From: Parcubacteria group bacterium ADurb.Bin115
GTDB lineage: Bacteria; Patescibacteriota; Patescibacteriia; Patescibacteriales; UBA12465
Direction: 5' to 3'
NCBI GenBank assembly: GCA_002070735.1
Contig: MWDX01000004.1
Coordinates: 1 to 40,064, forward strand
DNA: 40,064 nucleotides
The notes beneath the pieces are model-generated. The model was not told the origin of the DNA and did not search any database. It saw only the letters and a program-made list of their open reading frames with translations. Shown here piece after piece: positions 1 through 40,064 of the stretch (position 1 is its first letter; each line of letters begins with the position of its first letter). A program made the position numbers and the translations under genes.

Positions 1-598
<598 letters not shown>

Positions 599-608
599 CT
601 AGGGAGTA

Positions 609-686
609 ATTGTCTTTCATCATTGATGAAACAAGACAATAGTCGATATTGTACCTTTGGTACAATAAATATTATCGCAAGATAAT
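609..686 (+). other. Structured 16S trailer (three hairpins)
   Basis: Immediately downstream of the 16S end lie three inverted repeats: ATTGTCTT (609-616) with AAGACAAT (633-640) enclosing a smaller TCATC/GATGA hairpin; ATTGTACC-TTT-GGTACAAT at 648-666; and ATTATC-GCAA-GATAAT at 671-686. They presumably fold in the precursor transcript and may guide 3' processing. No tRNA and no 23S start is present, so this is a trailer and not a conventional internal transcribed spacer. Confidence 0.6.
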
Positions 687-752
687 ACAAAAATATTATT
701 ATCTTGAATTGATGCCGATTAGACTCAAAATTTTATTACCAGCTAACTTTAC

Positions 753-780
753 AAAAAACCGCTTTATTGGCGGTTTTTTG
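753..780 (+). terminator. Intrinsic terminator after 16S (probably bidirectional)
   Basis: Stem AAAAAACCGC (753-762) pairs with GCGGTTTTTT (770-779) around a 7-nt loop. It ends 16S transcription and, read on the minus strand, also lies 25 bp past the trpS stop codon, so it can serve both convergent units. Confidence 0.85.
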
Positions 781-804
781 TTTGAATATTGAATAATTAC
801 TTTT

Positions 805-1794
805 TTATCTCACACCAATTACTTTTCTAATCTTTTCCATCTTCATTTGGGCTAAGGCTGACGCTTGTTGACGGCCGCTCTCTAAAACTGCTTGCGCTTC
901 CTTATTGCTGATATTGTTAAATTTATTTTGGAAATCAGTTAAAAACTTAGCGACTATTTCCGCTAAATCCTTCTTAAACTCCCCATAACCCTTTCCTTGA
1001 TAATCTTTTACTAAACGCGGAATTTGACGATTACCTAATTGAGCATAGATGGTGAGAAGGTTGGCTAAAGCCGGACGATCAGCGGAATCATAATCAATGT
1101 TGGTTCCGGAATCGGTCACCGCTTTCATTATTTTCTTTTTAGCGACTTCAATATCATCAAGTAAAGAGATATAACTGTTAGAATTGCTGGCGCTTTTGGA
1201 CATTTTCTTAATCGGTTCTGTTAGACTCATAATGCGCGCGCCTTCTTTACGCACAATCGCCTCCGGCACCACAAAAGAAGGACCATATTTATTGTTAAAT
1301 CTCTTGGCAATATCACGCGTCAGTTCGACGTGCTGTTTTTGATCGTCGCCCACTGGCACTGCTTGCGTATCATATAATAATATATCGGCCGCCATCAAAA
1401 CAGGATAAGTGAAGAGGCCAACAAAAACGGAATTTTGTTTTTCTCCGGCCTTATCTTTAAATTGTGTCATTTTTTTCAAATCGGCGATATAAGAACCAGA
1501 ACAACCCAATATCCAGGCTAGTTCCGTATGCTCAGGTACGGCTGATTGCTGAAAAATGATTGATTTTTTCGGGTCGATTCCAGAAGCAAGATAAATCTTG
1601 GTAATTTCTAAAATTCTCTTTCTTAATTCCTCTGGCTGATATTTGACGGTAATAGCATGATAGTCGACAATGGAAAAAATACAGCGATATTTATCCTGCA
1701 TCTCCGGCCACTGACTGATGGCGCCAATATAATTACCGATGGTCAAATCGCCGCTGGGCTTGACTCCGGAAAAAATTGTTTTAGACTGATTCAT
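805..1794 (-). CDS. trpS: Tryptophanyl-tRNA synthetase
   Basis: This class Ic synthetase charges tRNA-Trp in the cytoplasm. At 329 residues it has the usual bacterial TrpRS length. The N-terminus reads FSGVKPSGDLTIGNYIGAI, where TIGN is the HIGH-type signature, and the KMSKS loop is intact (KKMSKSASNSNS, about residue 198). The internal GDDQKQHVELTRDIAKRFN block is the TrpRS tRNA/substrate region. It faces the 16S gene and shares the terminator at 753-780. A -10-like TATAAT sits only 4 nt upstream of the ATG, so the true promoter is unclear. The function is secure. Confidence 0.97.
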   Translation of the reverse strand: MNQSKTIFSGVKPSGDLTIGNYIGAISQWPEMQDKYRCIFSIVDYHAITVKYQPEELRKRILEITKIYLASGIDPKKSIIFQQSAVPEHTELAWILGCSGSYIADLKKMTQFKDKAGEKQNSVFVGLFTYPVLMAADILLYDTQAVPVGDDQKQHVELTRDIAKRFNNKYGPSFVVPEAIVRKEGARIMSLTEPIKKMSKSASNSNSYISLLDDIEVAKKKIMKAVTDSGTNIDYDSADRPALANLLTIYAQLGNRQIPRLVKDYQGKGYGEFKKDLAEIVAKFLTDFQNKFNNISNKEAQAVLESGRQQASALAQMKMEKIRKVIGVR

Positions 1795-1858
1795 ATAATT
1801 ATACTTTATATTAATATTCTACTTTAATCCCCCGCCAAAAGCAATTTTCCGGAAATTC

Positions 1859-2207
1859 TTAAACAACAAAATCAATATCTTTATAATTTCTCAACTCCTT
1901 CAAAATACGACAGTAAGGTCAAAAAACCTGCTTTCGGGTATTTTTTCCCAATTTTTTTGACGATTTGATAATCCAAATAAGCTTCTTCCTTGATAACTCT
2001 TTTTTATTACGGCAACGCTGTCTGTATCGGAAATATCCGGTTTTGCCTTGCCCACACTGACGCTTCTCCGAATATAAATACTTAACAAATTATCGCCAAG
2101 CTTATCATTACATAATTTGTTTATTTCTTCTAAAATTTTCCTAGTTGAGCCTTTCCCAACCCGGCTTCATTAACAACAAAACCATTTTTATCTATTTTAT
2201 ACAGCAT
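1859..2207 (-). pseudogene. Nucleotidyltransferase-domain protein, frameshifted remnant
   Basis: Read on the minus strand from ATG 2207, the protein begins MLYKIDKNGFVVNEAG and reaches LLSIYIRRSVSVGKAKP followed by DISDTDSVAVIK. This resembles the active-site region of DNA-polymerase-beta-type nucleotidyltransferases (consensus GSxxxG then DxD), with the first glycine changed to Arg. After that the similarity hops between frames: KELSRKKLIWIIKSSKKLG, then YPKAGF, then FFDLTVV, then RILKELRNYKDIDFVV ending at 1859. Each hop has the same sense (one base missing) and three are at A6 or T6 runs. The ATG lies directly after the stop codon of the upstream peptidase gene, so the two were one operon. 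Function is inferred from the motif only; a decayed gene is the likeliest reading, with homopolymer sequencing error as the alternative. Confidence 0.6.
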
Positions 2208-2830
2208 TTATTCAATAATTATTACTTCCCCATCCCTAAGCGTCTTAAAAGGAATTTTATTTTTTGTCATATATTCAATGGCCTCATCTACTTTCCCGGA
2301 TTCCGGGTGATCAGATTTATAATGAGGTAGTATTGTATAATCCAGGATACCGACTCCATCCCAAATAGTTTCTTTCTGGCTATCGTATGGTTTTACATTC
2401 GGATCATCCACCAATTCCATACCTTTTAGGGTTGGAGCCAAAACGCAAACTCCGGCGCTATATCCTCCGTAAAGAATATCATCTTTTTTAATAGATCCTT
2501 CAAAATATCATCTAGCCCGCTTAGCTTCATTGCCTGCCTTAAAACAAAACAATTTCCGCCCCTTACCCAAATCACGCCGAATTCAGCGATTTTTTTCTCC
2601 AATTCGGTTTTTTTACCAAAATAATCTCTCAAATCAAGCAATTCAACATCCAAACCAAACGGTTTTAGCTGTTCAATGTCGGATTGCTCGCCTTGTTTTC
2701 TCCTTTCGGCATCGTTTGAAAAATCAAGCGCATTGGAAATATATGCTGTTTTTTTATTATCCGCAGGAATCAACGCCTTTAGTTTGTCTGTTTCATTGCC
2801 GACTTTATAAGATGATAGATAAAATTTCAT
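2208..2830 (-). pseudogene. Peptidase E-like (S51 family) serine peptidase, single frameshift
   Basis: The 5' part (2830 down to about 2490) encodes MKFYLSSYKVGN through FGVIWVRGGNCFVLRQAMK, typical of the peptidase S51 / class I glutamine-amidotransferase-like fold that cleaves Asp-X dipeptides. The 3' part continues in the -1 frame with KKDDILYGGYSAGVCVLAP, where GGYSAG carries the nucleophilic serine, then ILPHYKSDHPES with the family histidine, and ends VIIIE. Without the frameshift the protein would be about 206 residues, near family size. The shift lies at an A6 run at 2484-2489, in frame as A AAA AAG. It may be a disrupted gene, a programmed frameshift or a base-call error. The neighbouring nucleotidyltransferase is also broken, which favours decay. 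Confidence 0.75.
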
Positions 2831-2932
2831 ATCTGTTATATTAATAACTATAGTAATATCTTATATGTCCCAACCAATGAGAGCAAGGTAAGATTATTTA
2901 TGTCTTAATGCGTTATTATTAATGCGTAATTG

Positions 2933-2961
2933 TTGACTTATCTTAGAAATATCCTTACACT
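2933..2961 (+). promoter_or_regulatory. Promoter of the tRNA-Pro/Ala/Pro cluster
   Basis: TTGACT (2933-2938), a 17-nt spacer and TACACT (2956-2961) give a sigma70-type promoter with start expected near 2968, ten bases before the first tRNA. Just upstream TTAATGCGT occurs twice (2905-2913 and 2919-2927) with a 14-bp period, a possible activator or curvature element. Confidence 0.65.
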
Positions 2962-2977
2962 ATTGCTATCGTGTTTT

Positions 2978-3051
2978 CGGGGTGTAGTATAACGGTAGTA
3001 CGCATGCATGGGGTGCATGTAGCCCGGGTTCAATTCCCGGCACCCCGACCA
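2978..3051 (+). tRNA. tRNA-Pro (anticodon GGG)
   Basis: Acceptor strand CGGGGTG (2978-2984) pairs with CACCCCG (3041-3047), then discriminator A and an encoded CCA (3049-3051). The anticodon stem is CATGC/GCATG with loop ATGGGGT, giving anticodon GGG at 3010-3012 for CCC/CCU. The C1-G72 pair and A73 are typical of bacterial tRNA-Pro. The D arm is short. Confidence 0.93.
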
Positions 3052-3121
3052 AAAAATACAAAAAAAATCAACTTATTGCCCAGGTGGCCCATATAATTTT
3101 ACAGACTCATTTACATCGGCA

Positions 3122-3197
3122 GGGCTTGTAGCTCATCTGGTAGAGCGCTGCATTCGCATTGCAGAGGTAAGGGGTTCGAGTCCCCTCAAGTCCACCA
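3122..3197 (+). tRNA. tRNA-Ala (anticodon CGC)
   Basis: Acceptor GGGCTTG (3122-3128) pairs with CAAGTCC (3187-3193), including the G3-U70 wobble that is the alanine identity element. The anticodon stem CTGCA/TGCAG encloses TTCGCAT, anticodon CGC at 3155-3157, reading GCG. CCA is encoded at 3195-3197. The next tRNA starts at the very next base. Confidence 0.95.
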
Positions 3198-3272
3198 CGG
3201 GCTGTGGTATAAAGGCTATTATACACGCTTCGGGTGCGTGTGATCCCGGTTCAATTCCGGGCAGCCCGACCA
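3198..3272 (+). tRNA. tRNA-Pro (anticodon CGG)
   Basis: Acceptor CGGGCTG (3198-3204) pairs with CAGCCCG (3262-3268), followed by A and encoded CCA. The anticodon stem CACGC/GCGTG encloses TTCGGGT, anticodon CGG at 3231-3233, reading CCG. It abuts tRNA-Ala with no spacer, so one cleavage event would have to create both the 3' CCA end and the 5' end. Confidence 0.94.
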
Positions 3273-3276
3273 AATG

Positions 3277-3303
3277 AAAAAACGTTCAAAAAACGTTTTT
3301 TTA
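3277..3303 (+). terminator. Terminator of the tRNA cluster
   Basis: AAAAAACG (3277-3284) pairs with CGTTTTTT (3294-3301) around a 9-nt loop and runs into a T tract. It is weak in GC but well placed, 4 nt after the last CCA. Confidence 0.6.
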
Positions 3304-3311
3304 TAATAAAT

Positions 3312-3340
3312 TTGCTAAAAAACTAAAATATCATTATAAT
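3312..3340 (+). promoter_or_regulatory. Promoter of the LCP-der unit
   Basis: TTGCTA (3312-3317), 17 nt, then a perfect TATAAT (3335-3340). The expected start near 3347 leaves 7 nt before the ATG at 3354 or about 55 nt before the preferred ATG at 3402. Confidence 0.65.
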
Positions 3341-3401
3341 ACAAAAGTAAAAAATGACTGGTATTCAAGGCCTAATGGTCGTTGGATTTTTTATATTTAT
3401 G

Positions 3402-4916
3402 ATAGATTTTAAGCAAAAATTAGAAGAAAAAGACCCTGAAAGCCGTAATCTTCATCAGGCCGAAGAAGAAGAAAAGTTTATTAATGATTTGAAGAAAAAC
3501 CGTAAAACTAAAAACTACTTTATCGCTATAATCGTATTAGTTTTGATATTTTCTGGCAAAGTAATCATGTCCAGCCAAGAAGCGGGACAATGGCTCGCTA
3601 ACAATACTTTTTGGGGGCGAGTTACTCATCTTACCGAAAATAATGACAACCAATTAGTGGGAGAGGAACAGGACCGAATAAATATTCTGCTTTTAGGAAT
3701 GGGTGGGGCTAATCATGATGGTGGTTATCTGGCTGATACTATCATACTAGTCAGCTTACGTCCTTCAACTAAGCAAGCAGCCCTGCTCTCAATCCCCCGC
3801 GATTTGACGGTGCCAACAGATAACGGTGTTTGGCGTAAAGTTAATTCTATCAACGCTTTAGCGGAGGCTAAAGAGGAAGGTAGTGGTGGTCCGGCTATGA
3901 CCAAATCTTTGAGTTCCGTGCTCGGCACCGACATTTATTATTATATTAGTATCGATTTCGACGGTTTTATTAATATTATCGACGAACTAGGAGGCATTGA
4001 TATTAATGTTGAAAATACCTTTGACGACTATAGCTTCCCCATTAGAGGAGAAGAAGACAACCCTGATTATTATGCCCGATTTGAACATTTACATTTTGAT
4101 CAAGGTTGGCAACATATGGACGGAGCGCTGGCCCTAAAATATGCGCGTAGCCGCCATGCTAGCGGCCTTGAGGGTTCCGACTTTGCCCGCGCAAAAAGAC
4201 AACAATTGATTTTAGAAGCGGTAAAAACTAAATTATTGTCACGCCACACTTTATTAAAACCGGCAATGTTGAGCCGCATTATTTCCGAATTAAATCACAA
4301 TGTCAAAACCAATCTTGATGTTTGGGCTTTAATAAAATTATGGAATGACTATAAAGATATCGACCGTAGTCAAATCAGTAATAAAGTCTTAAATGACGGA
4401 CCAAATGGTTTACTGATGGCCAGTCGCGGTGAAAACGATGCCTATATTCTCATACCACAGACCGGAAATTTCAAGGTAATACAGAATTTTGTCCAAAATA
4501 TATTTGATGAAAATACCAATATAACCACTCAAAATAACCAATCAGAGGCCACCAAAACCCCGTTAGAGTCAGAAAATTCCGCTACCAATAATCCAATTGC
4601 TATTAGCAAGGTTCAAGGCGAAGCAAAGGTGGCTGTTCTGAATGGCACTTGGACTAGTGGCTTAGCCGCTAAAACAGCTGCAAATCTACAAAAATACGGC
4701 TTTAAAATTAACGAAACCGCCAATGCTCCCACTAGAGAATACAAAAACTCTGTAATCTATGATTTAACTTACGGCCAAAAACTCCAAAGCTTAGAAATCC
4801 TCCAAGCCGCTAGCCAAGCGACTTTAGCCTATGACGCCCCTACATGGCTGGAAACATACAAAAATATACCGGATAAACCAGATTTTATTTTAATAATCGG
4901 AGCTAAACAGCAATAA
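3402..4916 (+). CDS. LytR-CpsA-Psr (LCP) family protein with LytR C-terminal domain
   Basis: LCP proteins are membrane-anchored phosphotransferases that attach undecaprenyl-linked glycopolymers to the cell wall or, in some lineages, to other surface acceptors. A charged N-terminal segment precedes one membrane helix (YFIAIIVLVLIFSGKVI, about residues 43-59 from this start). The LCP core begins at RINILLLGMGGANHDGGYLA and includes LLSIPRDLTV and YARSRHASGLEGSDFARAKR, which carry the conserved Arg/Asp residues. The C-terminus has a LytR_C domain (VAVLNGTWTSGLAAKTAANL). I start at 3402 because the 16 residues from the in-frame ATG at 3354 look non-native; neither start has a Shine-Dalgarno sequence. 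It is followed 8 nt later by der, probably in one transcript. Confidence 0.92.
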   Translation: MDFKQKLEEKDPESRNLHQAEEEEKFINDLKKNRKTKNYFIAIIVLVLIFSGKVIMSSQEAGQWLANNTFWGRVTHLTENNDNQLVGEEQDRINILLLGMGGANHDGGYLADTIILVSLRPSTKQAALLSIPRDLTVPTDNGVWRKVNSINALAEAKEEGSGGPAMTKSLSSVLGTDIYYYISIDFDGFINIIDELGGIDINVENTFDDYSFPIRGEEDNPDYYARFEHLHFDQGWQHMDGALALKYARSRHASGLEGSDFARAKRQQLILEAVKTKLLSRHTLLKPAMLSRIISELNHNVKTNLDVWALIKLWNDYKDIDRSQISNKVLNDGPNGLLMASRGENDAYILIPQTGNFKVIQNFVQNIFDENTNITTQNNQSEATKTPLESENSATNNPIAISKVQGEAKVAVLNGTWTSGLAAKTAANLQKYGFKINETANAPTREYKNSVIYDLTYGQKLQSLEILQAASQATLAYDAPTWLETYKNIPDKPDFILIIGAKQQ

Positions 4917-4924
4917 ATAATAAG

Positions 4925-6316
4925 ATGACACCACCAAAAGAAAAACTACCTTTAGTGGCAATTTGCGGGCGTACCAATGTTGGCAAATCTACACTTTTCA
5001 ACCGTCTGATAGAAAAACGGCAGGCTTTAGTTTCTGATATTGAAGGAACGACGCGCGACTGCAATCTAGGTTTAGTCCATTGGAACAGAAAAATTTTTCG
5101 TTTGGTTGACACGGCCGGATTGCTTGATGCCGGTTTTATTTCCGGCAAGAAAAAAATCGACAATGATATTGATTCCTTGGCGCAACAACAAGCCCTGAAC
5201 TATCTTCGGGAAGCAAAACTACTGTTGTTTGTAGCCGATGGCAAGGCCGGCCTCCTAACTGAAGATCGCCTACTGGCCAAAGCCCTTCGTCAAAACCCTT
5301 TATACTCTGCCAAAACTATCTTAGTGGTCAATAAAATTGACAGCGGTAAATGGCTAACGGAAGCGGTAGTCTTTAATAAACTGGGTTTAGGTGAACCAAT
5401 AACAATCTCTGCCCAAACAGGCGCCGGAACCGGTGACCTTTTAGATATTGTTCTTAAAAAAATAGAAGCGGCGACAGACCTTAATGAAGAAGAAGAACGA
5501 GAAATTACTGCCAAGCTATGTATTGTTGGAAAACCTAATGTTGGTAAATCATCATTATTGAATGCCCTTTTGGGCTATAACCGCGTCATTGTCAGCGATC
5601 GGCCACACACCACCAGAGAATCACAAGACACAGAGTTAATACATAAAGATAAATTGATACGCCTTATCGACACTGCTGGCATCTCCCGGCACGGGCACAA
5701 AAGCAAAGGCTTAGAAAAAGAAGGCATTGCTATGTCTTTACAATCTCTGCAAAGAGCCGATATTGCGCTTTTGGTATTAGATATCAGTGAAGAGCTGACC
5801 CATCAAGATGCTAAAATAGTAGAAGAAATAGTGGAACGCCAAAAAAGCTTGATTATAATTGCCAACAAATGGGATAAAGTCGAAGAAAAAAATCAGAAAC
5901 ATTGGCAAGAAAAAATTTTTAGCAAATTGCCTTTTGCCGCTTGGGCGCCCTTGCTTTTTGTTTCTGCTAAAACCGGGGCTAAGGTTAATAAAATTTTAGA
6001 TATTGCTCTAGAAGTAGCGTCTGCCCGAAAAACCGAAATCAGCGAAACTCAACTCAAAAAATTCTTGAGTCGCGTGGTTAAGATACACCTGCCCGCTAAA
6101 GGCAGAGGTCTTAAAGCGCCACATATCTACGAAATTGCACAAACAAGACATAACCCGCCCTCTTTTACCGTTAGAATCGGCTCCCGAGACGACTTACACT
6201 TTTCCTATGTGCGCTTTTTGGAAAATCGACTGCGCGAGCAATATGATTTTATGGGCACGCCCATAAAAATGAGTGTCATTAAAAATAAGAAAAAACACGG
6301 TGTTCGAGAAGCCTAA
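4925..6316 (+). CDS. der: Ribosome biogenesis GTPase Der (EngA)
   Basis: Der is an essential double-GTPase that matures the 50S subunit. Two G domains are visible: the first with GRTNVGKSTLF (about residues 14-24) and NKID, the second with GKPNVGKSSLLN (about 202-213), DTAG and NKWD. Both also carry the TTR switch element (GTTRD; HTTRES). The C-terminal KH-like domain is present and ends in IKNKKKHGVREA. Length 463 is normal for the family. It sits 8 nt after the LCP gene and is closed by a strong terminator. Confidence 0.97.
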   Translation: MTPPKEKLPLVAICGRTNVGKSTLFNRLIEKRQALVSDIEGTTRDCNLGLVHWNRKIFRLVDTAGLLDAGFISGKKKIDNDIDSLAQQQALNYLREAKLLLFVADGKAGLLTEDRLLAKALRQNPLYSAKTILVVNKIDSGKWLTEAVVFNKLGLGEPITISAQTGAGTGDLLDIVLKKIEAATDLNEEEEREITAKLCIVGKPNVGKSSLLNALLGYNRVIVSDRPHTTRESQDTELIHKDKLIRLIDTAGISRHGHKSKGLEKEGIAMSLQSLQRADIALLVLDISEELTHQDAKIVEEIVERQKSLIIIANKWDKVEEKNQKHWQEKIFSKLPFAAWAPLLFVSAKTGAKVNKILDIALEVASARKTEISETQLKKFLSRVVKIHLPAKGRGLKAPHIYEIAQTRHNPPSFTVRIGSRDDLHFSYVRFLENRLREQYDFMGTPIKMSVIKNKKKHGVREA

Positions 6317-6319
6317 AGA

Positions 6320-6350
6320 AATAACCGCCAACCGGCGGTTATTTTTATTT
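6320..6350 (+). terminator. Terminator after der
   Basis: AATAACCGCC (6320-6329) pairs perfectly with GGCGGTTATT (6334-6343) around the tetraloop AACC, followed by TTTATTTTAT. Confidence 0.9.
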
Positions 6351-6375
6351 TATCGTCAATTCAAACAAAATACGT

Positions 6376-6381
6376 TATAAT
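6376..6381 (+). promoter_or_regulatory. -10 element of the pth promoter
   Basis: A perfect TATAAT lies about 90 nt upstream of the pth start. No good -35 hexamer is visible 16-18 nt upstream, so this rests on the -10 alone. Confidence 0.4.
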
Positions 6382-6470
6382 AAAAAATAAGAATGCCTAT
6401 TTTCACCTCCTCTCCAGTTACACTTTATCTTTCTAGTTTAACACTTTTATATATATTAATTTGTAGCATT

Positions 6471-7028
6471 ATGAAAATAATTATCGGACTAGGTAATCCT
6501 GGCGACAAATATGCTCTCAGTCGACATAACTCCGGCTGGCTGGCTTTAGACATGCTTGCCGGCGCTGACGGCTGGCGCCCAGAAAAAAAATTTAACGCCT
6601 TAATTAAAGAAAAGGGAGGAATTATTTATTTAAAACCACTAACCCTCATGAACAACTCCGGAGAAACGGCTTATAGGGTCCTGCGGTATTATCATCTCCT
6701 GGAAAAACAATTTGGCTGTATCACCAAAAAAAATCAAGATTTGCGCGATTGGCTGATAGTTATTCAAGACGACCTTGATCTTGATTTAGGTAAATGGAAA
6801 ATCAGTGATGATTCCCGTAGCGGTGGCCATAAAGGCGTACAATCAATCATTAATCATTTAAAAACACAACGTTTTATTCGTCTACGCTTAGGTATTAAAA
6901 ATGGAGAATTACGCCGTCTTATTCCTCCTGAAAAGTTTGTTTTACAGAAATTTAGCACCGAAGAACTACCGATTTTACAGGATAGTATAAAAAAAGGTTT
7001 AGCGGCGCTAAAACCTTATATACCTTAA
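6471..7028 (+). CDS. pth: Peptidyl-tRNA hydrolase
   Basis: Pth frees tRNA from peptidyl-tRNAs dropped by the ribosome. From ATG 6471 the protein starts MKIIIGLGNPGDKY, the canonical N-terminus, so the 26 extra residues available from ATG 6393 are rejected. GLGNPG, the catalytic histidine in SRHNSGW, the LTLMNNSGE loop and the aspartate in VIQDDLDLDLG are all present. The usual GGHNGL motif reads GGHKGV, replacing the asparagine that contacts substrate in the E. coli enzyme. Length 185 is normal. It converges on the candidate small RNA on the minus strand, whose 3' end reaches its stop codon. Confidence 0.95.
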   Translation: MKIIIGLGNPGDKYALSRHNSGWLALDMLAGADGWRPEKKFNALIKEKGGIIYLKPLTLMNNSGETAYRVLRYYHLLEKQFGCITKKNQDLRDWLIVIQDDLDLDLGKWKISDDSRSGGHKGVQSIINHLKTQRFIRLRLGIKNGELRRLIPPEKFVLQKFSTEELPILQDSIKKGLAALKPYIP

Positions 7029-7141
7029 AACAAATAAAATCCCCTTGACTGCTTATACAAAAAGCTTAGAAAGCATCCACCGCTAGGAGGAAAGCGGCTA
7101 GACACCAAAAACTTTTGTACAAGCAATCAAGGGAATTTTAA
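7027..7141 (-). ncRNA. Candidate small RNA, long hairpin with anti-Shine-Dalgarno loop
   Basis: Bases 7036-7064 and 7112-7139 form a 28-bp stem with a single bulge at 7063. On the plus strand three positions are C-A mismatches (7041/7134, 7049/7126, 7055/7120); on the minus strand all three become G-U wobbles. The same holds for two pairs in the middle helix 7073-7077/7101-7105. The RNA is therefore minus-strand. The apical hairpin is CCGCU/AGCGG (7093-7097/7080-7084) with loop UUCCUCCU, containing the same CCUCC as the 16S 3' end. A -35 TTGACA lies 17 nt from a weak -10 (TAAGCT), placing the start at about 7141, exactly where the stem begins; the 3' side ends in AUUUUAUUUGUUUU. It does not match tRNA, tmRNA, SRP RNA or 6S RNA as I know them. 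Confidence 0.6.
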
Positions 7142-7147
7142 CATTCC

Positions 7148-7176
7148 AGCTTAGACTAAAAAAAGCCTTATGTCAA
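7148..7176 (-). promoter_or_regulatory. Promoter of the candidate small RNA
   Basis: On the minus strand TTGACA (7176-7171) is followed by 17 nt and TAAGCT (7153-7148). The -35 is perfect and the -10 weak (3 of 6), which would suit a regulated promoter. It is divergent from the topA promoter, whose -35 lies 54 bp away. Confidence 0.5.
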
Positions 7177-7231
7177 GGCCACACACAGCGCTTTAACTCT
7201 TAGTATCACTAAATTAAAGGCTGAACTCAGC

Positions 7232-7259
7232 TTGACACCTCGTCAATAAATAGTACACT
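7232..7259 (+). promoter_or_regulatory. Promoter of topA
   Basis: TTGACA (7232-7237), 16 nt and TACACT (7254-7259). The expected start near 7266 gives an untranslated leader of about 80-90 nt before topA. Confidence 0.55.
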
Positions 7260-7355
7260 GAGTATATCGGCCATACAAATTACAATTGATAAAATCACCA
7301 ATTTTAATATTTTTACCTATAAATAGCTGATAATTAATAATAAAAAATGGGAAAT

Positions 7356-9578
7356 ATGAAGCTAATAATCGTAGAGTCACCGACTAAGGCGAAGACAATT
7401 AGTAAATTTTTAGGCAAGGATTATCGAGTCGAATCTTCCTTTGGTCATATCCGCGATTTACCAACCAAAGAAATGGGAATCGACATTGAACACGGCTTTA
7501 AACCAAAATATATTACTCCACTCAAAGCTAAAAAGACGGTGAGCGCTCTTAAAAATGCCACCAACAAAGCCACCGCTGTTATTTTAGCGTCTGATGAAGA
7601 CCGCGAAGGAGAAGCGATTGCCTGGCACTTGACTCAAGTTCTAAAACTCGACGCCGATAAAACAGAACGCATTGTTTTTCATGAAATAACCAAACAGGCA
7701 ATTTTAAAAGCGCTGGAAACACCGAGGCATATCAATCAAAATTTGGTCGATGCCCAGCAAGCCAGGCGTATTCTTGACCGTCTTGTCGGCTATGAGCTCT
7801 CCCCCTTTTTGTGGAAAAAGGTGACTAAAGGATTATCTGCCGGACGAGTTCAAAGCGTCGCTATCCGCCTAATTGTAGAAAAAGAAAAAGAAATCCAAGC
7901 CTTTAAATCTCAAGACTATTGGACGCTGAGGGCTAGATTGCAGGGAGAAAAAAATAAGGAAGAATTTACCGCCGGCCTCTTCCGCTTAAACGGCAAGCCT
8001 TTTGATAAATTGGAGATAAGTCAGGAGATCGCGCTAGAGACTCAAAAAGAATTAGAAAGTGCCAAGTTTAAAATCAGCCACATAGAACAAAAAAAGGTAA
8101 GGAAAACCCCAGGAGGACCGTTTATTACTTCCACTCTGCAGCAGGGGGCCAACCGCCATCTTGGCTTTAGTGCCAAACAAACCATGATGGTTGCGCAAAA
8201 ATTATACGAACAGGGCTTTATCACTTACATGCGGACCGATTCCTTGAATCTCTCTCCCCAATTTTTAAACGAGGCGCGTGATTACCTCAAAAACACACTC
8301 GGAGAAAAGTATACTCTTCCTTCTCCTCGAATCTTTAAAACCAAAAGTAAAAATGCCCAAGAAGCCCACGAAGCAATTAGACCGACTTCAGTGGCGGCGA
8401 CGCCGGAAAAGCTAAAATCTAAACTCGACTATAACGGCTATCGACTATATAAACTTATTTGGGAAAGAAGCATTGCCACCCAGATGCCAGCCGCCCAACT
8501 AAACGCCACCGTGATAGACACTGAAGCTCTTTGCAATAACGGCAAACAGCACACCCTCCGCGCTAACGGACAGATACTTATATTCGATGGCTATTTACGA
8601 ATATATCCAGAAAAAACCGCTGAACAAGAACTACCAAAACTTAGAGAAAATGAAAAAGTGATTCTCTTATCCATAGAAACTGAACAACACGCCACCCAAG
8701 CGCCTGCTCGCTACAGCGACGCCAGCCTAGTTAAAGATTTAGAAAAATATGGTATTGGGCGACCATCCACTTACGCGCCAACAATCAATACCATTATTAC
8801 GAGAAATTATGTCATCCGTAATGAAGATAAACGCCTGCAACCGACCGATATCGCGATGGTGGTCAACGAACTATTAGTTGAACATTTTCCTAAAATAGTG
8901 GATTATAATTTTACAGCGGAAATGGAAAATGATTTAGACGAAGTGGCTGAAGGCAAAAAAAAATGGCAACCAGTTATTTCTAAATTCTACCAAGAATTCC
9001 ATCAAAATCTACAAAATAAATATGATAGTCTAAAAAAAAGCGATATTATGCCTGAAGAAAAATCTGAAGAAATATGCGATAAATGCGGAGCGCCGATGGT
9101 TATCAAAACTGGACGCTACGGTAAATTTCTAGCTTGCAGCGCCTTCCCTAATTGTCGCAATATCAAAAAACTTAACGGCCACGCAGCTAAAACCGAAGAT
9201 CCAGCTTTAGCCGCCTTGCAGGAAAAATATCAGGGCACGGTCTGCGATAAATGCGGAGCGGAAATGAAAGTTCGTTCCGGCAAATACGGCCCATTTCTAG
9301 CTTGTAGCGCCTATCCTAAGTGTAAAAATATCAAGAATATAAATGACGGCACCAGCAAAGAAAAAGAAATTGATTGCCCAGCTTGTAAAACAGGAAAAAT
9401 CGTTAAAAAATTTAGCAAACGCGGAATTTTTTACGCTTGCAATAATTATCCCGATTGTAAAAATACCTATTGGGGTCAACCAACCGGCGATAGCTGTCCC
9501 CACTGTGGCTCTCTTCTTATAAAAAACAAGACTGGCCAAACTGTCTGCAGTGACAAAGGCTGCGGTTACCAAGCATAA
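7356..9578 (+). CDS. topA: DNA topoisomerase I (type IA)
   Basis: TopA relaxes negative supercoils. From ATG 7356 it starts MKLIIVESPTKAKTISKFLG, the classic TOPRIM start; an in-frame ATG three codons earlier (7347) is also possible. The TOPRIM acidic residues are in LASDEDREGEAIAWH, and the active-site tyrosine is in GFITYMRTDS (near residue 291, base 8226). The C-terminus has four zinc-binding topoisomerase modules: CDKCGAPM, CDKCGAEM, CPACKTGK and CPHCGSLL each open a four-cysteine unit. The first two modules are near-duplicates. Length of about 740 residues is normal. Two hairpin terminators follow. Confidence 0.97.
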   Translation: MKLIIVESPTKAKTISKFLGKDYRVESSFGHIRDLPTKEMGIDIEHGFKPKYITPLKAKKTVSALKNATNKATAVILASDEDREGEAIAWHLTQVLKLDADKTERIVFHEITKQAILKALETPRHINQNLVDAQQARRILDRLVGYELSPFLWKKVTKGLSAGRVQSVAIRLIVEKEKEIQAFKSQDYWTLRARLQGEKNKEEFTAGLFRLNGKPFDKLEISQEIALETQKELESAKFKISHIEQKKVRKTPGGPFITSTLQQGANRHLGFSAKQTMMVAQKLYEQGFITYMRTDSLNLSPQFLNEARDYLKNTLGEKYTLPSPRIFKTKSKNAQEAHEAIRPTSVAATPEKLKSKLDYNGYRLYKLIWERSIATQMPAAQLNATVIDTEALCNNGKQHTLRANGQILIFDGYLRIYPEKTAEQELPKLRENEKVILLSIETEQHATQAPARYSDASLVKDLEKYGIGRPSTYAPTINTIITRNYVIRNEDKRLQPTDIAMVVNELLVEHFPKIVDYNFTAEMENDLDEVAEGKKKWQPVISKFYQEFHQNLQNKYDSLKKSDIMPEEKSEEICDKCGAPMVIKTGRYGKFLACSAFPNCRNIKKLNGHAAKTEDPALAALQEKYQGTVCDKCGAEMKVRSGKYGPFLACSAYPKCKNIKNINDGTSKEKEIDCPACKTGKIVKKFSKRGIFYACNNYPDCKNTYWGQPTGDSCPHCGSLLIKNKTGQTVCSDKGCGYQA

Positions 9579-9593
9579 TTTATAACTAAAACC

Positions 9594-9630
9594 AATAAAA
9601 AACAGCTGTTTATCCCAGCGGTTTTTTATT
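9594..9630 (+). terminator. Terminator after topA
   Basis: AATAAAAAAC (9594-9603) pairs with GTTTTTTATT (9621-9630), with an inner GCTG/CAGC helix (9605-9608/9616-9619). Confidence 0.85.
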
Positions 9631-9653
9631 AAAAGATAAGGAAACCCTGTACG

Positions 9654-9685
9654 AAAAAGCCGTCCCTAAGAAGGGGGGCTTTTTG
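9654..9685 (-). terminator. Terminator of the pheS/pheT-side transcript
   Basis: AAAAAGCC (9654-9661) pairs with GGCTTTTT (9677-9684), with inner CCC/GGG. It is T-flanked in both directions, so it can end the minus-strand operon (last gene 43 bp away) and back up the topA terminator. Confidence 0.75.
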
Positions 9686-9727
9686 AGCGCGGGGAGAAGA
9701 TTATTATACCAAAATTTTCTCAATCAA

Positions 9728-10054
9728 CTACTTCTTTTTCTTCTTAGATTTTGCAGAAATGTCATCACCCCCTTCAGAAGAACGATGTTTACTTCTTTCT
9801 TTAGCAAAGTCAATCCCCCTCTTTAGCAACTCCCCCAGAATCATCAAATAAGAAGCGCTGCCACTCACTTTTTCCTTAATTAAATCAAGGAGCGCCTCGG
9901 CTTTTTCTACCCCCTGTTCGACTTGCTTGATAAGACGAAAAATTCTTTGCGCGCTGGCAATAAAATAATACAAAGACCAGCACAAAAAGAAGGCTAGGGC
10001 TCCAGCGGAAACGGCTAAAACCCAATTTAAAATGTCGCGTGAAGTTTCAAACAT
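9728..10054 (-). CDS. Small single-pass membrane protein, unknown function
   Basis: I do not recognise the family. The 108-residue product has one N-terminal membrane helix (WVLAVSAGALAFFLCWSLYY, residues 11-30), then a long amphipathic helix (RIFRLIKQVEQGVEKAEALL) suited to a coiled coil, and a basic tail ending in KSKKKKK. The topology resembles DUF948-like envelope proteins, but I see no diagnostic motif. It is the last gene of the valS-pheS-pheT run, 52 bp after pheT, ahead of the terminator at 9654-9685. No Shine-Dalgarno sequence lies at the normal distance; an AGGAGG sits about 29 nt upstream. Coding status is supported by the helix pattern and position. Confidence 0.75.
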   Translation of the reverse strand: MFETSRDILNWVLAVSAGALAFFLCWSLYYFIASAQRIFRLIKQVEQGVEKAEALLDLIKEKVSGSASYLMILGELLKRGIDFAKERSKHRSSEGGDDISAKSKKKKK

Positions 10055-10106
10055 AAATTTCTGCCATAAAGAAGGCGAGATCCCTCCTATATGCTTGAAT
10101 TAAAAA

Positions 10107-12530
10107 TTAAAAATCTCTAATTTGCGCTTCAAATTGATCATGGCAACGATTTACTAAATCAGTTTGAATAGCATCTATTTCTAAAGCGGTTAAAGTGCGG
10201 TCCTCCGCTTGATAAGTAAGATGGAAGGCCCAGCTTTTTCGGCCGCTTCCCAAAGCCTCGCCCCGATAAATATCAAACAGCTCCGCCTTAACCAATAAAG
10301 GATGAAAAGAAATCAAAGTTCTCCAGAAATCATTATATAATATTTTTTCTTCAACAACAAAGGCAACATCGCGGACAACCGGAGGATATTTAGAAAGTTC
10401 CCGATAATGATTTGAGGCTAAAGACTGAGACAACTCAAGTATTTCTTTGAAATTAAGCTCGACCACAGCAGTTTTTAATTTTAAGCCAAAGGCGTTTGCC
10501 AACTTATTATCCAAAAGTCCGGCAACGCCCAGTTCTTTGCCGGCGCAAAAAACAGCCACTGCTTGACCGGCTTGAGACCAAGCCGGCTGGTTCTCTAGAG
10601 CTAAAAATTCCACTCGAGAATCAGGCCATAGTTTTGTAAACAAGAGATTAACTAAACCCTTAATTCGATTAAAGGAAACAGAGTTGTCTTGGCTGGCGAA
10701 CAGCATTGCTAACTGTTTGCCTTGATAAGGCAAAAAATCGCCGCGATCATCTTTCATATATTCACCCGGCGCCGGCAAAAAAATCCGACCTAATTCAAAA
10801 ATTCCAAATTGATTAAAATTAAATTGATTTAAACGGGCGTCTTGCCAGAGTCCGGCTAAAAGAGTGGGGCGCAAAAAAACATGCTGCTCGGAAATAGGAT
10901 TAGCCAAACGCAGACAACGACTGGGGTCAAGATTAAGCTTGGATAACACCGCCTCACTGACAAAAGAATAATTATACACTTCGTGTAAACGCCCGGCGCC
11001 GCTTAAAATATCCTGAATTTTTCTTTCTAAGGATAATTCGAGATTATCCGGCAGGGGTGTTAGAGGAGAAATCGGACTCTGGGATAAAATGTTATTATAA
11101 CCGACAATTCTAGCGACCTCTTCTAAAATATCTTCTTTGATAGAAACATCTTTAACCGCCCGCCAACTGGGAGGAATAACGGCTAAAATATTTTTAGAAA
11201 CATCTACCTTAAAACCAAGCCTCTCTAAAATGCTGATTGTTTCTTTTCTGGTAAGACTGTACCCCAATCTTTTCTTAAGCCAAGAAAAATCTACTTCTAT
11301 AGGCGACGGTTCTAATTTAAAATTGACGATATCTACCGGTTGGCCAGCTAATTCCGCTTCCGGCATAATTTCTTTTATCAGCTGCCAAGCCCTCTGCCAG
11401 GCCTGCTCCGGTAAATTAGGATCTAATGTTTTTTCAAAGCGCATAGAAGCATCTGTACGCAGGTTTAAAGCTTGAGACGTTTGACGAACACGCACAGCGT
11501 CAAAAGAGGCCGCCTCTAAAATAATGCTTTCGGTGTCGGAGTTAACCGCACAGCGCTTACCTCCCATAATACCAGCCAAAGCTATCGGTTCATAACCATC
11601 GGTAATAACAATACTATTCTTCGGCAGAAGCCGCTCTTTTTCGTCTAAAGTTTCCAGACTCTCGCCATCCTTAGAGGCGCGGATGCTAATTTTTTCCAAA
11701 CCGGAAGCGTCAAAAGCATGCAGCGGTTGACCCGATTCCAACATGACGTAATTAGTAATATCGACTAAGGCGTTAATTGGCCGCGCCCCCACCGCCACCA
11801 GACGCTCTTTAAGCCAGCGAGGAGATTCTATCGTTTTTACGTGATTTATCTTCACGGCAATATAGCGGAAACAAGCAGACTTGTCCTCTATCTTCACATC
11901 TAATTGACTTTTACCACTACCATGTAAATCTTTATTCTCTAAATTAGATAAATAGGGGCGAAGAGGGGATTTTAACAAAGCACTCAGCTCCCTGGCCATA
12001 CCATAGTGTCCCCATAAATCACCGCGATTAGATAAAGACTTATTATCAATTTCTAAAATAATATCGTTAAAATTTAAATAATCGGCAAATGACTGCCCGA
12101 TTTTAGCCTTATCCGATAAGACCATAATGCCTTCATGGTCGGAGCCTAAACCTAATTCATCTTCAGCACAAATCATGCCATATGACTTTTCTCCTCTAAT
12201 TTCTGATTCTTTTATTTCCACCCCGTTGGGCAGCGTAGCGCCGACAAGCGCCACGGGAACTTTTTGACCGAAAGCGACATTGGGAGCACCGCAAACGATA
12301 TCCAAAATCTCACCCTTGATATCAACTTTAATCAGGCGTAAACGGTCGGCATTAGGATGTGGAGCAACTGATACCACCCTACCGACAACGACTTTTTCAA
12401 AAACCGCTTTCTGTTCTTTCCAAGATTCCACCTCGACTATGTGTAAAGTCAATAATTCAGCAATGTCCGTAGGATTAATTGCTTTGGGTAGTTTTACGAA
12501 ATCTTTAAGCCAATTAAGAGATAAATACAT
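10107..12530 (-). CDS. pheT: Phenylalanyl-tRNA synthetase beta subunit
   Basis: PheT forms the alpha2-beta2 PheRS with PheS. The 807-residue protein contains an N-terminal tRNA-binding (EMAP-like) domain after the first 40 residues (VVGRVVSVAPHPNADRLRL, VCGAPN), B3/B4 editing domains (RPINALVDITNYVMLESGQP), a B5 domain with IKEDILEEVARIVGYNNI, the catalytic-like core (LRPTLLAGL, FELGRIF), and the C-terminal ferredoxin-fold anticodon-binding domain (SKYPPVVRDVAFVV). Full length and all domains are present. It starts 15 bp after the pheS stop codon, consistent with co-translation of the two subunits. Confidence 0.97.
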   Translation of the reverse strand: MYLSLNWLKDFVKLPKAINPTDIAELLTLHIVEVESWKEQKAVFEKVVVGRVVSVAPHPNADRLRLIKVDIKGEILDIVCGAPNVAFGQKVPVALVGATLPNGVEIKESEIRGEKSYGMICAEDELGLGSDHEGIMVLSDKAKIGQSFADYLNFNDIILEIDNKSLSNRGDLWGHYGMARELSALLKSPLRPYLSNLENKDLHGSGKSQLDVKIEDKSACFRYIAVKINHVKTIESPRWLKERLVAVGARPINALVDITNYVMLESGQPLHAFDASGLEKISIRASKDGESLETLDEKERLLPKNSIVITDGYEPIALAGIMGGKRCAVNSDTESIILEAASFDAVRVRQTSQALNLRTDASMRFEKTLDPNLPEQAWQRAWQLIKEIMPEAELAGQPVDIVNFKLEPSPIEVDFSWLKKRLGYSLTRKETISILERLGFKVDVSKNILAVIPPSWRAVKDVSIKEDILEEVARIVGYNNILSQSPISPLTPLPDNLELSLERKIQDILSGAGRLHEVYNYSFVSEAVLSKLNLDPSRCLRLANPISEQHVFLRPTLLAGLWQDARLNQFNFNQFGIFELGRIFLPAPGEYMKDDRGDFLPYQGKQLAMLFASQDNSVSFNRIKGLVNLLFTKLWPDSRVEFLALENQPAWSQAGQAVAVFCAGKELGVAGLLDNKLANAFGLKLKTAVVELNFKEILELSQSLASNHYRELSKYPPVVRDVAFVVEEKILYNDFWRTLISFHPLLVKAELFDIYRGEALGSGRKSWAFHLTYQAEDRTLTALEIDAIQTDLVNRCHDQFEAQIRDF

Positions 12531-12545
12531 AAATATTGAAGCTGT

Positions 12546-13574
12546 TTAAAATTGCTGTAAAAATCTTAAATCTCCGGCATTAAACAAACGAATATCATTA
12601 ATACCGTATTTAAGCATCGCTAAACGATTCAGACCAAAACCGAACGCAAAACCGGAATACTGTTCCGGGTCAACGCCTCCCGCTCGTAAAACGTCAGGAT
12701 GAATTAAACCGCAACCAAGTATTTCTAGCCAGCCTGAGTATTTGCAGACATGGCAGCCCTTACCCTGACACAAGAAACAAGTATATTCTCCATTGGAGCC
12801 GGGCTCAACGAAAGGATAGAATTTCGGACGCATCCTAAATTTTGTTTCCGGACCATAAAGTTTTTTTCCAACCGCTTCAAGCACGCTCTTCATTTGGGCA
12901 AAATTAATATTTTTACCGACCATCACCCCTTCCAACTGATAAAAAGTGTGCTCGTGACGAGCGTCGGTCGCTTCGCTGCGGAAAACACGACCTGGCATAA
13001 TAACTTTTAACGGAACGCCATACTTGCGCATAGCTCTAACCTGAGTGTTGGAAGTTTGTGTGCGCATCGTCAAATCATATTCACCCTGCTTATTTTTCAA
13101 ATCAACATAAAACGTATCCTGCATATCTCTAGCCGGATGATGCGGCGGCACATTCAAAGCTTCAAAATTATAAAATTCACTTTCTAATTCCGGTCCGTCC
13201 ATAACCATAAAACCAAGAGTAGCAAAAAATTCCTCTAATTCCCGCCGTAATAAAGTAAGGGGGTGAAGACTACCGGTAGTAATTTTCTCTCCGGGAACAG
13301 TCGGATCTAAATAAGCGGCCGATTCCTCTTTTTTTTCAATTTCTGTTTTAACTTCATTAAAACGTTCCTGTAATTCCTGCTTGATTACATTCGCTAGTTC
13401 ACCCGCTTCACGTCGCATTTCCAAACTTAAATCTTTCAATTCCCCCAAAAGACCGTTCAACTCCCCCTTGCGTGACAAATACTTAAGCTCTAACTCCCTT
13501 AAAGCCGGCAGATCATTAATTTTTTGCAAACTCTCTAAAAAATCGTCCCTTAATTTTTCTAATTTATTTTTCAT
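12546..13574 (-). CDS. pheS: Phenylalanyl-tRNA synthetase alpha subunit
   Basis: This catalytic subunit of PheRS is a class II synthetase. It opens with the N-terminal coiled coil (KLEKLRDDFLESLQKIND), then motif 1 (HPLTLLRRELEEFFATLGF), motif 2 (VFRSEATDARHEHTFYQLEG) and motif 3 (GFAFGFGLNRLAMLKYGIND). The FxPFxEPGxE segment appears as KFYPFVEPGSNGEYTCFLC, continuing into a cysteine-rich insertion (CFLCQGKGCHVCKYSGW) that could bind zinc and occurs in a subset of bacterial PheS. Length 342 is normal. It lies directly upstream of pheT. Confidence 0.97.
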   Translation of the reverse strand: MKNKLEKLRDDFLESLQKINDLPALRELELKYLSRKGELNGLLGELKDLSLEMRREAGELANVIKQELQERFNEVKTEIEKKEESAAYLDPTVPGEKITTGSLHPLTLLRRELEEFFATLGFMVMDGPELESEFYNFEALNVPPHHPARDMQDTFYVDLKNKQGEYDLTMRTQTSNTQVRAMRKYGVPLKVIMPGRVFRSEATDARHEHTFYQLEGVMVGKNINFAQMKSVLEAVGKKLYGPETKFRMRPKFYPFVEPGSNGEYTCFLCQGKGCHVCKYSGWLEILGCGLIHPDVLRAGGVDPEQYSGFAFGFGLNRLAMLKYGINDIRLFNAGDLRFLQQF

Positions 13575-13601
13575 ATACTAGCTATATTCCTTATCCGTCA
13601 T

Positions 13602-13985
13602 TTAAAGGCGGCTTTTTTTATAACTGGCAACAAATAATTCTAGAATTGAAAAGATAATCAATAATAAAATTAAATTTAACCAAGTAAAAAGATTAGCTGA
13701 CAATAAAAACAAGGCGATAACTATAAATAAAGCAAAAAGGAAAGACTGCCGAAAAGCGGTAGCAACTGCATAAAATGCTAATTCGCGGCGCAAAGCCACA
13801 AAACGGATAATAAAACCAACTAAAGCCGCTGTGCCTGAAAGTGCCAAAAATAAAGCTACATAAAACAACATGAAGCCAAGCCAATTAGTGACAGTGGGGT
13901 CAATAAAATTAAGCATCAAAATAAACACCCCCCAGCAAACGGCGGTCATCACCCCCATAACGATTAAATAATTCTTTAAAGTCAT
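13602..13985 (-). CDS. Four-helix membrane protein, unknown function
   Basis: The family is not recognised by name. The 127 residues contain four hydrophobic helices: residues 7-25 (IVMGVMTAVCWGVFILML), about 35-62, about 80-98 and about 100-116, with a short basic end (ASYKKSRL). An Arg-rich turn (RFVALRRELAF) lies between helices 2 and 3. It sits between valS and pheS in the same direction, with 18-27 bp gaps, so it is probably co-transcribed with the synthetases. There is no evidence tying it functionally to translation. Confidence 0.8.
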   Translation of the reverse strand: MTLKNYLIVMGVMTAVCWGVFILMLNFIDPTVTNWLGFMLFYVALFLALSGTAALVGFIIRFVALRRELAFYAVATAFRQSFLFALFIVIALFLLSANLFTWLNLILLLIIFSILELFVASYKKSRL

Positions 13986-14003
13986 AAATTTAATATTAAA
14001 GAC

Positions 14004-16637
14004 TTAAACCCCTAAAGAAGCCCTGATTTTCTCCAATTCAATCTCATAACGAGCCAGCTTGTCTTTTTCCGCTTGGACAATATGAGCCGGCGCTCTGTCG
14101 ATAAACTCTTGATTTTCCAAATGAGCTCGCAGGCCGCTGATTAAATTTAGAAGATTTTCTTTTTCTTTCCGCAAACGCGCCTTTTCTTTCTCCGGATCTA
14201 CCGCTCCCAAAAGATAAATGTCCACATCTCTTAATACCACTTTTATGGCCTGACCATCAGGCGGTCCGTCAGTTGCCAGTAAAGATTCGATGCCAGTTCT
14301 CAGGCCCTTGATTAAAGGCGCCTGGGACAATAATAACTCGGACTTAGGGCCGGTAACTAGAGCCTGTAATTTACGTGCCGGCTCAACTTTATTTTCACTG
14401 CGAGCGTTGCGGATGGCAATAATCGCCTCTTGGACAAAAGAAAAATCTGCTTCTTTCCCAGGATTATTTATCCAATAATCGAGCTTGTTCGCTAATTTCG
14501 GCCACGGCTCTACCATTAATAAAGTGTTGTTAAAACTTTGCCAAATAGCTTCCGTGACGTAAGGAATGAAAGGATGCCACATTATTAACAAATTCTTTAA
14601 GATAAATACCAAAATAGTTTCCTTGCCCTTTTCTATCTTAGTCGTTTCCAAATACCAATCCGCTAATTTGTTCCAAGTGAAATCATAGAGAGTTTCGGCG
14701 GCAAAAGAAAAATTAAAGTCGCTTAAAGAAGTAGCCAAGGTCTTACGCGTGCTCAGCAGTTCTCCTAAAATCCAATTATCGGACAAACTTTTGGCCTCGG
14801 GTAAAACATCAATTGGGGTACTTAAAATTTCATCATCAAGATTATTTAAAATAAAGCGGGAAATATTCCACAATTTATTGATAAAATTTCTCTTTGATTC
14901 TATTTTCTCCTCGCTATAACGAGAATCGTTGCCGGGAGTCGCTCCCATCAGCAGAGATAAGCGCACCGCATCGGCTCCATATTTAGCAATTACCTCTAAG
15001 GGATCGACGCCATTACCTTTCGATTTGGACATCTTCTTGCCGTTCTTGTCTAAAATCGTGCCATGCAGATAAACCTGAGAAAACGGTTTCTCGCCTAAAG
15101 CGAAAAAAGACATCATCACCATGCGTGATACCCATAAAGTCAAGATTTCATAGCCTGTCTCCAAGACTTGCGTAGGATGAAAACGAGTCAAATCACCGGT
15201 TTTTATGCCGTCTTTGAAATTATCTGGCCAGCCTAGAGTGGAAAAGGTCCACATCCCCGAAGAAAACCAAGTATCTAAAGTATCATTATCTTTAATCCAG
15301 CCCTCAGCCGCTGGCGCTTCTTCGCCAACATAAATTTCTTCACCGCGATACCAAGCGGGAATACTATGACCGAACCAAATTTGTCGAGAAATACACCAAT
15401 CATGCAAATTTTCCATCCAATCAAGATAGCGTTTATTAAATCTTTCCGGTAAAAATTTAATTTCACCTTCACGGACGGCGGCAATGGCCGCTTCTTTCAG
15501 AGACTTACCTTGTAGGCGGGCCAGAGGCTTGTCGACGGCAATAAACCATTGCCTGGAAGGCAAAGGCTCAATCGGATTATCACAGCGATAACAACAAGAA
15601 AGATTATTAACTATTTCTTCCTCCTTTATCATTAAGCCCTGATTACGCAAAGAGGCCACTACTTTTTCTCGAGCGGCGATTACGCTTAAACCGCTGAATT
15701 CGCCAAAACCTTCACGGATAAGACCATCTTCATTAATAACTTTAATTTTTGGTAATGATTGTGCCTCCGCCATCTGCCAATCAACGGCTGAATGAGCTGG
15801 GGTTACACCTAACGCTCCAGTGCCAAAATCCATCTCGACATTATAATCAGCAATAATCTTAATTCTTAAATCTTGGCCGCAAAAATTAACTTCATATTCT
15901 TGACCTATATATTGTTGGTAACGCTCATCTTTGGGATTAACGGCCACGGCGGTATCGCCTAATTTAGTTTCCGGACGTGTAGTGGAAATAGCTATAGGAA
16001 AATTAGGGTCATACTTAAAAGTATAAAGAAAAGCGCTCTGCTCTTTATATTCAACTTCATCGTCCGCTAAAGTTGAATGGCAGCGCGGGCACCAATTAAC
16101 TATACGCTCACCGCGATAAATAACGCCCTCATTATACATATCAAGAAACATCCTCTGCACCGCCTGCTGTCGGGGAGAATCAAGGGTAAAAGCTAGACGA
16201 GACCAGTCCAAAGAGGCGCCCATTTTTCTGATTTGATGTAAAATCGTGGCTTGAGTTTCAGCTACAAATTTATCAACTTCTTCCAAAAAAACCTTTCGCC
16301 CTAAATCATGCCTGGTCTTTCCGGTTTCAGAAAAAATCTTTTTCTCCACCATATTCTGAGTAGCGATAGCGGCGTGGTCGGTTCCAGGAAGCCAGAGGGC
16401 ACGATAGGAATTCTGACGGTGATAACGAATCATTAAGTCTTCAATCGCCAACATGGCACTATGGCCAAGATGTAATTTAGCGGTAATATTAGGAGGAGGA
16501 AGTACAATCGTATAGCTAGGGGCGCCCGCGGGTAAATCAAGATTATCCGGGTTAAAAAAACCGGAATCTTCCCAAAGACGATAAATATTGTCTTCAAATA
16601 AAGCCGGCTCGTAAATTTTGGCTAATTCCTTTTTCAT
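14004..16637 (-). CDS. valS: Valyl-tRNA synthetase
   Basis: This class I synthetase has a CP1 editing domain. The start is set at ATG 16637 (MKKELAKIYEPALFEDNIYR), with AAAAGG just upstream; 12 extra in-frame residues from 16673 are rejected. The HIGH signature is LHLGH in PPPNITAKLHLGHSAMLAIE, and KMSKS is in KNGKKMSKSKGNGVDP. The editing domain spans VNWCPRCHSTLADDEVEYK through ISTTRPETKLGDTAVAVNP, and the C-terminus has the arginine-tail coiled coil (EKEKARLRKEKENLLNLISG) typical of ValRS. About 877 residues is normal. It is the first gene of the minus-strand run to pheT. Confidence 0.97.
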   Translation of the reverse strand: MKKELAKIYEPALFEDNIYRLWEDSGFFNPDNLDLPAGAPSYTIVLPPPNITAKLHLGHSAMLAIEDLMIRYHRQNSYRALWLPGTDHAAIATQNMVEKKIFSETGKTRHDLGRKVFLEEVDKFVAETQATILHQIRKMGASLDWSRLAFTLDSPRQQAVQRMFLDMYNEGVIYRGERIVNWCPRCHSTLADDEVEYKEQSAFLYTFKYDPNFPIAISTTRPETKLGDTAVAVNPKDERYQQYIGQEYEVNFCGQDLRIKIIADYNVEMDFGTGALGVTPAHSAVDWQMAEAQSLPKIKVINEDGLIREGFGEFSGLSVIAAREKVVASLRNQGLMIKEEEIVNNLSCCYRCDNPIEPLPSRQWFIAVDKPLARLQGKSLKEAAIAAVREGEIKFLPERFNKRYLDWMENLHDWCISRQIWFGHSIPAWYRGEEIYVGEEAPAAEGWIKDNDTLDTWFSSGMWTFSTLGWPDNFKDGIKTGDLTRFHPTQVLETGYEILTLWVSRMVMMSFFALGEKPFSQVYLHGTILDKNGKKMSKSKGNGVDPLEVIAKYGADAVRLSLLMGATPGNDSRYSEEKIESKRNFINKLWNISRFILNNLDDEILSTPIDVLPEAKSLSDNWILGELLSTRKTLATSLSDFNFSFAAETLYDFTWNKLADWYLETTKIEKGKETILVFILKNLLIMWHPFIPYVTEAIWQSFNNTLLMVEPWPKLANKLDYWINNPGKEADFSFVQEAIIAIRNARSENKVEPARKLQALVTGPKSELLLSQAPLIKGLRTGIESLLATDGPPDGQAIKVVLRDVDIYLLGAVDPEKEKARLRKEKENLLNLISGLRAHLENQEFIDRAPAHIVQAEKDKLARYEIELEKIRASLGV

Positions 16638-16685
16638 ACCTTTTAAATTACCAAAAATATGCCATTGCGTCAACCATAAATTACC

Positions 16686-16714
16686 TTGACTCTAGCAAAA
16701 AATAATTATATATT
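16686..16714 (+). promoter_or_regulatory. Promoter of the DHH-family gene
   Basis: TTGACT (16686-16691), 17 nt and TATATT (16709-16714). Expected start is near 16721, about 33 nt before the ATG. The interval is shared with divergent valS. Confidence 0.65.
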
Positions 16715-16753
16715 AAATGGTCGGACTAATAAAAAACTAAGGAAAATAAGGGG

Positions 16754-17920
16754 ATGCTTACTTTAGAGCAACAAATCTTCAAGCAAATAGACAAGTCGGA
16801 AAACATTCTGATTGTCTTTAATGCTGACTGGAACGGCGATGCGGTCGCCTCGGCTCTAGGTTTATTTTTATATTTGAAAAAAATCGGCAAAAAAACGGAG
16901 ATAGCCGCCCATTTGGCGGAGGATGACGCAGCCGCCAACAAGGCCGCTGCCGCTTGGCGCTTTCTGCCTGCTTTTGAAAAAATTCAAAGTTCGCTTAAAA
17001 ATTTACGCAAATTTATTGTGTCTTTAGATATTAGCCAGGCCACTATCAACCAAATAAAATATACGGTCGACGGCCACAAGCTTAACTTCATCATTTCGCC
17101 GGAAAAGGGATGGTTCACCCCCGAAGATATTAGCACTTCTTCCAGCGGCTTTAAATATGACTTAATCTTTGTGTTGGATACTCCCGACTTTGAATCTTTG
17201 GGAGCAATTTATGACAATAATGTAGAATTTTTTTATAAAACAACCGTTATTAATATCGACCACCAAGCGGACAACGAGGAATATGGCCAAATTAATTATC
17301 TCGATCTTAATGTTGTCTCTACGGCAGAAATGGTATATAACCTCATTAAACAACATTCCCAAGAACCGCTTGATGAAGACATTGCCACCTGTCTGCTTGC
17401 AGGGATTATCAGCAAAACCAAAAATTATAAAAGTGCTAATCTGACACCGCGCACCCTGCTAACAAGCTCAAAGCTTATCGGTTTGGGCGCAAGAAGAGAA
17501 GAAATAATTAACCAGCTATATCGTTCTAAACCCTTAGCGGTCTTGAAATCTTGGGGTAAAATTTTAAATAACCTAAAAACGGAAGATAAAGGAAGGATTG
17601 TTTGGTCCTGGCTGGAAGAAAAAGATGAAATCTCCGCCCTTATTAACGGACAATTGGATGTCCAGGAAATATTTGAAGAAATAAGCGCCAGTGTCGCTGA
17701 GGCAAAATTTATTTTTATAGCCGGCGTCCATCCTCAATCAGAAGGCATATTCATATTAATACAGGCCGCCAAAGGCTTCTCGTCTACAGAGGTGCTAAAA
17801 AATTATTCCCCCGCCGGCAATGCCCGCATCGCCAGCGCCATCCTTCCTTTCAGTCGGGAAGAATGGCAAGAAAAATTCATCGCCGCCCTAAAAGACAAAC
17901 TTGATAAAAACAAAATCTAA
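16754..17920 (+). CDS. DHH-family phosphoesterase-like protein with altered metal motifs
   Basis: The fold resembles the NrnA/GdpP-type DHH-DHHA1 proteins that hydrolyse nanoRNA, pAp or cyclic dinucleotides. The usual first motif HxxPDxDAxGS reads NADWNGDAVAS (residues 23-33), replacing His and one Asp with Asn. The DHH motif reads DHQ (169-171, in INIDHQADN). The C-terminal GGGH-type substrate loop reads SPAGNARIASA. The aspartates in VLDTPDFESLG remain. The 388-residue length fits a DHH plus DHHA1 protein. The protein could be inactive, altered in metal use, or a binding protein; family assignment is firmer than activity. It is monocistronic and followed by tRNA-Ile. Confidence 0.82.
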   Translation: MLTLEQQIFKQIDKSENILIVFNADWNGDAVASALGLFLYLKKIGKKTEIAAHLAEDDAAANKAAAAWRFLPAFEKIQSSLKNLRKFIVSLDISQATINQIKYTVDGHKLNFIISPEKGWFTPEDISTSSSGFKYDLIFVLDTPDFESLGAIYDNNVEFFYKTTVINIDHQADNEEYGQINYLDLNVVSTAEMVYNLIKQHSQEPLDEDIATCLLAGIISKTKNYKSANLTPRTLLTSSKLIGLGARREEIINQLYRSKPLAVLKSWGKILNNLKTEDKGRIVWSWLEEKDEISALINGQLDVQEIFEEISASVAEAKFIFIAGVHPQSEGIFILIQAAKGFSSTEVLKNYSPAGNARIASAILPFSREEWQEKFIAALKDKLDKNKI

Positions 17921-17941
17921 TGATATAAAGGAGAAGCATTA

Positions 17942-17978
17942 ATTCGAAATTAAACGATTACCGGATTTAATTGCGAAT
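17942..17978 (+). other. Hairpin between the DHH gene and tRNA-Ile
   Basis: ATTCG (17942-17946) and AATTAAA (17948-17954) pair with TTTAATT (17966-17972) and CGAAT (17974-17978), with one A-G mismatch. No T tract follows, so it is not a standard terminator; it may protect the upstream mRNA end when the tRNA is cut out. Confidence 0.4.
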
Positions 17979-17995
17979 CCTTGAATCATAAATAC

Positions 17996-18072
17996 GCGCC
18001 TATAGCTCAGTCGGTTAGAGCACAGCTCTTATAAAGCTGGGGTCGATGGTTCAAGTCCATCTAGGCGCACCA
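17996..18072 (+). tRNA. tRNA-Ile (anticodon UAU)
   Basis: Acceptor GCGCCTA (17996-18002) pairs with TAGGCGC (18062-18068), then A73 and encoded CCA. TA at positions 8-9 and GCTC D stem are standard. The anticodon stem CAGCT/AGCTG encloses CTTATAA, giving anticodon TAT at 18030-18032 for codon AUA. Most bacteria read AUA with a CAU-anticodon tRNA modified by TilS, so this is unusual. Confidence 0.93.
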
Positions 18073-18088
18073 GCACCCTCCGTTAATA

Positions 18089-18117
18089 TTGCCAAGTTCT
18101 CACCTATACAATATAAT
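18089..18117 (+). promoter_or_regulatory. Promoter of tRNA-Val (and probably hsp20)
   Basis: TTGCCA (18089-18094), 17 nt and a perfect TATAAT (18112-18117). The expected start near 18124 is 4 nt before tRNA-Val. Confidence 0.7.
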
Positions 18118-18127
18118 AAGAAAATAA

Positions 18128-18201
18128 GGGCTCGTAGCTCAGTTGGCTAGAGCGTTACGTTGACATCGTAAAGGTCACCCGTTCGAGTCGGGTCGGGCCC
18201 A
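18128..18201 (+). tRNA. tRNA-Val (anticodon GAC), CCA not encoded
   Basis: Acceptor GGGCTCG (18128-18134) pairs with CGGGCCC (18194-18200), A73 at 18201. The anticodon stem TTACG/CGTAA encloses TTGACAT, anticodon GAC at 18162-18164. The 3' flank reads ACATT, so unlike the other four tRNAs here it needs CCA addition by a nucleotidyltransferase. Confidence 0.94.
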
Positions 18202-18218
18202 CATTATTTTTCTTATAT

Positions 18219-18635
18219 ATGTTAAAATTTTTTTCTGGCAATAAACATCATTTAGTCCAAACTGAGGATACCTCAAGTATTAGCGACTGGATGGAAAAGG
18301 AAGCCGTTTCCGAAGGCCAACTTTCAATCGATGTTTATCAGACTGACAGAAAAATCATCATTCAATCGACTATTGCCGGCGCTAAGCCGGAAGATTTAAA
18401 AGTATCTCTTCATCATGATTTACTGACTATCCACGGAACCAGAAAACAGCCCCAGATGGTAGCCGATGAACAATATCTCTATCGTGAATGCTATTGGGGG
18501 TCATTTTCGCGCTCGATTATTTTGCCAGCCGAAGTCGATCCCCGTAAAGTTGAGGCTAACTTAGAAAATGGCGTCTTAACCGTTTCTCTAACAAAAACTA
18601 AACCGGAAAATATTGCCGTTAATTTTAAAGACTGA
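18219..18635 (+). CDS. Small heat-shock protein, Hsp20/alpha-crystallin family
   Basis: This ATP-independent chaperone holds unfolding proteins. After a short N-terminal arm (about 30 residues) the alpha-crystallin domain begins at GQLSIDVYQTDRKIIIQSTI, includes AGAKPEDLKVSLHHDLLTIHG, and ends with the family signature ANLENGVLTVSLTK (the GVLTV element) and a short tail. Length 138 is typical. No promoter or terminator separates it from tRNA-Val (17-nt gap), so it is probably on the same transcript. The next small gene starts 2 nt after its stop codon. Confidence 0.95.
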   Translation: MLKFFSGNKHHLVQTEDTSSISDWMEKEAVSEGQLSIDVYQTDRKIIIQSTIAGAKPEDLKVSLHHDLLTIHGTRKQPQMVADEQYLYRECYWGSFSRSIILPAEVDPRKVEANLENGVLTVSLTKTKPENIAVNFKD

Positions 18636-18637
18636 TT

Positions 18638-18826
18638 ATGAATTACGAATTGACAGTAGCCGGATTCAGCGATGACCAAGTAATACTTAAAGATGACAAC
18701 AATTCCCTTATCTACTGGCCAAAAAATAAATTGCCTCAGATACCGGAAATCGGGCAAAAAATAAACTTTTCTATCGGCGATAACAGAGCCGAAATTCTCA
18801 ACGAGCTCCTACGCACTGATAATTAG
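18638..18826 (+). CDS. Small hypothetical protein (62 aa) after hsp20
   Basis: I do not recognise this protein. It starts MNYELTVAGFSDDQVILKDD and reads like a small beta-rich domain (alternating hydrophobics, then IYWPKNKLPQIPEIGQKINF, then a short helix AEILNELLRTDN). The arrangement recalls DUF3006-like small proteins but the match is only in style. Support for coding is its position: ATG is 2 nt after the hsp20 stop codon and its stop is 10 nt before the VanW gene, so it is probably translationally coupled to both. Confidence 0.7.
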   Translation: MNYELTVAGFSDDQVILKDDNNSLIYWPKNKLPQIPEIGQKINFSIGDNRAEILNELLRTDN

Positions 18827-18836
18827 TGACGCCAAT

Positions 18837-20675
18837 ATGCCAAAAAAACACTTACCCATCATCGCCATCATCGCCGTATTGGTGGTGTTTTTATTTTTAA
18901 TCGTCTTGACGGCTAATCTCGGAAAATCAGACTCAACTTTAAGCGACAATTTGTATTTCGGCGGTTTAGACATTAGCGGTCTAGATAAGGCGCAGGCGGA
19001 AATAATGATAAAAAAAGAATATCAGACAATGGTTGAGAAGGGCTTAACTCTAAAATATGGAGATTCGTTTCTATCTTTACCGGCGACGTCCGCATCTTTT
19101 GACGCCGATTTGTCCTATCCCCACTTTCATTATACGGACGATAATATCAAAGCCTCTTTGGAAGCTCACACCAAGCCGGGATTACTAGCACGCTGGTGGC
19201 GGCAATTATTTGGACCTAAAAACATATATATCACTCCGACCTTCAAGTTAGATGAAGAAAAAATCAAAAAAACCGTTCAAACCTCATTAACCGACGCCTT
19301 TTATCCGGCGGTGGACGCTGCTTTTGTTTTTACAAAAAACAATATTGAAATTACCCCCGAAAGACCGGGTAAAACCATCGACTGGGAGGCGTTGTTTAAA
19401 GATATTAAAAATAGGCTGGAATTATTTACCACCGACCCTATAGTGGTTAAAACTAAAACGGAGTATCCCGAAATTTATGCGCGCGACTTAATCGGTCTGG
19501 AAAATGAAGCGGATAATCTCAGTCGTAATCCATTAACTCTCGTCTTCAATGATAAATCTTGGCCGGTTACTCGAGAAGAGATAGCTTCCTGGCTATATGT
19601 GCGTAAACAAGACGGTAAATTAAATCTCGCCTTCAGTCCTGAAAGAATCGCTAAGTATCTCAACGACAATATAGCCGATAAAATAAACGTCTCACCACAA
19701 GATCCGCGCTTTGAAATTAAAGACAATAAAGTCTCCAGTTGGCAATTAGGAAAAGACGGCTACGAACTTGACTCTATTGCCAGCGCTTCCGAAATTATCA
19801 ACCAATATTTTGCCTCTTCTGAAAAAAATGAAAAAAATATTTCCTTAATCGTTAAAACATTGCCTCCAGCGATTGCAGAAGACTTTGATATTAAAGAAAT
19901 AATCGGTACCGGCCATTCCAATTTTGCGGGCTCCTCGGCTAACCGTCGTCATAATATAGAAGTAGGGGCGGCGGCAGTCAACGGCATACTTATTAAACCG
20001 GGAGAAGAATTTTCTTTGGTAAAAACTCTAGGAGCAATCAATGCTAGTACCGGCTATCTCCCTGAGCTAGTAATTAAAAACAATAAAACCATACCTGAAT
20101 ACGGCGGCGGCCTCTGCCAAATAGGCACCACTATTTTCCGTTCAGCTCTAGCCTCGGGCCTGCCTATTACCGCCAGACAAAACCACTCCTACCGAGTTTC
20201 CTATTACGAACCAGCCGGTACCGATGCGGCTGTCTACGATCCTTGGCCCGATGTCCGCTTCATTAATGATACTCCGAAGGCTATCCTCATCCAGTCACGG
20301 ATTGAGGGTAATGATATCTATTTTGATTTTTGGGGAACAAAAGACGGCAGAAGCGTCACCACCACCACCCCGGTAATATATAATATTGTTAAACCGCCAG
20401 CTACTAAAATAGTAGAAAGTGACGAATTATCGCCAGGAGAAAAGAAATGCACAGAACAAGCCCATAACGGAGCCGACACCTATTTCGACTACACCGTCAT
20501 CTACCCAGAGGGAGCAACCAGCACCCCGCTGGAAAAAACCAGACGATTTAGCTCCCACTATGTTCCTTGGCAAGAGGTCTGTTTGGTTGGCAAAATTGCC
20601 ACTTCAACGCCTGATACAGAAACAGCCTCTTCTAGCCCGACTGTCGAAACCGGTTCTATAGAAATAAATAATTAA
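18837..20675 (+). CDS. VanW family protein with peptidoglycan-binding-like repeats
   Basis: This is a probable cell-envelope protein. One N-terminal membrane helix (IIAIIAVLVVFLFLIVLTA, residues 9-27) anchors it outside the cell. Two PG_binding_4-type domains follow (LDISGLDKAQAEIMIKKEYQ near residue 46; second near 115-290). The VanW domain begins at FAGSSANRRHNIEVGAAAV, with GEEFSLVKTLG, YGGGLCQIGTTIFRSALASG and YDPWPDVRF. A G5-like or linker region and an acidic Ser/Thr-rich tail end the protein. VanW occurs in vancomycin clusters but its role is unknown in general. The gene ends the hsp20 run and has its own terminator. Confidence 0.92.
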   Translation: MPKKHLPIIAIIAVLVVFLFLIVLTANLGKSDSTLSDNLYFGGLDISGLDKAQAEIMIKKEYQTMVEKGLTLKYGDSFLSLPATSASFDADLSYPHFHYTDDNIKASLEAHTKPGLLARWWRQLFGPKNIYITPTFKLDEEKIKKTVQTSLTDAFYPAVDAAFVFTKNNIEITPERPGKTIDWEALFKDIKNRLELFTTDPIVVKTKTEYPEIYARDLIGLENEADNLSRNPLTLVFNDKSWPVTREEIASWLYVRKQDGKLNLAFSPERIAKYLNDNIADKINVSPQDPRFEIKDNKVSSWQLGKDGYELDSIASASEIINQYFASSEKNEKNISLIVKTLPPAIAEDFDIKEIIGTGHSNFAGSSANRRHNIEVGAAAVNGILIKPGEEFSLVKTLGAINASTGYLPELVIKNNKTIPEYGGGLCQIGTTIFRSALASGLPITARQNHSYRVSYYEPAGTDAAVYDPWPDVRFINDTPKAILIQSRIEGNDIYFDFWGTKDGRSVTTTTPVIYNIVKPPATKIVESDELSPGEKKCTEQAHNGADTYFDYTVIYPEGATSTPLEKTRRFSSHYVPWQEVCLVGKIATSTPDTETASSSPTVETGSIEINN

Positions 20676-20679
20676 TAAC

Positions 20680-20711
20680 AAAAACGCGATTATTCTGATA
20701 ACCGCGTTTTT
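20680..20711 (+). terminator. Terminator after the VanW gene
   Basis: AAAAACGCG (20680-20688) pairs with CGCGTTTTT (20703-20711); inside it TTAT (20690-20693) pairs with ATAA (20698-20701). Confidence 0.85.
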
Positions 20712-20715
20712 ATAT

Positions 20716-20886
20716 AAAAAAGACCGTCTCAAACGGGTAGGCAAGAAAATTTCTTCTAGGAATTACCGAGCCCACCATTGGCGCCTGATAAAAGCGACAA
20801 GGGTAGGCCCAAAAAACCCTAGCAAGAAAGTCCCCATGCTTGTCGTGCCTGACCCGTTTCAAACGGCCTTTTTGTATTTTAAGCAA
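20716..20886 (-). ncRNA. Candidate ~170-nt structured RNA
   Basis: Between two convergent genes lies a minus-strand unit with its own strong promoter and terminator. The ends pair over 11 bp (20863-20873 with 20717-20727), then 8 bp (20852-20859 with 20731-20738) and 5 bp (20846-20850 with 20739-20743). The only non-Watson-Crick pair (20723/20867) is A-C on plus but U-G on minus, favouring the minus strand. Inside, CGACAAG/CUUGUCG (20845-20839/20801-20795) makes a coaxial hairpin with a GGGU/ACCC loop arm, and AAGAA/UUCUU near 20743-20755 makes another. Size and closed-end shape are 6S-like, but I see a multibranch and not one long 6S bubble, and no tmRNA, SRP or RNase P signature. Identity unknown. 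Confidence 0.65.
20717..20738 (-). terminator. Terminator of the structured RNA
   Basis: On the minus strand CCGU-UUGAG-ACGG (20737-20725 region) is followed by UCUUUUUU (A run 20716-20721 on plus). The same 3' segment also pairs with the RNA's 5' end, so folding and termination use the same bases. Confidence 0.6.
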
Positions 20887-20892
20887 CCATTT

Positions 20893-20921
20893 AATATATC
20901 ACTTAAAAAACACTTTGTCAA
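20893..20921 (-). promoter_or_regulatory. Promoter of the structured RNA
   Basis: On the minus strand a perfect TTGACA (20921-20916), 17 nt and TATATT (20898-20893) form one of the strongest promoters in the window. Expected start is near 20886. It lies downstream of the stop codon of the hydrolase gene, so it does not serve a protein gene. Confidence 0.75.
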
Positions 20922-20955
20922 TAGTGTGTTATTAACAGCGAAACAAAGACTGTTG

Positions 20956-21783
20956 CTACCAGGGCTTAGCGGTATATAATTGGCTATTTTTAGAATAAAA
21001 TAATACATCACCATCCTCATCGGTTCGCCATATTTGAATACCATCTGCCCGCACCCTGTGAATAAGTTCAGCGGCAGGATGACCGTAATTATTAACCCCA
21101 ACAGAAATAATGAACGCTTTAGGATTAACTGCTTTAATAAAATCGTCGCTATTAGCATTAGCGGATCCGTGGTGAGAGGCTTTTAGTATATGCGCCCCCA
21201 AATAATCATTTTCTGCCAATAATGCCTGTTCTCTACGGCCGCTAGCATCTCCGGTCGCAGTCAAACTTAAACCGGCGCAATTAAAATTAATAGCAAGAGA
21301 CAGATCATTGTCATCGGTGCTATCTAAAAATTCTTTACCAGGAGGAAATAAACAAAGACGACAGGCAATTTCTAATTCAAAACAAAAATTTTCCATAGGA
21401 TAACTGATAATAGTCCCGGACTCAGACAAAGAAGATGATAAAGCGGATCCGGCATAACCAGCCAAACGGGCGGGCAGAAAAGCGCGCTTAACTTGATAGC
21501 GTTCCACTAACTCCGGTAAAGCGGCTAAATGATCATCATGACCATGGCTTAAAATTAATAAATCAATAACTGGTTGATGTCCGGAAAAATACCGACCCAA
21601 AGCGTAAAGGGTAGACCAATCAGGTCCACCATCTATAAGAATATTCAATCCTCCCGGCGTATGCAAAAGAAAGGAATCACCTTGACCGACATTAAAAAAT
21701 ACCACCTCCGCTCTATGAGGCCGAAAATTGGAAAAAGAAAAAATTACCGACACAACAAAAATTATAAAAATAAAAAGGCGCAT
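20956..21783 (-). CDS. Secreted MBL-fold hydrolase, ComEC C-terminal type
   Basis: The protein has an N-terminal signal or anchor (FIFIIFVVSVIFSFSNF) then the metallo-beta-lactamase core: VVFFNVGQGDSFLLHTP, ILIDGGP, and the metal motif LILSHGHDDHLAALPEL (HxHxDH). Later ligands are in LTATGDASGRREQALL and LKASHHGSANANSDDF, and the end ISVGVNNYGHPAAELIHRVR is characteristic of the ComEC/Rec2 nuclease-like domain. In full ComEC this domain is fused to the DNA channel; here it stands alone at 275 residues, so it may act outside the cell on nucleic acid or another phosphodiester. The substrate is unknown. Confidence 0.9.
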   Translation of the reverse strand: MRLFIFIIFVVSVIFSFSNFRPHRAEVVFFNVGQGDSFLLHTPGGLNILIDGGPDWSTLYALGRYFSGHQPVIDLLILSHGHDDHLAALPELVERYQVKRAFLPARLAGYAGSALSSSLSESGTIISYPMENFCFELEIACRLCLFPPGKEFLDSTDDNDLSLAINFNCAGLSLTATGDASGRREQALLAENDYLGAHILKASHHGSANANSDDFIKAVNPKAFIISVGVNNYGHPAAELIHRVRADGIQIWRTDEDGDVLFYSKNSQLYTAKPW

Positions 21784-21841
21784 GAATTGATTCTAACAAA
21801 AACCTGATAAGCAGGCGATAAAAAATTAATCAACAACATAC

Positions 21842-21862
21842 AAAAACCGCCCTGACGGGCGG
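21842..21862 (-). terminator. Terminator of the Lys/Ala-rich peptide gene
   Basis: On the minus strand CCGCCC-GTCA-GGGCGG (21862-21847) is followed by TTTTTG. It is a strong GC-rich intrinsic terminator about 38 bp past the stop codon. Confidence 0.9.
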
Positions 21863-21900
21863 CCTTTGTATAATTTTCAAAAATTAATAAAATCAGAGTT

Positions 21901-21996
21901 TTATTTCTTCTTTGCAACTTTCTTCACAGCCTTCTTAGGGGCCTTCTTTGCAACTTTCTTCACAGCCTTCTTCACAACTTTCTTTTTAGTAGCCAT
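21901..21996 (-). CDS. 31-residue Lys/Ala/Val repeat peptide, histone H1-like
   Basis: Reading from ATG 21996, the peptide starts MATKKKVVKKAVKKVAKKAP and finishes with a second KKAVKKVAKK unit plus Lys, then TAA. About half the residues are lysine; there are no acidic residues. A 12-residue unit is repeated, reflected in a perfect 30-bp direct repeat at DNA level (21907-21936 and 21943-21972). The composition resembles histone H1-like tails and bacterial nucleoid or RNA-binding peptides; DNA or RNA binding is inference. The ribosome binding site (AAGGAGGTGAT, 5 nt before ATG) matches the 16S 3' end over 11 bases, far better than any other gene here. It has its own promoter and terminator, so high expression is likely. 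Confidence 0.8.
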   Translation of the reverse strand: MATKKKVVKKAVKKVAKKAPKKAVKKVAKKK

Positions 21997-22000
21997 AGTT

Positions 22001-22012
22001 ATCACCTCCTTC
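22001..22012 (-). promoter_or_regulatory. Near-perfect Shine-Dalgarno sequence and adjacent palindrome
   Basis: AAGGAGGTGAT on the minus strand is complementary to the anti-Shine-Dalgarno end of the 16S in this window. Directly upstream TGGGAAATTTCCCA (22014-22027) is a perfect 14-bp palindrome that could be an operator or an RNA hairpin next to the ribosome binding site. Confidence 0.8.
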
Positions 22013-22090
22013 CTGGGAAATTTCCCATTTATATTTTTCTAAATAAATTTAAAAAATTTTTTTTAGAAATATTTTTTACTAGTTGTTTAT

Positions 22091-22119
22091 ATTATACCGC
22101 GCGCGCCAATTTATAGCAA
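22091..22119 (-). promoter_or_regulatory. Promoter of the Lys/Ala-rich peptide gene
   Basis: On the minus strand TTGCTA (22119-22114), 17 nt and a perfect TATAAT (22096-22091). The spacer contains an alternating GCGCGCGC tract. The predicted start near 22084 leaves a leader of about 88 nt with an inverted repeat (TTTCTAAA/TTTAGAAA). Confidence 0.75.
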
Positions 22120-22184
22120 TAGTTTTGACTCAAAAAAGAACCGCCACTCTTTTTTAAAAATTTAATCATCCCTAATATTATCTT

Positions 22185-23573
22185 TTAAAATTTATCTTGA
22201 AAATATTTTTTTATATTTTCAACTTTTATTTTTGTTTGCTGCATGCTATCGCGCTCGCGTACGGTCACCTCTCCTTTTTCTAAAGTATCAAAGTCAACTG
22301 TAACGCAATAAGGAGTGCCTATTTCATCCTGACGACGATAACGCTTACCAATATTACCATTATCATCAAACTCGCAACGCCAATTTAATTTCAAAAAATC
22401 AAAAATTTCCCGCGCTCTAACCACTAATTCCGGCTTATTCTTAAGGAGGGGAAAGATAGCAATCTTAATTGGCGCTAATTTAGAAGGTAGGGCTAAAACC
22501 GTCCTCAACTCCTCACCGACCCGCTCTTCTCGATAGCTTTCTGTTAAAATAGCTAAGAAAGTCCGACCGACTCCCGCCGAAGTTTCGATAATATGCGGTA
22601 TATATTTTTCATTACTAATGGGATCAAGGTAGTCCAAATCTATTCCCGAAGATTGGCTGTGGACCGATAAATCATAATCGCCTCGAGCGTGTACTCCTTC
22701 CAGCTCTTTAAAGCCAAACGGAAATTTATATTCAATATCATAAGCCTCCTGGGCATAAAAAACTAAATTTTCATGTTTATGCCACTGCAAATTTTTTTCC
22801 TTAATCCCTAAATCCAAATAAAATTGCCAGCGTGTTTGCCGCCACTGCTCAAAATATTTCATATCATCACCCGGTTTTACAAAATACTGCATTTCCATCT
22901 GCTCAAATTCACGAGTACGAAAAATAAATTGCCGAGTGGTAATTTCATTGCGGAAGGCCTTACCAATCTGAGCAATACCAAAAGGAATTTTAACGCGCGT
23001 CGAATTTAAAACATTTTTATAATTAACATAAATACCCTGACAAGTTTCGCCCCGCAAATAAATCGGCTCTTTACTCCAATCACCGGTAAAATTACCAAGA
23101 TTGGATTGAACTAATAAGTTAAAATTCTTGCCGGGAGTAAAATCACTTGAACCACAGTTTGGACATTTGATTTTACTTTTATTGTTCTCAAAAATATTAT
23201 TGATTTCTTCTTCGGACATCTTTTCGTCAGCCAAAATACCAGCCTCCTCAAGCAAGGTATCGAGACGAAGACGGCTATGACATTGACGACATTCCGTTAA
23301 GGGATCGGAAAAACCCTTTACGTGCCCGGATGCTTGCCACACTTTTGGGCTCATAAATATGGCTGCATCCAGACCAACGATGTCATCGCGAAGTTGCGTC
23401 ATGGCTCGCCACCATTCTTTTTTAATATTATTGGCAAGTTCAACGCCGTAAGGACCAAAATCATAAACCGCCGTAAAACCGTCATAAATTTCTGAAGAAG
23501 GAAAAACAAAACCACGGCGTTTACAAAGAGCAACTATCGAATCTAAAGAATTGTCTGCGTCTTTTTTACTCAT
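22185..23573 (-). CDS. glyS: Glycyl-tRNA synthetase (alpha2 type)
   Basis: This class II enzyme is the single-chain homodimeric type found in archaea, eukaryotes and some bacteria, not the alpha2-beta2 GlyQS of E. coli. The start SLDSIVALCKRRGFVFPSSE and GFTAVYDFGPYGVELANNIK form motif 1. Two CxxC pairs (CRQCHSRL; CPNCGSSDF) suggest a zinc insertion. Motif 2 is IGKAFRNEITTRQFIFRTRE, and motif 3 is PHIIETSAGVGRTFLAILT. The anticodon domain follows (LAPIKIAIFPLLKN). Length 462 is normal. It is followed on the same strand by nothing for 190 bp; argS lies 41 bp upstream. Confidence 0.97.
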   Translation of the reverse strand: MSKKDADNSLDSIVALCKRRGFVFPSSEIYDGFTAVYDFGPYGVELANNIKKEWWRAMTQLRDDIVGLDAAIFMSPKVWQASGHVKGFSDPLTECRQCHSRLRLDTLLEEAGILADEKMSEEEINNIFENNKSKIKCPNCGSSDFTPGKNFNLLVQSNLGNFTGDWSKEPIYLRGETCQGIYVNYKNVLNSTRVKIPFGIAQIGKAFRNEITTRQFIFRTREFEQMEMQYFVKPGDDMKYFEQWRQTRWQFYLDLGIKEKNLQWHKHENLVFYAQEAYDIEYKFPFGFKELEGVHARGDYDLSVHSQSSGIDLDYLDPISNEKYIPHIIETSAGVGRTFLAILTESYREERVGEELRTVLALPSKLAPIKIAIFPLLKNKPELVVRAREIFDFLKLNWRCEFDDNGNIGKRYRRQDEIGTPYCVTVDFDTLEKGEVTVRERDSMQQTKIKVENIKKYFQDKF

Positions 23574-23614
23574 ATATCTAAAAATTTTTATAATTAAAAA
23601 TATTTTACTAACTC

Positions 23615-25321
23615 TTACATTTCCTCCAAATAATCAAAACCTAATAGAGAAAAACCATTTACCAATACCTGCCGAAGAGAACGCAAGAGGCCAATCCGAG
23701 CGGAACTAAGTGCTGGCTCCGCCTTTAAAATAGCCACTTCATGATAATAATCATTAAAAACCTGAGATAAGTCAAAGAGATAACGGGCTAAAATTGAGAG
23801 ATCACGTTGGAAACCGGCTTTAGCAACCGCTTCCGGAAAACGTTGCATCATTATTGCTAAAGACAGTTCTTTACCATGAATTAATAGAGAATAATCAGCC
23901 GTCAGCGTTTCATTTTTTCTCAAAATGCTGGCTAAACGGGCGCCGGTATATTGTAAATAGGCGGCGGTAAATCCGTCGAAACGCAGAGCCTCATCCATAT
24001 CAAAAGTAATGATTTTATCAGCCCTGACTTTTAGCATTTCAAATTTTAAAGCCGCCACCGCTAATTTTTCCGCCGTAGACTCAATACGTTTAATTTCCCA
24101 ATCTTGATGACGGGCAACTACTTCATGCCGAGTGCGGGTATAAGCTTCATCCCAAATCTGGCTATAAGTGATGACATTACCGTTGCGAGAAGACATCATA
24201 CCGCCCCTAAGAGTGACAAAATCATAGCCGAGATGGCTAATCTTCAAATTTTCACCGGCTAATTCAAATATTTTCGCTAATTGTTTGAAATATAATCCCT
24301 GACGAACATCAACGATATAGACGGATTCATCTAAATGATACTCGTTAAATTTCAGCCTAGCTAAAGCCAAGTCGGCGACCGGATATAAAGCGGTACCGTC
24401 CGAACGAATAATAGGCAAAACGCCTAATCCATATTCTTCCAAATCGGCAATAACCGCTCCTTGGTTATTTTTTAATATCCCTCTCTGCAAAAATTCTGCA
24501 ACCATTTTTAAGCCGTCATCGATTACTTCGCTTTCGTAAAAAATATGTTCAAATCTAACGCCAAAACGCTGATAAATTTCGGCAAAATAAGCGATACTCC
24601 AAGCTCTGGTTTCCTGCCACAACTCATAGTTTTTTCCTTGCCGGCTTTCAATCTCTTTCATCACGGTAGAAATTTCCGTCTTCATCTTTTCTTTTTCTAA
24701 ACCGCCGTCTTCTTTTATTTCGGCTTGTAATAATAAATTCGAGGCTTCGGCATAACATTTGCCCAAAAGCCAGCCCTTGGGAGCATCTACATCTTTATAA
24801 TTGGCGCGCTGCCATTGCCATAAAGTCTTAGCGACATGAATACCGAAATCATTAATATAAGAAACAGGAATCGCCCGATAATCATTAAAAGCCAATATTC
24901 TAAAAACAGCATCTCCAAAAAAAAGGTTGCGCAAATGGCCGATATGATATTCCTTATGGGTGTTAGCATTAGAGTATTCCAACATGACTTTTTGCTGGCG
25001 ACCGACAGCCAGTCGGCCGAAATCAGGACCCGCCTTTTCTATATCAAACAAAGCCTCCCGGTTAAAAACTCCGGCTTTAAAGAAGAAATTAAGATAAGGG
25101 CCGACAGCACGAAAAGACTGGATAGCTTCCGGTAAATCTGATTGTTCCAATAATTTTATTTTCTCTTGAGCCAAAGCGGCCGGACTTAAGCCTGAACTTT
25201 TAGCTAAAGCAAATAATGGCAAACTTAAATCTCCTAATTCCGCTGGCACGGGATAAACGAAATCATCGGCCGAAACCGATAATAAAGAAGCTAATCTCTC
25301 TTTTAGATTGGCTAAAAACAT
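23615..25321 (-). CDS. argS: Arginyl-tRNA synthetase
   Basis: This class I synthetase requires tRNA for activation. The N-terminal additional domain (Add-1) occupies the first ~110 residues (PVPAELGDLSLPLFALAK). The HIGH motif is in YSNANTHKEYHIGHLRNLFF. The KMSKS-equivalent is MMSSRNGNVITY, a weak form that is usual for many ArgRS. The DALR anticodon-binding domain (AYLQYTGARLASILRK, FNDYYHEVAIL) ends the 568-residue protein. It begins 10 nt after tyrS ends and precedes glyS, so tyrS-argS-glyS is probably one transcript. Confidence 0.97.
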   Translation of the reverse strand: MFLANLKERLASLLSVSADDFVYPVPAELGDLSLPLFALAKSSGLSPAALAQEKIKLLEQSDLPEAIQSFRAVGPYLNFFFKAGVFNREALFDIEKAGPDFGRLAVGRQQKVMLEYSNANTHKEYHIGHLRNLFFGDAVFRILAFNDYRAIPVSYINDFGIHVAKTLWQWQRANYKDVDAPKGWLLGKCYAEASNLLLQAEIKEDGGLEKEKMKTEISTVMKEIESRQGKNYELWQETRAWSIAYFAEIYQRFGVRFEHIFYESEVIDDGLKMVAEFLQRGILKNNQGAVIADLEEYGLGVLPIIRSDGTALYPVADLALARLKFNEYHLDESVYIVDVRQGLYFKQLAKIFELAGENLKISHLGYDFVTLRGGMMSSRNGNVITYSQIWDEAYTRTRHEVVARHQDWEIKRIESTAEKLAVAALKFEMLKVRADKIITFDMDEALRFDGFTAAYLQYTGARLASILRKNETLTADYSLLIHGKELSLAIMMQRFPEAVAKAGFQRDLSILARYLFDLSQVFNDYYHEVAILKAEPALSSARIGLLRSLRQVLVNGFSLLGFDYLEEM

Positions 25322-25331
25322 AATCTCTAAG

Positions 25332-26555
25332 CTAAGAAATTTTAATAAATTGGCGCTTGCCGCGCTGGATAATTAAGCCAGGAGAAACCACAATCTCCGC
25401 CTGACTGTCTGTCAGCGTTTTCATATTATTGACCAAACCGACTTTAATGCCGCCTTGATCAACTAAACGACGCGCTTCCCCCCGGCTGGAACATAAATTC
25501 AAAGCGACTAATAAATCAGCAATCTTATAATTACCAGCGGGCACAACCTTACTCTCCACCTCGTCTGGCATCTCCTTATTTTGAACGGTTTTAATAAAAT
25601 AATCCTGAGAAGCGTCGGCGTCTTTCTCGCCATGATTAATGCGGGTAATCTCCCAAGCAAGCTTCATTTTAACATCGCGCGGATTGAGTTTGCCCGATGA
25701 CAATCCGGCTTGAATATCTTTCACTTCCGCCCAAGGTAAAAAGGTACACAATTCAAAAGCGGACGGCAGAATATCATCAGCCCAAGACATCACCTGACCG
25801 TACATATTATTAGGACTCTCATCCAACATTACAATATTACCTTCGCTTTTGCCCATCTTCTTACCTTCACTGTCAGTTAAAAGCTTGAGTGTTAAAACGT
25901 CTTTATCTTTCTGCTTCAATGCCTTAAGTAAATCCCGTCCGCACATCATATTAAATAATTGATCATTACCTCCGACTTCAACATCGACATCTAAAACTAT
26001 GCTATCATAAGCTTGGGCAAGAGGATATAAAAATTCATGTAAAAATATCGGTTTTTCTTCCTCTAATCTTTTCTGAAACATGTCCCGCTGAATCATCTGC
26101 TGAACTGTAAAATTAGAAGCTAAACCAAGCAAATCCTTAAAAGAAAGCTGATCATGCCACTCGTGATTATATCTTAACTCCGCCGGATTATCGCCAGTAA
26201 AATTAAGATAAGCTCCGGCCTGCTTTTGAAAATTAACTGCGTTTGCCGTCACTTCTTCTCTGCTTAATTGTTTACGAACCGATCCCTTATCGGTAGGATC
26301 GCCAATCATACCGGTAAAAGTGCCAACCAGAAAAATAACTTTATGTCCCAAGCGTTGAAATTGAGCCAGTTTGATTAAAGCAATAGCATTCCCGATTTGC
26401 AAAGAAGAAGCGCTCGGATCAAAGCCACAATACAGTCGTAAAACTTCACCACTTTTCAGTTTTTTTTCTAAATTTTCCCGGTTAGGATAAATCTTTTCGA
26501 CTCCTCTTTCTAAAATTTCCGCAATTAAATTCGAGTCCGTGTTGACCTTGGCCAT
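25332..26555 (-). CDS. tyrS: Tyrosyl-tRNA synthetase
   Basis: This class I enzyme starts at ATG 26555 (MAKVNTDSNLIAEILERGVE); 21 further in-frame residues from 26618 look non-native and overlap the opposite promoter. The HIGH-equivalent is in CGFDPSASSLQIGNAIALIK, and the KMSKS-equivalent is KKMGKSEGNIV. The C-terminal S4 RNA-binding domain is present (SSRGEARRLVDQGGIKVG). The first-half wording (QIGN and KMGKS) marks the TyrRZ-like subclass and not the E. coli type. About 407 residues is normal. First gene of the tyrS-argS-glyS set. Confidence 0.96.
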   Translation of the reverse strand: MAKVNTDSNLIAEILERGVEKIYPNRENLEKKLKSGEVLRLYCGFDPSASSLQIGNAIALIKLAQFQRLGHKVIFLVGTFTGMIGDPTDKGSVRKQLSREEVTANAVNFQKQAGAYLNFTGDNPAELRYNHEWHDQLSFKDLLGLASNFTVQQMIQRDMFQKRLEEEKPIFLHEFLYPLAQAYDSIVLDVDVEVGGNDQLFNMMCGRDLLKALKQKDKDVLTLKLLTDSEGKKMGKSEGNIVMLDESPNNMYGQVMSWADDILPSAFELCTFLPWAEVKDIQAGLSSGKLNPRDVKMKLAWEITRINHGEKDADASQDYFIKTVQNKEMPDEVESKVVPAGNYKIADLLVALNLCSSRGEARRLVDQGGIKVGLVNNMKTLTDSQAEIVVSPGLIIQRGKRQFIKIS

Positions 26556-26561
26556 AAATAC

Positions 26562-26591
26562 TTGATAATAATTTATTAAATATGTTATAAT
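26562..26591 (+). promoter_or_regulatory. Promoter of the membrane-protein/pilus ATPase region
   Basis: TTGATA (26562-26567), 18 nt and perfect TATAAT (26586-26591). Expected start is near 26598, about 80 nt before the ATG at 26678; it overlaps the non-coding 5' extension of tyrS. Confidence 0.65.
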
Positions 26592-26677
26592 AGTAGCAAA
26601 CCTAGCTGAATTTTTCAATTAAATAAAGACGATTTTGGTTTTAAATAATTATCTTAATAAAACTAACACAATCCTTT

Positions 26678-27649
26678 ATGTTTTCTTATCGCTTTTTTCT
26701 TAAGCAAGCCTGGAATATCACTAAGCGCTATCGCTATCTCTGGTTCTTTGGACTTTTTGCCTCTCTCATCGCTCTTGGTGGAGAATACCAGATAATTTCT
26801 CAAGGATTAAATAATAATCCTGGCGGCAGCTTCGTCAGCATCGGCGTCTTCATGCTCTATAATCTTTTTAACCCCAGTTTCTACGCCGGTATCGGTTCTT
26901 TGGCGGCCAGTAACCCGGCCGCTCTCTGGTCTTTGATCACAGCCCTACTCTTGGCTCTAGCTTTGATAATTATAATGGTATATCTGGCCATAGTTTCTCA
27001 AGCCGCCTTGGTTGAACATAGCGCCCAAATAATATTAAACAAAAAAAAGAAAATTGGGCTTAGCATCAATGAGGGACTTGCTTCCGGACGCAAACATTTT
27101 TGGAGCTTGCTCGGACTCAACATCAGCGGTAATATCATTATTACCTTCAGCTTCTTAATTATCAGCCTCCCCCTGGTCTTTCTCTTCATCACGGACACAA
27201 GCGTATTAACTTTAGCCTACATTCTGCTGTTTGTCATTTTTGTTCCGATTTCTTTATCTATAGCCTTTATCATTAAATATGCTATCGCCGCCAGAGTCTT
27301 AGAAAACCTAAGTTTTGTCGCCGCGATGGAGAAGGGCTGGAAAATATTTCAAAATAACTGGTTAGTAAGTTTGGAGATGTCGCTAATCCTTTTCTTAATA
27401 AATTTTGCCGTAGGTATTGTAACGATTGCCGTTATTTCTCTTTTTTTCTTACCACTACTATTACTTTCTCTCCAATTATATCTGCCCCTACTCACAGCCC
27501 TAAGCTTTATACTGACCCTCGCCGCCATGCTGGTCGCCGCCTCCATTTTCAATACTTTCCAAATTTCCACTTGGACCAGTCTTTATATCCACTTACAAGA
27601 AAAGAAGGGTTTAAGCAAATTAGAAAGAATCTTCCAGCGCCAGCGCTAA
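26678..27649 (+). CDS. Polytopic membrane protein, unknown function
   Basis: No specific family is recognised. The 323-residue product starts with an amphipathic stretch (YRFFLKQAWNITKRYRYLWF) and has about six hydrophobic segments: residues 23-33, 43-60, 73-110, 144-175, 178-205, and a long pair at 232-295 (SLEMSLILFLINFAVGIVTI and following). The layout resembles DUF975/glycerophosphodiester-type membrane domains, with Arg/Lys residues at the ends. It lies 83 bp before the double pilus ATPase and could share its transcript, but the GC-rich hairpin between them may separate or regulate the two. Confidence 0.8.
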   Translation: MFSYRFFLKQAWNITKRYRYLWFFGLFASLIALGGEYQIISQGLNNNPGGSFVSIGVFMLYNLFNPSFYAGIGSLAASNPAALWSLITALLLALALIIIMVYLAIVSQAALVEHSAQIILNKKKKIGLSINEGLASGRKHFWSLLGLNISGNIIITFSFLIISLPLVFLFITDTSVLTLAYILLFVIFVPISLSIAFIIKYAIAARVLENLSFVAAMEKGWKIFQNNWLVSLEMSLILFLINFAVGIVTIAVISLFFLPLLLLSLQLYLPLLTALSFILTLAAMLVAASIFNTFQISTWTSLYIHLQEKKGLSKLERIFQRQR

Positions 27650-27673
27650 TATAAATTTTCAATTATCTCAAAC

Positions 27674-27717
27674 AGCCGCGGCCAAGGCCGCCGATTATCG
27701 GCGCACAGGCCGCGGCT
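27674..27717 (+). repeat. GC-rich nested hairpin upstream of the tandem ATPase
   Basis: AGCCGCGGCC (27674-27683) pairs perfectly with GGCCGCGGCT (27708-27717), and inside CGCCGA (27689-27694) pairs with TCGGCG (27698-27703). It is far more GC-rich than its surroundings and lies 16-59 bp upstream of the ATPase start. No T tract follows, so a simple terminator is unlikely; a leader structure or REP-like element is possible. Confidence 0.7.
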
Positions 27718-27732
27718 ATTAAATAAGACGCT

Positions 27733-30700
27733 ATGAGCGATATTGCTTCAATAGAAAATTTAATTGACCCAGATACCGCCAAAGACGAAGATAGCGTCCA
27801 GGGTAAATTTGCCAAAAAACAGCAGGAAATAAAACTCAAAGAGATAGAAAAACAAACAGAACAGAACGCCGCCGCCATTGGCCTACCCTATGTCAATCTT
27901 TTTGGCTTCCCTATCAGCCCGGAGGCTTTAGTTTTGATTCCGGAAGAGCGATCGCGTGAACTTAAGGCGGTTTGTTTTTTTTATGACGGCAAAAATATCC
28001 GCGTCGCCTGTCTCGAACCAAACGAAGAGATTGCTTTGGAAATTCAACGTTTAAATGAACAATATTTTGCCGACACCAAGCTCTATTTGATTTCTCAAAA
28101 TAGCCTTAATCAGGCTTTGGAAGCATATAAAGCCGTACCTAAAGTCAAAAAATATGATTCCGGGGTGGAAATAAGCGAAGAAAGCCTGGAAAAATTTAAA
28201 CAAGATATCGCTAGTTATAAAAATTTGAATGAAAAAATAAATGAAGTAAATGTCAGCGATATTGTCACTCTGTTATTAGCGACAGCAATTAAAGTCGGCT
28301 CCAGCGATATTCACATCGAAGCTGAGGAAAATGGAGTCATTATCCGTTTCCGTATCGACGGCGTTCTCCAAGAAGCGGCCGTCATTGATAAGGAAAAGTG
28401 GAAAAAAATTATCACGCGCATGAAAATTCTAGCAAAGGTTAAAATTAATATTTCTAATAAACCACAAGACGGACGCTATACTATCTATCTCAAAGACGGA
28501 AAAATCGACGTCCGCTCATCTTTTTTGCCCACCGCCTACGGCGAAAGCGTAGTGATGCGCTTGCTTAATTCTAAGGCAGTCGCTCTGGAATTTGAAAGCT
28601 TGGGAATACGTCCGGAAATATTGGAAAAACTGAAACAGGAAATCAGCAAACCCAATGGTCTCATTCTTACCACCGGTCCCACTGGTTCCGGAAAAACTAC
28701 AACTTTATACGCTATTTTGAATATACTTAATCAGCCCGGCACTAAAATAGTCACCTTGGAAGACCCAGTTGAATACCAGTTAGCCGGGATTAATCAAAGT
28801 CAAGTTGACGCCAGCAAAGGCTACACTTTTTCAGACGGACTACGCTCCATCCTACGCCAAGATCCGAATGTCATTATGGTCGGCGAAATCCGCGATCTAG
28901 AAACCGCCGAAATAGCCATTCAAGCATCACTTACCGGACATTTGGTACTTTCCACTCTACATACTAATGATGCCGCCGGTGTTATCCCGCGCCTAATCGA
29001 CATCGGAGTTAAGCCCTATTTACTTGTACCCTCTATTAACGCCGTTATTAGTCAACGCTTGGTCAGAAAACTATGCCCATATTGTCGACAGGAACACCGA
29101 CTTTCAACGGAAGAGGAAGAAAAAGTACAAAAAATATTAGCGGTTATTTCTCCGCGCGCTAAGGTCAATACCCCTTCTAAATTACCAACTATTTATAAAG
29201 CTGGCGCCGGCTGCGAACAATGCAATTACTTAGGATATAAAGGTCGTATCGGAATCTACGAAACCTTCACCATGGACGACAACTTAAAACAGCTAACCAT
29301 TGATAAAGCACCTTCTTTTAAGATTCTTCAGCAAGCCATTGAAAACGGCATGATTACCATGCTTCAAGATGGCGTCTTAAAGGTTATGGATGGTATTACT
29401 TCTCTGGAAGAAGTATACCGTGTTATTGGTAATTTCAATTATGTCGACGAACTGTACGATATCGTTATCTCCCAGACAATCGGTCGTGGCGTAAAAATTA
29501 CAGCGGCGGAATACGAGCGCGGTCAAGCTTTAACTAAGCATATCGGGCAAGCCATTAATCTCAGTGATATTCCCTCGAAAGAATTAATTAAGATGATAAT
29601 GAGTATGGCCAGCGCCAGTGACGCCGGCGATGTCCACATTGAACCGGAAGAAAATGGGGTAGCTGTTCGCTTCCGCATAGACGGTGTGATGCATGATATT
29701 CTCGATCTACCTAAAACCAGCTATTTACCGATTCTTTCGGAAGTAAAAATTTTAGCCGGATTCGCCACCAATATCAAAAGAGCGACTTTAGATGGTCGTT
29801 TCAGCGTCTACCTGCCAGAAAAGAAATTCGACTGCCGCCTCTCAATAATCTCCGGCGGTTACGGCGAAACGATTGTTATCCGCCTCCTGATAAATTCCGC
29901 CGCTTCGCTTGACTTGGAAAAATTAGGAATCACTTCAGTGGCCAAGAAAGAGCTAGACAAGGCAATAACAAAAACCAAGGGCATCATCATTGCTACCGGT
30001 CCCACTGGTTCCGGTAAAACGACAACCCTTTACGGCATTCTTAATAAGCTGAATAAATCCGATGTTAAAATAATTACCATCGAAGACCCGATTGAATACC
30101 AACTCCCGGGAATAATGCAAACGCAAATTGACACTGAACGCGGATATACTTTTGCGGCCGCTATGCGCTCTTTGCTTAGACAAAACCCCAATATCATGAT
30201 GATTGGCGAAATTCGCGACGAAGAAACGGCAAAAATTGCCATTGAAGCGGCTATGACTGGACATCTTGTCTTGTCGACAATTCACGCCAATAGTGCCGCC
30301 GGTGCCATTTCCCGCTTCGCCGGCCTAGGGGTCGACAAATCATCCCTGGCTAACGCCATCGAATTTTCCATCGGTCAACGTCTAGCCCGTAGAATCTGTC
30401 CGCATTGCAAAATTGAAGACACTCCTGGGCAAGAAATGATTGAACAGGCTAAATCAATTTTATCAAGCATCAAGAACAAAGAAGTAGTTATTCCTAAAAC
30501 CCTTAAATTCTACAAAGGCGCCGGTTGTGAACAATGTAATCACTTGGGGTATAAAGGCAGAGTGGGCTTATACGAAACCATTCCTTCTTCCAACTCAATC
30601 CGCAAATTAATCCAGAAAGAAGAGACGACTGACTACGATATTGAACAAGAAGCAATCAACGAAGGTACGATCAGCATCGCTCAAGATGGGGTGCTTAAAG

Positions 30701-30747
30701 CCTTAGCCGGAGAAACCAGCCTAGAAGAAGTGTTCCGCGTAATTTAA
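27733..30747 (+). CDS. Tandem type IV pilus/type II secretion ATPase (two PilB/GspE cores)
   Basis: These ATPases power pilus assembly from the cytoplasmic face. This 1004-residue protein is about twice normal length. After an MshE/T2SSE N-terminal-like region (LPYVNLFGFPISPEALVLIP) a first core has SDIHIEAEENGVIIRFRIDG, Walker A GPTGSGKT (315-322), the Asp box TLEDPVEYQ, Walker B-type IMVGEIRDLETAEIA, His box GHLVLSTLHTNDA, and a four-Cys module (CPYC; CEQCNYLGYKGRIGIYE). A second complete core repeats it: DVHIEPEENGVAVRFRIDG, GPTGSGKT (756-763), TIEDPIEYQ, IMMIGEIRDEETAKIA, GHLVLSTIHANSA, and CPHC/CEQC. No internal stop or frameshift is seen. It may be PilB-like assembly machinery acting as a half-fused hexamer. 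Its pilins are not in this window. Confidence 0.93.
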   Translation: MSDIASIENLIDPDTAKDEDSVQGKFAKKQQEIKLKEIEKQTEQNAAAIGLPYVNLFGFPISPEALVLIPEERSRELKAVCFFYDGKNIRVACLEPNEEIALEIQRLNEQYFADTKLYLISQNSLNQALEAYKAVPKVKKYDSGVEISEESLEKFKQDIASYKNLNEKINEVNVSDIVTLLLATAIKVGSSDIHIEAEENGVIIRFRIDGVLQEAAVIDKEKWKKIITRMKILAKVKINISNKPQDGRYTIYLKDGKIDVRSSFLPTAYGESVVMRLLNSKAVALEFESLGIRPEILEKLKQEISKPNGLILTTGPTGSGKTTTLYAILNILNQPGTKIVTLEDPVEYQLAGINQSQVDASKGYTFSDGLRSILRQDPNVIMVGEIRDLETAEIAIQASLTGHLVLSTLHTNDAAGVIPRLIDIGVKPYLLVPSINAVISQRLVRKLCPYCRQEHRLSTEEEEKVQKILAVISPRAKVNTPSKLPTIYKAGAGCEQCNYLGYKGRIGIYETFTMDDNLKQLTIDKAPSFKILQQAIENGMITMLQDGVLKVMDGITSLEEVYRVIGNFNYVDELYDIVISQTIGRGVKITAAEYERGQALTKHIGQAINLSDIPSKELIKMIMSMASASDAGDVHIEPEENGVAVRFRIDGVMHDILDLPKTSYLPILSEVKILAGFATNIKRATLDGRFSVYLPEKKFDCRLSIISGGYGETIVIRLLINSAASLDLEKLGITSVAKKELDKAITKTKGIIIATGPTGSGKTTTLYGILNKLNKSDVKIITIEDPIEYQLPGIMQTQIDTERGYTFAAAMRSLLRQNPNIMMIGEIRDEETAKIAIEAAMTGHLVLSTIHANSAAGAISRFAGLGVDKSSLANAIEFSIGQRLARRICPHCKIEDTPGQEMIEQAKSILSSIKNKEVVIPKTLKFYKGAGCEQCNHLGYKGRVGLYETIPSSNSIRKLIQKEETTDYDIEQEAINEGTISIAQDGVLKALAGETSLEEVFRVI

Positions 30748-30785
30748 TTTAAAAAGCTAATGCCTCTACTAAAGAGTCAAATCAT

Positions 30786-31361
30786 ATGATTAACACCGCT
30801 TTTATCACTAAGTTGAAAAATGACTACCGCCAGCGCGAACAAGAAAGACGACAGATAATCAGCCGTTCCAACGATGTTCTCTTTCAAGCAAAAAAAACCA
30901 TCTTCGCCCTCCAGCGCGAAGAACTATCCTTAGCTGAAGAAAAACTGCGGAGCATGGAAGCCGTTCTGAAAAAAATGGAAAAAGATTTTAGCCCCAATCG
31001 CCTTCGCGAAGAAGGAGCCTACCACGCCGCCGCTGAAGAATATGTTGAAGCAAAAACATTGGCGGCGATAGTGTCCGGTAAAAAAATTAATGCCATCACC
31101 GGCCTGCACCTAGGATACGACAGCTATCTCGGCGGACTCTGCGATTTAATCGGAGAAATGGTGCGCCTAGCTACCAACCGCGCCGCTAAAGGAAAATATG
31201 AAAGTGTGGCGGAACTGAAAGATAAAGCTGAAGAAATAATGAACAGCCTGCTTGATTTTGACTTAACCGGCTATCTGCGCACCAAATACGACCAGGCGCG
31301 CGGCCATTTGCGTAAATTAGAACAGATGGCTTATGAAATACGTCTGCGTAAAGATAAATAA
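30786..31361 (+). CDS. Translin/TRAX-family protein
   Basis: The all-alpha 191-residue product matches translin-family sequences: basic N-terminal helix (RQREQERRQIISRSND), RLREEGAYHAAAEEYVEAKT, then YDSYLGGLCDLIGEMVRLAT and the final helix KYDQARGHLRKLEQMAYEIR. Eukaryotic translin and TRAX form the C3PO ribonuclease; archaeal homologues exist. E85, E88 (in EEYVEA) and D120 (in CDLIGEM) line up with the three acidic residues I recall as catalytic in TRAX (E126, E129, D193 in human), so RNase activity is plausible. The alignment is by eye. It lies 38 bp after the ATPase and its stop overlaps the next ATG (TAATG), implying translational coupling with the phosphoesterase. Confidence 0.85.
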   Translation: MINTAFITKLKNDYRQREQERRQIISRSNDVLFQAKKTIFALQREELSLAEEKLRSMEAVLKKMEKDFSPNRLREEGAYHAAAEEYVEAKTLAAIVSGKKINAITGLHLGYDSYLGGLCDLIGEMVRLATNRAAKGKYESVAELKDKAEEIMNSLLDFDLTGYLRTKYDQARGHLRKLEQMAYEIRLRKDK

Positions 31362-31861
31362 TGGTTATGCTCATCGCCATCGCTGCCGATTTACATGATA
31401 ATCTTGCTAACTGGCAGAAATTTAAAGAATACTCAAAAAAGCAGGGCATAGATACCCTGCTTTTCTGCGGCGATTTATGTAACCGCGACACTTTAAAAAA
31501 AATAGCAACTAATTGGAAAGGAAAAATATTTATGATTGCCGGTAACCAAGAATTATATAATCAGGCAGAAACTAAAACTTTACCCTCTATTAGCTTCCTC
31601 AATCGCTATGGAGTGATAGAAATAAATAATTTAAAAATAGGCTTGATTCATGAACCTGAATATGAAAAAAGAATCACAAGAGAAAATAAAGGGCTGAACT
31701 ATTTGTTTTACGGCCACACTCATAAACCTTGGTTTGTCAGAAAAAATGACATCATTATTGCTAATCCGGGAACACTTGGCGGGGTTTTCTATAAAGCCAG
31801 TTTTGCCGTTCTTGACACTGATACCGGTAAATTAGAGTTAAAAATTTTAGAAAATATTTAA
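31361..31861 (+). CDS. YfcE/MJ0936-type metallophosphoesterase
   Basis: This small calcineurin-like phosphodiesterase is usually dimetal-dependent. Metal motifs are visible in order: IAIAADLHDN (Asp-x-His), LLFCGDLCNRD, MIAGNQELYN (Asn in the GNxE/D motif), LIHEPEYE and YGHTHKPW. The length of 166 residues fits the YfcE family, whose members act on phosphodiesters including 2',3'-cAMP or nucleic-acid ends; the true substrate is not known. The ATG overlaps the stop of the translin gene by 1 nt, so the two may work together on RNA. An alternative start two codons later (31367) is possible. Confidence 0.92.
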   Translation: MVMLIAIAADLHDNLANWQKFKEYSKKQGIDTLLFCGDLCNRDTLKKIATNWKGKIFMIAGNQELYNQAETKTLPSISFLNRYGVIEINNLKIGLIHEPEYEKRITRENKGLNYLFYGHTHKPWFVRKNDIIIANPGTLGGVFYKASFAVLDTDTGKLELKILENI

Positions 31862-31872
31862 ATGATAGAACC

Positions 31873-31892
31873 AAAAAACTAAAAGTTTTTTC
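31873..31892 (+). terminator. Terminator after the phosphoesterase gene
   Basis: AAAAAACT (31873-31880) pairs with AGTTTTTT (31884-31891) around AAA. It is AT-only and weak by stability, but correctly placed at a convergent junction with uvrA. Confidence 0.55.
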
Positions 31893-31915
31893 TATAAAAT
31901 TATAATAGCGACAGA

Positions 31916-34393
31916 TTACAAATAAACATCGCGCAAATATCGACCGGTAACACTTTCTTTAATTTTCATAACCTCAACAGGCGTGCCGGCGGCAACAATA
32001 TATCCACCCTGGGCGCCGCCTTCCGGACCCAAATCAATAATCCAATCGACCGATTTAATCACATCAAGATTATGCTCAATAATTAAGACAGTATTACCTT
32101 GGTCAACCAACATATTTAAGACTTTAAGCAGGCGATCAATGTCAGCAAAATGCAAACCGGTCGTCGGTTCGTCCAAAATATATAGAGTGCGTCCGGTAGC
32201 CCGCCGCGACAATTCTGTTGCCAACTTAATACGCTGAGCCTCACCTCCGGAAAAAGTAGTGGCAGATTGTCCCAGGTGAATATAGCCCAATCCGACTTCT
32301 TCTAAAGTCCCTAATTTCTGGCGCAATGCAGAATTATCCTTAAAAAATTCAAAAGCCTCGCTGACGGTCATCTCTAAAACTTCATGGATATTTTTACCTT
32401 TATACTTAATATCCAAGATTTTTTGCTGAAAACGCTGACCGTGACAAACATCGCAAGTAAGATAAACATCATTTAAAAACTGCATTTCCACCTTAATCGC
32501 TCCGTCTCCAGCACAGGTTTCACAGCGTCCGCCGGCAACATTAAAAGAAAAATGACCAGAAGTTAATCGCTTTAAACGAGCTTCAGGTAATTCGGCAAAT
32601 AAGTCACGAATATAGGTATAAAGCCCGGTATAAGTCGCCGGATTGGAACGAGGCGTTCTGCCGATAGGAGATTGATTAATATCTATCACCTTATCAATAT
32701 TATCTAAACCTCTGATTTCCTTATGGGCGCCGACATCGACTTTAGCTCGGTAGAATTTTTTATTTAAAGCATTAGCCAGAATATCAGACATTAAAGTCGA
32801 TTTACCGGAACCGGAAACTCCGGTAATAGCCACAAATTTACCCAAAGGAATATGAACATCAATATTTTTTAGATTATGCTCGCTGGCGCCAGCTACCGTC
32901 AGAAATTTGCCATTTCCGGGACGAAAAGATTCGCGCTTGGCAATAGACTTAACCCCGGAGAGATAAGCTCCGGTCAATGACTGACGACAATCTTTAATAT
33001 CCTCAGGTTTACCGGAAAACAGTATTTTGCCGCCATGTTCACCGGCGCCTGGACCGACATCGACTAAATAATCAGCTGCCCGCATCATCGCAGCATCATG
33101 TTCTACGACAATAACCGTATTGCCATTATCACGTAAATCTTTAAGCATGGCGATTAATTTATCATTGTCCCGTTGGTGCAAACCGATGGAAGGCTCATCT
33201 AAAACATAGAGTACGCCACTTAAAGTGGAGCCTACCTGGGCAGCCAAACGGATACGCTGAGCCTCGCCTCCAGAAAGACTATTGGCGGGACGACTGAGGG
33301 TGAGATAAGACAAGCCGACTCTTTCCAAAAATTCTAAATTTTTAATAATCTCTTTTAAAATAGGGTGAATAACCGCCTGATTGCCGTTCCAAGAAGAAGA
33401 TAACAGCCATTTAGAAAGTAGAGGCCTCAGGATATCAATGGTTTTATCGGCGATATCAGCAATGCTCAAGTTTTTAATTTTAGCAGCCAGATATTCCGGT
33501 TTTAAACGAAAACCGCCACAAGCTGGACAAACTGCCAAGCGCATACATTTTTCAATTTCCTGTTTAACGAAATTGGATTTCGTTTTTTCATAGCGCTCTA
33601 AAAGCTCAGCATTCAATCCCCGCCACTGCTTGTCTCCGTTTAATATAGCTGCCCGTTGACCGACGCTCATCTCCTGCAAAGGTGTTTCCAAAAAAAAACC
33701 ATAGCGTTCTCCCAACTTTTTCAATTCTACAAATAAAGCGCTGCTGGTATTGAGATTAGCATGAGCCAGGGGTTTAATCGCTCCTTGAAGCAAATTAAGT
33801 TTCAAACTAAAAACTAATTCCGGGTCAATTTCTGTCCGCGTTCCCAAACCACCGCAGTGCGGACAAGCACCATAATTTGAATTAAAAGAAAAATTTCTCG
33901 GTTCCAGTCCGGGAAGAGTGAAACTGCAGGTGGGGCAAGCATAGACATAATGACTTGGTTCTTGCTTCTTCTTGTTTTTGCGCCCGGAACTTTTTTCCGC
34001 CTTTTTCAAGCGCGTCTGACAATGAGGGCAATAAGGCCAAGCGACTCGGGCATAAAGCAAGCGTAAATAATCATAAATTTCCGTAACCGTACCGACTGTA
34101 GAACGCGGATTATTGCCGGCTGTACGCTGATCAATGGCGATAGCTGGCGACAAGCCTTCAATCAAATCAAAATCTGGTTTATCCATTAATCCGACAAACT
34201 GACGAGCGTAGGCTGATAAAGATTCAACATAACGTCGCTGCCCCTCCGCGTAAATAGTATCAAAAGCTAAAGAAGATTTACCGGACCCAGACAAGCCGGT
34301 AATAACAATCAACTTATTGCGGGGCAAATCAAGATTAATATCTTTTAAATTATGAGTACGGGCGCCTTTGATTTTTATATTATTTTCAAGCAT
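31916..34393 (-). CDS. uvrA: UvrA-family excision repair ATPase lacking the UvrB-binding domain
   Basis: UvrA scans DNA for lesions. The start is set at ATG 34393 ([20 protein letters not shown]), discarding 49 hydrophobic in-frame residues. Two ABC cassettes are complete: Walker [10 protein letters not shown] and GVSGSGKST, signatures [10 protein letters not shown] and [10 protein letters not shown], and [16 protein letters not shown]. Zinc pairs CPHC (122-125) and CPTC (153-156) are separated by only 27 residues, a Lys-rich linker ([17 protein letters not shown]). In E. coli UvrA more than 100 residues forming the UvrB-binding domain lie there. The 825-residue length (usual about 940) agrees with loss of that domain, as in UvrA2-type proteins. 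The DNA-binding zinc module CETC/CDVC is intact. Confidence 0.95.
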
Positions 34394-34424
34394 GTCTGAA
34401 TAAATAAATATTTTAATAGTGTCC

Positions 34425-34453
34425 ATTATATACTTAAATGCGCAAAAAAACAA
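34425..34453 (-). promoter_or_regulatory. Probable promoter of uvrA
   Basis: On the minus strand TTGTTT (34453-34448), 17 nt and perfect TATAAT (34430-34425). Its -35 overlaps the T tract of the preceding terminator. Confidence 0.45.
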
Positions 34454-34475
34454 GAGCGGATTTAAACCGCTCTTG
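34444..34475 (-). terminator. Terminator of the PLD-family gene
   Basis: CAAGAGCGG (34451-34459) pairs perfectly with CCGCTCTTG (34467-34475). On the minus strand the stem is followed by seven T (34450-34444). It lies 10 bp past the stop codon. Confidence 0.9.
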
Positions 34476-34485
34476 GAAAAAATGA

Positions 34486-35523
34486 TTAAAAAAATGGAAA
34501 GAAAATCCGCAAAATAACCATCAGCCAACGATGGTGCCAAACTAGACGCTGAGAGGATAAATTTATCTTGACAGCGCTATCGCGCCAGCGTCGCCAAATC
34601 TTAAGCAAGTCGGCTACCGCTTGTTTTTGTTTAAAGAAAACCCCTAATTCAAGATTAAAGTTGAAAGACAAAATATCCAGATTTTGCGAACCAACCAGGG
34701 CTTCCTTATCATCTATTATCATCACCTTCGCGTGGTTCATTGCCTGAGTTAAATAAAAAATTACACCGACCGAGGATAAATAGGAAGCGTTAGCATAATT
34801 AATCTTATTTAAAAATTTGATATCCGTGTCTTGGGGAATGATTATCTCTACTGATACCCCGCGATGAATGGCATTATCCAAAGAAGCTAACAACCAACGC
34901 GGTGGCATAAGATAAGGTGTAACGATTTTAATAGAAGTTTGCGCCTCCATCAATTTACGGCGATAATAATTATTAAAACTATATTTTTTTTCACCTATTT
35001 CCCAAGTGTCTATTACCCATGATTTTATTTTTTTTACTAAAGGCAGACGACTATGAATAAGAATACGCTCATCTTTGCCGCCGCAACGTTTGTAAGTATA
35101 GGCGAAAGAACGCAATAAGGGGCGAACAACCCGTCCGCGCAAGCAAATTTGTAAATCATACCAATAGCGAATCTTGTCCTCAATATTAACGCCGCCTAAA
35201 AAAGCAATTTTTTCATCGATAATCACCAGTTTGCGATGAATGCGCTTAAACCAACGGGAAAAAAAGATAAACTCGACGCCAGCGTTTCTTAATTCAGACA
35301 CCGATACTGACTTTAAACTAATACTGCCATAAGCATCGACAATAACTACCACCTTTAGACCGGCCTGCGCCTTTTCTTTTAACTTGCCTAAAAAATCATG
35401 AGTCTGACGAGTGTCGTCCAAAAAAATATACATCTCAATATAAATCGATTTTTCCGCCTTTACCAAAGCGGCCAAAATTCCATCCCAGGCCTTTTGTGAA
35501 GTTGTATAGAATTTATAGCGCAT
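34486..35523 (-). CDS. Phospholipase D family protein, cardiolipin synthase-like
   Basis: The protein has two HKD motifs: [18 protein letters not shown] (near residue 93) and [19 protein letters not shown] (near residue 260). These form the paired active site of the PLD superfamily, in which cardiolipin synthases join two phosphatidylglycerols. It lacks the two N-terminal membrane helices of classic ClsA, and the C-terminus has a hydrophobic end ([13 protein letters not shown]). About 345 residues matches ClsB-like forms. The start at ATG 35523 ([20 protein letters not shown]) is supported by a -10 whose predicted transcription start is the ATG itself. The gene ends in a strong terminator. 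Confidence 0.92.
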
Positions 35524-35529
35524 AAAATT

Positions 35530-35535
35530 ATTATA
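35530..35535 (-). promoter_or_regulatory. -10 element giving a leaderless PLD-family mRNA
   Basis: On the minus strand TATAAT (35535-35530) ends 6 nt before the ATG at 35523, so the transcript would begin at or within one base of the start codon. The -35 is weak (TTGCCT at 19-nt spacing). Confidence 0.55.
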
Positions 35536-35564
35536 CCACGGGCGGGGAAAAAATAGGCAAACAA

Positions 35565-35587
35565 AAACCAGGCTGTTAACCTGGTTT
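35565..35587 (-). terminator. Terminator of the patatin gene
   Basis: On the minus strand AAACCAGG (35587-35580) and CCTGGTTT (35572-35565) flank a 7-nt loop, followed by TTTGTTTG. It separates the patatin gene from the PLD-family gene. Confidence 0.8.
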
Positions 35588-35605
35588 ATATATTTTATAT
35601 ATATT

Positions 35606-36406
35606 TTATGATAATAGGCGTTTAATTTCCGGCAAAAAACGCTTAGCTTCGCTGCGACCGATATCAATCAAAGCTTTAGCTACCGGCGGATCAAAATATT
35701 TTTTATACTCATTGGTCTGCATAAAAGCAGAAGTGTCTGGATTCATTACTAAATCTGCTCCAAATAAAGAATGCTTGGCTAGATTATGGACGGCAATCCT
35801 AGTTGATCGCAAAGCCACCGTCGGCAGATTAAAACGGCGATGAATAAATTCATGATGATGATAAAGATTAACAGCAATAATTTTATCCGCTCCCATCTCT
35901 CGTACAAGATTAACCGGCACCGGGTTGCTCAAACCGCCATCCACCAATAAGTGGCCGTGAATTCGCACCGGCTCAAAAACCAAGGGGACGGAAGTGCTAG
36001 CTCTGACCGCTGTAGCCAAACGACCTTGATCAAGGATGCAAGCCTGACCACTAATAAGATCAGTAGCGACAATCTTTAAAGGTAAACGACAATCAGAAAA
36101 ATTTTTACGACCCAACACTCTCTCCAAGAATATTTCAAATTTACGTCCGGAAACTAAACCGCCGCGAAAACCCAAATCAAATAAAGTTGGCAATTTCCCC
36201 TTCTTGTTCATAACAATTTTCTGCTTCAATAAATCAAAACTAGAATAAATAGAAAAGTAAGCGCCAATCAAAGCACCAATAGAGGCGCCGCTGATATAAT
36301 CAAGGGGTATATTATTTTCTTGCAACACCTGAATAACGCCGATATGAGCGAAGCCGCGAAAACCACCGCTACCAAGTGCTAAACCAATTTTAGGACGAGA
36401 TTTCAT
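35606..36406 (-). CDS. Patatin-like phospholipase (RssA type)
   Basis: This is a serine acyl hydrolase. The oxyanion motif GSGGFRGFAHIGV (about residues 12-24), the nucleophile motif GASIG (GxSxG, about residues 40-44) and the catalytic-dyad Asp in LVDGGLSNPVPV (DGG) are all present. The length of 266 residues is typical of bacterial RssA-like patatins, probably cytoplasmic or membrane-associated lipid hydrolases. It is adjacent to the PLD-family gene, so both may serve lipid turnover, though a terminator lies between. An ATG at 36406 starts MKSRPKIGLALGSGG, fitting the family N-terminus. Confidence 0.95.
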   Translation of the reverse strand: MKSRPKIGLALGSGGFRGFAHIGVIQVLQENNIPLDYISGASIGALIGAYFSIYSSFDLLKQKIVMNKKGKLPTLFDLGFRGGLVSGRKFEIFLERVLGRKNFSDCRLPLKIVATDLISGQACILDQGRLATAVRASTSVPLVFEPVRIHGHLLVDGGLSNPVPVNLVREMGADKIIAVNLYHHHEFIHRRFNLPTVALRSTRIAVHNLAKHSLFGADLVMNPDTSAFMQTNEYKKYFDPPVAKALIDIGRSEAKRFLPEIKRLLS

Positions 36407-36535
36407 ATATTTTAGACTGACTATATTCTAGTATTTTTTCTTTAAATGAGCAAATATAGGAGGCTAAAAGTCTTGTTTAATTTAATATTAAAATAAAAAT
36501 GCTTAAAAAACATTAATTAATCCCTGTCCAAACAT

Positions 36536-36564
36536 AAAAAGCTATTCTTATCTAATAGCTTTTT
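36536..36564. terminator. Bidirectional terminator
   Basis: AAAAAGCTATT (36536-36546) pairs perfectly with AATAGCTTTTT (36554-36564). It faces no plus-strand gene, so it probably insulates the toxin-antitoxin promoter from outside transcription. Confidence 0.75.
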
Positions 36565-36623
36565 CATAATCAGTCTTAGGGCCTGATGTTTCCGAAAAAA
36601 TTGTTTAGATTATTGGGGAAATT

Positions 36624-36643
36624 GAGAAATGGTCGGAAATTTT
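36624..36643 (+). repeat. Direct repeat, left copy, flanking the toxin-antitoxin module
   Basis: GAGAAATGGTCGGAAATTTT matches 18 of 20 bases of the copy at 37411-37430. The copies bracket the module with 767 bp between them. Confidence 0.7.
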
Positions 36644-36665
36644 AAATAATAGAGCTTGTTAACAG

Positions 36666-36713
36666 TTGACTATAATATTAACATATGTTAATATAGATTA
36701 TATAAGTTAACAT
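36666..36713 (+). promoter_or_regulatory. Promoter and operator of the toxin-antitoxin operon
   Basis: TTGACT (36666-36671), 17 nt and TAATAT (36689-36694). A perfect 20-bp palindrome, ATATTAACATATGTTAATAT (36675-36694), covers the spacer and -10. The half-site TTAACA recurs at 36659-36664 and 36708-36712 (TTAACAT). Binding there by the antitoxin would block RNA polymerase, the usual autorepression. Confidence 0.75.
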
Positions 36714-36720
36714 AAAATAT

Positions 36721-36981
36721 ATGAAAGCAGAAAAAAATTATTATACCGTCAAAGAACTTGCTGATATTATGGGTCTTAGTAGGATCACGATTTTTAAAAG
36801 AATTAAAGCTGGGAAAATTAAAGCTGAAAAAATAGGTAGAAATTATATTATCTATAAAAATGATTTAAAAGAAATGTTTAGCAATAACCTTACCAAGGAC
36901 GATAAAATTATCATTAAAAATGCTTTAAAAATAGTCTTAAATGAATATGGAGACACGATAAGAATGCTGGGTAAAGAATAA
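36721..36981 (+). CDS. Helix-turn-helix (excisionase/MerR-like) antitoxin
   Basis: The N-terminal half is an excisionase-family winged helix: YYTVKELADIMGLSRITIFK (residues 7-26) then KIKAEKIGRNYIIYKNDLKE with a typical wing. The C-terminal half (DDKIIIKNALKIVLNEYGDT) is a helix suited to covering a Fic toxin. At 86 residues it fits an antitoxin. It is the first gene of a two-gene operon 3 nt ahead of the toxin and probably binds the palindrome in its promoter. The family match is by pattern; toxin pairing follows from position. Confidence 0.8.
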   Translation: MKAEKNYYTVKELADIMGLSRITIFKRIKAGKIKAEKIGRNYIIYKNDLKEMFSNNLTKDDKIIIKNALKIVLNEYGDTIRMLGKE

Positions 36982-36984
36982 AAT

Positions 36985-37419
36985 ATGTTAAAGCCACTAA
37001 CCATTAATGAAATAAAATATTTAGCTCATCGTTTAGCTATTGACACTATGGGTTGGGATGAGCCGATACCAAAATTTGAAACAAGATACCCCAATGTATT
37101 GGAGAGTTGTATTGCTACACCTTTTCAGAAATTTGAAAGAAAAAATTTGTACGCAGGTATTGATGGTAAAGGGGCTATTTTGTTTTATTTACTTATAAAA
37201 AATCACCCTTTTCAAAACGGAAACAAAAGACTGGCCGTTGCGTCATTGCTAGTTTTTCTTTATAGGAATAATAAGTGGATTGAAGTAGACAATAAAGAAC
37301 TTTATAACTTGGCTGTTTGGGTGGCCCAAAGTCCTTCTTTAGCTAAAGATGAAATGATTATTTTTATTAGTAAATTTATTAAAAAATATTTACGGAATTT
37401 TAAGCTCTCCGAGAAATAG
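36985..37419 (+). CDS. Fic/Doc-family toxin
   Basis: The core motif is HPFQNGNKRLA (residues 74-84), the Doc/Fic active site (HxFxxxNKR) that binds the nucleotide and transfers AMP or phosphate; Doc phosphorylates EF-Tu. Upstream, LAHRLAIDTMGWDEPIPKFE and downstream HPFQNGNKRLAVASLLVFLY plus NLAVWVAQSPSLAKDEMI fit Doc-type toxins. The 144-residue length is typical. The final codons (SEK then stop) lie inside the right 20-bp repeat, so the repeat may have arisen from or disturbed the gene end. Its codons are markedly AT-rich compared with the housekeeping genes, consistent with transfer. Confidence 0.9.
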   Translation: MLKPLTINEIKYLAHRLAIDTMGWDEPIPKFETRYPNVLESCIATPFQKFERKNLYAGIDGKGAILFYLLIKNHPFQNGNKRLAVASLLVFLYRNNKWIEVDNKELYNLAVWVAQSPSLAKDEMIIFISKFIKKYLRNFKLSEK

Positions 37420-37430
37420 GCGGAAATTTT
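37411..37430 (+). repeat. Direct repeat, right copy, flanking the toxin-antitoxin module
   Basis: GAGAAATAGGCGGAAATTTT, differing from the left copy at two positions. Its first nine bases are the last codons and stop of the Fic/Doc gene. Confidence 0.7.
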
Positions 37431-37454
37431 TGAATAGTTAAAAATCTAATAAGT

Positions 37455-37530
37455 ATTTAAAGTGTTCATTTTTACCAATAAAATATTATTATGCATACTT
37501 ATGTAAATAGACTTTTACCACACTTTAAAT
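37455..37530. repeat. 11-bp inverted repeat in the gap after the toxin gene
   Basis: ATTTAAAGTGT (37455-37465) and ACACTTTAAAT (37520-37530) are exact reverse complements, 54 bp apart. TTTTACCA also occurs twice between or beside them. The gap contains no visible gene. It may be a regulatory loop or a remnant of element ends. Confidence 0.6.
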
Positions 37531-37557
37531 TATCTTAATTACATAAAAATTATTAAT

Positions 37558-37743
37558 ATGTTACAAAATAATAACATTTCAGATAAAAATAAGGTTAAAT
37601 TGATTAACAATATTTATAACAAGGCTCTCTCTGATATAAATAATATTAAAAAAGAACGGGATGATAAAATTATAAAATTATTAAAAAATATCGATGACCG
37701 TCATATTGACAAAATTTTAAAAGATATAAAAAATACTAAATGA
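37558..37743 (+). CDS. Hypothetical 61-residue Lys/Asn-rich protein
   Basis: I do not recognise this protein. It starts MLQNNNISDKNKVKLINNIY and is predicted to be one or two long helices (KALSDINNIKKERDDKIIKL, HIDKILKDIKN) with no cysteines or membrane segments. It lies 7 bp upstream of the larger unknown gene with matching AT-rich composition, so both probably form one operon in the accessory segment. Coding status rests on that context; the low GC makes chance ORFs more likely. Confidence 0.5.
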   Translation: MLQNNNISDKNKVKLINNIYNKALSDINNIKKERDDKIIKLLKNIDDRHIDKILKDIKNTK

Positions 37744-37750
37744 TAAAAAT

Positions 37751-39034
37751 ATGGATTTCGAGAATAAACAAAATAAAATAGAAGAATTCGCCCCAGAGAA
37801 AAAACCAGAAAATGAAAAAAATCTGGAAATTTACGATGTTATTAATAATGGAGAGAAAAGGCTTTCTGGCGCCTCTGAAAAAATTAGTAATGAAAATATA
37901 CAGGCGATTTCTCATGTAGAAAATTATCCCGGCACTGAATCAAGAGATATAGAAAATACTCAGGGGATAATAACTGAAACTAATCAAAAAATTAATCAAG
38001 TAATAGAAAATACTCAAAAAAACGTTAGAGAAATTGTTGGCAAAAATAGTGAAACTAATCAAGAAAAAGATCTAAACCAAGAAAAAAGACCATCACAGGA
38101 CGATTTAAGAGAAGTAAATATTATAAAAAGAATAGATAATAAATTTTCAGGCAGAGAAAATAGAGATGAATTCTTAAATATATCAAGAAAAATAACAGAA
38201 AAAATTAAAGGTTTGCCAGATAATAAAAAAGAAGTTTATTGGCAAAAAATGTTATCCCTAGTTAAGTCAGAGCAAAATAATGACATTTATTATTATAAGG
38301 AATTGCATGATGAGGCCTTAAATGAATTAAAAATGGTTGAAAAAAATTCTAGTCTTAAAAATAGGGACATGGCGATAGAGGACAGGATTACTAAATGTAG
38401 CTCATTTGAGGATTTAGATGTTGTATTAAGTAGTTCTGAAGGTTTGTCTGGAAGTAGCAATAATTATGATTCAGAAAATTTAAAAAATATTATTTCTGAT
38501 GTAAAAAATTTCAAATTACCATTAAACGCTTTAACCAGATCGGCTGGCTTGCGTGATAAAGTGAAAAATTTACTTGCCACACCTGATCCTTTGGTGACAA
38601 CAAATAGATTTGAAGTCACAACTGCCGATGGGACAAATATTTGGGAAAGTCAAAATACCCCAAATCCAGAACTAATTAGATTAAATCGGGGTCGTCACTG
38701 GGAATTAATTAGCAAATCTGAATACAAAGAAATTTTGCATAAAGCAAAAGAAGATGAAATAGGTGCATATGTCGACTTATTGGATAAATATAAGAAGGAA
38801 AATTTAGGAGAAAAGAGGAATTCAATGATAAATTTTATTAATAATGAATTTATTTTTACAAAAAATCATTTGGGTGAAATTAAAGAAAATTTATCTATTT
38901 TGTATGAAAAAACAAATACCCCTATTTATAAAAAATTACTTGATTATATTAATTCAAGTGAAAATAAATTTGATGGTAACCAAGAATCACCTTTTTTAAA
39001 AAAGATTAAAAGTTTAAAGGAGAAAAGTAATTGA
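37751..39034 (+). CDS. Hypothetical 427-residue hydrophilic protein in the AT-rich segment
   Basis: No family is recognised. The protein is highly charged, with no signal peptide or membrane segment. Residues 1-130 are low-complexity Glu/Asn/Lys with repeated ENTQ and TNQ words (SRDIENTQGI, QVIENTQKNVRE, SETNQEKDLNQEK), suggesting a disordered or coiled-coil region. The middle (residues 133-240) is helical. A short ordered stretch (FEVTTADGTNIWESQNTPNP then LIRLNRGRHWELISKSEYKE) looks domain-like. The C-terminus is helical and basic (KKIKSLKEKSN). Its base composition is unlike the housekeeping genes. It may belong to a mobile or conjugative segment, but nothing in the sequence proves that. 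Confidence 0.65.
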   Translation: MDFENKQNKIEEFAPEKKPENEKNLEIYDVINNGEKRLSGASEKISNENIQAISHVENYPGTESRDIENTQGIITETNQKINQVIENTQKNVREIVGKNSETNQEKDLNQEKRPSQDDLREVNIIKRIDNKFSGRENRDEFLNISRKITEKIKGLPDNKKEVYWQKMLSLVKSEQNNDIYYYKELHDEALNELKMVEKNSSLKNRDMAIEDRITKCSSFEDLDVVLSSSEGLSGSSNNYDSENLKNIISDVKNFKLPLNALTRSAGLRDKVKNLLATPDPLVTTNRFEVTTADGTNIWESQNTPNPELIRLNRGRHWELISKSEYKEILHKAKEDEIGAYVDLLDKYKKENLGEKRNSMINFINNEFIFTKNHLGEIKENLSILYEKTNTPIYKKLLDYINSSENKFDGNQESPFLKKIKSLKEKSN

Positions 39035-39090
39035 AAATAAAATATAAAAATCCCCACTAAATAGTAATTAATTGGGAAAGTTTTTAATAA

Positions 39091-40050
39091 AAAATTCAAT
39101 TTAAGCTGATAAAAATTAAATATATAGGTAGACCAATTGGTAATGACATTCGTATTGACATAGAGCTGCTGGACAAAATCTTCCGTGCTGATAAAAGAAT
39201 GCGGGCTAGAAAAACCGTCGAATTCAATCAAGTGATAGGTGATTTTCCTTCAGACCAAAAAACATTTTCTGCCAAAATAAAAATAAACGTTACAGAAAAA
39301 GATATATTATTTAACGATGTTGGGATGATAGAGAAGACAATTAATGTCGATACGGATGACGTTAAGACACAAAACTTCACCTATAATATTGAGCTTCGCG
39401 AAAATCGTTTTGGTAAGACTTGGGGCAAGTCTGCTGCCATTTTTGAAGTTACGATTGAAGCCTTAGTCACGGAAACAATAAGGTATATCCCCGATGTTAA
39501 TAATGGTTGGCTCAAAGTTAAGATTACAAATGGCGAGATCGTTTCCCTCCCTGCTTTTCTAAAAGTACAATCAGGGTATATTGAAAGTGGACGTGAATAT
39601 TTTACGATTTTAGAAGGTCAATATAAGGGACAAAAAGCCTCTGTTAGTCTAGATAATGCAAACAATGGCAATTCACGACTCTTAGCCGATGTAAAACATG
39701 AACCTTTAATTCATCTCCGATATTCCATTTCTCAAAAGAAACTGATTATAGGTAATAAAAAATATAAAGCTACGGATCACGCAGAAACACCCTGGAAGAA
39801 AGGTCGGTACGATATTGAATTACCTGATTATCCTCACCTTGGAGGAGAGTATTATGAGAATAGATCGTTTAGAGCCAAGAGTTGGTTTAGGGTCGGCCAT
39901 GATGGCGAAAGATATCTACACACCGGCAGCCACTCTCTGGGATGTATCACAATAACTGAAATTGAAAAATGGAATGAGATATATAATAAATTAATCAAAG
40001 CGCGCAAAGGGGATTTTTTAAGCGTTGGCGTGCTTGAAGTAGTGGATTAA
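39091..40050 (+). CDS. L,D-transpeptidase-like protein without a clear start codon
   Basis: The reading frame opens after the stop at 39088-39090 and runs to 40050; the first ATG is at 39199, but the 36 codons upstream read as plausible protein (KIKYIGRPIGNDIRIDIELL), with only a CTG or ATA available as starts. The C-terminus has HTGSHSLGC, where H241, S246, G248 and C249 (counting from ATG 39199) match the HxxxSxGC active site of YkuD-type L,D-transpeptidases, which cross-link peptidoglycan. The preceding TPWKKGRYDIELPDYPHLGG fits that domain. The N-terminal ~180 residues are beta-rich and unrecognised. It may be truncated at the 5' end where AT-rich DNA meets it, or use a non-ATG start. Confidence 0.7.
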   Translation, partial: KIQFKLIKIKYIGRPIGNDIRIDIELLDKIFRADKRMRARKTVEFNQVIGDFPSDQKTFSAKIKINVTEKDILFNDVGMIEKTINVDTDDVKTQNFTYNIELRENRFGKTWGKSAAIFEVTIEALVTETIRYIPDVNNGWLKVKITNGEIVSLPAFLKVQSGYIESGREYFTILEGQYKGQKASVSLDNANNGNSRLLADVKHEPLIHLRYSISQKKLIIGNKKYKATDHAETPWKKGRYDIELPDYPHLGGEYYENRSFRAKSWFRVGHDGERYLHTGSHSLGCITITEIEKWNEIYNKLIKARKGDFLSVGVLEVVD

Positions 40051-40064
40051 TTATGAAATTAACA

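Follow-up and report, generated by a model that had tools for sequence, protein, structure and literature searches.

A conserved hairpin RNA with an anti-Shine-Dalgarno loop beside pth in Patescibacteria

Several sRNAs of the Firmicutes, such as LhrC of Listeria and RsaE and RNAIII of Staphylococcus, pair with Shine-Dalgarno (SD) regions through UCCC or CCUCC loops. Their hairpins are shorter than the one described here and imperfect, and their sequences are unrelated to it. A second group, the alpha-r14/cuckoo RNAs of Alphaproteobacteria (NfeR1, CcsR1-4), act in trans on mRNAs and expose an ultraconserved anti-SD motif in unpaired loops, while their stems differ strongly (PMC10746234); the CcsR RNAs are associated with DUF1127 (PMC10253847). 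The hairpin RNA reported here shares with this group the combination of divergent stems and an invariant anti-SD loop. But the alpha-r14/cuckoo loop motif is CCUCCUCCC, whereas the loops in Patescibacteria read UUCCUCCU or ACCCUCCU and do not contain it. Moreover, the alphaproteobacterial RNAs consist of three hairpins or occur as tandem copies, in contrast to the one very long hairpin found in our case (L017 and L018 have a tandem pair). Our RNA carries CCUCC, lies beside pth in Patescibacteria, in an SD-poor genome, and has no sequence or Rfam relation to alpha-r14/cuckoo. Most likely, it would resemble these RNAs in its action, but it is not a member of their group.

The hairpin is encoded in a window of 40,064 nucleotides, the whole stretch of DNA analysed, where the following features surround it:

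7171-7176, minus strand: -35 element TTGACA; TTGACAT is invariant, at exactly 34 nt from the stem-base GTTAAAA in 8/8 genus genomes
7148-7153, minus strand: -10 element TAAGCT after a 17-nt spacer; TAAGCT or TAAGAT in 8/8 genus genomes
7033-7142, minus strand: hairpin RNA, predicted mature sRNA of ~110 nt with its 5' end near 7142; supported by its fold, its presence in 8/8 genus genomes and compensatory changes
7085-7092, minus strand: apical loop UUCCUCCU with the anti-SD core; unchanged in 8 genus members, CCUCC retained in diverged homologs
7027-7038, minus strand: U-rich 3' end after the stem, probable termination; GGGG(A/G)NUUU, then U-rich sequence past the 3' arm in 8/8
6985-7014, minus strand: second possible terminator within the pth 3' end, GGTTTTAGCGCCGCTAAACC followed by T7; predicted from the fold, not conserved in relatives
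6393-7028, plus strand: pth, peptidyl-tRNA hydrolase, convergent neighbour (PF01195, E 6e-40)
7347-9578, plus strand: topA, DNA topoisomerase I, divergent neighbour (PF01131, E 4e-127)

Folding of the minus strand of 7027-7141 gave 45 pairs and -58.6 kcal/mol, compared to a mean of -22.6 for shuffled sequences (z = -11.2; equalled by 0 of 200 shuffles). The plus strand reached only -34.5 kcal/mol, because eight pairs of the hairpin are G-U pairs on the minus strand. This agrees with the initial annotation, which had placed a hairpin RNA on the minus strand. Its argument from strand-biased G-U pairs holds insofar as no pair behaves the opposite way, but there are eight such pairs and not five. 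The hairpin spans 7140-7035 and begins, at 7140/7035, with an outer helix of 28 uninterrupted pairs, inside which a 1-nt bulge, a short helix and then the middle and apical helices follow. The 8-nt apical loop UUCCUCCU (7092-7085) and the 16S tail encoded in the window, GGATCACCTCCTTTCT, do share the CCUCC core, as had been claimed.

The arrangement TTGACA-17-TAAGCT places the predicted transcription start near 7141-7142. The promoter proposed in the initial annotation is borne out at the sequence level, with the predicted start at the stem base and both the -35 and -10 elements conserved in the genus. In the window species and one sister, TTGACA is also part of a small terminator-like hairpin (7180-7164), in whose loop it lies; this hairpin is not conserved, whereas TTGACAT is conserved in the genus.

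We found a single copy of the hairpin in each of the eight genus genomes (G000-G007), always at the 3' end of pth and read toward it; no paralogs were found in its own genome. For the genus alignment, three members with the contig in opposite orientation were oriented to match. Double changes were observed in 7 of the 36 pairs, and neither any of 500 shuffles nor any slid version matched the covariation score. Related genomes, to which the initial annotation had looked for a decision, thus do have the stem and compensatory changes in it. We regard a conserved minus-strand RNA gene with constraint on its anti-SD loop as well supported and hardly open to doubt.

Searches by sequence and R1 reached the genus and one credible member from another genus (G009). 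R1 matches in G008, G049 and a second G002 locus (L057, L062, L061) were dropped, being without a CCUCC loop. Downstream of pth, Falkowbacteria and Komeilibacteria (L014-L021) have hairpins that share the CCUCC tip but have entirely unrelated stems, and Saccharibacteria-like genomes (L039, L044) have, at the same place, a hairpin with again a different stem and a CCUCC tip. In these and further Patescibacteria, the hairpins mostly sit just 3' of pth on the opposite strand, and most distant members have a strong σ70 promoter on the hairpin's own strand. L017 and L018 carry two tandem anti-SD hairpins on the minus strand, one with a UUCCUCCU-like loop and one with CCCUCC, and this pair therefore links the two hairpin types. 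A few distant members fold about equally well on both strands. A plus-strand reading with an SD-like loop was considered and not retained; the good promoters seen, in a scan that in this form covered the CCUCC strand, belong to that strand.

Sixty additional pth regions were retrieved for comparison. No motif was preselected: when the loops of strong hairpins close to pth and on the strand opposite to it were compared, CCTCC was the most frequent 5-mer (12 of 102), whereas in the remainder of these regions it was seen in 2 of 1,099 hairpins (Fisher p = 6e-12; the window's genus was left out of this count). Several CCTCC hairpins in GC-rich coding DNA (L067, L101, L065 and others) were treated as background; for this reason, the loop test was restricted in position and energy, with distant hairpins as the comparison. 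No hairpin of this kind was found beside pth in 20 regions retrieved from further families within the same class. Either the gene is therefore patchily distributed, or its location has changed.

A covariance model, R2, was derived from an alignment of nine distant members, in which 90.1% of the cells are paired and 13 of 26 pairs show double changes. None of 500 shuffles attained its covariation score, and the values lay far above every slid control. At E <= 0.01, R2 matched 25 of 381 Patescibacteria genomes. On inspection, 22 of these 25 have the CCUCC loop; they represent 10 families, and the hairpin is mostly, not always, beside pth. The other three (G146, G248, G377) were dropped since the loop is absent. 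Many Patescibacteria genomes gave no match, and the models miss diverged members. R2 did not match the window (Falkowbacteria) type either. Therefore, the proposed homology between the Falkowbacteria type and the Saccharibacteria type, like the assignment of distant lineages to one family, is based on synteny, strand, promoter and loop and not on a single model. Judged by these features, the RNA is a new and previously uncatalogued ncRNA family in many Patescibacteria beside pth; no description of it was found in the open-licence literature. RNAs of the Saccharibacteria type (L123-L138) are longer and have a 3' domain followed by a terminator. This domain contains UGUUG...GGGAG, complementary to CUCCC...CAACA of the hairpin 3' arm, and could possibly displace the hairpin 5' arm, thereby forming a two-state switch before the terminator.

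That most genes of this genome lack SD sequences, as stated in the initial annotation, was confirmed: in 537 kb (the window and L153-L191), a strong SD motif precedes 0.2% of starts, for which the first ATG in any long ORF was roughly taken, versus 1.8% of internal ATGs. SD motifs are thus depleted before starts, yet the 16S tail retains CCUCC. Two convincingly SD-led genes were found in the 537 kb. One is an IS110-type transposase-like gene, named by eye from its sequence, and the other encodes a Lys/Ala-rich peptide:

21901-22010, minus strand: candidate target, consisting of the AGGAGGTGAT leader (22010-22001) and the gene of a 31-aa Lys/Ala-rich H1-like peptide starting at 21996; no other native SD-led gene was found in 537 kb, and the SD of this one is kept in six genus genomes

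In six genus genomes (G000, G001, G003, G004, G005, G006), an AGGAGGTGA leader is found at the corresponding place, at a distance of ~15 kb from the hairpin; the H1-like product was read in all of these except G004. Other genera, both in the family and in the order, have similar SD-led Lys-rich peptides. Perfect AGGAGGTGA leaders precede genes of Lys/Ala-rich H1-like peptides (L205-L209, L211, L214, L192-L194) in genomes otherwise without SDs, and the length of these peptides varies from 20 to >100 aa through internal repeats. The SD-led genes of several other family members (L202, L203, L213, L215) are type IV pilin-like. For the H1-like gene, the computed loop-leader duplex has -9.6 to -10.4 kcal/mol and, by loop energy, ranks only 6th among 492 leaders. 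The same leader pairs far better with the 16S tail (-22 to -23 kcal/mol), and the RNA would therefore have to be abundant. Of the earlier proposal that this gene is a natural candidate target, its standing as the only native SD-led gene in 537 kb and its genus-conserved SD hold, while the pairing is a predicted one. The suggestion that the RNA competes for ribosomes does not follow naturally from an anti-SD loop, which would bind SDs of mRNAs or else factors with affinity for the 16S tail.

In our model, the hairpin would be a stand-alone sRNA gene, transcribed on the minus strand from its σ70 promoter and terminated by the hairpin's own U-run. Its long duplex would act as a stable scaffold presenting the 8-nt loop, a copy of the 16S anti-SD core CCUCC. 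This loop would pair with GGAGG in the leaders of a few SD-led mRNAs, and a leader bound in this way would exclude the 30S subunit, so that translation would be repressed or timed. In the genus, the leading candidate would be the transcript encoding the Lys/Ala-rich H1-like peptide. By analogy with the alphaproteobacterial aSD-loop sRNAs, we consider action through pairing with SD leaders the best explanation and hold it with moderate confidence.

Alternatively, the RNA may be a protein-binding decoy, whose loop, in imitation of the 16S 3' tail, titrates the KH domain of Era, an S1/S21-type protein or a 16S maturation nuclease, and which would couple ribosome assembly to growth. The loop of one lineage, AUCACCCUCCUUU, is indeed the 16S tail AUCACCUCCUUU plus one extra C, and the element is present also where SD leaders are almost absent. 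Era, however, contacts the AUCA part of the tail, and this part varies (UUUCCUCCU, UAUCCUCCU, CUACCCUCCU), CCUCC being the sole invariant part; we consider a decoy unlikely. We likewise give little credence to a broad mRNA regulator or sponge across the phylum, of which the Falkowbacteria genus would have a reduced version acting on one or two genes. The longer Saccharibacteria-type members with their 3' domain and terminator are consistent with it, as is the higher SD use in those lineages (in carriers, SD-led genes make up ~12% of the starts near pth), but mRNA targets are at most candidates in every lineage, and the loop and promoter of the genus are still strongly constrained. Therefore, the genus RNA is not a decaying remnant.

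Identity with a known RNA in disguise, be it SRP RNA, 6S RNA or tmRNA, is extremely improbable. Bacterial SRP RNA (RF00169) is likewise a single hairpin of ~100 nt, and the RF00169 model found no match in 59 Patescibacteria, so that length and apparent vacancy would suit this assignment. But the hairpin has neither a GNRA loop nor the domain IV motif, and the Ffh M domain (PF02978) is itself absent from 10/10 Patescibacteria genomes tested (controls positive in 14/14). RF00013 (6S RNA) gave no match in 21 relatives, and the fold has no central bubble; ARAGORN detected no tRNA or tmRNA at the hairpin. No Rfam family matched it at or above the gathering cut-off; matches to microRNA families were rejected as chance matches to long hairpins. 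The position at the pth 3' end and the terminal U-run could also indicate a mere bidirectional pth terminator or a mobile palindrome. Single copy number, the conserved loop, a promoter at constant distance, strand-biased G-U pairs and compensatory changes all argue against both, which makes either very improbable, and no phage or plasmid matches to the hairpin were found.

Beyond pairing with SD leaders as such, we advance only tentatively, and as more doubtful than not, that a promoter-driven ncRNA, holding out an anti-SD mimic on a duplex stalk, may serve as a general initiation regulator throughout Patescibacteria, where the searches detected neither 6S nor SRP RNA, and that lineages which have abandoned SD initiation may keep it for the control of a single SD-led chromatin-like peptide. 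The Patescibacteria are a very large group of reduced bacteria, most of them uncultured, from which few regulatory RNAs have been described. In genomes nearly devoid of SDs, a conserved RNA with a copy of the anti-SD makes the question of how translation is started and regulated directly testable, with one predicted target.
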